Positions 1-64,000 of a stretch of 64,000 bases of DNA are shown here, in pieces (position 1 is the first letter of the stretch; the number at the start of each line of letters is the position of its first letter). The notes beneath the pieces were generated by a model. It was not told the DNA's origin, did not search any database, and saw nothing but the letters and a program-made list of their open reading frames with translations. The position numbers and the translations under genes are program-made. The DNA comes from Nemopilema nomurai (lineage: Eukaryota; Cnidaria; Scyphozoa; Rhizostomeae; Rhizostomatidae), in the NCBI GenBank assembly GCA_003864495.1, contig ML133369.1, positions 310,001 through 374,000 on the forward strand, written 5' to 3'.

Positions 1-306
1 CCCGCCACTCTCTGGTTCTGACGAGTCGTTCGTTGATGAAACTGTGATTTCTTCATGTGTTTGGGTACTTTCTTGAATGTTTCTTTTCATCTTCCTTTTT
101 TCATATTAACAGCTCTCTCAATGATATTCCTTTATCATATTTACCCCTAAAAGCAATTATTGCCTCGAACAATTAAGTTATGGTTTAAAGTACTATGTGA
201 GATAGAGGGGCATTTGCAGAAATTTGTTGCTAAAGTACGGAGTTTCTGACTCTCATATCTATGCAAGTTGTTTTCATTTTCTGGAATCCTTTTCACCCAT
301 TTTTAG

Positions 307-3300
307 GTTCTTGTTGCATTTTCTGGCGGTCCGTCTTCTTGTTGTTTACTTCATCTCATAAAAGAGGTAAACTTTCAATTGTGCTGTTATCCAGCTTTTT
401 TCAGTTGAAGGATGATTATAAATGTGTTCCTCTACAGCATTGAATGTTTGCAATTCTCAGCTAAAACTTTTCATTATAATTGGCAAGTAATAATGCGTAA
501 ATGTAGAAGTAAAATTCTTGCTGTTGCACATTAAATTATTAAAATATTGTATGTACCTGTGGATGCCATTTTCATATTTTCTTCAATATTATTTTAATGT
601 CTGTCACTTCAAGTTGAATAAAAACTTTGGCTTTGCAGTTATTTCTGAAAATAAGTAGCCATAACTTTTGATGGTCTCTATGAAAGACAGACAGACAATG
701 AAAGACAGCTTTGCAGCAATCTCTTCGCTCTACATATTGTTGGCGGAAATCTTATTTTGATAGAAGTCATCTTGGCGAAAAACATTAGAGTCCTGAAATG
801 AATTTAATTTCTTTTTGTAGGGTCTAAGCGCTGGGGCTCATAAGAAGTTGCGTTTTGTGCCAGAAATTTTGTTTATAAATGGTATGCAGCTCAATTTATC
901 TGACTTATTGTTTTAGTAAATGCAAAAATATTGTTTATTTCATTGCAATATGAACGTTCACATGATGCTTCTCAAATTTGAGTCCATTGAAAATTGTTTT
1001 AATCATTTGAACTTTAGATCGCTCCGTCGACAATTTCAACTTCAATTCTTTGAACTTGACAAAGTTTTTCAATTAAATTTCAGAGGGCAGCATCCTTAAT
1101 TGGCCGGAAGAGAAAATAGAACAGACAAATAAGGAAGTCAGCAATTTTGCTAGCACCATTGGATTTGGTATTGATACTGTTTCTTTGGAGAAAGTAAGTT
1201 TTTATTTCGTGTAAGAATTACTATAACATTTATGTATCAGTAAAAATATGTGCCTGGAATTTAGCATATAACGAGTGTTTTTTCATTTTTTAATTAAAAA
1301 TATTCTAAATACCCTTAAAGTGTTGATATGTTTTGATGGAAAATCCCATTTTCAAACAGATTTTCAGTAAGAATATTTTCTCTCTAATTGAATGTACATA
1401 CATTTGCAGATACTTGACAAATGCTAAGTTTTTTGAACTGGGTTAAAAAAGGCTTGGTTTTCATCTAACATAAAACACTGCTGTAATGTCAAAGGGAAGG
1501 CTAAATAACCGGACTTTTGTTTTGTCAATTTTGTTTTTTATGTTATGGAAACTCTTAAACTATTCTATTGTCAATATGTCTATGTTTTTTACTTTTGTAA
1601 TGTTTCTGCTACAATAGTACTGATACAGTGGACCTTCTCAGCAGAATGTTTTTTCGCTTAGTCTAAGGTTATGTCCACTGTTTGTTTAGCTCACTCTGCA
1701 GAATAAATTGAATGTTAAATTCAGTGAAAATTATTACAATACGTATGAACTCCAATTCTAGCTGTATAAAGATTCCTCGAGCAATGTGGGAGTTAGGGAA
1801 GACAAGGAAGAGCGACAAAACGAGGGACAGGCAGAAGCTAGGTGTTCAGATGGTGTCTGTCACGCGGGTTCAACGCATTCAGAACCGCGGGTCACTTCAC
1901 AACTCAAACAGTCTTTTGCAGCTTTGAAGTCGCTGACAGCAAAACAAGATTTTCTAGTTTCTTTAAGGTGTGTTGGCTTGATATCTCTACTTGTTTTTCC
2001 CGTCTTTTCATTTCTACTTCATATGGTGAAACTTCATGTGTGAAATACTTGAGCCAAAGAAAGTAATATTTTTACGTATTAAGACTGACATTTCTTGTAG
2101 TATGCAAATGTAGGAATTTACAGAAAGCTGACAAAAAATAGCAAATTGCGGAGTGAAAATCAGTAGAAGGCTGTACGAAGGGTTCATAGTTGTCTCTATA
2201 TGACAAATAACAGCGTTATCTTGAACCTACTTTTAGATCAGTCTAGGTGAAAAGACGAACTTTGTATGGGTATTTCGGCAGGCTCTAAAGCTCTCAGATG
2301 TAAATATGACCTTACTTGTCTAGTAATGCACAGATTTCTAGTATTGATAATTTTTTGTCATATTGTAAATGTCCTGCTTTTTTGTAAATGTCGTATGCGT
2401 TTCGTTGCTAACAATTTTTTGCTCTTTATAAGGAGTCGCTTTCTTCGGGATTACGCAAAAATGAAACAATGTTCAAAGGTATGAATTATCTTCAGATAGT
2501 TAGTGCTAGAAGATTTTGGGTGCGTGATTATATTCCTTATATGCATTTGCTTCTTTCTTATTCAATTGTCAACGGAAATTTTTTTAAGACATTTATTTAA
2601 TGTTGAGCTATGTTCGAACATTGTTGCGAAGATATTTTTTGAAATTTACATTACTTGGTGTATATTTGAAATGCTCTTTAAATCTTTAGTTGCAATGACC
2701 ATTTTATTTTACAGCATGTATTTGAAATAGTTATTCGTTATTTTTCACCTCTATTAATAGTAGCTATCTCTTTGAATTCTGTTTAGAAGCCATGTTTAAC
2801 GATCAGTTTCCCTTGATGAGTGACAGCCAATTTCCTTATATCATGCGTTGCTTCTAGATAATTGTTGCTGAGACTTCAACGCAGCTGTCAATAAAACTTC
2901 TGTTAAATATATCTCAAGGTCGAGGAGCATCTCTTCCTCTTGATGTCGTAAGTTTACAATGTCTATTCAACTACTGCTCAAATATTTTGTTCGCTAGAGA
3001 ACTATTTGAGACCGATTGACTCTCAGTTTCACTTTCTTCCTCTCAATTGTATCAAAATATCGGTACTGGGATTTTCTCCATGTTTGCAACTATCAAATGC
3101 GAACAGTGTCTATAATTTAGCAGACTTTATTAGAGGCTGTTTGTGGTTTTCTAGGGTGTTACTGATTCACGAGACAACCAAGTTACAGTTATACGTCCAA
3201 TGAGGTAAGGGTCCGTTTACATTTATTTTCGCAATTTTTTTCTTTGGCAGTATTTTCTGCCTATTTTTTACAGGCAGAGTTCCTTGTAGCTAAAAAAGTG

Positions 3301-6300
3301 ATTTTAGGGTTCTCAATGAGATTATAAAAACTACTGAAAAATATACTCTTTTGATTGGTACTGCGTTGAAGGCAATGTGAGCTTACATTTCAAATCTAGA
3401 ATTTCAGATTATGATATTCAGATTAAGTCCCCAGTCAAAAGTACCTCCCTGATAGATAATGTGTTGTTAAGCTTTACTTTTCTCAGGTAAATTAGCCTGG
3501 CACTGCTTTCAGCTTTATATTTGCTGATGGTAACATGCGTACGACCGTGTATTTTAATGGAACTTGACTTTTGTAGAGAACTGACTACAAAGGAGGTAGC
3601 TTTCTACAACCGAATGCATGACATCGAACCGGTTGTCTCTGAATCTTTGGACACACTGGTAGGCCATGAAATAATTTTTGTTACTTTCCGTAAATGTCTT
3701 CCCCGATGCTTCTTATACATTTTTTTCAAGAGCACTAGAACTTCTTCCTCATTTTATATTTTTCAAAGGGACTTTCTAGTTGTATTTTCTAAACTTTATA
3801 AGTATTTTTGATGTGTTTTGTCAGCAATGGGTTCTTTGACTTCATATTTCTAAATTCCCTTACTTTTATAGTTATATGCTGGATACACTGTACTAGAAAT
3901 GAATGCACCTTTTCTTTCTCTTGTTCCCAATGACATACATCAGTAATGGCCTACAAAACTGTGCAGCTCATATGTTCATAAGCTGAAAGTACAGCTTTAT
4001 TCTACGCCCTACCTCCTCCGTGTCCCTCTCTGGGTGAAGAAAAAATTTCTGTCAGTAGTGCTGTAGTAAGTGAGATGAGTTGTTTCCTGTATGAATCTTT
4101 TTCCATCTGTCCTGTTTTAATTTTAGGAGCCTTGTAATTCAAGCTTGCAAAAGCAGACTGAAGCGTTTGTAACCAACCTACAGGTAGCTAACAATCTCTC
4201 ATATTTTTGCCTTACCTGTCATACTGGTCATACCAAACATGCCTGTCATACTAGGTTATTGACTTTTTTCATCTTTTTGCAAACGACAAAGAAGAACTTG
4301 TCCTCCGACATTTTAACTATGACGAGTTATTAATCGTATGCTTATTATATTCTATTTTTATTGCATCGGGAGCTCTTTTTCTATACTTCCAGACATCCTC
4401 TGATTGCATCCTTGTATAATTTGCTATTGTAAGGCTTTCCTTAGGTGAAAAGCTTTTCTCGACACACTTAAACGTTCTCTGTTTTTTTTCCCAGACAAGT
4501 TTTCCGTCGACAGTCAGCACCGTTTTTCGGTATGAATTTTAGTCTTTTAAGCAATCTTATGAGTAGCAGCTGCCACTAAGGTAGCAATCTATGTTTCTCC
4601 AACATATGCTTCGCCAGTTTTTAATTATTCTTAACTTCTTTTTGTATTTTGAAAGTAGGATCAATTAAATTTTTAGACGAGGTATGCAAATTTTAACCCT
4701 TTGACTTATAACCTTTGACTTATATTGGCAAGAAATAGCGAATGCACACTGCTCAGAATATGCAAACGTTGTAAATTTTTAAAAGCCGACAAAATGAATA
4801 GCCTATTGCGGATCGAAGACACTATGAGGTGACAAGAAAAGCTTGTGATTGGCTATTATTGACCAATCACCGTCACCGTCATATCGTACGTTAGAATACT
4901 CTAAGAATAGTTAGAAGCCATAAGTATGCGAAAGTAATGTTTCCTCAATTCCTTGCCTTGTTTCCTTATTACCCTAAATTTGTGTGCCTGAATCGTATAA
5001 ATTACTTCATTCGCAATTAAGTCTTGCATTTTCATCTTCCATTGGACATTTTAGGTTTATCAATTTTTGACTTGATTGCTTTTCTTAATCTATTTCAAAA
5101 GTCATGTTGTTATTGATCTTGCAAAAAATACCAAATGTTCCAATAAGCCTTTATGCCTTTTGAAACATCGTACTACACGTTTTGTTGATTTCACATTCTC
5201 TTTTAGAACTGGTGACAAATTAAGCATCAGCGATGACCTGATGTCCTCTGAAGATCATTGCATCATGTGCCAGGTATTTGCTACTGTTAAATGAGCCCAG
5301 TTTCATTAGACGGGCATCAGTCTACGTGTTCACCCTAAATAGAAAAAGCAACTTTAGCTTCTTCGAATGAAAAATGGCTTGAACCCTGCTGGAAAACAAA
5401 CCTATTGGTATTATTAAGTAATATGCCTTCATAATTATCATTACCATGATTCTTCGTAAGAAACCCTGTTGCCTATGACCAATTATCATTTCTTAATGCC
5501 CAATGCACTTAACTTACGATATTTGTTTCACAAGCTATGAAAAGATTTAATTATATGGTTGAAGTTAAAAGCGATTTCTGCCCAGCCTATTCTGTCTAAG
5601 CCTCATTAAACCTGGTTCTCAAGTACTATTCTGTTTTTGTTCAAAGGCCCCAGTATCGGAAGGAGAATCATCAATAGATAATATAGCAATAGCAACTGAA
5701 AAAGTCTCATTAGATGGTGAGTACAAGTATCTCAATCCCTGTATCCTATTCAACAGATGCAGCAGATAATCGTTTCAGTAGATGATTTGGGATTTCAGCA
5801 GCTATGCTTGATCTGTAGTCATGTGAAAATTCTGTCCATGCATAGACAAGAGGCATCTACTTCGGCTTTGTATTTAATATTCGAGGAGCATACTGTTTTA
5901 TCCAAAGTTTAGAGTTCCTTTCATGTCGGCCATGCCTCTCGTCATTACCATTTTTGCTATTTTAGATCGTATTTTATTAATATATATATGTATATAATAC
6001 TAATTAGTCTACATTACATGTTATTAATGATATTGATACATCCATGTAAATGGTTTCCTTAGCGTTTTCTTCTCAATTTCTACCTTAATGGTTTCAAGGT
6101 AGATGAGTTTTATTGAATTCTTTTACATAACTTTCATCAATGACAAGGTTTACTGACAAATCAACAACTGGGTATATATTTTCCATCGTGTTTTTTCGGA
6201 ACCTTATTCTGACGTTTTATATTCTGAGGAGTGTCAGACGAGAAAGCTTTTAGTATGACGTAAAATGTTTGCTTTTTTCAAAGCCATTTTCAAATGACAA

Positions 6301-8323
6301 CGTTCATGAGTTCAATAGCTATGATGATCATTTTGGTCTCTAGGTTGCTGTGGTAAAGGGGATGGAAGCTGCCAAAAACCACTCACAGAATCAATACGGT
6401 TTGATATATGTCTTTATATGAATCTTCATGCTTTATGAATCGAACTCGACTCTGGTGGCTTTTGGAGATTGCCCCTGCGATTCGAAGATGTTAAAAGATA
6501 TTAAAAGATATTTAAAAGACATCGATATTTCAAAATTTATTAGCATACGCTTCATTTTGATCTGCAGGCTTACCAAGGAAGATGTTATTACAAAGCTTTG
6601 TTATGGTATACATTACATTTTATTTTTTCTAATTCTCATTCCGTTTCTTCAATATATTTCATTTAGAGCCACTAATGCACTTGTAATGAACGTATAACTT
6701 GAATGAGCACTACCTTGAGTGCTATGAAACAGTAATACAGCTAGAAAATGTTTCCTGTTGATGATAGAATTTCCATTTAAGAAAACAGCAGACTCTCGAA
6801 CAGTAGTATTTGCCTTTTCCCTGCAAGTGGTATCCAGGTGTTTGCAATTTATTAAAAAATATGCACACCAAGATACAACTTATTTGCAAAAAAGAGGGGA
6901 AACGTTTTTTGTCTTTGATACCTATCTTGAATGAAAGCGTAAGCAAGCTATTGTTCATGTAATTATGACGGCAAAATTTATGTTAATATGTTAATTTATG
7001 TTAATACCCATGGGTATTAAATAATACGTCAAAAAATACTGTTGATTTATTTTCCATATTTAGGTTGCCGTTTGACTTTCAAGGATATGGTATGTGCAAT
7101 GGTCATTTATGCTAGCATGCCGAGTTCTATTAAATTGAACCCTGCATTTGTGCTTCAATTGAGCCTATTATTGTGATATTCAAAGACATGGATTGTTTAG
7201 GCTCTGTATTTAATGTTGAGCAAAAATTTGGTACTATCCACTTTATAACGAACTCAAATAGAAACTTTGATGCCCTCCTCACAGTTTTCGGGTCGAACCT
7301 TTTAGCAAAGCGCCCTTTTGGTGCTATAATCCTAGGACTTTTCTAGACCTAGCTGTGCCAATCTTTTGTGACCTAACTTTATCAAGCTATGTTAGATGGG
7401 CATCAATACTTTCAGTGTTTTCATCTAATCAGTTTGGCTATGGTCTTTCAAGTTTGCTTGATGATCCACTCACAACCTTATCCAATTGCTGTAGGAAAAG
7501 ACTGCCGGAGAAATGCTGTAACTCCTGTTTTCAATTAAAAATATTTCTTTAGCATTGAATTTAAGGTTTCGTTTATAGTTTTATTCGATGTATTATGTTA
7601 TTCCTATATCATTATCTTATACCGAAAAACCTTTTTTAAGGGAAATGATGTCAATCACCTTCCGCCATTTGTGTTTGAGGAATTCAAAAGTGACTTAAGA
7701 AGGTAAGAAACTTTTAACACTTTGATGACCCCAGTATCGAAGCGAGTAATCAATCTTTCTTCGCTGGAGCCTGGAGTAGAAATACTCAGTTAATGGCATT
7801 TTATGGTGGCAAATTTCTGATGTATACCATATTGTCAGGTGAATAGATGATATGATACTGATTCGAATCCAAGATCGAATCGCATTTCTGATTCGAATCC
7901 AAGATCGAATCGCATTTCTGATTCGAATCCAAGATCGAATCGCATTTCTGATTCGAATCCAAGATCGAATCGTGTTTCTGATTCGGGTCAACAAAAATCG
8001 AATCATAATATTTAAGCTTATCCAAAAGTCTATTTGTACTGGGAAGGTCACATAAGGTTAAGGGTACAAGGTTAAAGGCTAACAGCAGCTATTAAAGAAC
8101 CTGATTTTTGTTATTTGCCGTCAGTGCTGCCCCAAAAGAAAAATTATTTGATGCTGATGATTGTACTCCCAGCTGTTCACTTTCCACATGCTTATTTCGA
8201 CCAAAAATTTTTGTCTCAACAATCTTTCATTTGTCAAAAGTTGTAGTGAGCTATTCAAGTGCTCGTTAAATCTATTTTAGATCACGGATGAAGGATTCAA
8301 TTCAAGAATTTCTTATCAGTTAG
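307..8323 (+). CDS. CTU2: CTU2/NCS2, cytoplasmic tRNA 2-thiolation protein subunit 2 (17 exons; 5' end missing)
   Basis: Exons: 307-366, 821-881, 1084-1193, 1762-1967, 2433-2478, 2858-2947, 3155-3204, 3577-3658, 4127-4183, 4495-4529, 5207-5273, 5647-5716, 6344-6398, 6568-6605, 7064-7089, 7641-7702, 8281-8323. They join in phase into 385 codons ending in TAG. The first exon carries the PP-loop form VLVAFSGGPSS; as usual for CTU2 it lacks the Asp of SGGxDS. Later exons match family blocks: KKLRFVPEILF, KLLLNISQGRGA, VIRPMRELTTKEVAFYNRM and FPSTVSTVFR. Cys pairs (CIMC in 5207-5273, CC in 6344-6398, CYGC across the 6605/7064 junction) fit the C-terminal zinc-binding region. With CTU1 the family adds the 2-thio group to the wobble uridine of tRNA-Lys/Glu/Gln in the cytosol, using sulfur passed by URM1. 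The N-terminal CxxC part and start codon are not resolved; they may lie upstream of the window. The exact 5' boundary of the 1762 exon is the least certain junction. Confidence 0.92.
7851..8010. repeat. 30-bp tandem minisatellite in the last CTU2 intron
   Basis: A 30-bp unit (GATTCGAATCCAAGATCGAA plus 10 bases) is repeated at 7861, 7891, 7921 and 7951, with a degenerate copy at 7981. Three copies are almost identical. Each holds the 10-bp palindrome GATTCGAATC. It lies within the 7703-8280 intron of CTU2. It is open in several frames because 30 is a multiple of three, but no splice structure supports coding. Confidence 0.9.
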
Positions 8324-9316
8324 GTTTGTCGGTGAAAGGAATTTCAGGTGGACGTTGAAACTATATTTTAAATGTATTTCATGATTGAAAAAGTAAAAGT
8401 CATTGCAATCCTGCAATCTGTTTATTTCCAGGCTTTTCATTTATACCTTAATCAAGATTCATGTTCGAAGGGAAACGGGCTTCTCAAACTTTTGTCACTG
8501 ATATCCTTTGGCCATTTTTCTTTCACTTTTTTCATTCGCTGATTGTAGCAGCCATATAGCCTCAGTGAACACAGGAGGTTGAAGTTGGTACACCAACTCG
8601 GGCGCCCTAAAGAGTAACCTCCCTAATTTTTCTCTGCAATAGTAACTTTATTGCAACTTGTGAAACTTTTTCTTAGATGCTTCAGATTTCCTTCACGCCA
8701 AATTGTGGCCGTACTTGAAGCGCATTGTACACAAAATAACCCGCTGGATGTTGGTTTCTGTTAAGTTTCACACAACAGAGATGTCTGATAAGGTCACAAC
8801 AGTCGTCTGATAAGTTCAGAACTGGCGTTGATCAACATTTAGGAGCTCATTAAGATTTGTAGAGAACATTTCAGAAGGAAACAAAAGATCTGTTTTGATG
8901 TTCAGCTTTCATAGAATAATATTTATCAATCCAAATTAGATTAAAAACAAATGTATTTTTCAAATATTATTTACAAGAAATATCTCTCAATTCTTTGACT
9001 GAGATGGCGAAAAATGTGTAGCTGTATTCAATTTTGATTTTTTTCGTTGACGTGGCTATATAATCACTTGCTATCTAGTGTAATAAAATAGCCCAACAGA
9101 GATGCCTCCAATATGTCCAATGTTCCCAGGGAAGCAATTCTAAGTTTCGAACTGTGAACAACTTTGCAAATATCAACCGTGTGTTACTTTTTGAATTTTG
9201 AATGAAGACAGAAGACATTTTCCATAACCTCAGTCTTATTAAGGTTAAATTTATATAATTTCTCTTTTCAAAGCAGCACTCAATGCTGCAGCAATGATTT
9301 TTTTGTTTCCTAAAGT
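8324..9316. other. Intergenic space between convergent CTU2 and MAM-protein genes
   Basis: I see no coding exon here. The two flanking genes end towards each other, so the interval should hold both 3' untranslated regions. The only structured segment is 8574-8622, where GGAGGTT pairs with AACCTCC around an inner GTTGG/CCAAC hairpin and the palindrome GGGCGCCC. Confidence 0.6.
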
Positions 9317-12300
9317 CTATACTTCAGAAGAGCTGCCATAGATTTTATTATCAAACCCTAGCGATAGATGGTCTTTGCTCTGCTGCATCTCAGTGGATGA
9401 TCCAATTCCATAATCGACCATTTCTTCCCATGAATCACGCCGTTTCAACTGTCGTGCTGCGAGTATTATCAGTATGTTAATTTTGTATGACATAAAGAAT
9501 TAACCAACGATTAATTATCTAGAACTGGGCCATGACAAACTATCGTACTTTTGTCACAAGTTCCATTTTGCCGCTTCCTTGCGCGGGTGTCTTTGAATGA
9601 GAGAATTCTTCCAATCTTGAATGGTATATGCAATCTCACAATCATTTGTCACTGACAAAAGCCCCGTTCCTGAATATTTCTTGTTAAGCAAGATAAGACG
9701 TGCAATTGTCGCTTTTTGCATCACCTAGCTGTGGTTGCTGTTGTTCCTAAAAACTCCTGCTATCATGATGTCGTTATCGAACGAACTCAGCTTGTTAAAA
9801 TCGATTCGAAAGAACACATTATCGGCATTCTTGTTGGGGAGACGAGATCGCAGCTCTAATGTTTAGAGCAAAAGCCTAAGTGGTGTGTCCGAACCAATAA
9901 GCTACGAGGAGTAGGTACGCATGCGCATTAAACCTATTAGAACAATGCCTTCAGCAGATCGATCTTCGTTGTTTATTTTTCCACACTTCCCTCTTTAGCC
10001 TGTCAGCCGTAAAATGCAAAGTACGCAAGCGGAACTTCGCTTTTCACGGGGAGGAGAAGGGGGGTTGGGTGTGAGGCTACCTACACCTTTCGGACTTACC
10101 CTAACTCGTCTCTCCAACAAACACAGATCATTCTCACCTCTCTTCAAAAAGAAAAGAACTGCAACAACTATCAAAACCAATACGATGAAACCCCCGGCTG
10201 ATGCACCAATAACCGTTGCTTTGCTTGTTGCTGCAAAACAAAATGTCCCAAGTCGGTAATGAGTATATTTGAGAAACATTTTAAAGTAGTTTTCGAAATA
10301 GCTGGAAATTGGTTCTGCAAGTTAAAGATCCCGAAACTGATTCTCTTCGCAATACTCCCTAAAATCAGCCAACTTAAAGAAAATTAAAGCTGTGTAATTC
10401 AGTAAAAAATCAAAGCTTATAGCTTAAAGCTTCACCTTCAAAAGTTAAGAATCCAGCACAGGTCAATCTTGGTAACAGGTAGAAATAAAATGGCATAAAA
10501 TATTAATTTCCAGCGAAAAAAATCAATTAAAAGGCGAATAAATTAATATACCCTTTGCAGACTTTCCCGAATTTCCAGATTTTCCGAATTCTTGACAAAG
10601 GACACGGACACTTTTACTACATCTGCTTTTGTGACAAGCTGTCAGCTCAACATTGACCGATCCTTCTGCTTTGAATGTTTTTGACTGGCGCTTTTTCCTC
10701 CGCTTGTGGATCGTAAACGTGCTACTAGTCTTTCCAGAGTTCACTGTTACGTTCATGGTGAATTTAGAATCATCTCCAAGAACACTTGCAATCTTTGTAG
10801 AATGGAAAGAACGTATTTCGATTATCACTGTGAAGCATTCACTAGCTAATTGCTGTTTTTCAACTTCTCTATTACCGAGGAGACAAAAGAGCGAACACAG
10901 TCAATTCTCTTCTCTAACAAATTCATCACCGCCTCGATGGCCTTCATGGCTATCGAACAATGCCTTTATGTTAAAAAAGGTGCATCGTGCAAGCTTCCTT
11001 TGGGGCTGTCTGGCATAAGATAAGACCGATCAATTCGGACAAAAGCCCCGATATTGCTTTAGACTACCAGTGTAATAATTATTACAATCATACGTTTGAT
11101 ACCTTGATTTCATACCTTGATTTAGACCCGAATCTAAATGCACTTTTGAAATAACTAATTGTTTCCTTGTCTTGTTACACCTCAAGAAGTTATTTACTTC
11201 CGGCGGTGAAGAATATTGGTTCTCGCCATGACAAAGTCTGAACTGAAATAAGGTATATGGTTACCGTCCATAATAGCGTGAAATATTGCCCAGTTTCATT
11301 TCTGGCTGGCAAGCAAACTTCTTCCTTAACAAAGATGGTCTTCTCCCCTAAAATAATCACCAATTATAATTGATCAGAAAAGATCAATTGATCAAAAAAA
11401 TCTATCCGAACAAATTCGAAATAAAAACCCTTCGTAGTAAAATTTGCCACTTAGCAAATTGTATATTAGTTCATACCTACAAATAAACCTTCTTTTTCTA
11501 ACAAATATTCTTCCCTTGAATCAATTTCATTAATTCTTCTACGATATTGTTAGGAATAAAAGTAATTGGAGGAGTCTAAGAAATAACGACAGACAGAAAG
11601 GAAATCTCTTTCAAGGAATAACCTGGCAAAGTGGTAACGGATGGCGTTGTGCTCACTGCTACAGTTGACTTGGTGGTAGATGGAGGAGAAGCTGTTGTCG
11701 AAGAGACTGCTTTAGTTGTTGTTGGCACTGCCGGTGTGCTGGTGGTATTTATAGTTGGAGCAGCATTGGATGGCACGGTAGCGCAGTATTTTTGTGTGAT
11801 TTCAAAGTCGTCTATTGCTATATCTCCAGTGTAAGAGGTTCCAGTGACGCCTTCGATGGTTATCTGCGACAAAATGTTATATCGTCTAGATTATGTCGAA
11901 TGACTTCGTTGCTACTACGAAGCTAATTGAAACTTGTGATAGGAAAAATAGGAAGCGCATTTTTATCTACATCGCAGTTTGAGTCAGTTCTTGGCTATTT
12001 TGTTAGTGGACTATAGAAAAGAAGGCCTTCCTTACCTATGATTCGTCACCTACTACTTACAGCTGAACTAATAATTATTTTGATGTGAAATTGTTGACAA
12101 AAGCCGCTAAAAATTGTGTGTAATGAACAGAAGCATTGCTACGTACAGTGATGTTTCCAATGATGTGTCCGAGATTGACAGCAGCCTTGTGCCATCGGTT
12201 TCCTTGGTCACCAGTCAAGCGCCATCGTAGTTGCATGGCGTTGCCAATGCTGCTGCCTTGTGTTGCTGTTTGCGCGTACACGTTGAGTCTTTCTATGCTG

Positions 12301-15300
12301 GAGCCGTACATGTGATACCAAAATGTGAGGCAAGCTGGCCCGTTACTGCTCGGAATAGTTCGTATGAGACGGGCAACTTCACCAGGTCGTTGCGGAGATG
12401 ATGTCTCGATGTACAAGTATTTTCCTTCAGCATAGAGAAAATGATCGTCATTAAACTTCCTTTACAAAGAAGTACATAAACGATTGCCTCTTAGGCAAGT
12501 GCCATGTTTGTTGCCTCCATTTCAAGCGTAGTGAACACAATGACTGTGTCAATGTAGAGACACCGTATTGGAGATTGAACAAGACATAATAAAGAAAGCA
12601 CCGTACTAGTGCCAGCATGACGTTTACCTGTTTTTGTCGGGGACAAGTCACTGAACCTTAATGTTGAGGTAACTCTTGAGATACATTAACGAGTGCTTAA
12701 TCGATAAAGAGAATAGGAAATTGCAGTTTTACCGTTGGTGTTGCCAGTGTGATCTTGTGTTGGTCCAGTTGAGGTGCTTGCTGTAGAGCCACTGTGAATT
12801 GTCCAATCGAAATCATCTCCTGTTGCTGTATTGCTCCATCCGCATAAACCAGTTTGAAAGGTACAGCCACCTTTGGAGCAAATGATTATAACATGAAATT
12901 TTGGTGTGTGTGGTACTTTGTTTGTTGTTTGAAGTTTTGGACTCGCAAGGTTTGCAGTGAAGTAATTGTTTCGTTCTTAATGAATAGAAAATGCGATCCA
13001 ATTGTAGTAGAATGAAAAACTGGCTGGCACGTGAATCGAGCTACCACGCTGCCAAATCTAAGAACAGGATGAAAGAGAGAAAGGAAATCTATCTCAAGGT
13101 ATCACCTGGCAATGTGGTAACGGATGGCGTTGTGCTCACGGCTACAGTTGACTTGGTGGTAGATGGAGGAGAAGCTGTTGTCGAAGAGACTGCTTTAGTT
13201 GTTGTTGGCACTGCCGGTGTGCTGGTGGTATTTATAGTTGGAGCAGCATTGGATGGCACGGTAGCGCAGTATTTTTGTTTGATTTCAAAGTCGTCTATTG
13301 CTATATCTCCAGTGTAAGAGGTTCCAGTGACGCCTTCGATGGTTATCTGCGACAAAATGTTATATCGTCTAGATTATGTCGAATGACTTCGTTGCTACTA
13401 CGAAGCTAATTGAAACTTGTGATAGGAAAAATAGGAAGCGCATTTTTATCTACATCGCAGTTTGAATCAGTTCTTGGCTATTTTGTTAGTGGATTATAGA
13501 AAAGAAGGCCTTCCTTACCTATGATTCGTCACCTACTACTTACAGCTGAACTAATAATTATTTTGATGTGAAATTGTTGACAAACGCCGCTAGAAATTGT
13601 GTGTAATGAACAGAAGCATTGCTACGTACAGTGATGTTTCCAATGATGTGTCCGAGATTGACAGCAGCCTTGTGCCATCGGTTTCCTTGGTCACCAGTCA
13701 AGCGCCATCGTAGTTGCATGGCGTTGCCAATGCTGCTGCCTTGTGTTGCTGTTTGCGCGTACACGTTGAGTCTTTCTATGCTGGAGCCGTACATGTGATA
13801 CCAAAATGTGAGGCAAGCTGGCCCGTTACTGCTCGGAATAGTTCGTATGAGACGGGCAACTTCACCAGGTCGTTGCGGAGATGATGTCTCGATGTACAAG
13901 TATTTTCCTTCAGCATAGAGAAAATGATCGTCATTAAACTTCCTTTACAAAGAAGTACATAAACGATTGCCTCTTAGGCAAGTGCCATGTTTGTTGCCTC
14001 CATTTCAAGCGTAGTGAAAACAATGACTGTGTCAAGTTAGAGACACCGTATTGGAGATTGAACAAGACATAATAAAGAAAGCACCGTACTAGTGCCAGCA
14101 TGACGTTTACCTGTTTTTGTCGGGGACAAGTCACTGAACCTTAATGTTGAGGTAACTCTTGAGATACATTAACGAGTGCTTAATCGATAAAGAGAATAGG
14201 AAATTGCAGTTTTACCGTTGGTGTTGCCAGTGCGATCTTGTGTTGGTCCAGTTGAGGTGCTTGCTGTAGAGCCACTGTGAATTGTCCAATCGAAATCATC
14301 TCCTGTTGCTGTATTGCTCCATCCGCATAAACCAGTTTGAAAGGTACAGCCACCTTTGGAGCAAATGATTATAACATGAAATTTTGGTGTGTGTGGTACT
14401 TTGTTTGTTGTTTGAAGTTTTGGACTCGCAAGGTTTGCAGTGAAGTAATTGTTTCGTTCTTAATGAATAGAAAATGCGATTCCAATTGTAATAAATGAAA
14501 AACTGGCTGGCACGTGAATCGAGCTACCACGCTGCCAAATCTAAGAACATGATGAAAGAGAGAAAGGAAATCTATCTCAAGGTATCACCTGGCAATGTGG
14601 TAACGGATGGCGTTGTGCTCACGGCTACAGTTGACTTGGTGGTAGATGGAGGAGAAGCTGTTGTCGAAGAGACTGCTTTAGTTGTTGTTGGCACTGCCGG
14701 TGTGCTGGTGGTATTTATAGTTGGAGCAGCATTGGATGGCACGGTAGCGCAGTATTTTTGTGTGATTTCAAAGTCGTCTATTGCTATATCTCCAGTGTAA
14801 GAGGTTCCAGTGACGCCTTCGATAGTTATCTGCGACAAAATGTCATATCGTCTAGATTATGTCGAATGACTTCGTTGCTAATACGAAGCTAATTGAAACT
14901 TGTGATAGGAAAAATAGGAAGCGCATTTTTATCTACATCGCAGTTTGAATCAGTTCTTGGCTATTTTGTTAGTGGACTATAGAAAAGAAGGCCTTCCTTA
15001 CCTATGATTCGTCACCTACTACTTACAGCTGAACTAATAATTATTTTGATGTGAAATTGTTGACAAAAGCCGCTAAAATCTGTGTGTAATGAACAGAAGC
15101 ATTGCTACGTACAGTGATGTTTCCAATGATGTGTCCGAGATTGACAGCAGCCTTGTGCCATCGGTTTCCTTGGTCACCAGTCAAGCGCCATCGTAGTTGC
15201 ATGGCGTTGCCAATGCTGCTGCCTTGTGTTGCTGTTTGCGCGTACACGTTGAGTCTTTCTATGCTGGAGCCGTACATGTGATACCAAAATGTGAGGCAAG

Positions 15301-17291
15301 CTGGCCCGTTACTGCTCGGAATAGTTCGTATGAGACGGGCAACTTCACCAGGTCGTCGCGGAGATGATGTCTCGATGTACAAGTATTTTCCTTCAGCATA
15401 GAGAAAATGATCGTCAATAAACTTCCTTTACAGAGAAGTACATGAACGATGCCTCTTAGGCAAGTGCCATGTTTGTTGGCCTCCATTTCAAGCGTAGTGA
15501 ACACAATGACTGTGTCAATGTAGAGACACCGTATTGGAGATTGAACAAGACATAATAAAGAAAGCGCCGTACTAGTGCCAGCATGACGTTTACCTGTTTT
15601 TGTCGGGGACAAGTCACTGAACCTTAATGTTGAGGTAACTCTTGAGATACATTAACGAGTGCTTAATCGATAAAGAGAATAGGAAATTGCAGTTTTACCG
15701 TTGGTGTTGCCAGTGCGATCTTGTGTTGGTCCAGTTGAGGTGCTTGCTGTAGAGCCACTGTGAATTGTCCAATCGAAATCATCTCCTGTTGCTGTATTGC
15801 TCCATCCGCATAAACCAGATTGAAAGGTACAGCCACCTTTGGAGCAAATGATTATAACATGAAATTTTGGTGTGTGTGGTACTTTGTTTGTTGTTTGAAG
15901 TTTTGGACTCGCAAGGTTTGCAGTGAAGTAATTGTTTCGTTCTTAATGAATAGAAAATGCGATTCCAATTGTAATAAAATGAAAAACTGGCTGGCACGTG
16001 AATCGAGCTACCACGCTGCCAAATCTAAAACAGGATGAAAGAGAGAAAGGAAATCTATCTCAAGGTATCACCTGGCAATGTGGTAACGGATGGCGTTGTG
16101 CTCACTGCTACAGTTGACTTGGTGGTAGATGGAGGAGAAGCTGTTGTCGAAGAGACTGCTTTAGTTGTTGTTGGCACTGCCGGTGTGCTGGTGGTATTTA
16201 TAGTTGGAGCAGCATTGGATGGCACGGTAGCGCAGTATTTTTGTGTGATTTCAAAGTCGTCTATTGCTATATCTCCAGTGTAAGAGGTTCCAGTGACGCC
16301 TTCGATGGTTATCTGCGACAAAATGTTATATCGTCTAGATTATGTCGAATGACTTCGTTGCTACTACGAAGCTAATTGAAACTTGTGATAGGAAAAATAG
16401 GAAGCGCATTTTTATCTACATCGCAGTTTGAGTCAGTTCTTGGCTATTTTGTTAGTGGACTATAGAAAAAAGGCCTTCCTTACCTATGATTCGTCACCTA
16501 CTACTTACAGCTGAACTAATAATTATTTTGATGTGAAATTGTTGACAAAAGCCGCTAGAAATTGTGTGTAATGAACAGAAGCATTGCTACGTACAGTGAT
16601 GTTTCCAATGATGTGTCCGAGATTGACAGCAGCCTTGTGCCATCGGTTTCCTTGGTCACCAGTCAAGCGCCATCGTAGTTGCATGGCGTTGCCAATGCTG
16701 CTGCCTTGTGTTGCTGTTTGCGCGTACACGTTGAGTCTTTCTATGCTGGAGCCGTACATGTGATACCAAAATGTGAGGCAAGCTGGCCCGTTACTGCTCG
16801 GAATAGTTCGTATGAGACGGGCAACTTCACCAGGTCGTCGCGGAGATGATGTCTCGATGTACAAGTATTTTCCTTCAGCATAGAGAAAATGATCGTCATT
16901 AAACTTCCTTTACAGAAAAGTACATGAACGATTGCCTCCATTTCAAGCGTAGTGAACACAATGGCTGTGTCAATGTAGAGACACCGTATTGGAGATTGAA
17001 CAAGACATAATAAAGAAAGCACCGTACTAGTGCCAGCATGACGTTTACCTGTTTTTGTCGGGGACAAGTCACTGAACCTTAATGTTGAGGTAACTCTTGA
17101 GATACATTAACGAGTGCTTAATCGATAAAGAGAATAGGAAATTGCAGTTTTACCGTTGGTGTTGCCAGTGTGATCTTGTGTTGGTCCAGTTGAGGTGCTT
17201 GCTGTAGAGCCACTGTGAATTGTCCAATCGAAATCATCTCCTGTTGCTGTATTGCTCCATCCGCATAAACCAGTTTGAAAGGTACAGCCAC
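9317..17291 (-). CDS. Four-MAM-domain type I membrane protein with mucin-like linkers (5' end missing)
   Basis: Transcribed right to left. Each MAM module is three exons. Unit 1: 17154-17291, 16595-16872, 16072-16312. Unit 2: 15699-15836, 15113-15390, 14589-14829. Unit 3: 14216-14353, 13630-13907, 13106-13346. Unit 4: 12733-12870, 12147-12424, 11623-11863. Then 11265-11347, 10552-10792, the membrane exon 10138-10230 and the tail exon 9317-9456. All junctions keep phase and give about 1061 residues to a TAG. MAM hallmarks are CTFQTGLCGW, DDFDWTIHSG, CLTFWYHMYG and GDIAIDDFEI. Each domain is followed by a Thr/Ser/Pro linker of about 55 residues, probably O-glycosylated. The membrane exon encodes GGFIVLVLIVVAVLFFLKR. 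The tail of about 46 residues ends in SSSEV. MAM domains are extracellular adhesion or oligomerisation modules. The signal peptide and any more N-terminal domains were not found. Similar to MAM-containing receptors generally; no orthologue is claimed. Confidence 0.85.
9831..10120. mobile_element. MITE-like dispersed repeat, copy 1 (in the intron after the membrane exon)
   Basis: The ends form an imperfect inverted repeat: GTTGGGGAGACGAG on the left, and GTTGGAGAGACGAG when the right end is reverse-complemented. The body (AACCAATAAGCNACGAGGA, GCCTGTCAGCCGT and CGGACTTACCCTAACTCGTC segments) recurs at 19684-19939. No coding capacity was seen. The element ends about 18 bp inside the intron from the splice donor of the membrane exon at 10138. 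The target duplication is unclear. Confidence 0.7.
10688..10699 (-). other. Furin-type dibasic site (RKKR) in the juxtamembrane exon of the MAM protein
   Basis: The exon 10552-10792 encodes HKRRKKRQSKT, which contains RKKR followed by Gln, a match to the R-x-K/R-R proprotein convertase consensus. It lies on the extracellular side, roughly 45 residues before the membrane segment, and Cys residues follow it. Cleavage is inferred from the motif only. Confidence 0.5.
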
Positions 17292-17296
17292 CTTTT
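11623..17296 (-). repeat. Tandem 1483-bp MAM exon-module duplications (four copies)
   Basis: The linker exons begin at 16312, 14829, 13346 and 11863, exactly 1483 bp apart, and exons plus introns are nearly identical between copies. The intron separating modules is repeated at 12871-13105, 14354-14588 and 15837-16071. The first module loses similarity just upstream of its first exon, at about 17296, and has a short deletion near 16920 that shortens its first intron by about 28 bp. Each module is 138 + 278 + 241 = 657 coding bases, exactly 219 codons, and starts and ends in the same phase, so copies can be added or lost without breaking the frame. Confidence 0.95.
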
Positions 17297-20200
17297 AAAA
17301 AAATTATTTTTATTGTAGGGTGTTTGTTAAGTTTTGATCCACTTTCCTTCCTTATTTTATGTTGCTAAAATCCATGAATCCACTATTTGTTTAATTAACC
17401 TTGTTTGGCTCGAGTTTTTTCATGAGAGCGAGTATTTTCTTAGCGAATGCATTTATTATATAATTAGACCAGATTGTGTCAATTCTCTTATTGTTGATTT
17501 TCTTGGAAGGAAATTGTCAGTTTCATGTTGCTGTGATAGATTTAGCCATTTTTTTGTTACCGAGTTGTTTAAAATGATGGGTCAGATAACTTTGCTAAGA
17601 CATTTCATAAGCAGGGTCGAGAAAAAGTTTTAACCTTTTTCCAGCTGCAATTCTTGCAATTGGAACCTTCCTCATATTCTTTTTAAAACAAATGTTTTTT
17701 TAATTGGCTTCCATTGTCTGTATAAAAATTACTAATGGGCCTTTATTGAATATAGCATCAACAGTCAAATCCTTCCTCCAGCTCTCAATCGTGGATCCGT
17801 CAATTTTTCTTGACTCTGATCAAAAGATATTAAACCATGCAGTCATATCTTCGAGATAAAGTATCATTATTCTAAATATTTTTGATACACTAATAGCATC
17901 TGTTGCGTAAAGTGCTATGTAATCTATTAGAAGTACTAGATCAATCTTACGCCCTGATTTTGTCTTTTCGTGTTACACGAAATCCACTTTGAGTCTTTTG
18001 CCGGGTTTTTTTTTGACGTTTGCGTTGAAACAAAAATGGTTTAATGTCATGGTTTTGCTTCCTCGCGCTATTTGAATTCCTTTTTCTTTCGCATCTTTTT
18101 AACGAGGTTTAGATACTTTTAGCTATTGAAATTCTATCACTTTCGTGTTGAATTTTTTGCGATAAAGATAGAAGCTCTTCCTCGCAGCTTTGCTTTGACC
18201 ATTTATCAACCTCGCAGCTTTTTGTCAACTTCCTTCACATCCAAAACCCAAATGCCTTCTGTGCCTACTTTCCTTTGATCCAGTCTAGGACGCATTGCGT
18301 CCAAATCCACATCCGAATCCTCGCTTATTCTAGTTATCTGCCTAATTTGCTTTTGGGGTAGGTAAAGGGACAACTCTATTCTAACAGCAGGGGTAAAGCC
18401 CGCGCACCGGGGTTTTGGGGGATAGTCCTAACTAAAAACATGCTGCCATGAAATGGAACTGGCGTTGCATATTCCTTGCGAAAATTGACAGTAAAGTCTC
18501 CTTGAAGATGGAAAAAGCATTGACCTTCTTGGCTTAGATCGCAGCTTCTTTTAAGGTTGTTTAGTAACCTCGCAACTGTTTGTATTTGGTGAGCTTTGTT
18601 AAAATGACAATACAATCATCAGAAGAGAATAAATATTGTAAACTTGAAAGCAAGCACAGTGAAAGATCCGACCTCCATTCAAGACCTTAAATTATATTTG
18701 TGTTTGTTAGTTGTAAATCTAAGATGTTTATTAATACGCTTGAGCGGAATTTGTAATACCACACTTCACACTTTGACTACCGACTCTATTAATATTTAAG
18801 ATATGACGCGCAAAGTTACAACAATGATTACTCTGTACTCATCATGTACTAAAGAAATAATGATAAAATTAGCTATGTTGTTGTTGTTGTTATTTTGCTA
18901 AGATCAAATAGTTTAATGCCAATACGCTTCTCAGCTACATTATCTAGTACGAGACATATAATATATTGCTTATGTATTAGAAAAATATTAATAACAATAA
19001 TGTTAATGACTATTATCAATAATCATCATCATTTTGGGTAATTAAACAGCTCAAAAGAACAAGAGTAGTCTCATAAGAATATCATGTTTAATCGAATTTT
19101 TTACCATGATGGAAACTGTATGCTTTTTGCAAAATTTCTGATTCACAAGAGGTAAAACATTGTGTGAACAATAAGGTCATACAACTGTGAGCATCTTGTG
19201 TGACGTCATAGTTATAAGACATGTCAAAAGCCTATTAAACTTATGTTTTCGCAACAAAATAGAAAATGGAGATCAAAATACATACAGTTCCAAATTTTCA
19301 GTTTAATCGGGTCTATAGCAAATGAGTAAACGAAGTTCAATTTCACAGAAATAGCCATGAGAACATGGTAAATCGAATTTGTATAGTTTCGTTGGTCTAT
19401 GATAGAGTGTAAGGTTAACTTAGTCTCGGGTGCCTATTTTCAGTATAACGCAGTGTGGAAAATGCAGAAAGGACAATGCCCCCTCTCCTCCCTAGGTCAC
19501 GCTACCACCGGCTTGTAACACCCTTCATCGTGCACTGTAATGAGAAACATAGTCTTTGACCTTCATTCGCTCAGGCTGACACGCTTTGGGATCTTTATCA
19601 GAATAATTTGCAGCTTTCAATTAATTACGCACGTAAAAGTGCCTTCCCTGACCATATATCAACCCAAGCCTAAGTCATCGGTGTTAGTTAGGTAGACGAG
19701 ATCGCGGCTCCATTGTTTAGAACAAAGCATGGATGTTTTATCCGAACCAATAAGCAACGAGGATTGGTACGCATGGGCATTAAACCTGTTAGAACAATTG
19801 ATTCAGAAGCTGGATCTTCGTTGTTCGTCTTTTCAAATTTCCCTCCTTTGCCTGTCAGCCGTTAAATGCATGCGCACCTGCTCCTTTCACGGGGGCTACC
19901 TATACTTTTCGGACTTACCCTAACTCGTCTCCCCAACAGTTGTGCAGTTTTAAACAAATAGCTGCTTCAAATCCTCGTTTAAATGGGGAGGGGGGATGCT
20001 GCTTGTTTGAAGAGCAGCGCCTTAGATGTTGGCTTCGTGCATGCACAGGCAGGCTTCGTCACGTGCAACCTCCAGATTGCAATCATGCTGGGCTTGGCAG
20101 TAACCTCAGTCATGGACTCTTCGCTTTATTTGCAGTGGAATCACTTTGGCAATACCTCAACCATATTAACCAAACAAAGGCGAATTTCTAACCAAATCTC

Positions 20201-22123
20201 CCCTATTAGCGAATTCCGTACAAGAAACAAAGCTAATCCCGACCACCCTCTCCATATTTATCCCCTGCTTTCAAATTTGTCTTCGCGGGTACCTCAATAA
20301 TGTTTGTCACTTTTATCATCTGCACCACTTTTTAGATTATTAAAATCTCTCTCTAAAGAGTGAATTTCAAAACTGATAGCATTCCACTCGGTTGACTTCA
20401 CTAATTTCTCTTTAGAAGAGACCTCGTAAAAAAAGCAGGCTTGTGCCAAAGAAAAGGCTGAAACTAGTTATATGAGAAAATACTTTAAAGCTTACCGTTC
20501 AAAGTGTTAGCTCTTGTGGAACAAAAGATGGTCGCCAGCAAAAGGCATTCTAGAACATCATGTTGAACATCTCCTCTTGAATTACCTTGAGTTGGAAAGG
20601 AAAAGACCACTCATTTTAAGTCAAGCAATTAGCAAGTTGATGAGTTACGATTTCAAGTTTTGATAAAGTTTTCGTGGGAGCCTTAACTTTGCCTCCTAAT
20701 TTAAATGCAAGCAGTTAATCCTGCATCGAAACCATTAAAAAATTCGCCAGTCCGAAGTCTTCATTTTTTTTTGGTTTTGCTGTAGGAGGCTTTTCAGGGT
20801 TTCTAATTAAGTAGTGTAACATTGAAGTTAGCTTCATATGAAAAACTGTCGATATTTTGAATATGCAGATGGACTTCGAACAGGGTTTGATCTTTATTAG
20901 TGACGCTGAATTTATACCATTATCTGGGTACCAAGAATCAGTCAATTTTGCTGCTTTAATGAATTGATCACAAAACTATCACTTGACTCGACTTCATACA
21001 CTGTAAAATCAATTTTTCACAGCTGAATGTTGTTTTACTTTGCGTTTAGGTAAAAGTTTAAAAAGCGTACCTTACTCTTTTCACAACATCGGTACTCGTG
21101 TGTCAAATCTTCTATAACATTTTATCTAAAACATCCCTGCTTTATTCCTTCAGTGGCTGAAAATGGTAATAAAGTTAGCGATATCTTGAAGTTGTGGCCT
21201 ATAATCCAGCAGTTTTTTATTCTATTGCCCCTTTGCGAGACTGATGTGTATAGATGGTGCAACTTCTGACAAGCTGAGGCATGCTCTTGTCATGTCTACT
21301 TCCCCTTGTCCTTAGCAACATACTCATACCGACGGTTTGATCGAGCCGGGGTCTTTTTGCTAGCTGAAGAGTTGAGCTGGCACATGCTCCCAAACCCACC
21401 GGCAATCATTTTTACGCTCACATAGGCCAACCATTCTAGTCCTTTCAGTTAATTGGGTTGAGGGCCACTTTGCGCACAACATTTTTTATGATTTAGCGAT
21501 GTCTTGTCGTTATTTAGGTGATTTGCGGACATAGTGTGCCAAGCCTATGTCCATCTGGATACCTCTCGTTTACCGCATCTGTATACTTCCTATTTTCCGT
21601 AGTCGAACAATCTTAGTCTTACCTAATCTGGGGTGGGGGTAGTGTGGGGTTTCGGTGGTAGGGAAGGCTGGACAGTTTGAAAGTTGTAATTTTCGAATTC
21701 TTAGTTAAACATATATCTTTGTAATGTAAGTGAAGTTAATCAATGCATTTTACAGTATTCAAAAGATATCTTGAGACTTCCCTTTTTGGTTCGAATTCTC
21801 TAATGACTTTGCGATGAAGAAAAATTCGACCGTCGTTTTGTAAGGATAAACAGTCAAATGAAAATAAAGTCAACAAGTTTTACATTTGCTTATCAGGAAT
21901 TAGTCAAGAGGATATGTACACTGTCATCTAAGAGCTCCACGAATTAATTAAAGGGGTATTTGGACTATTAGCCGGGAGGGCTAGAAAATTTTTCAAAGGT
22001 TAACAACCGGGGGCGATGTATTAGGCGAGTATGTTTCAGCCTCGTTTCACGCAAAATTCTACCTCATAGTGAGTTTCAAATTAATGGCAGAAATCGATGC
22101 TTGGTATTGATTTCTGAAAGAAA
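17297..22123. other. Intergenic region between the divergent MAM-protein and TUG genes
   Basis: The 5' end of the MAM gene (signal peptide exon, promoter) and the TUG promoter should lie here, but I could not identify them. The only repeat recognised is the MITE copy at 19684-19939. Several open frames of 60-100 codons exist on both strands with no recognisable domain and no convincing splice context. Confidence 0.5.
19684..19939. mobile_element. MITE-like dispersed repeat, copy 2
   Basis: This is a second diverged copy, in the same orientation, of the element at 9831-10120. It shares GACGAGATCGCGGC near the left end, CCGAACCAATAAGC, CATTAAACCTGTTAGAACAA, CCTGTCAGCCGT and TTCGGACTTACCCTAACTCG, and ends CGTCTCCCCAAC. 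The G-rich internal stretch of copy 1 is missing. It lies between the MAM gene and TUG. Confidence 0.7.
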
Positions 22124-25100
22124 ATGAGTGGAAATAAAACTGTTGAAGTCCTTTGCCTCAATGGTCGGAGGCAAAAGGTCAAAACATTACCCGGATCCAG
22201 CATCTTGCAGGTTATTTTTTATCATTCAGAACTGCTTTCGTGTTTGAGGCCACATTCTTTAGGTAGTTGTCGTTCATTCACGGAGAGGATAATTTGAACC
22301 CTGAACCAATTTTCAAATTATTTTACTAGTTTACGGACAGTATTTTGTGAAGGGATTTTTCCTGAGGATTTTAAGGCCACAGAATTTGTTTAGGATTTGT
22401 TGCAGCCATGAAGTGTTGATTGTAGTTAGCCAAGGTTTTTGAATCTATAAAGTTGGCAAGTATGTAATTCACCATCTTAAAGTAAGATCTGAGTGTTATA
22501 CTGCATTCATCATTGAGTGCTTGAGAACAGTTACTAATCAGTATTGTGTTTTAAGTGTAACTAAATATTTTGTTATCAAGTCATATTTAATTATCACCTT
22601 CCATTATCAATACTTTGCTGAGTCACTATTAAGTTTTCAACTAAAGTTATCACCCACTTTCTTCTAGATTTTGCAAGAAGTGTGTAGGAAACAAGGATAT
22701 AACGAAGCTGAAGTTGACTTGATGTAATTTCATTCATATGATTGCTATGCTTATTTATTAAAGTTACAAAATTTAATTACTATCAACTTAAAACCGAGGG
22801 AAGTTTTTGACATATCATTACATTTTAATCCACGAAAATAAACCAGCTTAGAAGTAAAGACCAAAATATGTCCTATGGCAGATGGGAGAATTTATGATTG
22901 TGAAATGCTTTCCAATTCGCATAAAGATACAAAAATTATGCGAATATAAACATTAAACAAAAATATAAACATGTTGAACCTTATTTCTAAATAAATTGCA
23001 ATTTTTGCAATATAAATTTGCATAAATGCAATATAAATTTATATTTTGATCATACAGATAAAAAATTTGATGAGCCAATTTTGCAATAAATTCCCTTATT
23101 ATTTTGTAAACAGGTCACTAATGTCCTACTTCTTCTTTAAACTCTCTGTCCTATTGACTTTTATATGATTTTATATAATTTAGCTACCATAGAAAAGTCT
23201 TGGATATAAGTACAACAATGAGGTATACCAATATTCCAAACAATGCCAAGTTAGAAATGGTTACAAGAAGTGCTCCACGAAAAGCAGCAAATGTCAAAGT
23301 TGCACTGCAGACTGATTTTGATGAAAGACTGCAACATGATTTTATACCCTCAATGACACTTTATGAAATCTTAGAGCATTGGGAGAAGCAATCTGAAGGG
23401 TGAGATCTTCTGAAAGGATCATTTTTGTTATTTTTTGCATTAGACCATGCTGTAAGCAGTTTTAGGGACTAAAAAGCGGGTTTAGTATTTAGGTATTTTA
23501 TTATGTCACTGAGTTCAACTCCTAATAGATCAAGTCTTATTTTGTAACAGGTCCAACAATAAACACCAGGTTGGCAAATGGACTTAATGTTTATTGCAGA
23601 CTAAAATAAATTGTTATATTGAAGCCTTCAGGGCTCATTCATCTGTCTTGACAGACAATTTTGATTTGCTAATTATTTGTGAAGCTGATAAATCCTGATG
23701 CAAAATTTTGCTTTAGAGGTTATTAAGGAACATTTGATACTTGTATGAAAACATTCAGGGGTACAAATTCAGATTATTTATTTGCCAAAATCTTTGATGC
23801 ACTAAAGTAACTGTAAAGCTCAATATTATTCATAGCCTTTTTCTATAAGAACCTTGGATTAATCAAGTATGCTATTTTCTTTCAAAAGGAAATATGAAGG
23901 GAAAATTATTTGCAAGGTTCCAGTTATTATTTACATGACACAAGAGGTAAAGGATTTTCTTCCTTTTACAAAACTTGGCATCTATTGTCAAGTTGTTTCT
24001 GATTTATTCTTATTTAAACAGCTACAGCATTTTGTTACATGCTCCCTTTTATGCATAGAATAGCTATGATACTTAACTTGAACAAGGTATCCATTTTTTG
24101 TTAGATCAGTGGAATAGACAGCCTTCAAAAAACAACACTGGAAAGCTTGGGACTGCTGGGTGGAAACATAGTACTTAGGTACCAAAGAGACTATCAATGC
24201 GATGGGGCTAAGCCAATGGGCCTAAGCCCCAAATAATTAGCACACAAGAGAGACTTTATTCCGATGTTGTCTGTATTCATTCAATAGCAAGACTAAGATC
24301 AATCAGAGACACTGCACGCAACATAACTAATTAACAAAACCCTAACACGTTACACTAATGCCGCTATCGATTGTCTCACTGATCTACCTATGTACCCACA
24401 GGATTATGCATCAAAGCTATTGCCCATCTATGGGGCTTTGGCTCAACCACAGAGCTATAACAAGAATATGGGTCTTTGGCTAAACTATTAGGCATTAACC
24501 CATCTATAGATTTACATCTCATACTATGGTCCTGGGGGGGGGATAACTAAGCATTTTAGTGAAAAATGCTTCTATCCTTGTCAAGCATTGAAGACTAATT
24601 TAATCACGCTTGATGCTTCAGACATTTGCCTTTTAGATTAGTTCATAAAGAACAAGAGGTGAATGTACCATGCATTACCAGCAAAGATTCAGCTGACATG
24701 GGCAGATCTGTGGAGCATAAGAAAGCCGAATCGTCTGTGTACATTCACGATCAAGGGCAGTCGTCCCTAGCAACTGCTGATAACAAAACGTCTTCAAAGC
24801 AAGAAGTTGAAGTATCGTCATCGCCAACGTCAGAAAACTGTGTCATAAGTTCATTGCCCACTGAAGGATCAGTAGGTAAGGAGTTTCTCTCGAACGAGGC
24901 GCCTCCCAGCCAAACAATGCACAAACTATCATTATTTAGTTGGCGGGAATTACTTTTGATGCGAATCATACAACCACCGCTCTGAGAAAGTCTCAATGCG
25001 CGTTAGTTTTGAGGGATTACTTCGTACATGCCTATGATATTGACTGAGGGCGCTGCTGGGAATAACTGCAAACTAATTTCCACATCCAAAAACCTTTTTG

Positions 25101-28100
25101 AACTTTTATTCAATTTAATGATCCTTGTAATAAGCACTGCTTTTTATGTGGACTATGTGCTGATAGGATACGCGATATTTCAGATGTTTAATGTCTTTTT
25201 ACGCTTCTCAGTGAAAAATCTGCTGAATATTTTGGTGATAAGTTTGGCAGCTCTAAGTCATTCCTACGGAACTTTTCAGCTTTGCTAAGTGATAGCATGG
25301 CAAACGTTAGTTTCTTTTAGAAATGTAATTTGTTTGTATTTTAGAACCCTCCCAAAAGAGACAGAAATTGCTAGAGGAAGGCGTCAGTAAAACGGAGTTT
25401 TCTCCTGATGTAACGGCAGTTTCAGACGCTTCGCATAACCAACAATTACAAACACTAACAGAAAGTGTTCGACCTTTCCAGCAGTTCAAGGTGATTAAGT
25501 ATTACGAATACATATGTTTTAAGGCTCTTGCGAACACTGTGACTGAAGAGAAAGGCGCCCGATATATTATCTAGATTATTAGCTACGTTATCTTGAAAGT
25601 CATGGTGACAAATGAGATTTATATTGGAGTGTGATTTGTGAGAATTAAATCTGCGAGAGGCATGATAGAAGTCTAACTGTCATTCTGAAACTGTCAAACT
25701 GTCAAACTGTCAGTCAGTCATCTGTCAAGCTACAAACATTGACCTTACATCATTGTGTGTGCTAATTTCTTGATTGATATAAAATTTGACTGCCATTCGC
25801 CGTGATTATGTATTCATAGGGCTTGCTTCTTACCCCCATCTGTTTTATTGGATTCCCGCTTGCTGGCAGGAATGTTTTGCTGATGCAAGGGGGGGGGGAG
25901 GGGGGGGGGGGGGGCTGGGGCTGGGTCCAAACCCAATCTTAGTATGCTAGGAGCCAGCCATCCAGGGATAAATTGTCGCCAGGTCGTAGCAATTTGAAGG
26001 TTTAAAGTAGCTTTGAAACTGCTAGCCAACCTCTGCTGGTGACCATCCATTTGTTCTCTCGATGGAAGCATCGCACTTCTAAGGAAAAAGAAACGCGCTG
26101 ATTTACATCCTTTTAACATATTTGGTGCATTGAAGATCCTTGCCCCAGCTAAATCTTACAATACCTGCCAAAATTGTTGGATCAGTTAGAACAATTCCTT
26201 GACTCGCGTTCGTCCATCGCAAGCCAGACTCCCCCCCCCCTCCCTCCATAAAAAATGTTTTCCTGCTGTTAGAAGAAGCACAATTGTTGCCCCGAACTTA
26301 TCCCAGATTAATTGGATGCTATACTTTGATACCAACATGGGGGAAACGTGGGGTTAACAGCCACTGGCGCGCCAAATTAGCGACGGGGGCTCTACTAAGG
26401 ACTTTTGACAAGCACTGTAGATCAAAAAATTCTTTGTGGTCCCATGCGAGAACACAATAATCCTGCTGTCCCTTGAAATCACATATTTTCAATGGGTTTC
26501 TTTGGTAAAGCGAAAGGGTACATATGAACTTCAGTCACAGAGAACTCATAACTGTTCTTTCGCATGCAGGGACATGCATCAAGTTTGGCTTACCTTGTGA
26601 AGATTTTCATCACTTTGTGCTAGGACATGCAAATATTGCTTGTCAAACTTTACTCCTGTAAAAATAACTTTACTGCTAATACATTTTCAGGTTTCCAGTC
26701 ATTCGGTATTCTTGTAAGAATTTTCAATCGTTTTTCTTTGTGATCTAGGATTACGGCGACCACTGATCTTTCACTGGATGTATCAGATTTCAAAATCAGC
26801 CAAAAAAGGCTTACGTTCAGCAAGGATACATTCCTTTGAAAATAGTCGTATTCCTATCAAGGGCTATTTAGAGCATAGGGATATGTCTCATTAACTTTTG
26901 CTACTGAATTGCTTGAAGTATTGTTTAACAAATTGGGGCTTGTTATAATAAGCTCCTTAGCAGTTCTAGTGCCCAGTGCCTTTTCTTTACTATTATTTTC
27001 GTTATAGTTTCCACACACGGCGGCAGAAGGGGTGGAGGAAATTGAGGCAGTTGACCCACAGAAAATGTACGCTATGCCAAACAGTACATTCATTGGTGTA
27101 TAACCTGTTCAGTGTCAAATGCACAGTGCATTGATTATTAAGGGGGTCGGTTCCTTAGAGCCAATCTGTGGTCAATCTTTTTGTCACGCCATTGCGCCAC
27201 TTTGCCCCATCGCGAAAACACGTCCAAACAGATGAACACTTATCTGCTTATGCAAAAAGTCATTGCGTAATGTTTGGTATCAAATTCACAAGCACAATTA
27301 TTTTATCCCTTCCCGCAATCTTGTATAGACTTGATTTCACAAATGATAAGGTTGGAACTATCAATAGAGACCTTTCCTGCTTAACTGGCACTTAGATGAT
27401 GATAATCGTTTAAATAACTATCTCTGTAACAATCATTGGAAGTTTGCAGATCTCACTGCTAAATGTGTATTTGCGTTTCTGCAATAGCCTAAATGTGTAT
27501 TCGCAAGTCTGTATTTCTTCCTTGCTACAATACAAGTATTTTGCTAACGCGGGGATATTAAATATGAATGAGAGGATATGCTGAAACAGTGGACTTTTTT
27601 CTGAAGAAAAGGAAGGAACGTAAGGTCTTTATTTGGCGAAACCAATATTTTATTGATAACCTGTGAGTGTTCAATATCTGTAGTTAAGGCTAGTTATATC
27701 TGTAGTTCAATATCTGTAGTTATTTTACTTAATACCATTCATTATCGACTATGGTTGACGCAGCAACAAATCTTTCTTCCCAGACTAGCCGAAGAGAGGC
27801 TGACGGTACCTTGCCAAAGAGAGGCAGCTGTATTCAATCTCACTCATATCGAAACAATAAACCGGCAAATTTCAGGTAGAATTGAAGATTATCCTCGTTG
27901 AAAATCATTTTCATCTGTTTGATGTTCTTTGATTTATCTATTTTTAAAATGAAATTTTTCCTATTCATCTACCTTCATTGCTGAAAGCACAAATAAATTA
28001 GCATTTAATTATTGGAATTTGCCTAAACTTTTTTATGACGATGGTAATTCTGTGGGTTAGAGTGACTCGGGGATTGAAGAGCGAGAAAATAGGTAGGCCA

Positions 28101-31100
28101 GTTTGGAAAGTTAGATAATATGCGAGCACGCCAGGGAATTTATTGTAGATATAAAGTTTTGGTGCTCAATGCTTTATCTGAAAATCATGTACATAAATCT
28201 TGTGAAAATAACATTCCAAGCAAAATGAATTTTCTGAATCATTTTTGTAGCTGGAATATTATTTGCTATTCTTTGTGTTTTAATTGAGAAAGAGCTGACT
28301 GAAAATACCCTCAAATAAGAAAGTCAAGTGACCGTTGTTTTAGATGACGATGAATCATTTTACGATGTGACTGTCGAAGACATACGAATGCGGATTCATT
28401 CCCTGAAAACTGAAGCATCGTGAGTAGACAATCTTGTTGTTCTAAAGATCACAACGTATTTCAGCATCTGATTCCTTTTAGGGCTAAAGAGCCATGACGA
28501 AATCTATTCAAACGGAATTACCCCCGCATATAACCTATAAAACGCTGAAAATGAGTTTTTCAATGCCAACGATTAGCCCGAAAGAAAAAACAATACGTGT
28601 TTCATTATCATGTTTTTCCGTTGTTAATTCAAGTGGCCTGTTGGTCTAGTGGTATGATTCTCGCTTAGGGTGCGAGAGGTCCCGGGTTCAACTCCCGGAC
28701 AGGCCCGTCTTTTCTTCCTGATTTAATTTACTTTTTAGTCGATTTTGAGGATCTGGCTGCAAGAGTGGGCTCCAGAAGTTAAAAGTTACTCTTTTAATAA
28801 TAATCTTTTTTTGATAAATAACCTACATTCAAGTGTGCATTTTTATGCAGAGAATGTATGTAAGGCTATATGATTTTGAGCATTTTTTTAAAAAGGAGAT
28901 CTTAGGATTTAACGAATGAACTTAATGGAGAAAATGGAAATGATTCACAAATGCAAAAATTTTTATGAGGGACGTATTCTAATTAAAACCATTTTTATGC
29001 GAATTATGTTTATTTTTCACAGGGAAGAGACTCCTCTGATGACAAAAAATATGAGGCGGACGAAAGAGATAGAAAAGGCAATGCGATATAAAAAGGTGCT
29101 CATATTATCTTCCTATGCTCCAAATTTCATTGAATAAATCTTAAACCTTTTTATTTAATATCAGAAATATATTAGGTCTTTGGTGGTGGAGATTTTGTAT
29201 CTGAAGTGAGGGTTACTACCTAACTAACGGTTGTGTGATTTGGATTTAATCCGATCTGCCAATTTTTTATTTTGATATCGACCTTTTTGAGAGGCAGATT
29301 TTTTGTATTAACTATTTAAAATTGAAATTTGCTTCGAATAACCTTCACCTTATAACATTAAAATAACCATTGATGAAATTTTCTTAATTCATACAAGCGA
29401 TTAATGCATATTTTATGCATATTGGCAATCTTTCTACAAATTTGAATGTTTTTATTGGATTGCTTTAACAAGCTTGAAGTATCTTAAACCACATGTAACG
29501 TGTAGGTGAATCATTTGCGACCCACGGGCATACCACTGTCTCCCCCTGCTCCTTCAAGAAAGGCATCTGATTTTCGTTATCATTCTAAGTAATTTCTTTT
29601 TAGGTTTACAAATTTTAGTGCGAGATTTGTGAGATTAAAGAACGGCTATTCCAAAGAGCAACTGCAAAAATAACCCTGCTATTAATATCTAAATAATTGA
29701 AGTGATTTTTTATATCTAAGAAAACTATCCAGCTATATGACGTATATCTCTTATAGTCCTCCCCAGTCTACCTCATAGAATACCGGACTCTAGACAGACC
29801 TTCATGTGAAAATAGAGTCACCCCTCTCGCTGTTATTTATCTGTGGAGACGTTTTATGTTTCCATTTTTACAGGTGATTATCAGAATTCAATTCCCGGAC
29901 AAGTTTGTCTTGCAAGGCGTCTTCAGGCCCTTGGAGCCAAGTACGTTGTTGTTTATCGGTATTACTTGCTATTGACACGTCAAGATGTGGTTAGAAGCCA
30001 CAATACTTTCGATTAGCATTTCTTGAAAAGCATTATTGATGGAAAAACCTATACTTTTATAATGGAATATTAATACCCGTTCACAAATTACCACCTCAGG
30101 GTCTGTTTAAATGGAAGTGTGTTGGCCCATCTAAGCGTTTAAATGAACAATTTTGCAGCCTGCCTACGCGGCGTCTCGGGTACTCGAAGACAAGATAGGT
30201 GGACTATAAATTTATCTAGGCTCTTAAACAAGTTGGTTTATGTTCCAAATACGTAGTCAAATCTGAAAAATTTTGTGAGAAAACTATTTAAGATCGCATT
30301 GTGAGTTTGTTATCATTATCAATCTCAGACTAAAGCATGCACCCATTAAACCGGTAGGCCGTTTTTGAAAGAGTTCTGTGATGTTTTGTTGAAGGGGCTT
30401 TCCAATAGCTTCACAAACTGTCTTCGTTGCATAGTCAAAGCTGTCGAAACCATCGAATCATAAAAAGTGGTCATACTAATTGAATGGTCAATTAATCAAA
30501 CACCCATTAAAATTCAAGTAATATAATTTTTTCAGTTAAGCAGTTAGCAGTTTTGTGAAGGAGCATTTACAAGGCAGTGGTCAAAATTTTTACTTGTGTA
30601 AGTTTTTTGAGTAAGCTTATGCTTATTTTTCATCTCTTATTGACCAAATAAAACTGTCTAGAACTCTGCCTTTAGCCGTTAGTATAGGGATATTCTCATT
30701 TATTCTCTAGGGCTGCTTGCTCCTAAGGCATCTATCCTGTAGTTATAATCTAATTATCACCTGAAGTCCCTATCATATCACATTATCAATTAAGTCCCTA
30801 TCTATCACATTATCAATCAAGTTCTATGTTAGACTGCACGTGCTTCTATTACCAAAAACGTTAATTTATTAATTACTCTCCTGTGCTACATGAAATATAT
30901 TGCGTTTTAATTTCTGTTACAGATACTACTCCTCCAAAATGTGAACTCAAAGATGAAAAACAAACAATTTATCAGGTACATTCGGAACAATAGTCGTTGA
31001 CTCACTTTTGACGTGGCCCAAATACCTATGCTATTGTTTTGTTGATTCTGTTGCTGTTAACATTAATAGCAAAGCCAATTTCATAACAAAATTTATTTTC

Positions 31101-34027
31101 TGCCGCCGCAAAAAAACCATGGACCTCACCTGACCTTCTTATTCTCTCATCCTTGCTTACGATGATGAAAAATAGCTGTAATAAGCAGACACTTGTAAAC
31201 TTTTTTTTTAAAGACATTATGATTTCATATACAACATATTATGAACTTGAAAGAAGTTGGAAGATTTTTTACAAGTCATTGTCCGTTGATGATGAAGTGT
31301 CTTCTTTTACCCGCAACTGGACCTTTGTTTTGTCAGCTTTTGGTCATTTTCTGAATTTTTCATATATTCTTAGGAATTTCGTGTGTAAATGTGTTTTGAG
31401 TATGCCAATATCAAGTTTCTGCCATTTCTTGCTATGGTGAAGTTTTGTATCATGAAACGGGACTACCTTTGTTGCAGTGTACCTCACAAATAAGGTATAT
31501 GATAATTTGAAATTAGAAATGTATATGTAATGTGTTTCGAACGTCTGAACATTGTTCTTTGGTGAAAACATTCATCTTTGTTGAACTCTGCACCCTTTAG
31601 GCGAAGCTAGCTCCGGCTGCTCTTGTGCATGTTTCTTCCAAGCAAAACATGGGTAAGCATCACAAATCATTGAAAACAATCATCGTAATCACTATTGTCT
31701 TTAAAGACATAATTGACGCTTTGATCATCAATCATCAACCACCATTAAACAATGATCATATTATGAATGATTGGCCAGTAATACTGATCGAAACCTAATC
31801 ACCGTTATAAACATGATCAATTTCGAATTTCTGTCCGGATTAATATAACAATCACTGTCATCAAAATAATTGCAACCTGGGGATGCATACTCGCTTCTGT
31901 CACCAATGGTTCCAGGTGTCCCAAATACTTTATCCATGGTCCTTCAAACCTTAGACATAGTACCAGTATGTTTATAATCATTCTCAGAACTGGTCCTACG
32001 AAAAGAACTCATCGAGAAGGCGGTTTCGTACCTAGAGGCAGAAGGCAAGGCTTTTGACATCTTAAGAAGGTTTGTTGTGTATTTTTACGTTGGGTTTAGT
32101 AGCATCTATATAGCACTTTTTTGCTAGATGTGGATTCTTAATGCGCAGTTTGATTGGGTTCGTGCCAGGATGCGTTTCATTTATAGAGACGTTGTCAATC
32201 CGCACTTTTATAAAACAGGCCCTGGACAGCAGAAGGACATTAATGTGTAAGGCTTTCCTGTCGTTGTATTGAGAAGGAGGCCCACCCTCATTTCGACCCA
32301 GCTCTAACTTCTCAACATGCTTCAGCAGCAGAGATTGTTCCACTGAACCGTTTGCGCAAATCATGTGCTTCATGTGTGCGAACGACTGCCATCAACATAT
32401 TAAGTGTCGTAGCCTTTCGCCAGTTAGGGGTGCTTTGCTGCTGTTATCAATTTTCACTTTGTTTATGCCTTGAAAATATCAGACGGCTAGGCAGTTTTCG
32501 CTCATTGGCTCTTCGCGTCAAATTAACAGATCCCCGAAAGAAAGTCCAAAACTACGCGGACGAGATTTCAAGCTTTGTCCTTTGTCCTTTTAGTCAGGGC
32601 GCTACGGGTATTCACACTGGAAATTTTTGCGGGCAATTTAATTTTTGGCTTCAAACATACCTTATACCTTGCACATGATAATTTTACCGGTTGGACACCG
32701 CCAAACTGCTTCAGTGGGTTATCCAATCAAAGTTTTGTCAACGCTTTTTTAGGCCTATTTTCTTCCGAGGCCGCCATTTTGTTTTGTATATACTGTACCT
32801 GCGGAATCGACTTGTCTGCCTTTCAGAAATTTCTAGTCAGAAGTAGATTTGGTTTACTTTCGAAAACGGGGTTAACCTATCAGACAGCAAGTCAGGAAGT
32901 GTCTGCTTGCAAGCATTTTTTTACTTATTTACTTATTTATTTCCCATTAAAAGAAGCTTTCAGGACGTTGGAAATACGGAAGTAACATCAGCTGAGAACA
33001 TTGATACATGTCATATCTCTCGAGAACTCGTGCACTAGCCCCCTCCCCCTTTCAACAGGTTCAATCCCCAAAATTTTCCTTGCAGGCAACTTTTCTGCAT
33101 TTATATCAGAAAATCACTAAATTGCGTTTTTCTTGGAAATAAGAGCGCCTATGAGACTTGTCAGAACCTGCTCGAGAAGTCTGACATATAAAACAAAATG
33201 GCGCCCTCGGAAGAAAATAGGCCTAAAAAAGCGTTGACAAAACTTTGATTGGATGATCCACTGAAGCAGTTTGGCGGTGTCCAATCGGTAAAATTATCAT
33301 GTGCAAGGTATGAGGTATGTTTTAAGCCAAAAATTAAATTGCCCGCAAAAATTTCCAGTGTACACCTAATTTTGACCCCGTAGCGCCCTGACTATTTGAC
33401 CTGTCGGGTCTTTCCATATCTCGTAAAACTTTTATTGGTCGTTCTGGCTGAGCCTTGGCCAATCTTACAACTCAAGTAAGTATTTGCTCTGCAGGCTGCC
33501 TTTGGCTCCCCAATGTATTTGTCCATGAAGAATTCACGTCACAGATTAGTCGGTAAAAGCCGTGAATCTCAATTTCAAGCAACTAATGATCGTCACGCAC
33601 AGAATGGCATTGTAAAGAGATTTATTTGAGGAATTGATCTGTCACTTGATTGAATAACTAATTTTTTCTTGAAATCAATTCAAAAATTGCTCCAGCCTGA
33701 GAGCGAGTTTTAATTACGATCGCGTGGATGGAGTTTCAGTGGAAAAATGAAGAGGCACACCCATTGATTTCGTGACGATTTTCAGGAGCTGATAACTAAG
33801 TAACCCCAAATTATATATAAAGATGACGTATAACTGATTTCGAAAACTTTCACAGTAGACATTCCAACCGAGCTGTCAGTTTGCCATCAACGAAGCCTGC
33901 GATCCAACCTATCAGCGGTTCTCATGAGACTGTTCCAAAACAACAACAGCAACGGCCAGCTGCCTCAGGCTTCATGCCTTCGAAAACGACGGGTAATTCT
34001 GCGAAAGTGCCAAAGTGGTTCAGATGA
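22124..34027 (+). CDS. ASPSCR1: ASPSCR1/TUG (UBXN9-type tether protein), 16 recognised exons
   Basis: Exons: 22124-22210 (ATG), 22668-22723, 23184-23399, 23889-23946, 24105-24178, 24637-24875, 25345-25490, 27784-27875, 28344-28419, 29023-29095, 29874-29940, about 30541-30597, 30923-30975, 31601-31652, 31988-32069, 33856-34027 (TGA). The N-terminal ubiquitin-like domain shows LNGRRQKVKTLPGSSIL, the family signature TNIPNNAKLEMV, and TTLESLGLLGGNIVLR. A low-complexity linker follows. The conserved middle reads CQREAAVFNL, then DDESFYDVTVEDIRMRIHSL. The UBX-like domain covers IRIQFPDKFVLQGVFRPLEP, SSFVKEHL, TTPPKCELKD and LAPAALVHV. The C-terminus ends AKVPKWFR, like vertebrate TUG. In mammals TUG holds GLUT4 vesicles inside the cell and binds p97/VCP. 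Phase shows that at least one exon between 25490 and 27784 is missing from my model, because the 27784 exon needs two bases from a preceding exon. The 30541 acceptor may instead be 30544. Confidence 0.92.
25680..25925 (+). repeat. Short CTGTCAAA repeats and a long poly-G tract in a TUG intron
   Basis: CTGTCAAA-type repeats occupy about 25680-25730. At about 25890-25925 an almost pure G tract (two long G runs broken by one A, then GCTGGGGCTGGG) follows on the + strand, which is also the likely nascent RNA strand. Both lie inside the TUG interval with the unresolved exon. Confidence 0.8.
28635..28706 (+). tRNA. tRNA-Pro (anticodon AGG), within a TUG intron
   Basis: A complete 72-nt cloverleaf. 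The acceptor stem GGCCTGT pairs with ACAGGCC and is followed by the discriminator C. The anticodon stem is CTCGC/GCGAG with loop TTAGGGT, so the anticodon is AGG at 28667-28669. The internal A box (TGGTCTAGTGG) and B box (GGTTCAACTCC) are intact. A TTTT run just after the gene at about 28711 fits RNA polymerase III termination. It lies in the same orientation as TUG between the exons at 28344-28419 and 29023-29095. No CCA is encoded, as expected for a nuclear gene. Confidence 0.97.
32591..33394. repeat. Large inverted repeat (foldback element) in the last TUG intron
   Basis: The segment 32591-32789 reappears as its reverse complement at 33187-33394. Shared landmarks are AGTCAGGGCGCTACGGG, TGCGGGCAATTTAATTTTTG, ACCGCCAAACTGCTTCAGTG, CAAAGTTTTGTCAACGC and TTTTAGGCCTATTTTCTTCC. 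The arms are about 200 bp and the central spacer about 400 bp. It lies between the TUG exons at 32069 and 33856. It is either one foldback transposon or two copies of a repeat inserted in opposite orientation. Confidence 0.85.
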
Positions 34028-34349
34028 CATGGACCATATATTAGTGGTTAGCTTCTTGCACTATTCAACATTTAGTTACTATTAGTTAAGTACTCAGGAA
34101 TGTACTAAAATTTAAGATGCCACGTTTTCAATACATGTTATAGCATTTGGTAGTATATTTCATCAAGAAAATTGCTTCCAATTGTATTTATTTACATATA
34201 CAAGTGATACATGAGATCATTCAAACTCCCTGAGAACCACCCTTTATTTCTTCGAATTTGCGATGATTTTCCAACTTTCAGTATGTCAATTTTTATTAGC
34301 ATGAAAAGAATTCAGATTCAGAAATGGCTCGTTAAATTACTTATGGGGA

Positions 34350-37300
34350 CTTTCTGCCGGTTTACATTTCCCCGCATCTAGGGAGCTCGACAACATCGAC
34401 AAAGTATCTTTAGAGTGATTTCCACAGAAATCTCATGCTTCGTTATCATTTTTCAATCATCGCCTTTTTCGAAAAAACATAAGGCTATAGCGTTCGAAAA
34501 AGAAGTATTTTTTGACAAAATTTTTTCCTTTTTCATTTTCCCGCATCTAAAGAGCATGAACACATAGACAATGTATGTTTAAAATGATTCCTACAGAAAT
34601 CTCATTCTTAATTATCAATTTTTTAATCATCAGTTTTCGGCGAAAACGTACGGCTATTGCCTTGAAAAAAGAGGCATTTTTGATAAAAGTTTTTCATCGT
34701 TTTTTACACTTTCCCGCATCTACGGAGCTTGCATATATCCACAGAGTATGTTTGAAGTGATTCCCAGAGAAGTTGCATGCTCCGTAATCAATTTTTCAAT
34801 CATCAGTTTTTCGGGAAAAACATAAGGCTATAACCTTGCAAAAACATGCACTTTTGGTAAAAAAAATTTCATCGTTTTTTAGATTTTTCCGCCTATAGGT
34901 GGCTCGAAAACATCAACGACGTATGTTTCAGAAGATTCCCAAAGAAATTTTATGCTCGGTTATCAATTTTTGAATTATCAGTTTTTCGTGTTTTAGACTT
35001 TCCCGTCTATAGGTGGCTCAAAAACATCAACGACGTATGTTTCCAGTGATTCCCAGAGAAGTTGCATGCTCCGTTATCCATTTTTCAATCCTCAATTTTT
35101 TGGGAAAAAAGTAAGGCTATAACCTTGAAAAAACATAAAATTTTTGGTTGAACATTTTCATAGTTTTTTAGACTTTCCTGCATCTAGGGAGCATGAACAC
35201 ATCGTTAGATTATGTTTCAAAAGATTTCCAAAAAAATTCATGCTCGGTTATCATTTTTTGAATCATCAGATTTTCGGGAAAAACGTAAGGCTTTAGCCTT
35301 GGAAAAACATGCACTTTTGACAAAAAATTTTTTATCGTTTTTTAGACTTTTCCGCCTATAGGTGGCTCGAAAACATCAACGACGTGTGTTTCGGTAGATT
35401 CCCAAAGAAATTTCATGCTCAGTTATCATTTTTTGAATCATCAGATTTTCAGGAAAAACGTAAGGCTATAGCCTTGGAAAAACATGCACTTTTGGTAAAA
35501 AAAATTTCATCGTATTTTAGACTTTTCGCCTATAGGTTGCTGGAAAACATCAACGACGTATGTTTCAGAAGATTCCCAAAGAAATTTCATGTTCAGTTAT
35601 CATTTTTTGAATCATCAGATTTTCAGGAAAAACGTAAGGCTATAGCCTTGGAAAAACATGCACTTTTGGTAAAAAAAAATTCATCGTTTATTAGACTTTC
35701 CCGCCTATAGATAAATCAAAAACGTCAACGACATATTATTCAAAAAATTCCCAACACAATTTAATGCTCGGTTAACATTTTTTGAATTATCAGTTTTTTG
35801 AGAAAAACGTAAGGCTATAGCCTTGGAAAAACATGCAATTTTGGTCAACAACTTTTCATCGTGTTTTGGCCTTTTCCGCCTATAAGTGGCTTCACAATAT
35901 CAACGACATATGTTTGAAGTGATTTCCAAAGAAGTTGCATGCTCCCTTATCAATTTTTCAATCATCAGTTTTTCGGGAAAAGTAAGGCTATAACTTTGGA
36001 AAAAGATTAAATTTTTGGCTGTACATTTTCATCGTTTTTTGAACTTTTCTGCATTTAGGAAGCATGAACACATCTTTAGATTATGTTTCAAATGATTTCC
36101 AAAGAAATTTAATGCTCAATTATCATTTTTTAAATCATCAGTTTTTCGGGAAAAACGTAAGGCTATAGCCTTGGAAAAACATGCACTTTTGACAAAATTT
36201 TTTATCGTTTTTTAGACTTTTCCGCCTATAGGTGGCTCAAAAACATCAACGACGTATGTTTCAGAAGATTCCCAAAGAAATTTTATGCTCGGTTATCAAT
36301 TTTTGAATTATCAGTTTTTCGGGAAAAACGTAAGGCTATAGCCTTGGAAAAATATGCACTTTTGGTAAAAAAAATTTCATCGTATTTTAGATTTTTCCGC
36401 CTATAGGTGGCTCGAAAACATCAACGACGTATGTTTCAGAAGATTCCCAAAGAAATTTCATGTTCAGTTATCATTTTTTGAATCATCAGATTTTCAGGAA
36501 AAACGTAAGGCTATAGCCTTGGAAAAACATGCACTTTTGGTAAAAAAAAATTCATCGTTTTTTAGACTTTCCCGCCTATAGATAAATCAAAAACATCAAC
36601 GACGTATGTTTCAGAAGATTCCCAAAGAAATTTCATGCTCAGTTATCATTTTTTGAATCATCAGATTTTCAGGAAAAACGTAAGGCTATAGCCTTGGAAA
36701 AACATGCACTTTTCGTAAAAAAATTTCATCGTATTTTAGACTTTTCGCCTATAGGTTGCTGGAAAACATCAACGACGTATGTTTCAGAAGATTCCCAAAG
36801 AAATTTCATGTTCAGTTATCATTTTTTGAATCATCAGATTTTCAGGAAAAACGTAAGGCTATAGCCTTGGAAAAACATGCACTTTTGGTAAAAAAAAATT
36901 CATCGTTTATTAGACTTTCCCGCCTATAGATAAATCAAAAACGTCAACGACATATTATTCAAAAAATTCCCAACACAATTTAATGCTCGGTTAACATTTT
37001 TTGAATTATCAGTTTTTTGAGAAAAACGTAAGGCTATAGCCTTGGAAAAACATGCAATTTTGGTCAACAACTTTTCATCGTGTTTTGGCCTTTTCCGCCT
37101 ATAAGTGGCTTCACAATATCAACGACATATGTTTGAAGTGATTTCCAAAGAAGTTGCATGCTCCCTTATCAATTTTTCAATCATCAGTTTTTCGGGAAAA
37201 GTAAGGCTATAACTTTGGAAAAAGATTAAATTTTTGGCTGTACATTTTCATCGTTTTTGAACTTTTCTGCATTTAGGAAATGAACACATTTAGATTATGT

Positions 37301-40300
37301 TTCAAATGATTTCCAAAGAAATTTAATGCTCAATTATCATTTTTTAAATCATCAGTTTTTCGGGAAAAACGTAAGGCTATAGCCTTGGAAAAACATGCAC
37401 TTTTGACAAAATTTTTTATCGTTTTTTAGACTTTTCCGCCTATAGGTGGCTCAAAAACATCAACGACGTATGTTTCAGAAGATTCCCAAAGAAATTTTAT
37501 GCTCGGTTATCAATTTTTGAATTATCAGTTTTTCGGGAAAAACGTAAGGCTATAGCCTTGGAAAAATATGCACTTTTGGTAAAAAAAATTTCATCGTATT
37601 TTAGATTTTTCCGCCTATAGGTGGCTCGAAAACATCAACGACGTATGTTTCAGAAGATTCCCAAAGAAATTTCATGTTCAGTATCATTTTTTGAATCATC
37701 AGATTTTCAGGAAAAACGTAAGGCTATAGCCTTGGAAAAACATGCACTTTTGGTAAAAAAAATTCATCGTTTTTTAGACTTTCCCGCCTATAGATAAATC
37801 AAAAACATCAACGACGTATGTTTCAGAAGATTCCCAAAGAAATTTCATGCTCAGTTATCATTTTTTGAATCATCAGATTTTCAGGAAAAACGTAAGGCTA
37901 TAGCCTTGGAAAAACATGCACTTTTCGTAAAAAAAATTTCATCGTATTTTAGACTTTTCGCCTATAGGTTGCTGGAAAACATCAACGACGTATGTTTCAG
38001 AAGATTCCCAAAGAAATTTCATGTTCAGTTATCATTTTTTGAATCATCAGATTTTCAGGAAAAACGTAAGGCTATAGCCTTGGAAAAACATGCACTTTTG
38101 GTAAAAAAAAATTCATCGTTTTTTAGACTTTCCCGCCTATAGATAAATCAAAAACATCAACGACATATTATTCAAAAAATTCCCAACACAATTTAATGCT
38201 CGGTTAACATTTTTTGAATTATCAGTTTTTTGAGAAAAACCTAAGGCTATAGCCTTGGAAAAACATGCAATTTTGGTCAACAACTTTTCATCGTGTTTTG
38301 GCCTTTTCCGCCTATAAGTGGCTTCACAATATCAACGACATATGTTTGAAGTGATTTCCAAAGAAGTTGCATGCTCCCTTATCAATTTTTCAAGCATCAG
38401 TTTTTCGGGAAAAGTAAGGCTATAACTTTGGAAAAAGATTAAATTTTTGGCTGTACATTTTCATCGTTTTTTGAACTTTTCTGCATTTAGGAAGCATGAA
38501 CACATCTTTAGATTATGTTTCAAATGATTTCCAAAGAAATTTAATGCTCAATTATCATTTTTTAAATCATCAGTTTATAGGGAAAAACGTAAGGCTATAG
38601 CCTTGGAAAAACATGCACTTTTGACAAAATTTTTTATCGTTTTTTAGACTTTTCCGCCTATAGGTGGCTCAAAAACATCAACGACGTATGTTTCAGAAGA
38701 TTCCCAAAGAAATTTTATGCTCGGTTATCAATTTTTGAATTATCAGTTTTTCGGAAAAAACGTAAGGCTATAGCCTTGGAAAAATATGCACTTTTGGTAA
38801 AAAAAATTTCATCGTATTTTAGATTTTTCCGCCTATAGGTGGCTCGAAAACATCAACGACGTATGTTTCAGAAGATTCCCAAAGAAATTTCATGTTCAGT
38901 TATCATTTTTTGAATCATCAGATTTTCAGGAAAAACGTAAGGCTAAAGCCTTGGAAAAACATGCACTTTTGGTAAAAAAAAATTCATCTTTTTTTAGACT
39001 TTCCCGCCTATAGATATATCAAAAACATCAACGACATATTATTCAAAAAATTCCCAACACTATTTAATGCTCGGTTAACATTTTTTGAATTATCAGTTTT
39101 TTGAGAAAAACGTAAGGCTATAGCCTTGGAAAAACATGCAATTTTGGTCAACAACTTTTCATCGTGTTTTGGCCTTTTCCGCCTATAAGTGGCTTCACAA
39201 TATCAACGACATATGTTTGAAGTGATTTCCAAAGAAGTTGCATGCTCCCTTATCAATTTTTCAATCATCAGTTTTTCGGGAAAAGTAAGGCTATAACTTT
39301 GGAAAAAGATTAAATTTTTGGCTGTACATTTTCATCGTTTTTTGAACTTTTCTGCATTTAGGAAGCATGAACACATCTTTAGATTATGTTTCAAATGATT
39401 TCCAAAGAAATTTAATGCTTAATTATCATTTTTTAAATCATCAGTTTTTCGGGAAAAACGTAAGGCTATAGCCTTGGAAAAACATGCACTTTTTGACAAA
39501 ATTTTTTATCGTTTTTTAGACTTTTCCGCCTATAGGTGGCTCGAAAACATCAACGACGTATGTTTCAGAAGATTCCCAAAGAAATTTTATGCTCGGTTAT
39601 CATTTTTTGAATTATCAGTTTTTCGGGAAAAACGTAAGGCTATAGCCTTGGAAAAATATGCACTTTTGGTAAAAAACATTTCATCGTATTTTAGACTTTT
39701 CCGCCTATAGGTGTTTCGAAAACATCAATGACATTTGTTTCAGAAGATTCCCAACATAATTTAATGCTCGGTTAACATTTTTTGAATCATCAGTTTTTTG
39801 AGAAAAACGTAAGACTATAGCCTTGGAAAAACATGCAATTTTGGTCAACAACTTTTCATCGTGTTTTGGCCTTTTCCGCCTATAAGTGGCTTCACAATAT
39901 CAACGACATATGTTTGAAGTGATTTCCAAAGAAGTTGCATGCTCCCTTATCAATTTTTCAATCATCAGTTTTTCGGGAAAAGTAAGGCTATAACTTTGGA
40001 AAAAGATTAAATTTTTGGCTGTACATTTTCATCGTTTTTTGAACTTTTCTGCATTTAGGAAGCATGAACACATCTTTAGATTATGTTTAAAATGATTTCC
40101 AAAGAAATTTAATGCTCCCTTATCAATTTTTCAATCATCAGTTTTTCGGGAAAAGTAAGGCTATAGCCTTGCAAAAACATGCACTTTTGATATAAAAATT
40201 TTTATCGTTTTTTAATGTTTTCCGCCTATAGGTGGCTCGAAAACATCAACGACGTATGTTTCAGAAGATTCCCAAAGAAATTTTATGCTCGGTTATCATT

Positions 40301-43300
40301 TTTTGAATTATCAGTTTTTCGGGAAAAACGTAAGGCTATATCCTTGGAAAAATATGCACTTTTGGTAAAAAAAATTTCATCGTATTTTAGATTTTTCCGC
40401 CTATAGGTGGCTCGAAAACATCAACGACGTATGTTTCAGATGATTCCCAAAGAAATTTCATGTTCAGTTATCATTTTTTGAATCATCAGATTTTCAGGAA
40501 AAACGTAAGGCTATAGCCTTGGAAAAACATGCACTTTTGGTAAAAAAAAATTCATCGTTTTTTAGACTTTCCCGCCTATAGATAAATCAAAAACATCAAC
40601 GACATATTATTCAAAAAATTCCCAACACAATTTAATGCTCGGTTAACATTTTTTGAATTATCAGTTTTTTGAGAAAAACGTAAGGCTATAGCCTTGAAAA
40701 ACATGCAATTTTGGTCAACAACTTTTCATCGTGTTTTGGCCTTTTCCGCCTATAATTGGCTTCACAATATCAACGACATATGTTTGAAGTGATTTCCAAA
40801 GAAGTTGCATGCTCCCTTATCAATTTTTCAATCATCAGTTTTTCGGGAAAAGTAAGGCTATAACTTTGGAAAAAGATTAAATTTTTGGCTGTACATTTTC
40901 ATCGTTTTTTGAACTTTTCTGCATTTAGGAAGCATGAACACATCTTTAGATTATGTTTCAAATGATTTCCAAAGAAATTTAATGCTCCCTTATCAATTTT
41001 TCAATCATCAGTTTTTCGGGAAAAGTAAGGCTATAGCCTTGCAAAAACATGCACTTTTGGTAAAAAAATTTTTATCGTTTTTTAATGTTTTCCGCCTATA
41101 GGTGGCTCGAAAACATCAACGACGTATGTTTCAGAAGATTCCCAAAGAAATTTTATGCTCGGTTATCATTTTTTGAATTATCAGTTTTTCGGGAAAAACG
41201 TAAGGCTATATCCTTGGAAAAATATGCACTTTTGGTAAAAAAAATTTCATCGTATTTTAGATTTTTCCGCCTATAGGTGGCTCGAAAACATCAACGACGT
41301 ATGTTTCAGAAGATTCCCAAAGAAATTTCATGTTCAGTTATCATTTTTTGAATCATCAGATTTTCAGGAAAAACGTAAGGCTATAGCCTTGGAAAAACAT
41401 GCACTTTTGGTAAAAAAAAATTCATCGTTTTTAGACTTTCCCGCCTATAGATAAATCAAAAACATCAACGACATATTATTCAAAAAATTCCCAACACAAT
41501 TTAATGCTCGGTTAACATTTTTGAATTATCAGTTTTTTGAGAAAACGTAAGGCTATAGCCTTGGAAAAACATGCAATTTTGGTCAAAACTTTTCATCGTG
41601 TTTTGGCCTTTTCCGCCTATAAGTGGCTTCACAATATCAACGACATATGTTTGAAGTGATTTCCAAAGAAGTTGCATGCTCCCTTATCAATTTTTCAAGC
41701 ATCAGTTTTTCGGGAAAAGTAAGGCTATAACTTTGGAAAAAGATTAAATTTTTGGCTGTACATTTCATCGTTTTTTGAACTTTTCTGCATTTAGGAAGCA
41801 TGAACACATCTTTAGATTATGTTTCAAATGATTTCCAAAGAAATTTAATGCTCAATTATCATTTTTTAAATCATCAGTTTTTCGGGAAAAACGTAAGGCT
41901 ATAGCCTTGGAAAAACATGCACTTTTGACAAAATTTTTTATCGTTTTTTAGACTTTTCCGCCTATAGGTGGCTCAAAAACATCAACGACGTATGTTTCAG
42001 AAGATTCCCAAAGAAATTTTATGCTCGGTTATCAATTTTTGAATTATCAGTTTTTCGGGAAAAACGTAAGGCTATAGCCTTGGAAAAATATGCACTTTTG
42101 GTAAAAAAAATTTCATCGTATTTTAGATTTTTCCGCCTATAGGTGGCTCGAAAACATCAACGACGTATGTTTCAGAAGATTCCCAAAGAAATTTCATGTT
42201 CAGTTATCATTTTTTGAATCATCAGATTTTCAGGAAAAACGTAAGGCTATAGCCTTGGAAAAACATGCACTTTTGGTAAAAAAAAGTTCATCGTTTTTTA
42301 GACTTTCCCGCCTATAGATAAATCAAAAACATCAACGACATATTATTCAAAAAATTCCCAACACTATTTAATGCTCGGTTAACATTTTTTGAATTATCAG
42401 TTTTTTGAGAAAAACGTAAGGCTATAGCCTTGGAAAAACATGCAATTTTGGTCAACAACTTTTCATCGTGTTTTGGCCTTTTCCGCCTATAATTGGCTTC
42501 ACAATATCAACGACATATGTTTGAAGTGATTTCCAAAGAAGTTGCATGCTCCCTTATCAATTTTTCAATCATCAGTTTTTCGGGAAAAGTAAGGCTATAA
42601 CTTTGGAAAAAGATTAAATTTTTGGCTGTACATTTTCATCGTTTTTTGAACTTTTCTGCATTTAGGAAGCATGAACACATCTTTAGATTATGTTTCAAAT
42701 GATTTCCAAAGAAATTTAATGCTCCCTTATCAATTTTTCAATCATCAGTTTTTCGGGAAAAGTAAGGCTATAGCCTTGCAAAAACATGCACTTTTGGTAA
42801 AAAAATTTTTATCGTTTTTTAATGTTTTCCGCCTATAGGTGGCTCGAAAACATCAACGACGTATGTTTCAGAAGATTCCCAAAGAAATTTTATGCTCGGT
42901 TATCATTTTTTGAATTATCAGTTTTTCGGGAAAAACGTAAGGCTATATCCTTGGAAAAATATGCACTTTTGGTAAAAAAAAATTTCATCGTATTTTAGAT
43001 TTTTCCGCCTATAGGTGGCTCGAAAACATCAACGACGTATGTTTCAGAAGATTCCCAAAGAAATTTCATGTTCAGTTATCATTTTTTGAATCATCAGATT
43101 TTCAGGAAAAACGTAAGGCTATAGCCTTGGAAAAACATGCACTTTTGGTAAAAAAAAATTCATCGTTTTTAGACTTTCCCGCCTATAGATAAATCAAAAA
43201 CATCAACGACATATTATTCAAAAAATTCCCAACACAATTTAATGCTCGGTTAACATTTTTTGAATTATCAGTTTTTTGAGAAAAACGTAAGGCTATAGCC

Positions 43301-46300
43301 TTGGAAAAACATGCAATTTTGGTCAACAACTTTTCATCGTGTTTTGGCCTTTTCCGCCTATAAGTGGCTTCACAATATCAACGACATATGTTTGAAGTGA
43401 TTTCCAAAGAAGTTGCATGCTCCCTTATCAATTTTTCAAGCATCAGTTTTTCGGGAAAAGTAAGGCTATAACTTTGGAAAAAGATTAAATTTTTGGCTGT
43501 ACATTTTCATCGTTTTTTGAACTTTTCTGCATTTAGGAAGCATGAACACATCTTTAGATTATGTTTCAAATGATTTCCAAAGAAATTTAATGCTCAATTA
43601 TCATTTTTTAAATCATCAGTTTTTCGGGAAAAACGTAAGGCTATAGCCTTGGAAAAACATGCACTTTTGACAAAATTTTTTATCGTTTTTTAGACTTTTC
43701 CGCCTATAGGTGGCTCAAAAACATCAACGACGTATGTTTCAGAAGATTCCCAAAGAAATTTTATGCTCGGTTATCAATTTTTGAATTATCAGTTTTTCGG
43801 GAAAAACGTAAGGCTATAGCCTTGGAAAAATATGCACTTTTGGTAAAAAAAATTTCATCGTATTTTAGATTTTTCCGCCTATAGGTGGCTCGAAAACATC
43901 AACGACGTATGTTTCAGAGGATTCCCAAAGAAATTTCATGTTCAGTTATCATTTTTTGAATCATCAGATTTTCAGGAAAAACGTAAGGCTATAGCCTTGG
44001 AAAAACATGCACTTTTGGTAAAAAAAAATTCATCGTTTTTTAGACTTTCCCGCCTATAGATAAATCAAAAACATCAACGACATATTATTCAAAAAATTCC
44101 CAACACTATTTAATGCTCGGTTAACATTTTTTGAATTATAAGTTTTTCGGGAAAAACGTAAGGCTATAGCCTTGGAAAAATATGCACTTTTGGTAAAAAA
44201 ATTTCATCAGATTTTAGAATTTTCCGCCTATAGGTAGTTCGAAAACATCAACGACATTTGTTTGAAGTGATTTCCAGAGAAGTTGCATGCTCCCTTATCA
44301 ATTTTTCAATCATCAGTTTTTCGGGAAAAGTAAGGCTATAACCTTGGAAAAAGATGAAATTTTTGGTTGTACATTTTCATCGTTTTTTGAACTCTTCTGC
44401 ATTTAGGAAGCATGAACACATCTTTAGATTATGTTTCAAATGATTTCGAAAGAAATTTAATGCTCAATTATCATTTTTTGAATCATCAGATTTTCGGGAA
44501 AACGTAAGGCTATAGCCTTGCAAAAACATGCACTTTTGGTAAAAAAAATTTGATCGTTTTTTAGACTTTCCCGCCTAAAGATGGATCAAAAACATCAACG
44601 ACATATGTTTCAAAAAATTCCCAACATAATTTAATGCTCGGTTAACATTTTTTGAATCATCAGTTTTTTGAGAAAAAAAAAGGCTATAGCCTTGGAAAAA
44701 TATGCACTTTTGGTAAAAAAATTTCATCAGATTTTAGAATTTTCCGCCTATAGGTAGTTCGAAAACATCAACGACATATGTTTGAAGTGATTTCCAAAGA
44801 AGTTGCATGCTCCCTTATCAATTTTTCAATCATCAGTTTTTCGGGAAAAGTAAGGCTATAACTTTGGAAAAAGATTAAATTTTTGGCTGTACATTTTCAT
44901 CGTTTTTTGAACTTTTCTGCATTTAGGAAGCATGGACACATCTTTAGATTATGTTTCAAATGATTTCCAAAGAAATTTAATGCTCCCTTATCAATTTTTC
45001 AATCATCAGTTTTTTGGGAAAAGTAAGGCTATAGCCTTGGAAAAATATGCACTTTTGGTAAAAAAAATTTCATCGTATTTTAGATTTTTCCGCCTATAGG
45101 TGGCTCGAAAACATCAACGACGTATGTTTCAGAAGAGTCCCAAAGAAATTTCATGCTCAGTTATCATTTTTTGAATCATCAGATTTTCAGGAAAAACGTA
45201 AGGCTATAGCCTTGGAAAAACATGCACTTTTGGTAAAAAAAAATTCATCGTTTTTTAGACTTTCCCGCCTAAAGATAAATCAAAAACATCAACGACATAT
45301 GTTTCAAAAAATTCTCAACACAATTTAATGCTCGGTTAACATTTTTTGAATTATAAGTTTTTCGGGAAAAACGTAAGGCTATAGCCTTGGAAAAATATGC
45401 ACTTTTGGTAAAAAAATTTCATCAGATTTTAGAATTTACCGCCTATAGGTAGTTCGAAAACATCAACGACATTTGTTTGAAGTGATTTCCAGAGAAGTTG
45501 CATGCTCCCTTATCAATTTTTCAATCATCAGTTTTTCGGGAAAAGTAAGGCTATAACCTTGGAAAAAGATGAAATTTTTGGTTGTACATTTTCATCGTTT
45601 TTTGAACTCTTCTGCATTTAGGAAGCATGAACACATCTTTAGATTATGTTTCAAATGATTTCCAAAGAAATTTAATGCTCCCTTATCAATTTTTCAATCA
45701 TCAGTTTTTCGGGAAAAGTAAGGCTATAGCCTTGCAAAAACATGCACTTTTGGTAAAAAATTTTTTATCGTTTTTTAATGTTTTCCGCCTATAGGTGGCT
45801 CGAAAACATCAACGACGTATGTTTCAGAAGATTCCCAAAGAAATTTTATGCTCGGTTATCAATTTTTGAATATCAGTTTTTCGGGAAAAAACGTAAGGCT
45901 ATAGCCTTGGAAAAATATGCACTTTTTGGTAAAAAAATTTCATCGTATTTTAGACTTTTCCGCCTATAGGTGGTTCGAAAACATCAATGACATTTGTTTC
46001 AGAAGATTCCCAACATAATTTAATGCTCGGTTAACATTTTTTGAATCATCAGTTTTTTGAGAAAAACGTAAGGCTATAGCCTTGGAAAAACATGCAATTT
46101 TGGTCAACAACTTTTCATCGTGTTTTGGCCTTTTCCGCCTATAAGTGGCTTCACAATATCAACGACATATGTTTGAAGTGATTTCCAAAGAAGTTGCATG
46201 CTCCTTATCAATTTTTCAAGCATCAGTTTTTCGGGAAAAGTAAGGCTATAACTTTGGAAAAAGATTAAATTTTTGGCTGTACATTTTCATCGTTTTTTGA

Positions 46301-49300
46301 ACTTTTCTGCATTTAGGAAGCATGAACACATCTTTAGATTATGTTTCAAATGATTTCCAAAGAAATTTAATGCTCAATTATCATTTTTTAAATCATCAGT
46401 TTTTCGGGAAAAACGTAAGGCTATAGCCTTGGAAAAACATGCACTTTTGACAAAAATTTTTTATCGTTTTTAGACTTTTCCGCCTATAGGTGGCTCGAAA
46501 ACATCAACGACGTATGTTTCAGAAGATTCCCAAAGAAATTTTATGCTCGGTTATCATTTTTTGAATTATAAGTTTTTCGGGAAAACGTAAGGCTATAGCC
46601 TTGGAAAAATAACTTTGGTAAAAAAATTTCATCAGATTTTAGAATTTTCCGCCTATAGGTAGTTCGAAAACAAACGATTTGTTTGAAGTGATTTCCAGAG
46701 AAGTTGCATGCTCCCTTATCAATTTTTCAATCATCAGTTTTTCGGGAAAAGTAAGGCTATAACCTTGGAAAAAGATGAAATTTTTGGTTGTACATTTTCA
46801 TCGTTTTTTGAACTCTTCTGCATTTAGGAAGCAATCTTTAGATTATGTTTCAATGATTTCCTAAGAAATTTAATGCTCCCTTATCAATTTTTCAATCATC
46901 AGTTTTTCGGGAAAAGTAAGGCTATAGCCTTGCAAAAACATGCACTTTTGGTAAAAATTTTTTATCGTTTTTAATGTGGGTGAACATCAACGACGTATGT
47001 TTCAGAAGATTCCCAAGAAATTTTATGCTCGGTTATCATTTTTTGAATTATCAGTTTTTCGGGAAAAACGTAAGGCTATAGCCTTGGAAAAATATGCACT
47101 TTTGGTAAAAAACATTTCATCGTATTTTAGACTTTTCCGCCTATAGGTGGCTCGAAAACATCAACGACGTATGTTTCAGAAGATTCCCAAAGAAATTTTA
47201 TGCTCGGTTATCATTTTTTGAATTATCAGTTTTTCGGGAAAAACGTAAGGCTATAGCCTTGGAAAAATATGCACTTTTGGTAAAAAACATTTCATCGTAT
47301 TTTAGATTTTTCCGCCTATAGGTGGCTCGAAAACATCAACGACGTATGTTTCAGAAGAGTCCCAAAGAAATTTCATGCTCAGTTATCATTTTTTGAATCA
47401 TCAGATTTTCAGGAAAAACGTAAGGCTATAGCCTTGGAAAAACATGCACTTTTGGTAAAAAAAATTCATCGTTTTTTTAGACTTTCCGGCCTAAAGATAA
47501 TCAAAACACATCAACGACATATGTTTCAAAAAATTCTCACACAATTTAATGCTCGGTTAACATTTTTTGAATTATAAGTTTTTCGGGAAAAACGTAAGGC
47601 TATAGCCTTGGAAAAATATGCACTTTTGGTAAAAAAATTTCATCAGATTTTAGAATTTTCCGCCTATAGGTAGTTCGAAAACATCAACGACATTTGTTTG
47701 AAGTGATTTCCAGAGAAGTTGCATGCTCCCTTATCAATTTTTCAATCATCAGTTTTTCGGGAAAAGTAAGGCTATAACCTTGGAAAAAGATGAAATTTTT
47801 GGTTGTACATTTTCATCGTTTTTTGAACTCTTCTGCATTTAGGAAGCATGAACACATCTTTAGATTATGTTTCAAATGATTTCCAAAGAAATTTAATGCT
47901 CCCTTATCAATTTTTCAATCATCAGTTTTCGGGAAAAGTAAGGCTATAGCCTTGCAAAAACATGCACTTTTGGTAAAAAATTTTTTATCGTTTTTTAATG
48001 TTTTCCGCCTATAGGTGGCTCGAAAACATCAACGACGTATGTTTCAGAAGATTCCCAAAGAAATTTTATGCTCGGTTATCATTTTTTGAATTATCAGTTT
48101 TTCGGGAAAAACGTAAGGCTATAGCCTTGGAAAAATATGCACTTTTGGTAAAAAACATTTCATCGTATTTTAGACTTTTCCGCCTATAGGTGGTTCGAAA
48201 ACATCAATGACATTTGTTTCAGAAGATTCCCAACATAATTTAATAATCGGTTAACATTTTTTGAATCATCAGTTTTTTGAGAAAAACGTAAGGCTATAGC
48301 CTTGGAAAAACATGCAATTTTGGTCAACAACTTTTCATCGTGTTTTGGCCTTTTCCGCCTATAAGTGGCTTCACAATATCAACGACATATGTTTGAAGTG
48401 ATTTCCAAAGAAGTTGCATGCTCCCTTATCAATTTTTCAATCATCAGTTTTTCGGGAAAAGTAAGGCTATAACTTTGGAAAAAGATTAAATTTTTGGCTC
48501 TACATTTTCATCGTTTTTTGAACTTTTCTGCATTTAGGAAGCATGAACACATCTTTAGATTATGTTTCAAATGATTTCCAAAGAAATTTAATGCTCCCTT
48601 ATCAATTTTTCAATCATCAGTTTTTCGGGAAAAGTAAGGCTATAGCCTTGCAAAAACATGCACTTTTGGTAAAAAAATTTGTATCGTTTTTTAATGTTTT
48701 CCGCCTATAGGTGGCTCGAAAACATCAACGACGTATGTTTCAGAAGATTCCTAAAGAAATTTTATGCTCGGTTATCATTTTTTGAATTATCAGTTTTTCG
48801 GGAAAAACGTAAGGCTATAGCCTTGGAAAAATATGCACTTTTGGTAAAAAAAATTTCATCGTATTTCAGACTTTTCCGCCTATAGGTGGTTCGAAAACAT
48901 CAATGACATTTGTTTCAGAAGATTCCCAACATAATTTAATGCTCGGTTAACATTTTTTGAATCATCAGTTTTTTGAGAAAAACGTAAGGCTATAGCCTTG
49001 GAAAAACATGCAATTTTGGTCAACAACTTTTCATCGTGTTTTGGCCTTTTCCGCCAATAAGTGGCTTCACAATATCAACGACATATGTTTGAAGTGATTT
49101 CCAAAGAAGTTGCATGCTCCCTTATCAATTTTTCAATCATCAGTTTTTCGGGAAAAGTAAGGCTATAACTTTGGAAAAAGATTAAATTTTTGGCTGTACA
49201 TTTTCATCGTTTTTTGAACTTTTCAGCATTTAGGAAGCATGAACACATCTTTCGATTATGTTTCAAATGATTTCCAAAGAAATTTAACGCTCCCTTATCA

Positions 49301-52300
49301 ATTTTTCAATCATCAGTTTTTCGGGAAAAGTAAGGCTATAGCCTTGGAAAAATATTCACTTTTGGTAAAAAAAATTTCATCGTATTTTAGACTTTTCCGC
49401 CTATAGGTGGTTCGAAAACATCAATGACATTTGTTTCAGAAGATTCCCAAAGAAATTTTAAGCTCGGTTACCAATTTTTGAATCATCATTTTTTGTGGAA
49501 AAACGTTAGGCTATAGCCTTTGAAAAACATGCACTTTTGACAAAAACTTTTTTATCGTTTTTTAGACTTTTCCGCCTATAGGTGGCTCGAAAACATCAAC
49601 GACGTATGTTCTAAAAGATTCCCAAAAAAATTTTATTCTTGGTTATCAATTTTTGAATTATCAGTTTTTTGAGAAAAACATAAGGCTATAGCCTTGGAAA
49701 AACATGCATTTTTGATCAAGAACTTTTCATCGTGTTTTGGTTATTTCCGCCTATAAGTGGCTTCTCAATATCAACGACATATGTTTGAAGTGATTTCAAG
49801 AGAAGTTGCATGCTCCCTTATCAATTTTTCAATCATCAGTTTTTCGGGAAAAGTAAGGCTATAACTTTGGAAAAAGATTAAATTTTTGGTTGTACATTTT
49901 CATCGTTTTTTGAACTTTTCTGCATTTAGGAAGCATGAACACATCTTTAGATTATGTTTCAAATGATTTCCAAAGAAATTTAATGCTCAATTATCATTTT
50001 TTGAATCATCAGATTTTTGGAAAAACGTAAGGCTATAGCCTTGCAAAAACATGCACTTTTGGTAAAAATTTTTTTATCGTTTTTTAATGTTTTCCGCCTA
50101 TAGGTGGCTCGAAAACATCAACGACGTATGTTTCAGAAGATTCCCAAAGAAATTTTATGCTCGGTTATCATTTTTTGAATTATCAGTTTTTCGGGAAAAA
50201 CGTAAGGATATATCCTTGGAAAAATATGCACTTTTGGTAAAAAAAATTTCATCGTATTTTAGATTTTTCCGCCTATAGGTGGCTCGAAAACATCAACGAC
50301 GTATGTTTCAGAAGATTCCCAAAGAAATTTCATGCTCCGTTATCATTTTTTGAATCATCAGATTTTCTGGAAAAACGTAAGGCTATAGCCTTGGAAAAAG
50401 TTTCACTTTTGACAAAAAATTTTTCTATCGTTTTTTAATGTTTTCCGCCTATAGGTGGCTCGAAAACATCAACGACGTATGTTTCAGAAGATTCCCAAAG
50501 AAATTTTATGCTCGGTTATCAATTTTTGAATTATCAGTTTTTCGGGAAAAACGCAAGGCTATAGCCTTGGAAAAACATGCACTTTTGACGAAAAGATTTC
50601 TATCGTTTTTTAGACTTTTCCGCCTATAGGTGGCTCGAAAACATAAACGACGTATGTTCTCAAAGAGTCCCAAAGAAATTTTATTCTCGGTTATCAATTT
50701 TTGAATTATCAGTTTTTTGAGAAAAACATAAGGCTATAGCCTTGGAAAAACATGCATTTTTGATCAAGAACTTTTCATCGTGTTTTGGATATTTCCGCCT
50801 ATAAGTAGCTTCTCAATATCAACGACATATGTTTGAAGTGATTTCAAGAGAAGTTGCATGCTCCCTTATCAATTTTTCAATCATCAGTTTTTCGGGAAAA
50901 GTAAGGCTATAACTTTGGAAAAAGATTAATATTTTGGTTGTACATTTTCATCGTTTTTTGAACTTTTCTGCATTTAGGAAGCATGAACACATCTTTAGAT
51001 TATGTTTCAAATGATTTCAAAAGAAATTTTATGCTCATTTATCATTTTTTGAATCATCAGATATTCGGAAAAACGTAAGGCTATAGCCTTGCAAAATCAT
51101 GCACTTTTGGTAAAAAAATTTTCATCGTATTTTAGACTTTTCGCCTATAGGTTGCTGGAAAACATCAACGACGTATGTTTCAGAAGATTCCCAAAGAAAT
51201 TTCATGCTCAGTTATCATTTTTTGAATCATCAGATTTTCAGGAAAAACGTAAGGCTATAGCCTTGGAAAAACATGCACTTTTGGTTAAAAAATAATTCAT
51301 CGTTTTTTAGACTTTCCCGCCTAAAGATAAATCAAAAACATCAACGACATATGTTTCAAAAAATTCTCAACACAATTTAATGCTCGGTTAACATTTTTTG
51401 AATTATCAGTTTTTCGGGAAAAACGTAAGGCTATAGCCTTGGAAAAACATGCACTTTTGACAAAATTTTTTAATCGTTTTTTAGACTTTTCCGCCTATAG
51501 GTGGCTCGAAAACATCAACGACGTATGTTCTAAAGGATTTCCAAAGAAATTTTATTCTCGGTTATCAATTTTTGAATTATCAGTTTTTTTGAGAAAAACG
51601 TAAGGTTATAGCCTTGGAAAAACATGCATTTTTGATCAAGAACTTTTCATCGTGTTTTGTACTTTTCCGCCTATAGGTGGCTCGAAAACATCAATGACGT
51701 ATTTTTTAAAAGATTCCCAAAGAAATTTTATGCTCGGTTATCAATTTTTGAATTATCAGTTATTCGGGAAAAACGTAAGGCTATAGCCTTGGAAAAAGTT
51801 TCACTTTTGACAAAAAATTTTTTATCGTTTATAATGTTTTCCGCCTATAGGTGGCTCGAAAACATCAACGACGTATGTTTCAGAAGATTCCCAAAGAAAT
51901 TTTATGCTCGGTTATCAATTTTTGAATTATCAGTTTTTCGGGAAAAACGCAAGGCTATAGCCTTGGAAAAACATGCACTTTTGACGAAAAAATTTCTATC
52001 GTTTTTTAGACTTTTCCGCCTATAGGTGGCTCGAAAACATCAACGACGTATGTTCTCAAAGAGTCCCAAAGAAATTTTATTCTCGGTTATCAATTTTTGA
52101 ATTATCAGTTTTTTGAGAAAAACATAAGGCTATAGCCTTGGAAAAACTTGCATTGCCAGAGAAGTTGCATGCTCCGTTATCCATTTTTCAATCATAAATT
52201 TTTCGGGAAAACGTAAGGCTTTAATCTTGGAAAAACATACAATTTTTTGTTCAACATTTTTATTGTTTTTTACACTTTCCTGCATCTAGGGAGCATGAAC

Positions 52301-52720
52301 ACATGGTTAGATTATGTTTCAAAAAATTACCAAAGCAATTTTATGCTTGGTTATCAATTTTTCAATCATTAGTTTTTTTGGAAAAACGTAATGGTATAGC
52401 CCTGGAAAAACAAGCATTTTTGGTAAAAAAATTTTCTTGGTTTTTAAACTTTCCAGCCTATAGGTGGCATAAAAACATCAACGACGTTTGCTTTAAAAGA
52501 TTCCCAAAGAAATTTCATGCTCGGTTATCAATGTTTCAATTACCAGTTTTTTGGGAATAATGTACGGCTATAACCTTTGAAAAACATGCATTTTTGGTAA
52601 ACCTTTTTCATCGTTTTTCACACTTTTGTCACACATCTAGGAAGCATAAACAAGTCGACAATTTATGTTTGAAATGATTCCCAGAGAAGTTCATGCTCTG
52701 TTGTCAAATTTTCGATTATA
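34350..52720. repeat. 18-kb satellite array of about 175-bp monomers with higher-order repeats
   Basis: Monomers are counted from a CCGCCTATAGGTGGCTCGAA-like start; starts at 35354, 35529, 35704 and 35879 are 175 bp apart. At least four sub-types are visible: CCTATAGGTGGCTC, CCTATAGATAAATC, CCTATAAGTGGCTTCAC and GCATTTAGGAAGCATGAAC. They recur in fixed order, giving higher-order units. The CCTATAAGTGGCTTCAC type and its CCTATAATTGGC variant lie at about 35879, 37098, 38311, 39180, 39878, 40749, 41616, 42485 and 43358, so spacings are multiples of the monomer (7, 7, 5, 4, 5, 5, 5, 5). The first and last 1 kb hold more diverged monomers. The array has about 105 monomers. Open frames of about 63 codons recur simply because the monomer does, and I do not call them genes. 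Confidence 0.97.
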
Positions 52721-52998
52721 AGTTTCTGAAATAGGCCTTTTATGAATATATCTGCAAAACTGCAGTCCACCATGTTTTGCTCACCTTTCTCACACTGAGT
52801 ATAATCATAATGACTATTTGATATCTTTCTCTTATTCTTATTTCTCTAAAGTATTCTCTTCTTCAATGCGCAGCAATCAAAATGAAGAATGGGGCTAGGC
52901 AAAAGATGATTTCTTATCTCTTCTCGTTCAAGAGATCAGTTAGAGAGTTTTAACTACAAAACGATCCAATCACGAACGAACTAATTAAGAAAAATAAG

Positions 52999-53940
52999 CT
53001 AGAAACTATGATTTGACTTTATTTCCTCCCTCCATTTCGCTCTGTTGTAAACGCATGCGTCATAAAATGCAAAAATCAGGCATATATCAGTCCATCCATT
53101 ACTGTTCTTAGAAATGCACGAGAAATGCTCATTCGGAGAAAGAAAAGCCTGTTCAAGCTCTGAAGAGATGTCACCTCTCTTTTGCAAAGAGTACAGCAAG
53201 AAAAGAATTGAAAGTCCAGTCAACATTAGAAGAATAATCAAATTAAGAACTATCAGCTGAAATGTCAGTCTTGCTGATCCAATGTTGCAATACAGGTTGA
53301 TGCGCGCCTCAAGAGGTCCATCTTTTAAAATAGCTTTGTAGGCAATATTTCTTGATGTCCATAGGTCGGACCATTTTGAAAAAGGAAGAAATAATAAAAA
53401 GGAAGTTGATGACACGAAAACAATAGCAAAGCACTTGAAAAAATATATGGTGCATACCAGGCTATGATCTTCAAATAAGAACTTCCACTTGGCGTATGCC
53501 TGTTCCATCCAATCGGAGTGTGTTTTGTTGGTCAAGGTACATTTTGCCCTGCCGCATTCTCGAAGTAGTTTGTTCAACGCGACGAGCTTCGTTTTGACGC
53601 ATGGGAGGCCGTACCAAAACATCTGACAGAAGAACAATATGATCCACTGGAAAAAGACCAGAGATGGAAAACGCACCAGATAGCCACTGAATTCCTCCAG
53701 GGCACATTTCTCAGAAAAGTACTTTGCATACAGTGTGCTCCAGAATGTTTGGTTGACCGGTATCGCCGCCATACAGGCAACTCCAAATGTCGTCTCTTGT
53801 AACACGAATCTCCATGAAACTAAGACGATCATGAAAAGACAGTGGATAAGGTAGTCGATGACATATTCCCACCACGGCTTGAATCTTTTTGTTGTGCCTT
53901 TCTGCGATAAATACGCGACTGCCTCGCCAACGCTGAGCAT
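52999..53940 (-). CDS. Short LRRC8/pannexin-like four-pass membrane protein (313 aa), no LRR or OTU
   Basis: A single open frame from ATG at 53940 to TAG. The N-terminus has the LRRC8-type motif RFKPWWEYVIDY just before the first membrane segment (about residues 30-48). Further segments lie near 88-108, 162-186 and 228-252. Extracellular Cys residues (for example C56 and C79 in loop 1, C218 in loop 2) fit the paired-cysteine pattern of the LRRC8/pannexin fold. LRRC8 proteins form hexameric volume-regulated anion channels in the plasma membrane. Here the cytoplasmic loop is short and the protein stops about 60 residues after the fourth segment, so there is no LRR domain and no OTU-like domain. 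It is a paralogue of the gene at 59779, divergently oriented. A 5' non-coding exon is possible. It could be a functional short channel subunit or a gene whose C-terminal part was lost; satellite begins about 280 bp past the stop. Confidence 0.8.
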   Translation of the reverse strand: MLSVGEAVAYLSQKGTTKRFKPWWEYVIDYLIHCLFMIVLVSWRFVLQETTFGVACMAAIPVNQTFWSTLYAKYFSEKCALEEFSGYLVRFPSLVFFQWIILFFCQMFWYGLPCVKTKLVALNKLLRECGRAKCTLTNKTHSDWMEQAYAKWKFLFEDHSLVCTIYFFKCFAIVFVSSTSFLLFLPFSKWSDLWTSRNIAYKAILKDGPLEARINLYCNIGSARLTFQLIVLNLIILLMLTGLSILFLLYSLQKRGDISSELEQAFLSPNEHFSCISKNSNGWTDICLIFAFYDACVYNRAKWREEIKSNHSF

Positions 53941-56900
53941 CTCTGACGCTGTGAAGGAGGAAATACTCTGTTTATTGCACAGAACAATAGAATGCCCAGA
54001 GCCCGTTTACAGTAGGGAGTCTGGATCCAGTCGAGAATCACGCTTTTAGATGACATCGAATTATCATCAGATCAAAACGACTTTTCGATCTTACGATGGC
54101 CAGCCCTGTTTCTACCAGGAAGCAAGTTTGATGTGAAGCCGGTACCAAGATCTGTCTCGTATATAAACAAATATACAAGATAGCACCAAGTATGAGCAGC
54201 ACTCTGGAAGCGTATTCCACTGAGATGGAGCTGGAGGCACACCGGCAATACGGCCGAGGTCTGAGCGCAGGTCGAGTGTTAGGCCCTTCGTAAACCTCAT
54301 TATCGATACGTAAATCTCATTTTAAACACTATTTGCCATGAAAAAGCAAGGCGCAAACTGAACAATACACAAATTAAGATGCGAATTAACAATCAACACA
54401 CTGCAGTGGAATGTTTAAAGGAATTAAAAATTTATCAATAGACATGACCGTTAGCTAATTTGCAGTGGCGCTTCGAAGGATGAGCTACTGTGGCCTTGGC
54501 CACTGAAAATCCTCACCGGCTCCTTCATTTGCCCTCCCCCCCACTTTTCTAAGAACATCTGCTTTCTACGTAGCTTTTGGCATGACTTGCTCGGGCATTC
54601 TCTCTAAGCAGCCGCATACACTAATTTTGTACATCAAAATTTTAGGAAGAAGAAGATTTCGATCACCTTAAAGCAGTGACAAATTTATAGGGGGGCACCC
54701 CTTTTGCTGAGTCGAAGCTGGTTTGGCACCTCTTTTAGACATTATGCTCCCCTTCTGAAAAAAAATTGTGAATATTTCACATGAAGAAAAAAGAAGCTTC
54801 CATATTAGCACGCCCTATTAGCAATGAATAAACTTTATCGCATGATGATGCTTGCCAAAAAAGAATCGCTTGAAGATGCATATGTGTTTTCAGGAAGTAT
54901 AATTTCCTCAGTCAATTCAACATTATTGAGATGTGCAATTTGAACCAATGGTCACCCTTCTTACTTTTCCCACCATCTAACACCAGAGTTTTAGCATGAA
55001 TTCTTCCCTCCCAAATTTTTTCTTAAAACCAACTATCAATCAAAATTATCGAACTGTCGATTCTGAGCGGTATGGTATTTATTTTCATAAATTTTAGTCC
55101 TGTAGATGTATCTTTAGCCACTCTGAAAAACTAAATTAGAAAAAATTTGCATCTGACCCAATGGTGGTTCTACCTATGTCACTCCCAGGTTCTATTTCGT
55201 GGCACCGTCCCTGAAAATAGGTACTTTTAGTTATATTCAGATAATAAACTACTGCTTTTATGCAATTGGTTTTCATTAATTTTCACAGAACGTGAATAGA
55301 GGACCTTTTCATCAGGACTAAAAAATAGTCAAAAAGTCAAAAATAGTTATGGAAAGTATACACTTAAAAAAATTTCTGAAAATTTTTTGGTGCTCCTGTT
55401 ATCAACTGCCTCCCTCCCTTTCAAGTTTTCTCTGGATCTGCTCCTGCCTTAAAGTAAGGCATTATTTTAATAACACATTGTGTCTGTACACTACTACTCC
55501 AGGATTTTCTGTGATGCCCCCCAAAATAATTCTCTGGCTGGAATCGCCTGTTTGGAAGATTTCTCGTTTCTGATCAGCTAAAAACAAACAACTTCTACAA
55601 TAAAGTGACCGAAAATACCGCGTCTGGCTTTGATGCCTGCAAAGCTTTTGATAAATTGTTAGCCTACGACGCTATAAAACAACCCACTCCCTCCCCCTCT
55701 CCCCCTTCTCCCTCAATCGACGTCTTCAGGCCCACTTGTCTTCCATACTGCTTCAGCCTCGATTTGGACAGTAGTAAAAACATACCTCCATTCAAGACTG
55801 CGAAACTTCACGTTCGTACAAATACTACCGTCTTTTTACACTTCCAGTACAAATTGATCAATCCAAAATTGGTGCTTTCCTTTATTGCTGATCTCTTATA
55901 GATGTTGGTGTGGCAATTTTGAGCAACATGTTGTCCTATTGTTAAAGAAACGTTCTAAAATGCACCATTTACATTAAGCGACTTTTACAGTTTTACATTG
56001 GTGTTCGGCACAAATGTAATGTGTTGTAATGTGTTATTCGATTTGCTTTATGCTTAATTCGGCTCAAATGTATCTCCATTTCAGTGACAAAAATCAAGGT
56101 TATTGGCTCGCCGTGTTGATCGGCTCACAAAATAGCTAATTCTAAGAATTGTATGTGTGGAAGCTGTTGATGGAAACAGAAAGAGGATTTGCCCTTATTT
56201 GAATAAGATGAGTTTACAAAAGCTGTTTAGGATTGGCTGATTTCATCCTAGTCGAAAACTATCAATCACTGTGACATCTGGTGCAAAGTGGTCATTCAAA
56301 AGAAGTTAAATAGGCTTCTACAGCTTAATTGTATTGTGCATTGCAAAGTAGAAAAAAATTCATTAAACAGTCAAGCAGACATAAAGCCAAAGCCATATAA
56401 ATTTGTTTATAAGTTACTTTTTATCAGATGGCCTACAGCACGTAATTGTTACTTGTCAACATAGAAATACCGTAAAACCCCGCGTGTAAGAATATCCATG
56501 GTAAAGGAAGTGGAAGTGACATTTTAGAGCAAAAAATATTCAGACGATGGATAGGAAAGTCTAAATGATATTTCGAGCCAAAAAATAAATCAGAGAAGAG
56601 TTAGGGACGTTAAAATGATATTTCAGAGCAAGAATATTAGGATGGGAAGAAATGAAATGATAATTCGAGAAAAAATAAATAGAGGAAGGGTTAGGGACGT
56701 TAAATGATATTTCAAAGCAAGAAATAATTAAAGGATGGAAGAATCGAAATGATAATTCGAGAAAAATGAATCAGAGGAGGGTTAGGGACGTTAAAATGAT
56801 ATTTCAGAGCAAAACGAATAATCAAAGCAGCTTGGTAAAGATATAGTATCTAGTACTAACCGTTTCACAACAGCAACGTATAAGGATCGGCTCTGCGGCT

Positions 56901-59778
56901 GGCTTCGTTATGAAACACTAGCAGGTCATGTTTGCAACAGATTTATCGATCGTAGCCTCATTTCGATGTCCAATTTAAACACCTGCTAGAAGATAATAGG
57001 CCAGCAACGTTGATTCTGTTGAAGAATTGGAGAAAGAAATGAATTTAAAGGAATTTAAAGGCAGTGACATTGGTTCGTGAAGAGAGGTAGCTTATTGGAA
57101 CGTGAAATGTATGTATCGATGATGTATTTGTTTTCAAATGCACATACACATTTGAGATTTTCACACAAGCCTAACAGTATTCACCTCGTTTTGGCAATTC
57201 AAGCTTCTCTCGTATCAAAGCAAATTTCATCGCTTGCTCGTACAAAAGGCAATCGTGAAGAAACATTTCAAATGTAATTTTACGTTGCAACCTAAAAATG
57301 ATGCTAGCGCCCTTTTAATCAAAATAGAGGAGAACTGGAAGCACATTTTATTTGCGTTTACAGGGAGTGGGATGCTTAAATGTCTGAGAAATTCTTAAAA
57401 GACATCTTGATAATTGCGAAGAGGCAATTTTATGATTAAAATGATTCCCTCCAAAAGAACCATTCACGCTGTACAAAGTTGTACTAGAAATAGCTGCCCT
57501 CTACATTCATAGTAAATGTAACAACTATCCTTTCCACAAAGATCGTCTCACCGCGAAGGCAGAATTCCATTATGTCCTATTTTTTATCGTAAATCTTCAG
57601 AATCGTCCCATCGGGTGAATCGAAGTAAGAGCACAATTTAGTGACTGTTCAAAAGAAATTGATAAGAATTTCGAATAATTTGATATGAAAACATTTCACT
57701 GCATAATAAAACAGGCAATAAAACAAGGATTATCTTTCCGATGGCTGCAAAATGTCAATTTGATATGGTTGTAGCCACTCCAAGGGATACTTTTATATTA
57801 GCCCCAATCCAGCATCATGATTCTCAGGGGCTCAAAGGCTTCGCTTACCCTTTTCAATGTCCTAAAACACAGCTATCGGGGGTCTCTACGGAGGCTACGC
57901 CCCTGCTGCAAACTGCCTGTAGTTCTTAGAAATGTCTGGCATTAGGTGTGAGTACTTAATAATGATCTTAAAAGTAATTCGGTCTATAGATTTTGTCACC
58001 TGGTCACCTAGTTCTGCGTCATAATTATGGGCACTAAAGTGCAAATTAAGGACACGCCTTATAGCAATCCATAATTTCAACTGATTATTGCCATCCCTAC
58101 CTTTTATGACATTCATTCCGTGAGCTGCCCTAGCTTTTCGTTGGATTATCCAGGAATGAAGAAAAATGCAATATGTTTACGTTTAAACGCAAAACTAGTT
58201 GCTAGTCTTTTGATATTGAAGCAAACTCAGTGGTTCGGCACAAGTACAAGGGCGTTAACGAAAGAAGACGCCCGAAATGGGCTCCTAGATTTCAAGGACT
58301 TCAATGTATCGGGTATAATGGCTTCTAGTTCCCAGATCCCACACAACTTGTTCAACTTAATATGGCAAGTAGGCCCGCGCTTCCCTTTCTAGACATATGA
58401 TTGGTTAGGTCTCCGTTGGCTTTGTATACTTTATAGAGCTTTCCTTATCGGAGGAAGCTTTCGGATTCTGGTGATTTGTTTTCAGACCAGATCTGTATTC
58501 CGTTAAGTTTCTTACAGTTCTTTAACTGAAAATCCCTCACAAGCTTTAACTGATTTTCATTCGCCGCTCCGCCTTAAATTTTTCTATAATCTCTTTTGTC
58601 TATGAATCCAAAATGTTTAGCAATAGAAGAGCAAAATATTCTTTGTTGTTGATGAGTCTGTAGGATTAAATTTCTAGAATGAATCGCTCAGAAGCAAGAC
58701 CCTCTGCCACCTTCATTGATTCGTTTTCGTTCTCGCCTTCGTTGTCAACATTCGATTTGTCGCAAGAGTTCGATGCTAACGTCATCTTAAAACTGTTCGT
58801 TACGCACTAAAATGGGAGAATTTAGCATCGACTTACGATGGAAGTAAGTGGAATTTCTGCTAGAATTAAGTGTTGAACAAGGTAAGATGATGATATTTTT
58901 CAGGATTAGTATGAAGTCTAAACCATAACAAGAATTAATATCAGCTTTATCGTCTTGAGTTTTACTGCCAAAATAGAAAATATTCCCCGGGGAAATTAGA
59001 TTAAAAGCAAGATGTTTAATCAAGGGGTGAGGTTTTGGAAGGACATGTAAACATACAAAGCGGATAAATGTCATTTACTGATGATACTGCCTATTATTCA
59101 ATCAGATTTCAGCTAAAACAGAATAGAATAAAAAACACTTTTGAAAAAAGGGCCGCTCATAGATCTCGCATTAAAATCAGCATTTCATGTGAGAATGATT
59201 CAGCGGTAATTGAATGGTTCTTGAGAAAAAGCTAGCATGCTTTTCGAACACATATTCAGACGAACACCGACTCAGGATTAAGAAGCTTCCACTGCTGTGG
59301 CGCGGTCGTTCTGGGTCCGTATTATAGCGCTTGCAGAAACTGAAACAGTGGGATTCCTAGACCATGGCTTATAACGAGGCATTAACAGTTGATGGCGTAG
59401 TTATCCTGCCCAACCCATTTGATTTTTAACGATAGCATTCCATATCAAGTTAAAAAATACTGATAGATATATTGGGATACAGCACTTTGAGGTAAAAATG
59501 ATAACAATTTTGTTCCTCCACTTGGACTCGACCATTAAAAGCGTTTAAGTGATAGCACTCCTCCACTAGAGATTAATTCCAGCACGTCTAGAAAATTCAT
59601 AATACTGCAACTGTACTTTCCTAAATCTAAAATTTTAAAAATGAGTTTATATTTACTATAAAGACTTCTGCTTACCTTAAATTATCAGCTTTGCATCTCA
59701 TTCGAAACTCTGATCATTTTGAACTTTTAAACTTTCATCTTTTTTCGAAGGTAGGTAAAGAAATTCCGGTCGAACATA
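53941..59778. other. Intergenic region between the divergent LRRC8-like genes
   Basis: The interval presumably contains both promoters and 5' leaders, which I could not locate. It holds the 91-bp tandem repeat near 56498-56815 and a pyrimidine-rich tract (CCCACTCCCTCCCCCTCTCC) at about 55683. Open frames such as 58120-58392 have no recognisable domain. Confidence 0.5.
56498..56815. repeat. About 91-bp imperfect tandem repeat
   Basis: The phrase TTAGGGACGTTAAAATGATA recurs at 56601, 56691 (slightly shorter) and about 56783, together with GATAATTCGAGAAAAA and ATTTCAGAGCAA segments, giving a period of about 91 bp. The copies are purine-rich on this strand and have small indels. Confidence 0.8.
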
Positions 59779-61563
59779 ATGATATCTTTGAGCGACGCAC
59801 AGAAGTTTTCAGAAGAGAGTCCAGCAATAAAAAGCTTCAAACCATGGTGGGAAATTTTGATAGATCACATGCTCCTGGCTATTTTACTGATTTGCTTGCT
59901 AGCCTGGGCACGAGTGACGTCATCAGAGTCGTCCGGTCTTGTATGTGTGCCACTTGACACCAACATAACGTATGGCTACACCGAGTTTCGCTACGCCAAT
60001 TCACGCTGTTCGCAGGAGATCGCAACAAAGCTTATCATCTATTACCCATATTTACTGTTATTTCAGTGGATTGTCTCTTTCTTGGTGCAGAGAACCTGGC
60101 TCAAAGTCCCTGTCGTTTTGACAAAGCTGGACGCGTTCCACAACATATTTTGTCAGATGTGTTCTGTCACACCGACGTTCAAGCGAAACAAGCGCAGCTT
60201 TCAGATGCTGCCGGAACTCACGTATGAAGGTGAAAACTTCGACCAAGTAAAAGTTCTCCACGATAAGCTGATGTTCTTGCTTACAGAGATGAGTTACTTG
60301 TTAAGGATTTATCGCGCAAAGGTCTTTATTCTTTTGGCTTTAAGCTTTCTCTTTGCAACGGGCATGGTGATATGGCTATATGAAATATACATACCCAAGG
60401 CCGACATCAAATGTCACTTAGAGGGAGATGAAAGAGCCCACGAATTCAAAAGCCTAATCTGCAATTTCTCGTCAGCATTTTTTCTATACAGCGCCATGTG
60501 TCTAAACCTCATTATGCTTTGTTTGATAATCGTTTTCAGCTCCTACGGCCTATACTGGTCTTTCAAACAGAAATCATTTGCCGAGCACACTGGCATTTTT
60601 GGTCAAATGATCGACTTATACACAGGGCTGCCCGGTTTCAACGACTTGCAATTCTGCATGTCGCTCGTCAGAAGCAATGTCCGTGACGGAAACCTGATGT
60701 TCGAGACGATCAAATCGTGTCTCCGGCTGCAGGCCTACCAACTGGACGAGAAAAACATCACCATGGTAAAAGCCGAGCGAGCACGTGACTTCAGACAGGA
60801 ACACGACATCGTCAAACTGATAGCTCAGCAGCTTGGTCTTCAGCTGATTAGCAACAGTCAAGACCCGAGCCACCTCTTTGGCTGCCTCGACTACATACGA
60901 AGCTGCCTAAGCCAGGTTGAACTGGAGGTCTCTTCGGAGCTGAGAGACCGGTTGGCCGACGAAATACAACGGAACCCGTTGCACTTCAAATCAACGATTG
61001 ATAATGATGCGAAGGAGGGCACCTATGATCAGGTGATCGAGGACATGCGCCTGCCGTCGGTCTTCGGAAGCCAGTACGCAGTGGCTGCGGCTGCCAATGT
61101 TTTCAAAGTGCGCATCGTGGTCATACACTGTCAAAGCACAAGCGAGTACCGCGAGGTTTACGAGCCGTTCGCCAGCAACCAGTCACGTGGCACGTTCTTT
61201 CTTGCCTTCACCGGGAAACACTACTACCATGCTACTAAGAAGATACACAAGACAGATGACGAGTTCGAGACGTTCGTCCAAGCGAGGGTGAGATTCGCGC
61301 AAGACGACAAGTACCGAAACTCGATTCGGCAGTCAGCCTCGAGATCGGTCGAGCGCAGCGAGGAGGGCGAATCAACCCACGAAATAATAGCGGCAATAGC
61401 TGAATCGAGGAGCCGCGAAATGGCATCTGAGATCTCTCCGAAAGCATTGGACTCTGAGCAGGATCGCATCATCGAGAGTACTGATAATGGAATCAACCTT
61501 CTGCAAAGGTACAGACGAAAGTTTTGGCAGTCAAAAGACGAGAAACTTAATTTTGTGGTGTAA
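59779..61563 (+). CDS. LRRC8/pannexin-like channel domain fused to an OTU-like (probably inactive) domain, 594 aa
   Basis: A single-exon frame; the ATG at 59779 gives an N-terminus aligned with LRRC8 proteins (SFKPWWEILIDH at residues 19-30). Membrane segments lie near residues 30-48, 87-104, 181-203 and 235-259, with Cys56, Cys77, Cys212 and Cys228 on the predicted outside. The stretch after segment 4 (about 260-325) still resembles the LRRC8 linker, but no leucine-rich repeats follow. Residues about 343-486 instead resemble an OTU-family cysteine protease: LGLQLISNSQDPSHLF, LRDRLADEIQRNPLHF, FGSQYAVAAAANVFKVRIVV and FLAFTGKHYYHA. The catalytic DGNCLF motif reads DPSHLF (362-367), so the nucleophile position is His365; His481 is kept but the residue two after it is Tyr. 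The domain is therefore probably a binding pseudo-enzyme. The last 100 residues are charged and likely disordered. The channel part should sit in the plasma membrane with the OTU-like part in the cytosol. Confidence 0.85.
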   Translation: MISLSDAQKFSEESPAIKSFKPWWEILIDHMLLAILLICLLAWARVTSSESSGLVCVPLDTNITYGYTEFRYANSRCSQEIATKLIIYYPYLLLFQWIVSFLVQRTWLKVPVVLTKLDAFHNIFCQMCSVTPTFKRNKRSFQMLPELTYEGENFDQVKVLHDKLMFLLTEMSYLLRIYRAKVFILLALSFLFATGMVIWLYEIYIPKADIKCHLEGDERAHEFKSLICNFSSAFFLYSAMCLNLIMLCLIIVFSSYGLYWSFKQKSFAEHTGIFGQMIDLYTGLPGFNDLQFCMSLVRSNVRDGNLMFETIKSCLRLQAYQLDEKNITMVKAERARDFRQEHDIVKLIAQQLGLQLISNSQDPSHLFGCLDYIRSCLSQVELEVSSELRDRLADEIQRNPLHFKSTIDNDAKEGTYDQVIEDMRLPSVFGSQYAVAAAANVFKVRIVVIHCQSTSEYREVYEPFASNQSRGTFFLAFTGKHYYHATKKIHKTDDEFETFVQARVRFAQDDKYRNSIRQSASRSVERSEEGESTHEIIAAIAESRSREMASEISPKALDSEQDRIIESTDNGINLLQRYRRKFWQSKDEKLNFVV

Positions 61564-62858
61564 GTAACGTGTGAAGTGTTTGGTTTAACGCCTTTTTCGA
61601 AACGTCGGCTTCTCTTTCTCATGCCTCTTAACAAATTGTCACCTTCTCGAAAACTTGAACTCCAGTGCCTGTTGATTCTATCTAACCAGAAAGCAAAACT
61701 TAAAATATGACACTAAAATTAAATAATCAGGAACAGAAAGAAACGCAACTATACACAACGAAGCAACTGCAATTCATTCAAACTTTCTAATATCTACAGA
61801 ATTTTATGCATTATCATAACTTAACTACTAAAATACTTTTAAATAGAGGGTGTGTTGGGGGTTTTTGTGTTTCAAAACACAATCTTCAAGTATACATGAA
61901 AGATATGTATGAGTGATGAACAAGGGGGTCTAATATTATGATACTCCAATGCTGCAAAACTGCAGTATTATGATACTCCAATACTGCAATATCATGATAC
62001 TAATGCTCCAATACTGCAATATCATGATACTCCAATACTATAATACTGCAATATCATGATACTCCAATGCTCCAATACTGCAATATCATGATACTCCAAT
62101 GCTCCAGTACTGCAATATCATGATACTCCAATGCTCCAATACTGCAATATCATGATACTCCAATGCTCCAGTACTGCAATATCATGATACTCCAATACTA
62201 TAATACTACAATATTATGTTACCCCGCCAATCCATTATTATAACATAGCCGAATATAACGAGGCTAGATCATTTTCGTTCAAAGGCAACTGAATCAAGCC
62301 AAGGAATACCGCACAACACTAGGAGGAGGAACTATATAATTATTCGGAACAGTGAAAACTATACATAGGCATACATTTCACTTGTCCCTGTAAATATGGT
62401 TCTAATTAATAAATAGCTACATTTCTGACCTCGAAGCATGCAGGTTTTGTTTTCACTTAAGGTATTAACGCTGTGGGGCAAATTTATTATAGAAATAAAA
62501 GTCGGTGTTCTTACTTTAAGAGTCGAAAATGGCAACCAAAACATAGAGGTGCCTAATGTCGAGCAATTGTGTAACGAGAGTTCTGCAATGTATCCAGGCT
62601 AGCCTTTCAACACGATAAAGAGGCTTAGACACACCGAAATAGGCCTACATATACTTAATGTTTATGGCTATAACACGAATACGTACCATTCTAATTCCTT
62701 TGTCTGGTTTAAAAGTTTAAATTATTACTATATCCGCCAAACATCTGCTACCTAATCCATAAAATCTACATAAAATTTACAATACTATCTATCACAATTT
62801 ACCTTAAAAAGAGCATCAAAGCATACTCGATGTTAAGAGAGCTACTACAATAGTTGTC
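61564..62858. other. Gene-free stretch with a 32-bp minisatellite
   Basis: It should include the 3' untranslated region of the LRRC8-OTU gene and that of the opposing caspase-like gene. Apart from the minisatellite at about 61930-62215 I see no feature. Confidence 0.5.
61930..62215. repeat. 32-bp tandem minisatellite
   Basis: A 32-bp unit built from ATCATGATACTCCAATGCTC and CAATACTGCAAT. TATCATGATAC recurs at a regular 31-32 bp step from about 61990 to 62181. Variants alternate GCTCCAATACTG with GCTCCAGTACTG, and the edges are degenerate. It contains the short palindrome ATCATGAT. Confidence 0.9.
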
Positions 62859-63054
62859 CTATTGATGTTTTGACAACCACAGTGATTTTAGCAGCCTATT
62901 GATCGGGCTAGGAACATTCACGCCCCTGTTTCGGACTCCACTGTTGACGAGGGTCATGATTTGCTGAAATTCCAACTCGTCTGCATATTCATCAAGTGCC
63001 TTGCAAAGTTCTTCAAAGTAAAGCGACACACAGGTGCCATTGTCCATACGTACC
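62859..63054 (-). CDS. Caspase-like C-terminal exon (small-subunit, p10-like), candidate
   Basis: An open frame preceded by a good acceptor (CTACAG at 63055-63060 in the gene direction) and ending in TAG at 62859. One base followed by 64 codons reads VRMDNGTCVSLYFEELCKAL, then a stretch with LEFQQIMTLVN, and ends VPSPINRLLKSLWLSKHQ. This has the spacing of the end of a caspase small subunit: strand, SxYFxxLC helix, IMTxVNxxV helix, then PSPxxRLxKxLxL. Caspases are Asp-specific death or inflammatory proteases. The usual GSWF/Y sequence is replaced by VSLYF, so the substrate pocket may differ. Upstream exons, including the catalytic His and Cys, were not found and should lie beyond the transposon or outside the window. 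Confidence 0.5.
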
Positions 63055-63152
63055 CTGTAGGATTTGAAGCCTAGGAAGCAATTCTTCGAATGTCATATGT
63101 CACAGGTATAATGCCTTTGAGTGACTAGTTCAAATAAGGTCTTACGAACTAA

Positions 63153-63925
63153 AGCCTGGTTTTCATATATCGTAAATCGTCGGCGATTATCCTCGATGCA
63201 CAGCACTCCCGACGGTCGGAGACGATCCCCGATTGTCGAGAAAGATCCCCGGTGCTAAAAACTGTATTTGAGCGCCAAAACTACAGTTCCGTAAAAAGTT
63301 TGGGAATATGCTCGAACTCTGGGTCAACAGCCGTGGCCGCTGCACTAGAACCAGACTCTCCCCATTGTTTTTGAAGATAGCGGCCAAAACTGGTCCTGGT
63401 GGACACGTACCTTCTCCTTACCACATCGATACTTTCACCTGGGTATTCTGCCACGGTCTTTCAACTATTTGTTTCGATCCTTGAAGACATTTGATGCTCG
63501 ATTGTACATTGTAGAAATTCACGTATGATATCCATGAAAACAGCATCGTCTTCTTTAGCTTGAACAGGATCAGGCAAATGTTGCGAATCCACGATTTCCA
63601 AGTTATAAAGCTGTCATTTGTTTTGTTCTCAAGAGGCAGAAAAAGTACAAAAAGCCTTTTTCTACCAAACTACTGTCTAGACAAATGCTGCATGTCAAGC
63701 ACTTCATTTTAGACGTAACATTCATGATCTATTGTTCTCTTTGCTATTGTTCGTCGGGAAGCGTTGGGAAAGTAAAATTATTTGACTTTGCGATGATCGG
63801 GCATGATCGTCGATGTTTCCCGATGGCCCGGATTTCATGTCATAAGCCATCGCAGACTGTAATAGACCATCGGGAAGCTCCTTTGGGGATCATCGCCGAC
63901 GATTACGATACATGAAAACCAGGCT
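63153..63925. mobile_element. PIF/Harbinger-like TIR element (773 bp) with TAA target duplication
   Basis: The ends are inverted repeats of about 40 bp: the left begins AGCCTGGTTTTCATATATCG and the reverse complement of the right begins AGCCTGGTTTTCATGTATCG; both continue with TCGTCGGCGAT after one indel. TAA flanks both sides (63150-63152 and 63926-63928), the 3-bp TWA duplication typical of PIF/Harbinger. No transposase is present, so the element is non-autonomous. It carries a broken MADF/Myb-SANT-like frame. It lies upstream of the caspase-like exon, presumably in an intron. Confidence 0.85.
63281..63601 (-). pseudogene. Broken MADF/Myb-SANT-like reading frame inside the Harbinger-like element
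   Basis: On the minus strand one frame runs from about 63601 to a TAG at 63281 with a single in-frame TGA at 63461-63463. Before it lies AKEDDAVFMDIIREFL; after it KTVAEYPGESIDVVRRRYVS, then TRTSFGRYLQKQW and FEHIPKLF. The pattern VxxxYxSxRTxFGRY resembles the MADF/Myb-SANT-like DNA-binding fold encoded by the second gene of Harbinger-type transposons. The stop falls about where that fold has a conserved Trp. No start codon is assigned. The family assignment is by pattern only. Confidence 0.45.
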
Positions 63926-64000
63926 TAAACGATGAGGAAATCTATGTAAAAATGTTAGAGCAACATAAGGTATCGTTACGGAGAACCCAAAATGCACCAC

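Follow-up and report, generated by a model that had tools for sequence, protein, structure and literature searches.

How the vertebrate volume-regulated anion channel (VRAC) senses the state of the cell is an open question, and the layer of leucine-rich repeats (LRRs) is one suspected site of its control. In the vertebrate subunit LRRC8A, as described in PMC6086657, the LRR layer is joined to the pore through an intracellular linker domain, and the pore is narrowest at a ring of R103, found at the tip of an extracellular helix that belongs to the first extracellular loop. Depending on the binder, engagement of the cytoplasmic LRRs either inhibits or enhances LRRC8A currents, and fluorescent proteins fused to the C-terminus raise activity (PMC9130832); the gate can therefore be tuned by a C-terminal module attached to the linker. 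LRRC8-like genes have been reported in Nematostella in a review citing Abascal and Zardoya 2012 (PMC9399500). These non-chordate genes possibly belong to the family described below.

On the side of the OTU fold, the closest described systems are inactive deubiquitinases. OTULINL (FAM105A) is an OTU pseudo-deubiquitinase with the triad Asp/His/His, placed at the membrane by a membrane-localisation motif; according to PMC7862380, it lacks ubiquitin interaction and is thought to mediate protein interactions. Drosophila CG3251 and Otu are inactive homologues of OTUD4, and CG3251 is stated to have no significant binding to ubiquitin chains (data not shown in that source), although the source names non-cleaving binding as a likely function of inactive deubiquitinases (PMC4654579). 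Among the matches listed from the open-licence PMC literature, there is no description of a fusion between an LRRC8-type channel and an OTU domain, in agreement with an earlier note on this DNA whose author knew of no channel of such architecture.

The window, a 64,000-nucleotide stretch (contig C5:310001-374000 of a 213-Mb assembly), contains a gene, probably of animal origin, in which an LRRC8-type channel domain is fused to an OTU-like domain (Table 1). The earlier note had read it as one uninterrupted frame, and the frame indeed runs from ATG to stop without a break. Its stop-free run, 602 aa in length, exceeds all others in the window; the next two measure 335 aa, which is a channel-only paralogue, and 162 aa. 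The coding frame has a GC content of 0.48 (0.60 at third positions), and the upstream flank is lower, at 0.38. Against Pfam-A (E up to 1), the encoded protein, P0001, matches two families, Pannexin_like and OTU, both above the curated cut-off. No LRR family was matched in P0001 in this search, and the OTU domain stands in their place, just where the earlier note had set it. Nor was an LRR family matched in the second exon of a further paralogue on contig C70 or in the frame of the short, channel-only paralogue (Pfam, E up to 0.1), these being the frames scanned from the three Pannexin_like genes found.

Table 1 Features of the LRRC8-OTU gene and its paralogues (positions in the window unless another contig is named).
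Feature	Position	Strand	Evidence or remark
Whole LRRC8-OTU coding frame (P0001)	59779..61563	+	594 codons plus stop; ORF, Pfam and homologues
Pannexin_like / LRRC8-type four-pass domain, residues 1-267	59779..60579	+	Pfam PF12534, phmmer against LRRC8 PDB chains, hydropathy
FKPWWE motif, residues 20-25, directly before TM1	59836..59853	+	Aligned with LKPWWD of LRRC8C
Cytoplasmic linker after TM4, residues 268-335	60580..60783	+	Identity among family rows
Putative pseudo-OTU domain, residues 336-490	60784..61248	+	Pfam match at 385-472
His365, likely OTU catalytic-Cys slot	60871..60873	+	D-P-S-H-L-F (362-367) for canonical D-G-N-C-L-F
HYYHAT, residues 481-486, OTU His-loop region	61219..61236	+	Family alignment
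Tail, residues 491-594	61249..61560	+	Less conserved than the rest except ~503-540; ends in V
Channel-only paralogue, 313-aa Pannexin_like frame	52999..53940	-	6 kb from the LRRC8-OTU gene, opposite strand
Second LRRC8-OTU gene, L015 (G000:C70:99500-107500)	~101802-106151	-	TM2 to OTU-like end in one exon

The channel half is recognised by three lines of evidence, which together bear out the four-pass LRRC8-type domain proposed from the first inspection. The Pannexin_like family (PF12534) scores 45.5 bits against a cut-off of 25 (E 7.1e-12), most strongly over residues 1-61 and 68-129. In a phmmer search of the PDB, the closest solved proteins are chains of LRRC8C, A and D, the best with E 7.4e-9 and aligned at residues 3-59 and 68-129, and a profile of the family returns 25 PDB matches, every one an LRRC8 and none an OTU chain. 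Hydropathy reveals membrane-like stretches at residues ~26-44, 85-103, 182-200 and 234-252, for which a low-confidence AlphaFold model also predicts helices; a fifth hydrophobic stretch (res. 433-451), inside the OTU core, is barely above the threshold (1.47 versus 1.4). The FKPWWE motif picked out in the earlier note is present, and its residues F20, P22, W23, W24 and E25 are at least 90% conserved among family rows. The ectodomain cysteines 56, 77, 212 and 228 are kept in every row that covers them.

P0001 thus resembles the vertebrate VRAC subunits LRRC8A-E in its Pannexin_like N-terminal region, the xKPWW motif before TM1, four TM-like stretches, conserved ectodomain cysteines, and a C-terminal module behind a TM4 linker. 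It differs from them in having an OTU-like domain and no LRR match, and in a first extracellular loop that is ~40 residues shorter (8 residues versus 48 in LRRC8C between aligned stretches). Because this shortening falls in the region of R103, the anion selectivity of LRRC8 cannot be transferred to P0001. The post-TM4 linker, which the earlier note had counted as part of the LRRC8-like domain, is conserved among close relatives, but its sequence does not identify it as LRRC8: searched by themselves, residues 150-340 match neither a PDB chain (E up to 10) nor Pannexin_like, and the likeness of the linker to LRRC8 is thus one of position rather than of score.

The HMM search that the earlier note had proposed for the OTU half returned a match of 33.7 bits (cut-off 23.3, E 5.8e-8), and residues 331-529 by themselves match OTU with E 1.3e-8. 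Searched against the PDB, the OTU piece gave nothing at E up to 10. The AlphaFold model of P0001 is poor (mean pLDDT 57, pTM 0.42; block means of 37-72 across the OTU domain), and NCBIfam, run on three family members, gave one weak, unrelated match. A search for the nearest OTU donor in the same genome was unproductive: the pseudo-OTU profile was compared with seven loci, of which six surround other OTU matches (with an overlap between two of these) and the seventh surrounds the channel-only paralogue, and none passed the inclusion threshold (best E 0.028).

Relatives of P0001 were sought among ~5.8 billion proteins, restricted to candidates of similar length sharing short words with it (E up to 0.01). 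The search found 13, and a profile search returned the identical 13. Nine of them (P0002-P0010) align with P0001 along the whole of both halves, at 50-85% identity, as does the remote P0014 at 26-28%; P0011 is without its N-terminus, P0012 (408 aa) stops inside the OTU domain, and P0013 (361 aa) stops before it. The fusion, for which the earlier note had suggested looking elsewhere, is not confined to P0001: other database proteins have it, and so does a second gene in this genome. Pfam (E up to 0.1) detects Pannexin_like in 13 of the 14 members including P0001 and OTU in 11 of the 14, where seven OTU scores lie above the cut-off, four below it, and three members have no match. Precomputed Pfam tags already place both families in 5 of the 13 relatives; the architecture is therefore on record as data, even if it is not discussed. 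Since database relatives have the same architecture, the LRRC8-OTU protein is probably a real, little-described kind of channel subunit.

Conservation is distributed unevenly along the chain. In P0002-P0009 and P0011, identity to P0001 amounts to 69-89% in the channel, 66-91% in the linker, 61-87% in the OTU domain, and 34-67% in the tail, and the corresponding values for P0010 are 57, 64, 50 and 24%. They fall to 34, 37, 40 and 14% in the C70 exon and to 32, 21, 27 and 12% in P0014, whose linker is below both domains. Conservation of the OTU domain comes close to that of the channel and exceeds that of the tail, a sign that selection may maintain it even if it is catalytically dead. Pfam finds no OTU domain in P0014 or in the second exon of the C70 paralogue, so its presence there rests on alignment to the family. 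Trees built separately for each half (13 rows each) both pair P0001 with P0002 and group P0003-P0007 with P0011 (support 92/95 and 93/98). A further pairing, of P0010 with the C70 paralogue (88/78), is seen in the OTU tree and left open in the channel tree; long branches of unsure placement lead to P0014 and to the C70 paralogue.

Within the genome, an exon-by-exon search that scored the best candidates only placed Pannexin_like in three genes: the P0001 gene, the short paralogue and the C70 gene. The C70 gene has an intron in the first extracellular loop (junction CAG/GTACGA ... CTCAG/ATC, picked among 10 in-frame junctions for consensus sites and fit), giving a product of 572 aa. Its second exon is open from before TM2 to the end and is 36% identical to P0001 over residues 68-527, with no Pfam family matched at E up to 0.1. 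No intron is seen between the channel and OTU halves in either the P0001 or the C70 gene. The frame of the short paralogue has no OTU match by Pfam, and P0015 (320 aa) is a 67% relative of it; this paralogue is a possible partner subunit for the LRRC8-OTU protein.

OTU domains carry their catalytic Cys at the start of a helix. In the weak model of P0001, a predicted helix (res. 364-376) begins beside His365, the residue at the likely catalytic-Cys slot. Over the 14 aligned members and the C70 exon, a set of 15 rows from which P0013 was left out because it ends at the slot column without an OTU domain, the slot holds His in 13 of 14, including the C70 gene, Asp in one (P0014), and Cys in none. 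The Asp at the front of the slot motif is not universal, being Asn in P0009. The three other OTU fragments of the genome that cover the motif (L008, L009 and L011) all have Cys (SDGNCLL, NCLFRA and GDGRCL). In the His-loop region, column 481 is H, Y or R, whereas 483 is Y and 484 is H in 13 of 13 rows; the true His column is unsure because the Pfam alignments of P0005 and P0006 extend past the residue matching 484.

The OTU half could nonetheless be an active protease working through another residue, such as the nearly invariant Cys369 (12 of 13 rows) with His484, whose register is subject to the same uncertainty. We regard this as very unlikely. The catalytic Cys of the genome's normal OTUs occupies profile position 6, and a gap-free extrapolation of the P0001 Pfam alignment brings His365 to position 7 and Cys369 to position 11; moreover, Cys369 lies inside the predicted helix, at low confidence, and is Ala in P0014. 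When the family is aligned by forced global hhalign with four canonical OTU fragments, which start at the Cys motif, SHLF falls on NCLF and H365 on the catalytic Cys (probability 3%, E 0.0045). In the local alignment, which is confined to the helix region behind the motif, the score reaches 18.3 against a maximum of 17.5 in 100 column shuffles (probability 7%). With its likely slot devoid of Cys in each OTU-bearing member, the OTU half looks like a non-catalytic pseudo-deubiquitinase. It resembles OTULINL, a membrane-located OTU protein with a broken triad, and P0014 has the same Cys-to-Asp change, but OTULINL is described with a membrane-localisation motif rather than a channel (PMC7862380). 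CG3251 and Otu likewise retain an OTU domain that has lost its catalytic Cys, in their case to Ser, not His, and the passages of PMC4654579 that deal with them mention no channel part. Separately, His365 (12 of 13 rows), Cys369 (60883-60885; 12 of 13) and His484 (61228-61230; 13 of 13) are kept in a domain not expected to act as a normal protease, and it is conceivable that they form a reused site, for instance for a metal or ligand.

Our preferred explanation, held with moderate confidence, is that the protein is an LRRC8-type large-pore subunit whose LRR layer has been replaced by a ring of catalytically dead OTU domains that changes the gate via the post-TM4 linker. It builds on the fusion, its conservation and the lack of Cys at the likely catalytic slot, all of them read from sequence. 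Subunits would assemble around the pore as in LRRC8, the OTU units would sit below it as a non-proteolytic, protein-binding or self-associating ring, and this ring would alter the gate through the linker, as LRR binders do in vertebrate LRRC8A. We count in favour of this ring two Pfam matches in one frame, the recurrent fusion, the conserved ectodomain cysteines and the pseudo-OTUs known elsewhere; we count against it the short loop in the R103 region, the endings of P0012 and P0013, the poor structure model, the missing Pfam OTU match in P0014 and the C70 exon, and the weakly conserved linker of P0014. The truncated P0012 and P0013, which do not contain a whole OTU domain, are also what an assembly or gene-model artefact could produce. 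Such an origin is extremely improbable and was rejected, since the raw frame is uninterrupted, the same order occurs in P0002-P0010 from separate database entries, and the second gene, on another contig, has both parts in one open frame.

The OTU half might instead serve solely as an anchor for assembly or trafficking, for example through C-terminal PDZ partners, with no effect on gating. The C-terminal residue is V or I in 12 of 13 rows (P0012 and P0013 not among them), with D or E third from last in 7 of these 12, and we take such tails to resemble a PDZ ligand. OTULINL, a membrane-located pseudo-OTU thought to mediate protein interactions (PMC7862380), would also fit this reading. We consider it doubtful: conservation of the linker between close relatives hints at a coupling with the pore, and the C-terminus of the C70 paralogue is RK. 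It is improbable, too, that the pseudo-OTU acts as a non-cleaving receptor for ubiquitin or a ubiquitin-like protein, with ubiquitination of a partner or of the channel itself gating or sorting the channel. The OTU core is conserved, and such a role is the one named for inactive deubiquitinases in PMC4654579, but the same source reports no significant chain binding by CG3251, and OTULINL is described without ubiquitin interaction (PMC7862380). Because these dead OTUs do not detectably bind ubiquitin, and the catalytic Cys is missing here, the ubiquitin sensing put forward in the earlier note is not supported as stated; the other option it raised, an unusual mode of assembling or gating the pore, is the more plausible guess.

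A natural LRRC8-type protein with another fold in place of the LRRs amounts to a ready-made domain-swap experiment, one that would separate the gating steps that need LRRs from those of the pore and linker. With the LRRC8-OTU protein, a channel would join the settings in which dead deubiquitinases are known. A bolder version, in which a pseudo-OTU ring reads a ubiquitin or ubiquitin-like mark and thereby opens or closes the LRRC8-type pore, strikes us as quite unlikely. If true, it would make the LRRC8 cytoplasmic layer a swappable sensor, for which LRRs are merely the vertebrate choice and OTU the choice, perhaps older, of some other animals.

The surroundings of the gene also contain repeats. 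Beside the channel-only paralogue, a tandem array at 34361-52601 comprises ~100 copies of a 174-175-bp unit over ~18 kb, with 75-78% matches; it is also called with a 348-bp period, and open frames persist in some units. A 32-bp tandem repeat of 9.4 copies (61932-62222) begins ~370 bases past the LRRC8-OTU stop codon, and ARAGORN predicts a tRNA-Pro (agg) at 28635-28706 on the + strand.
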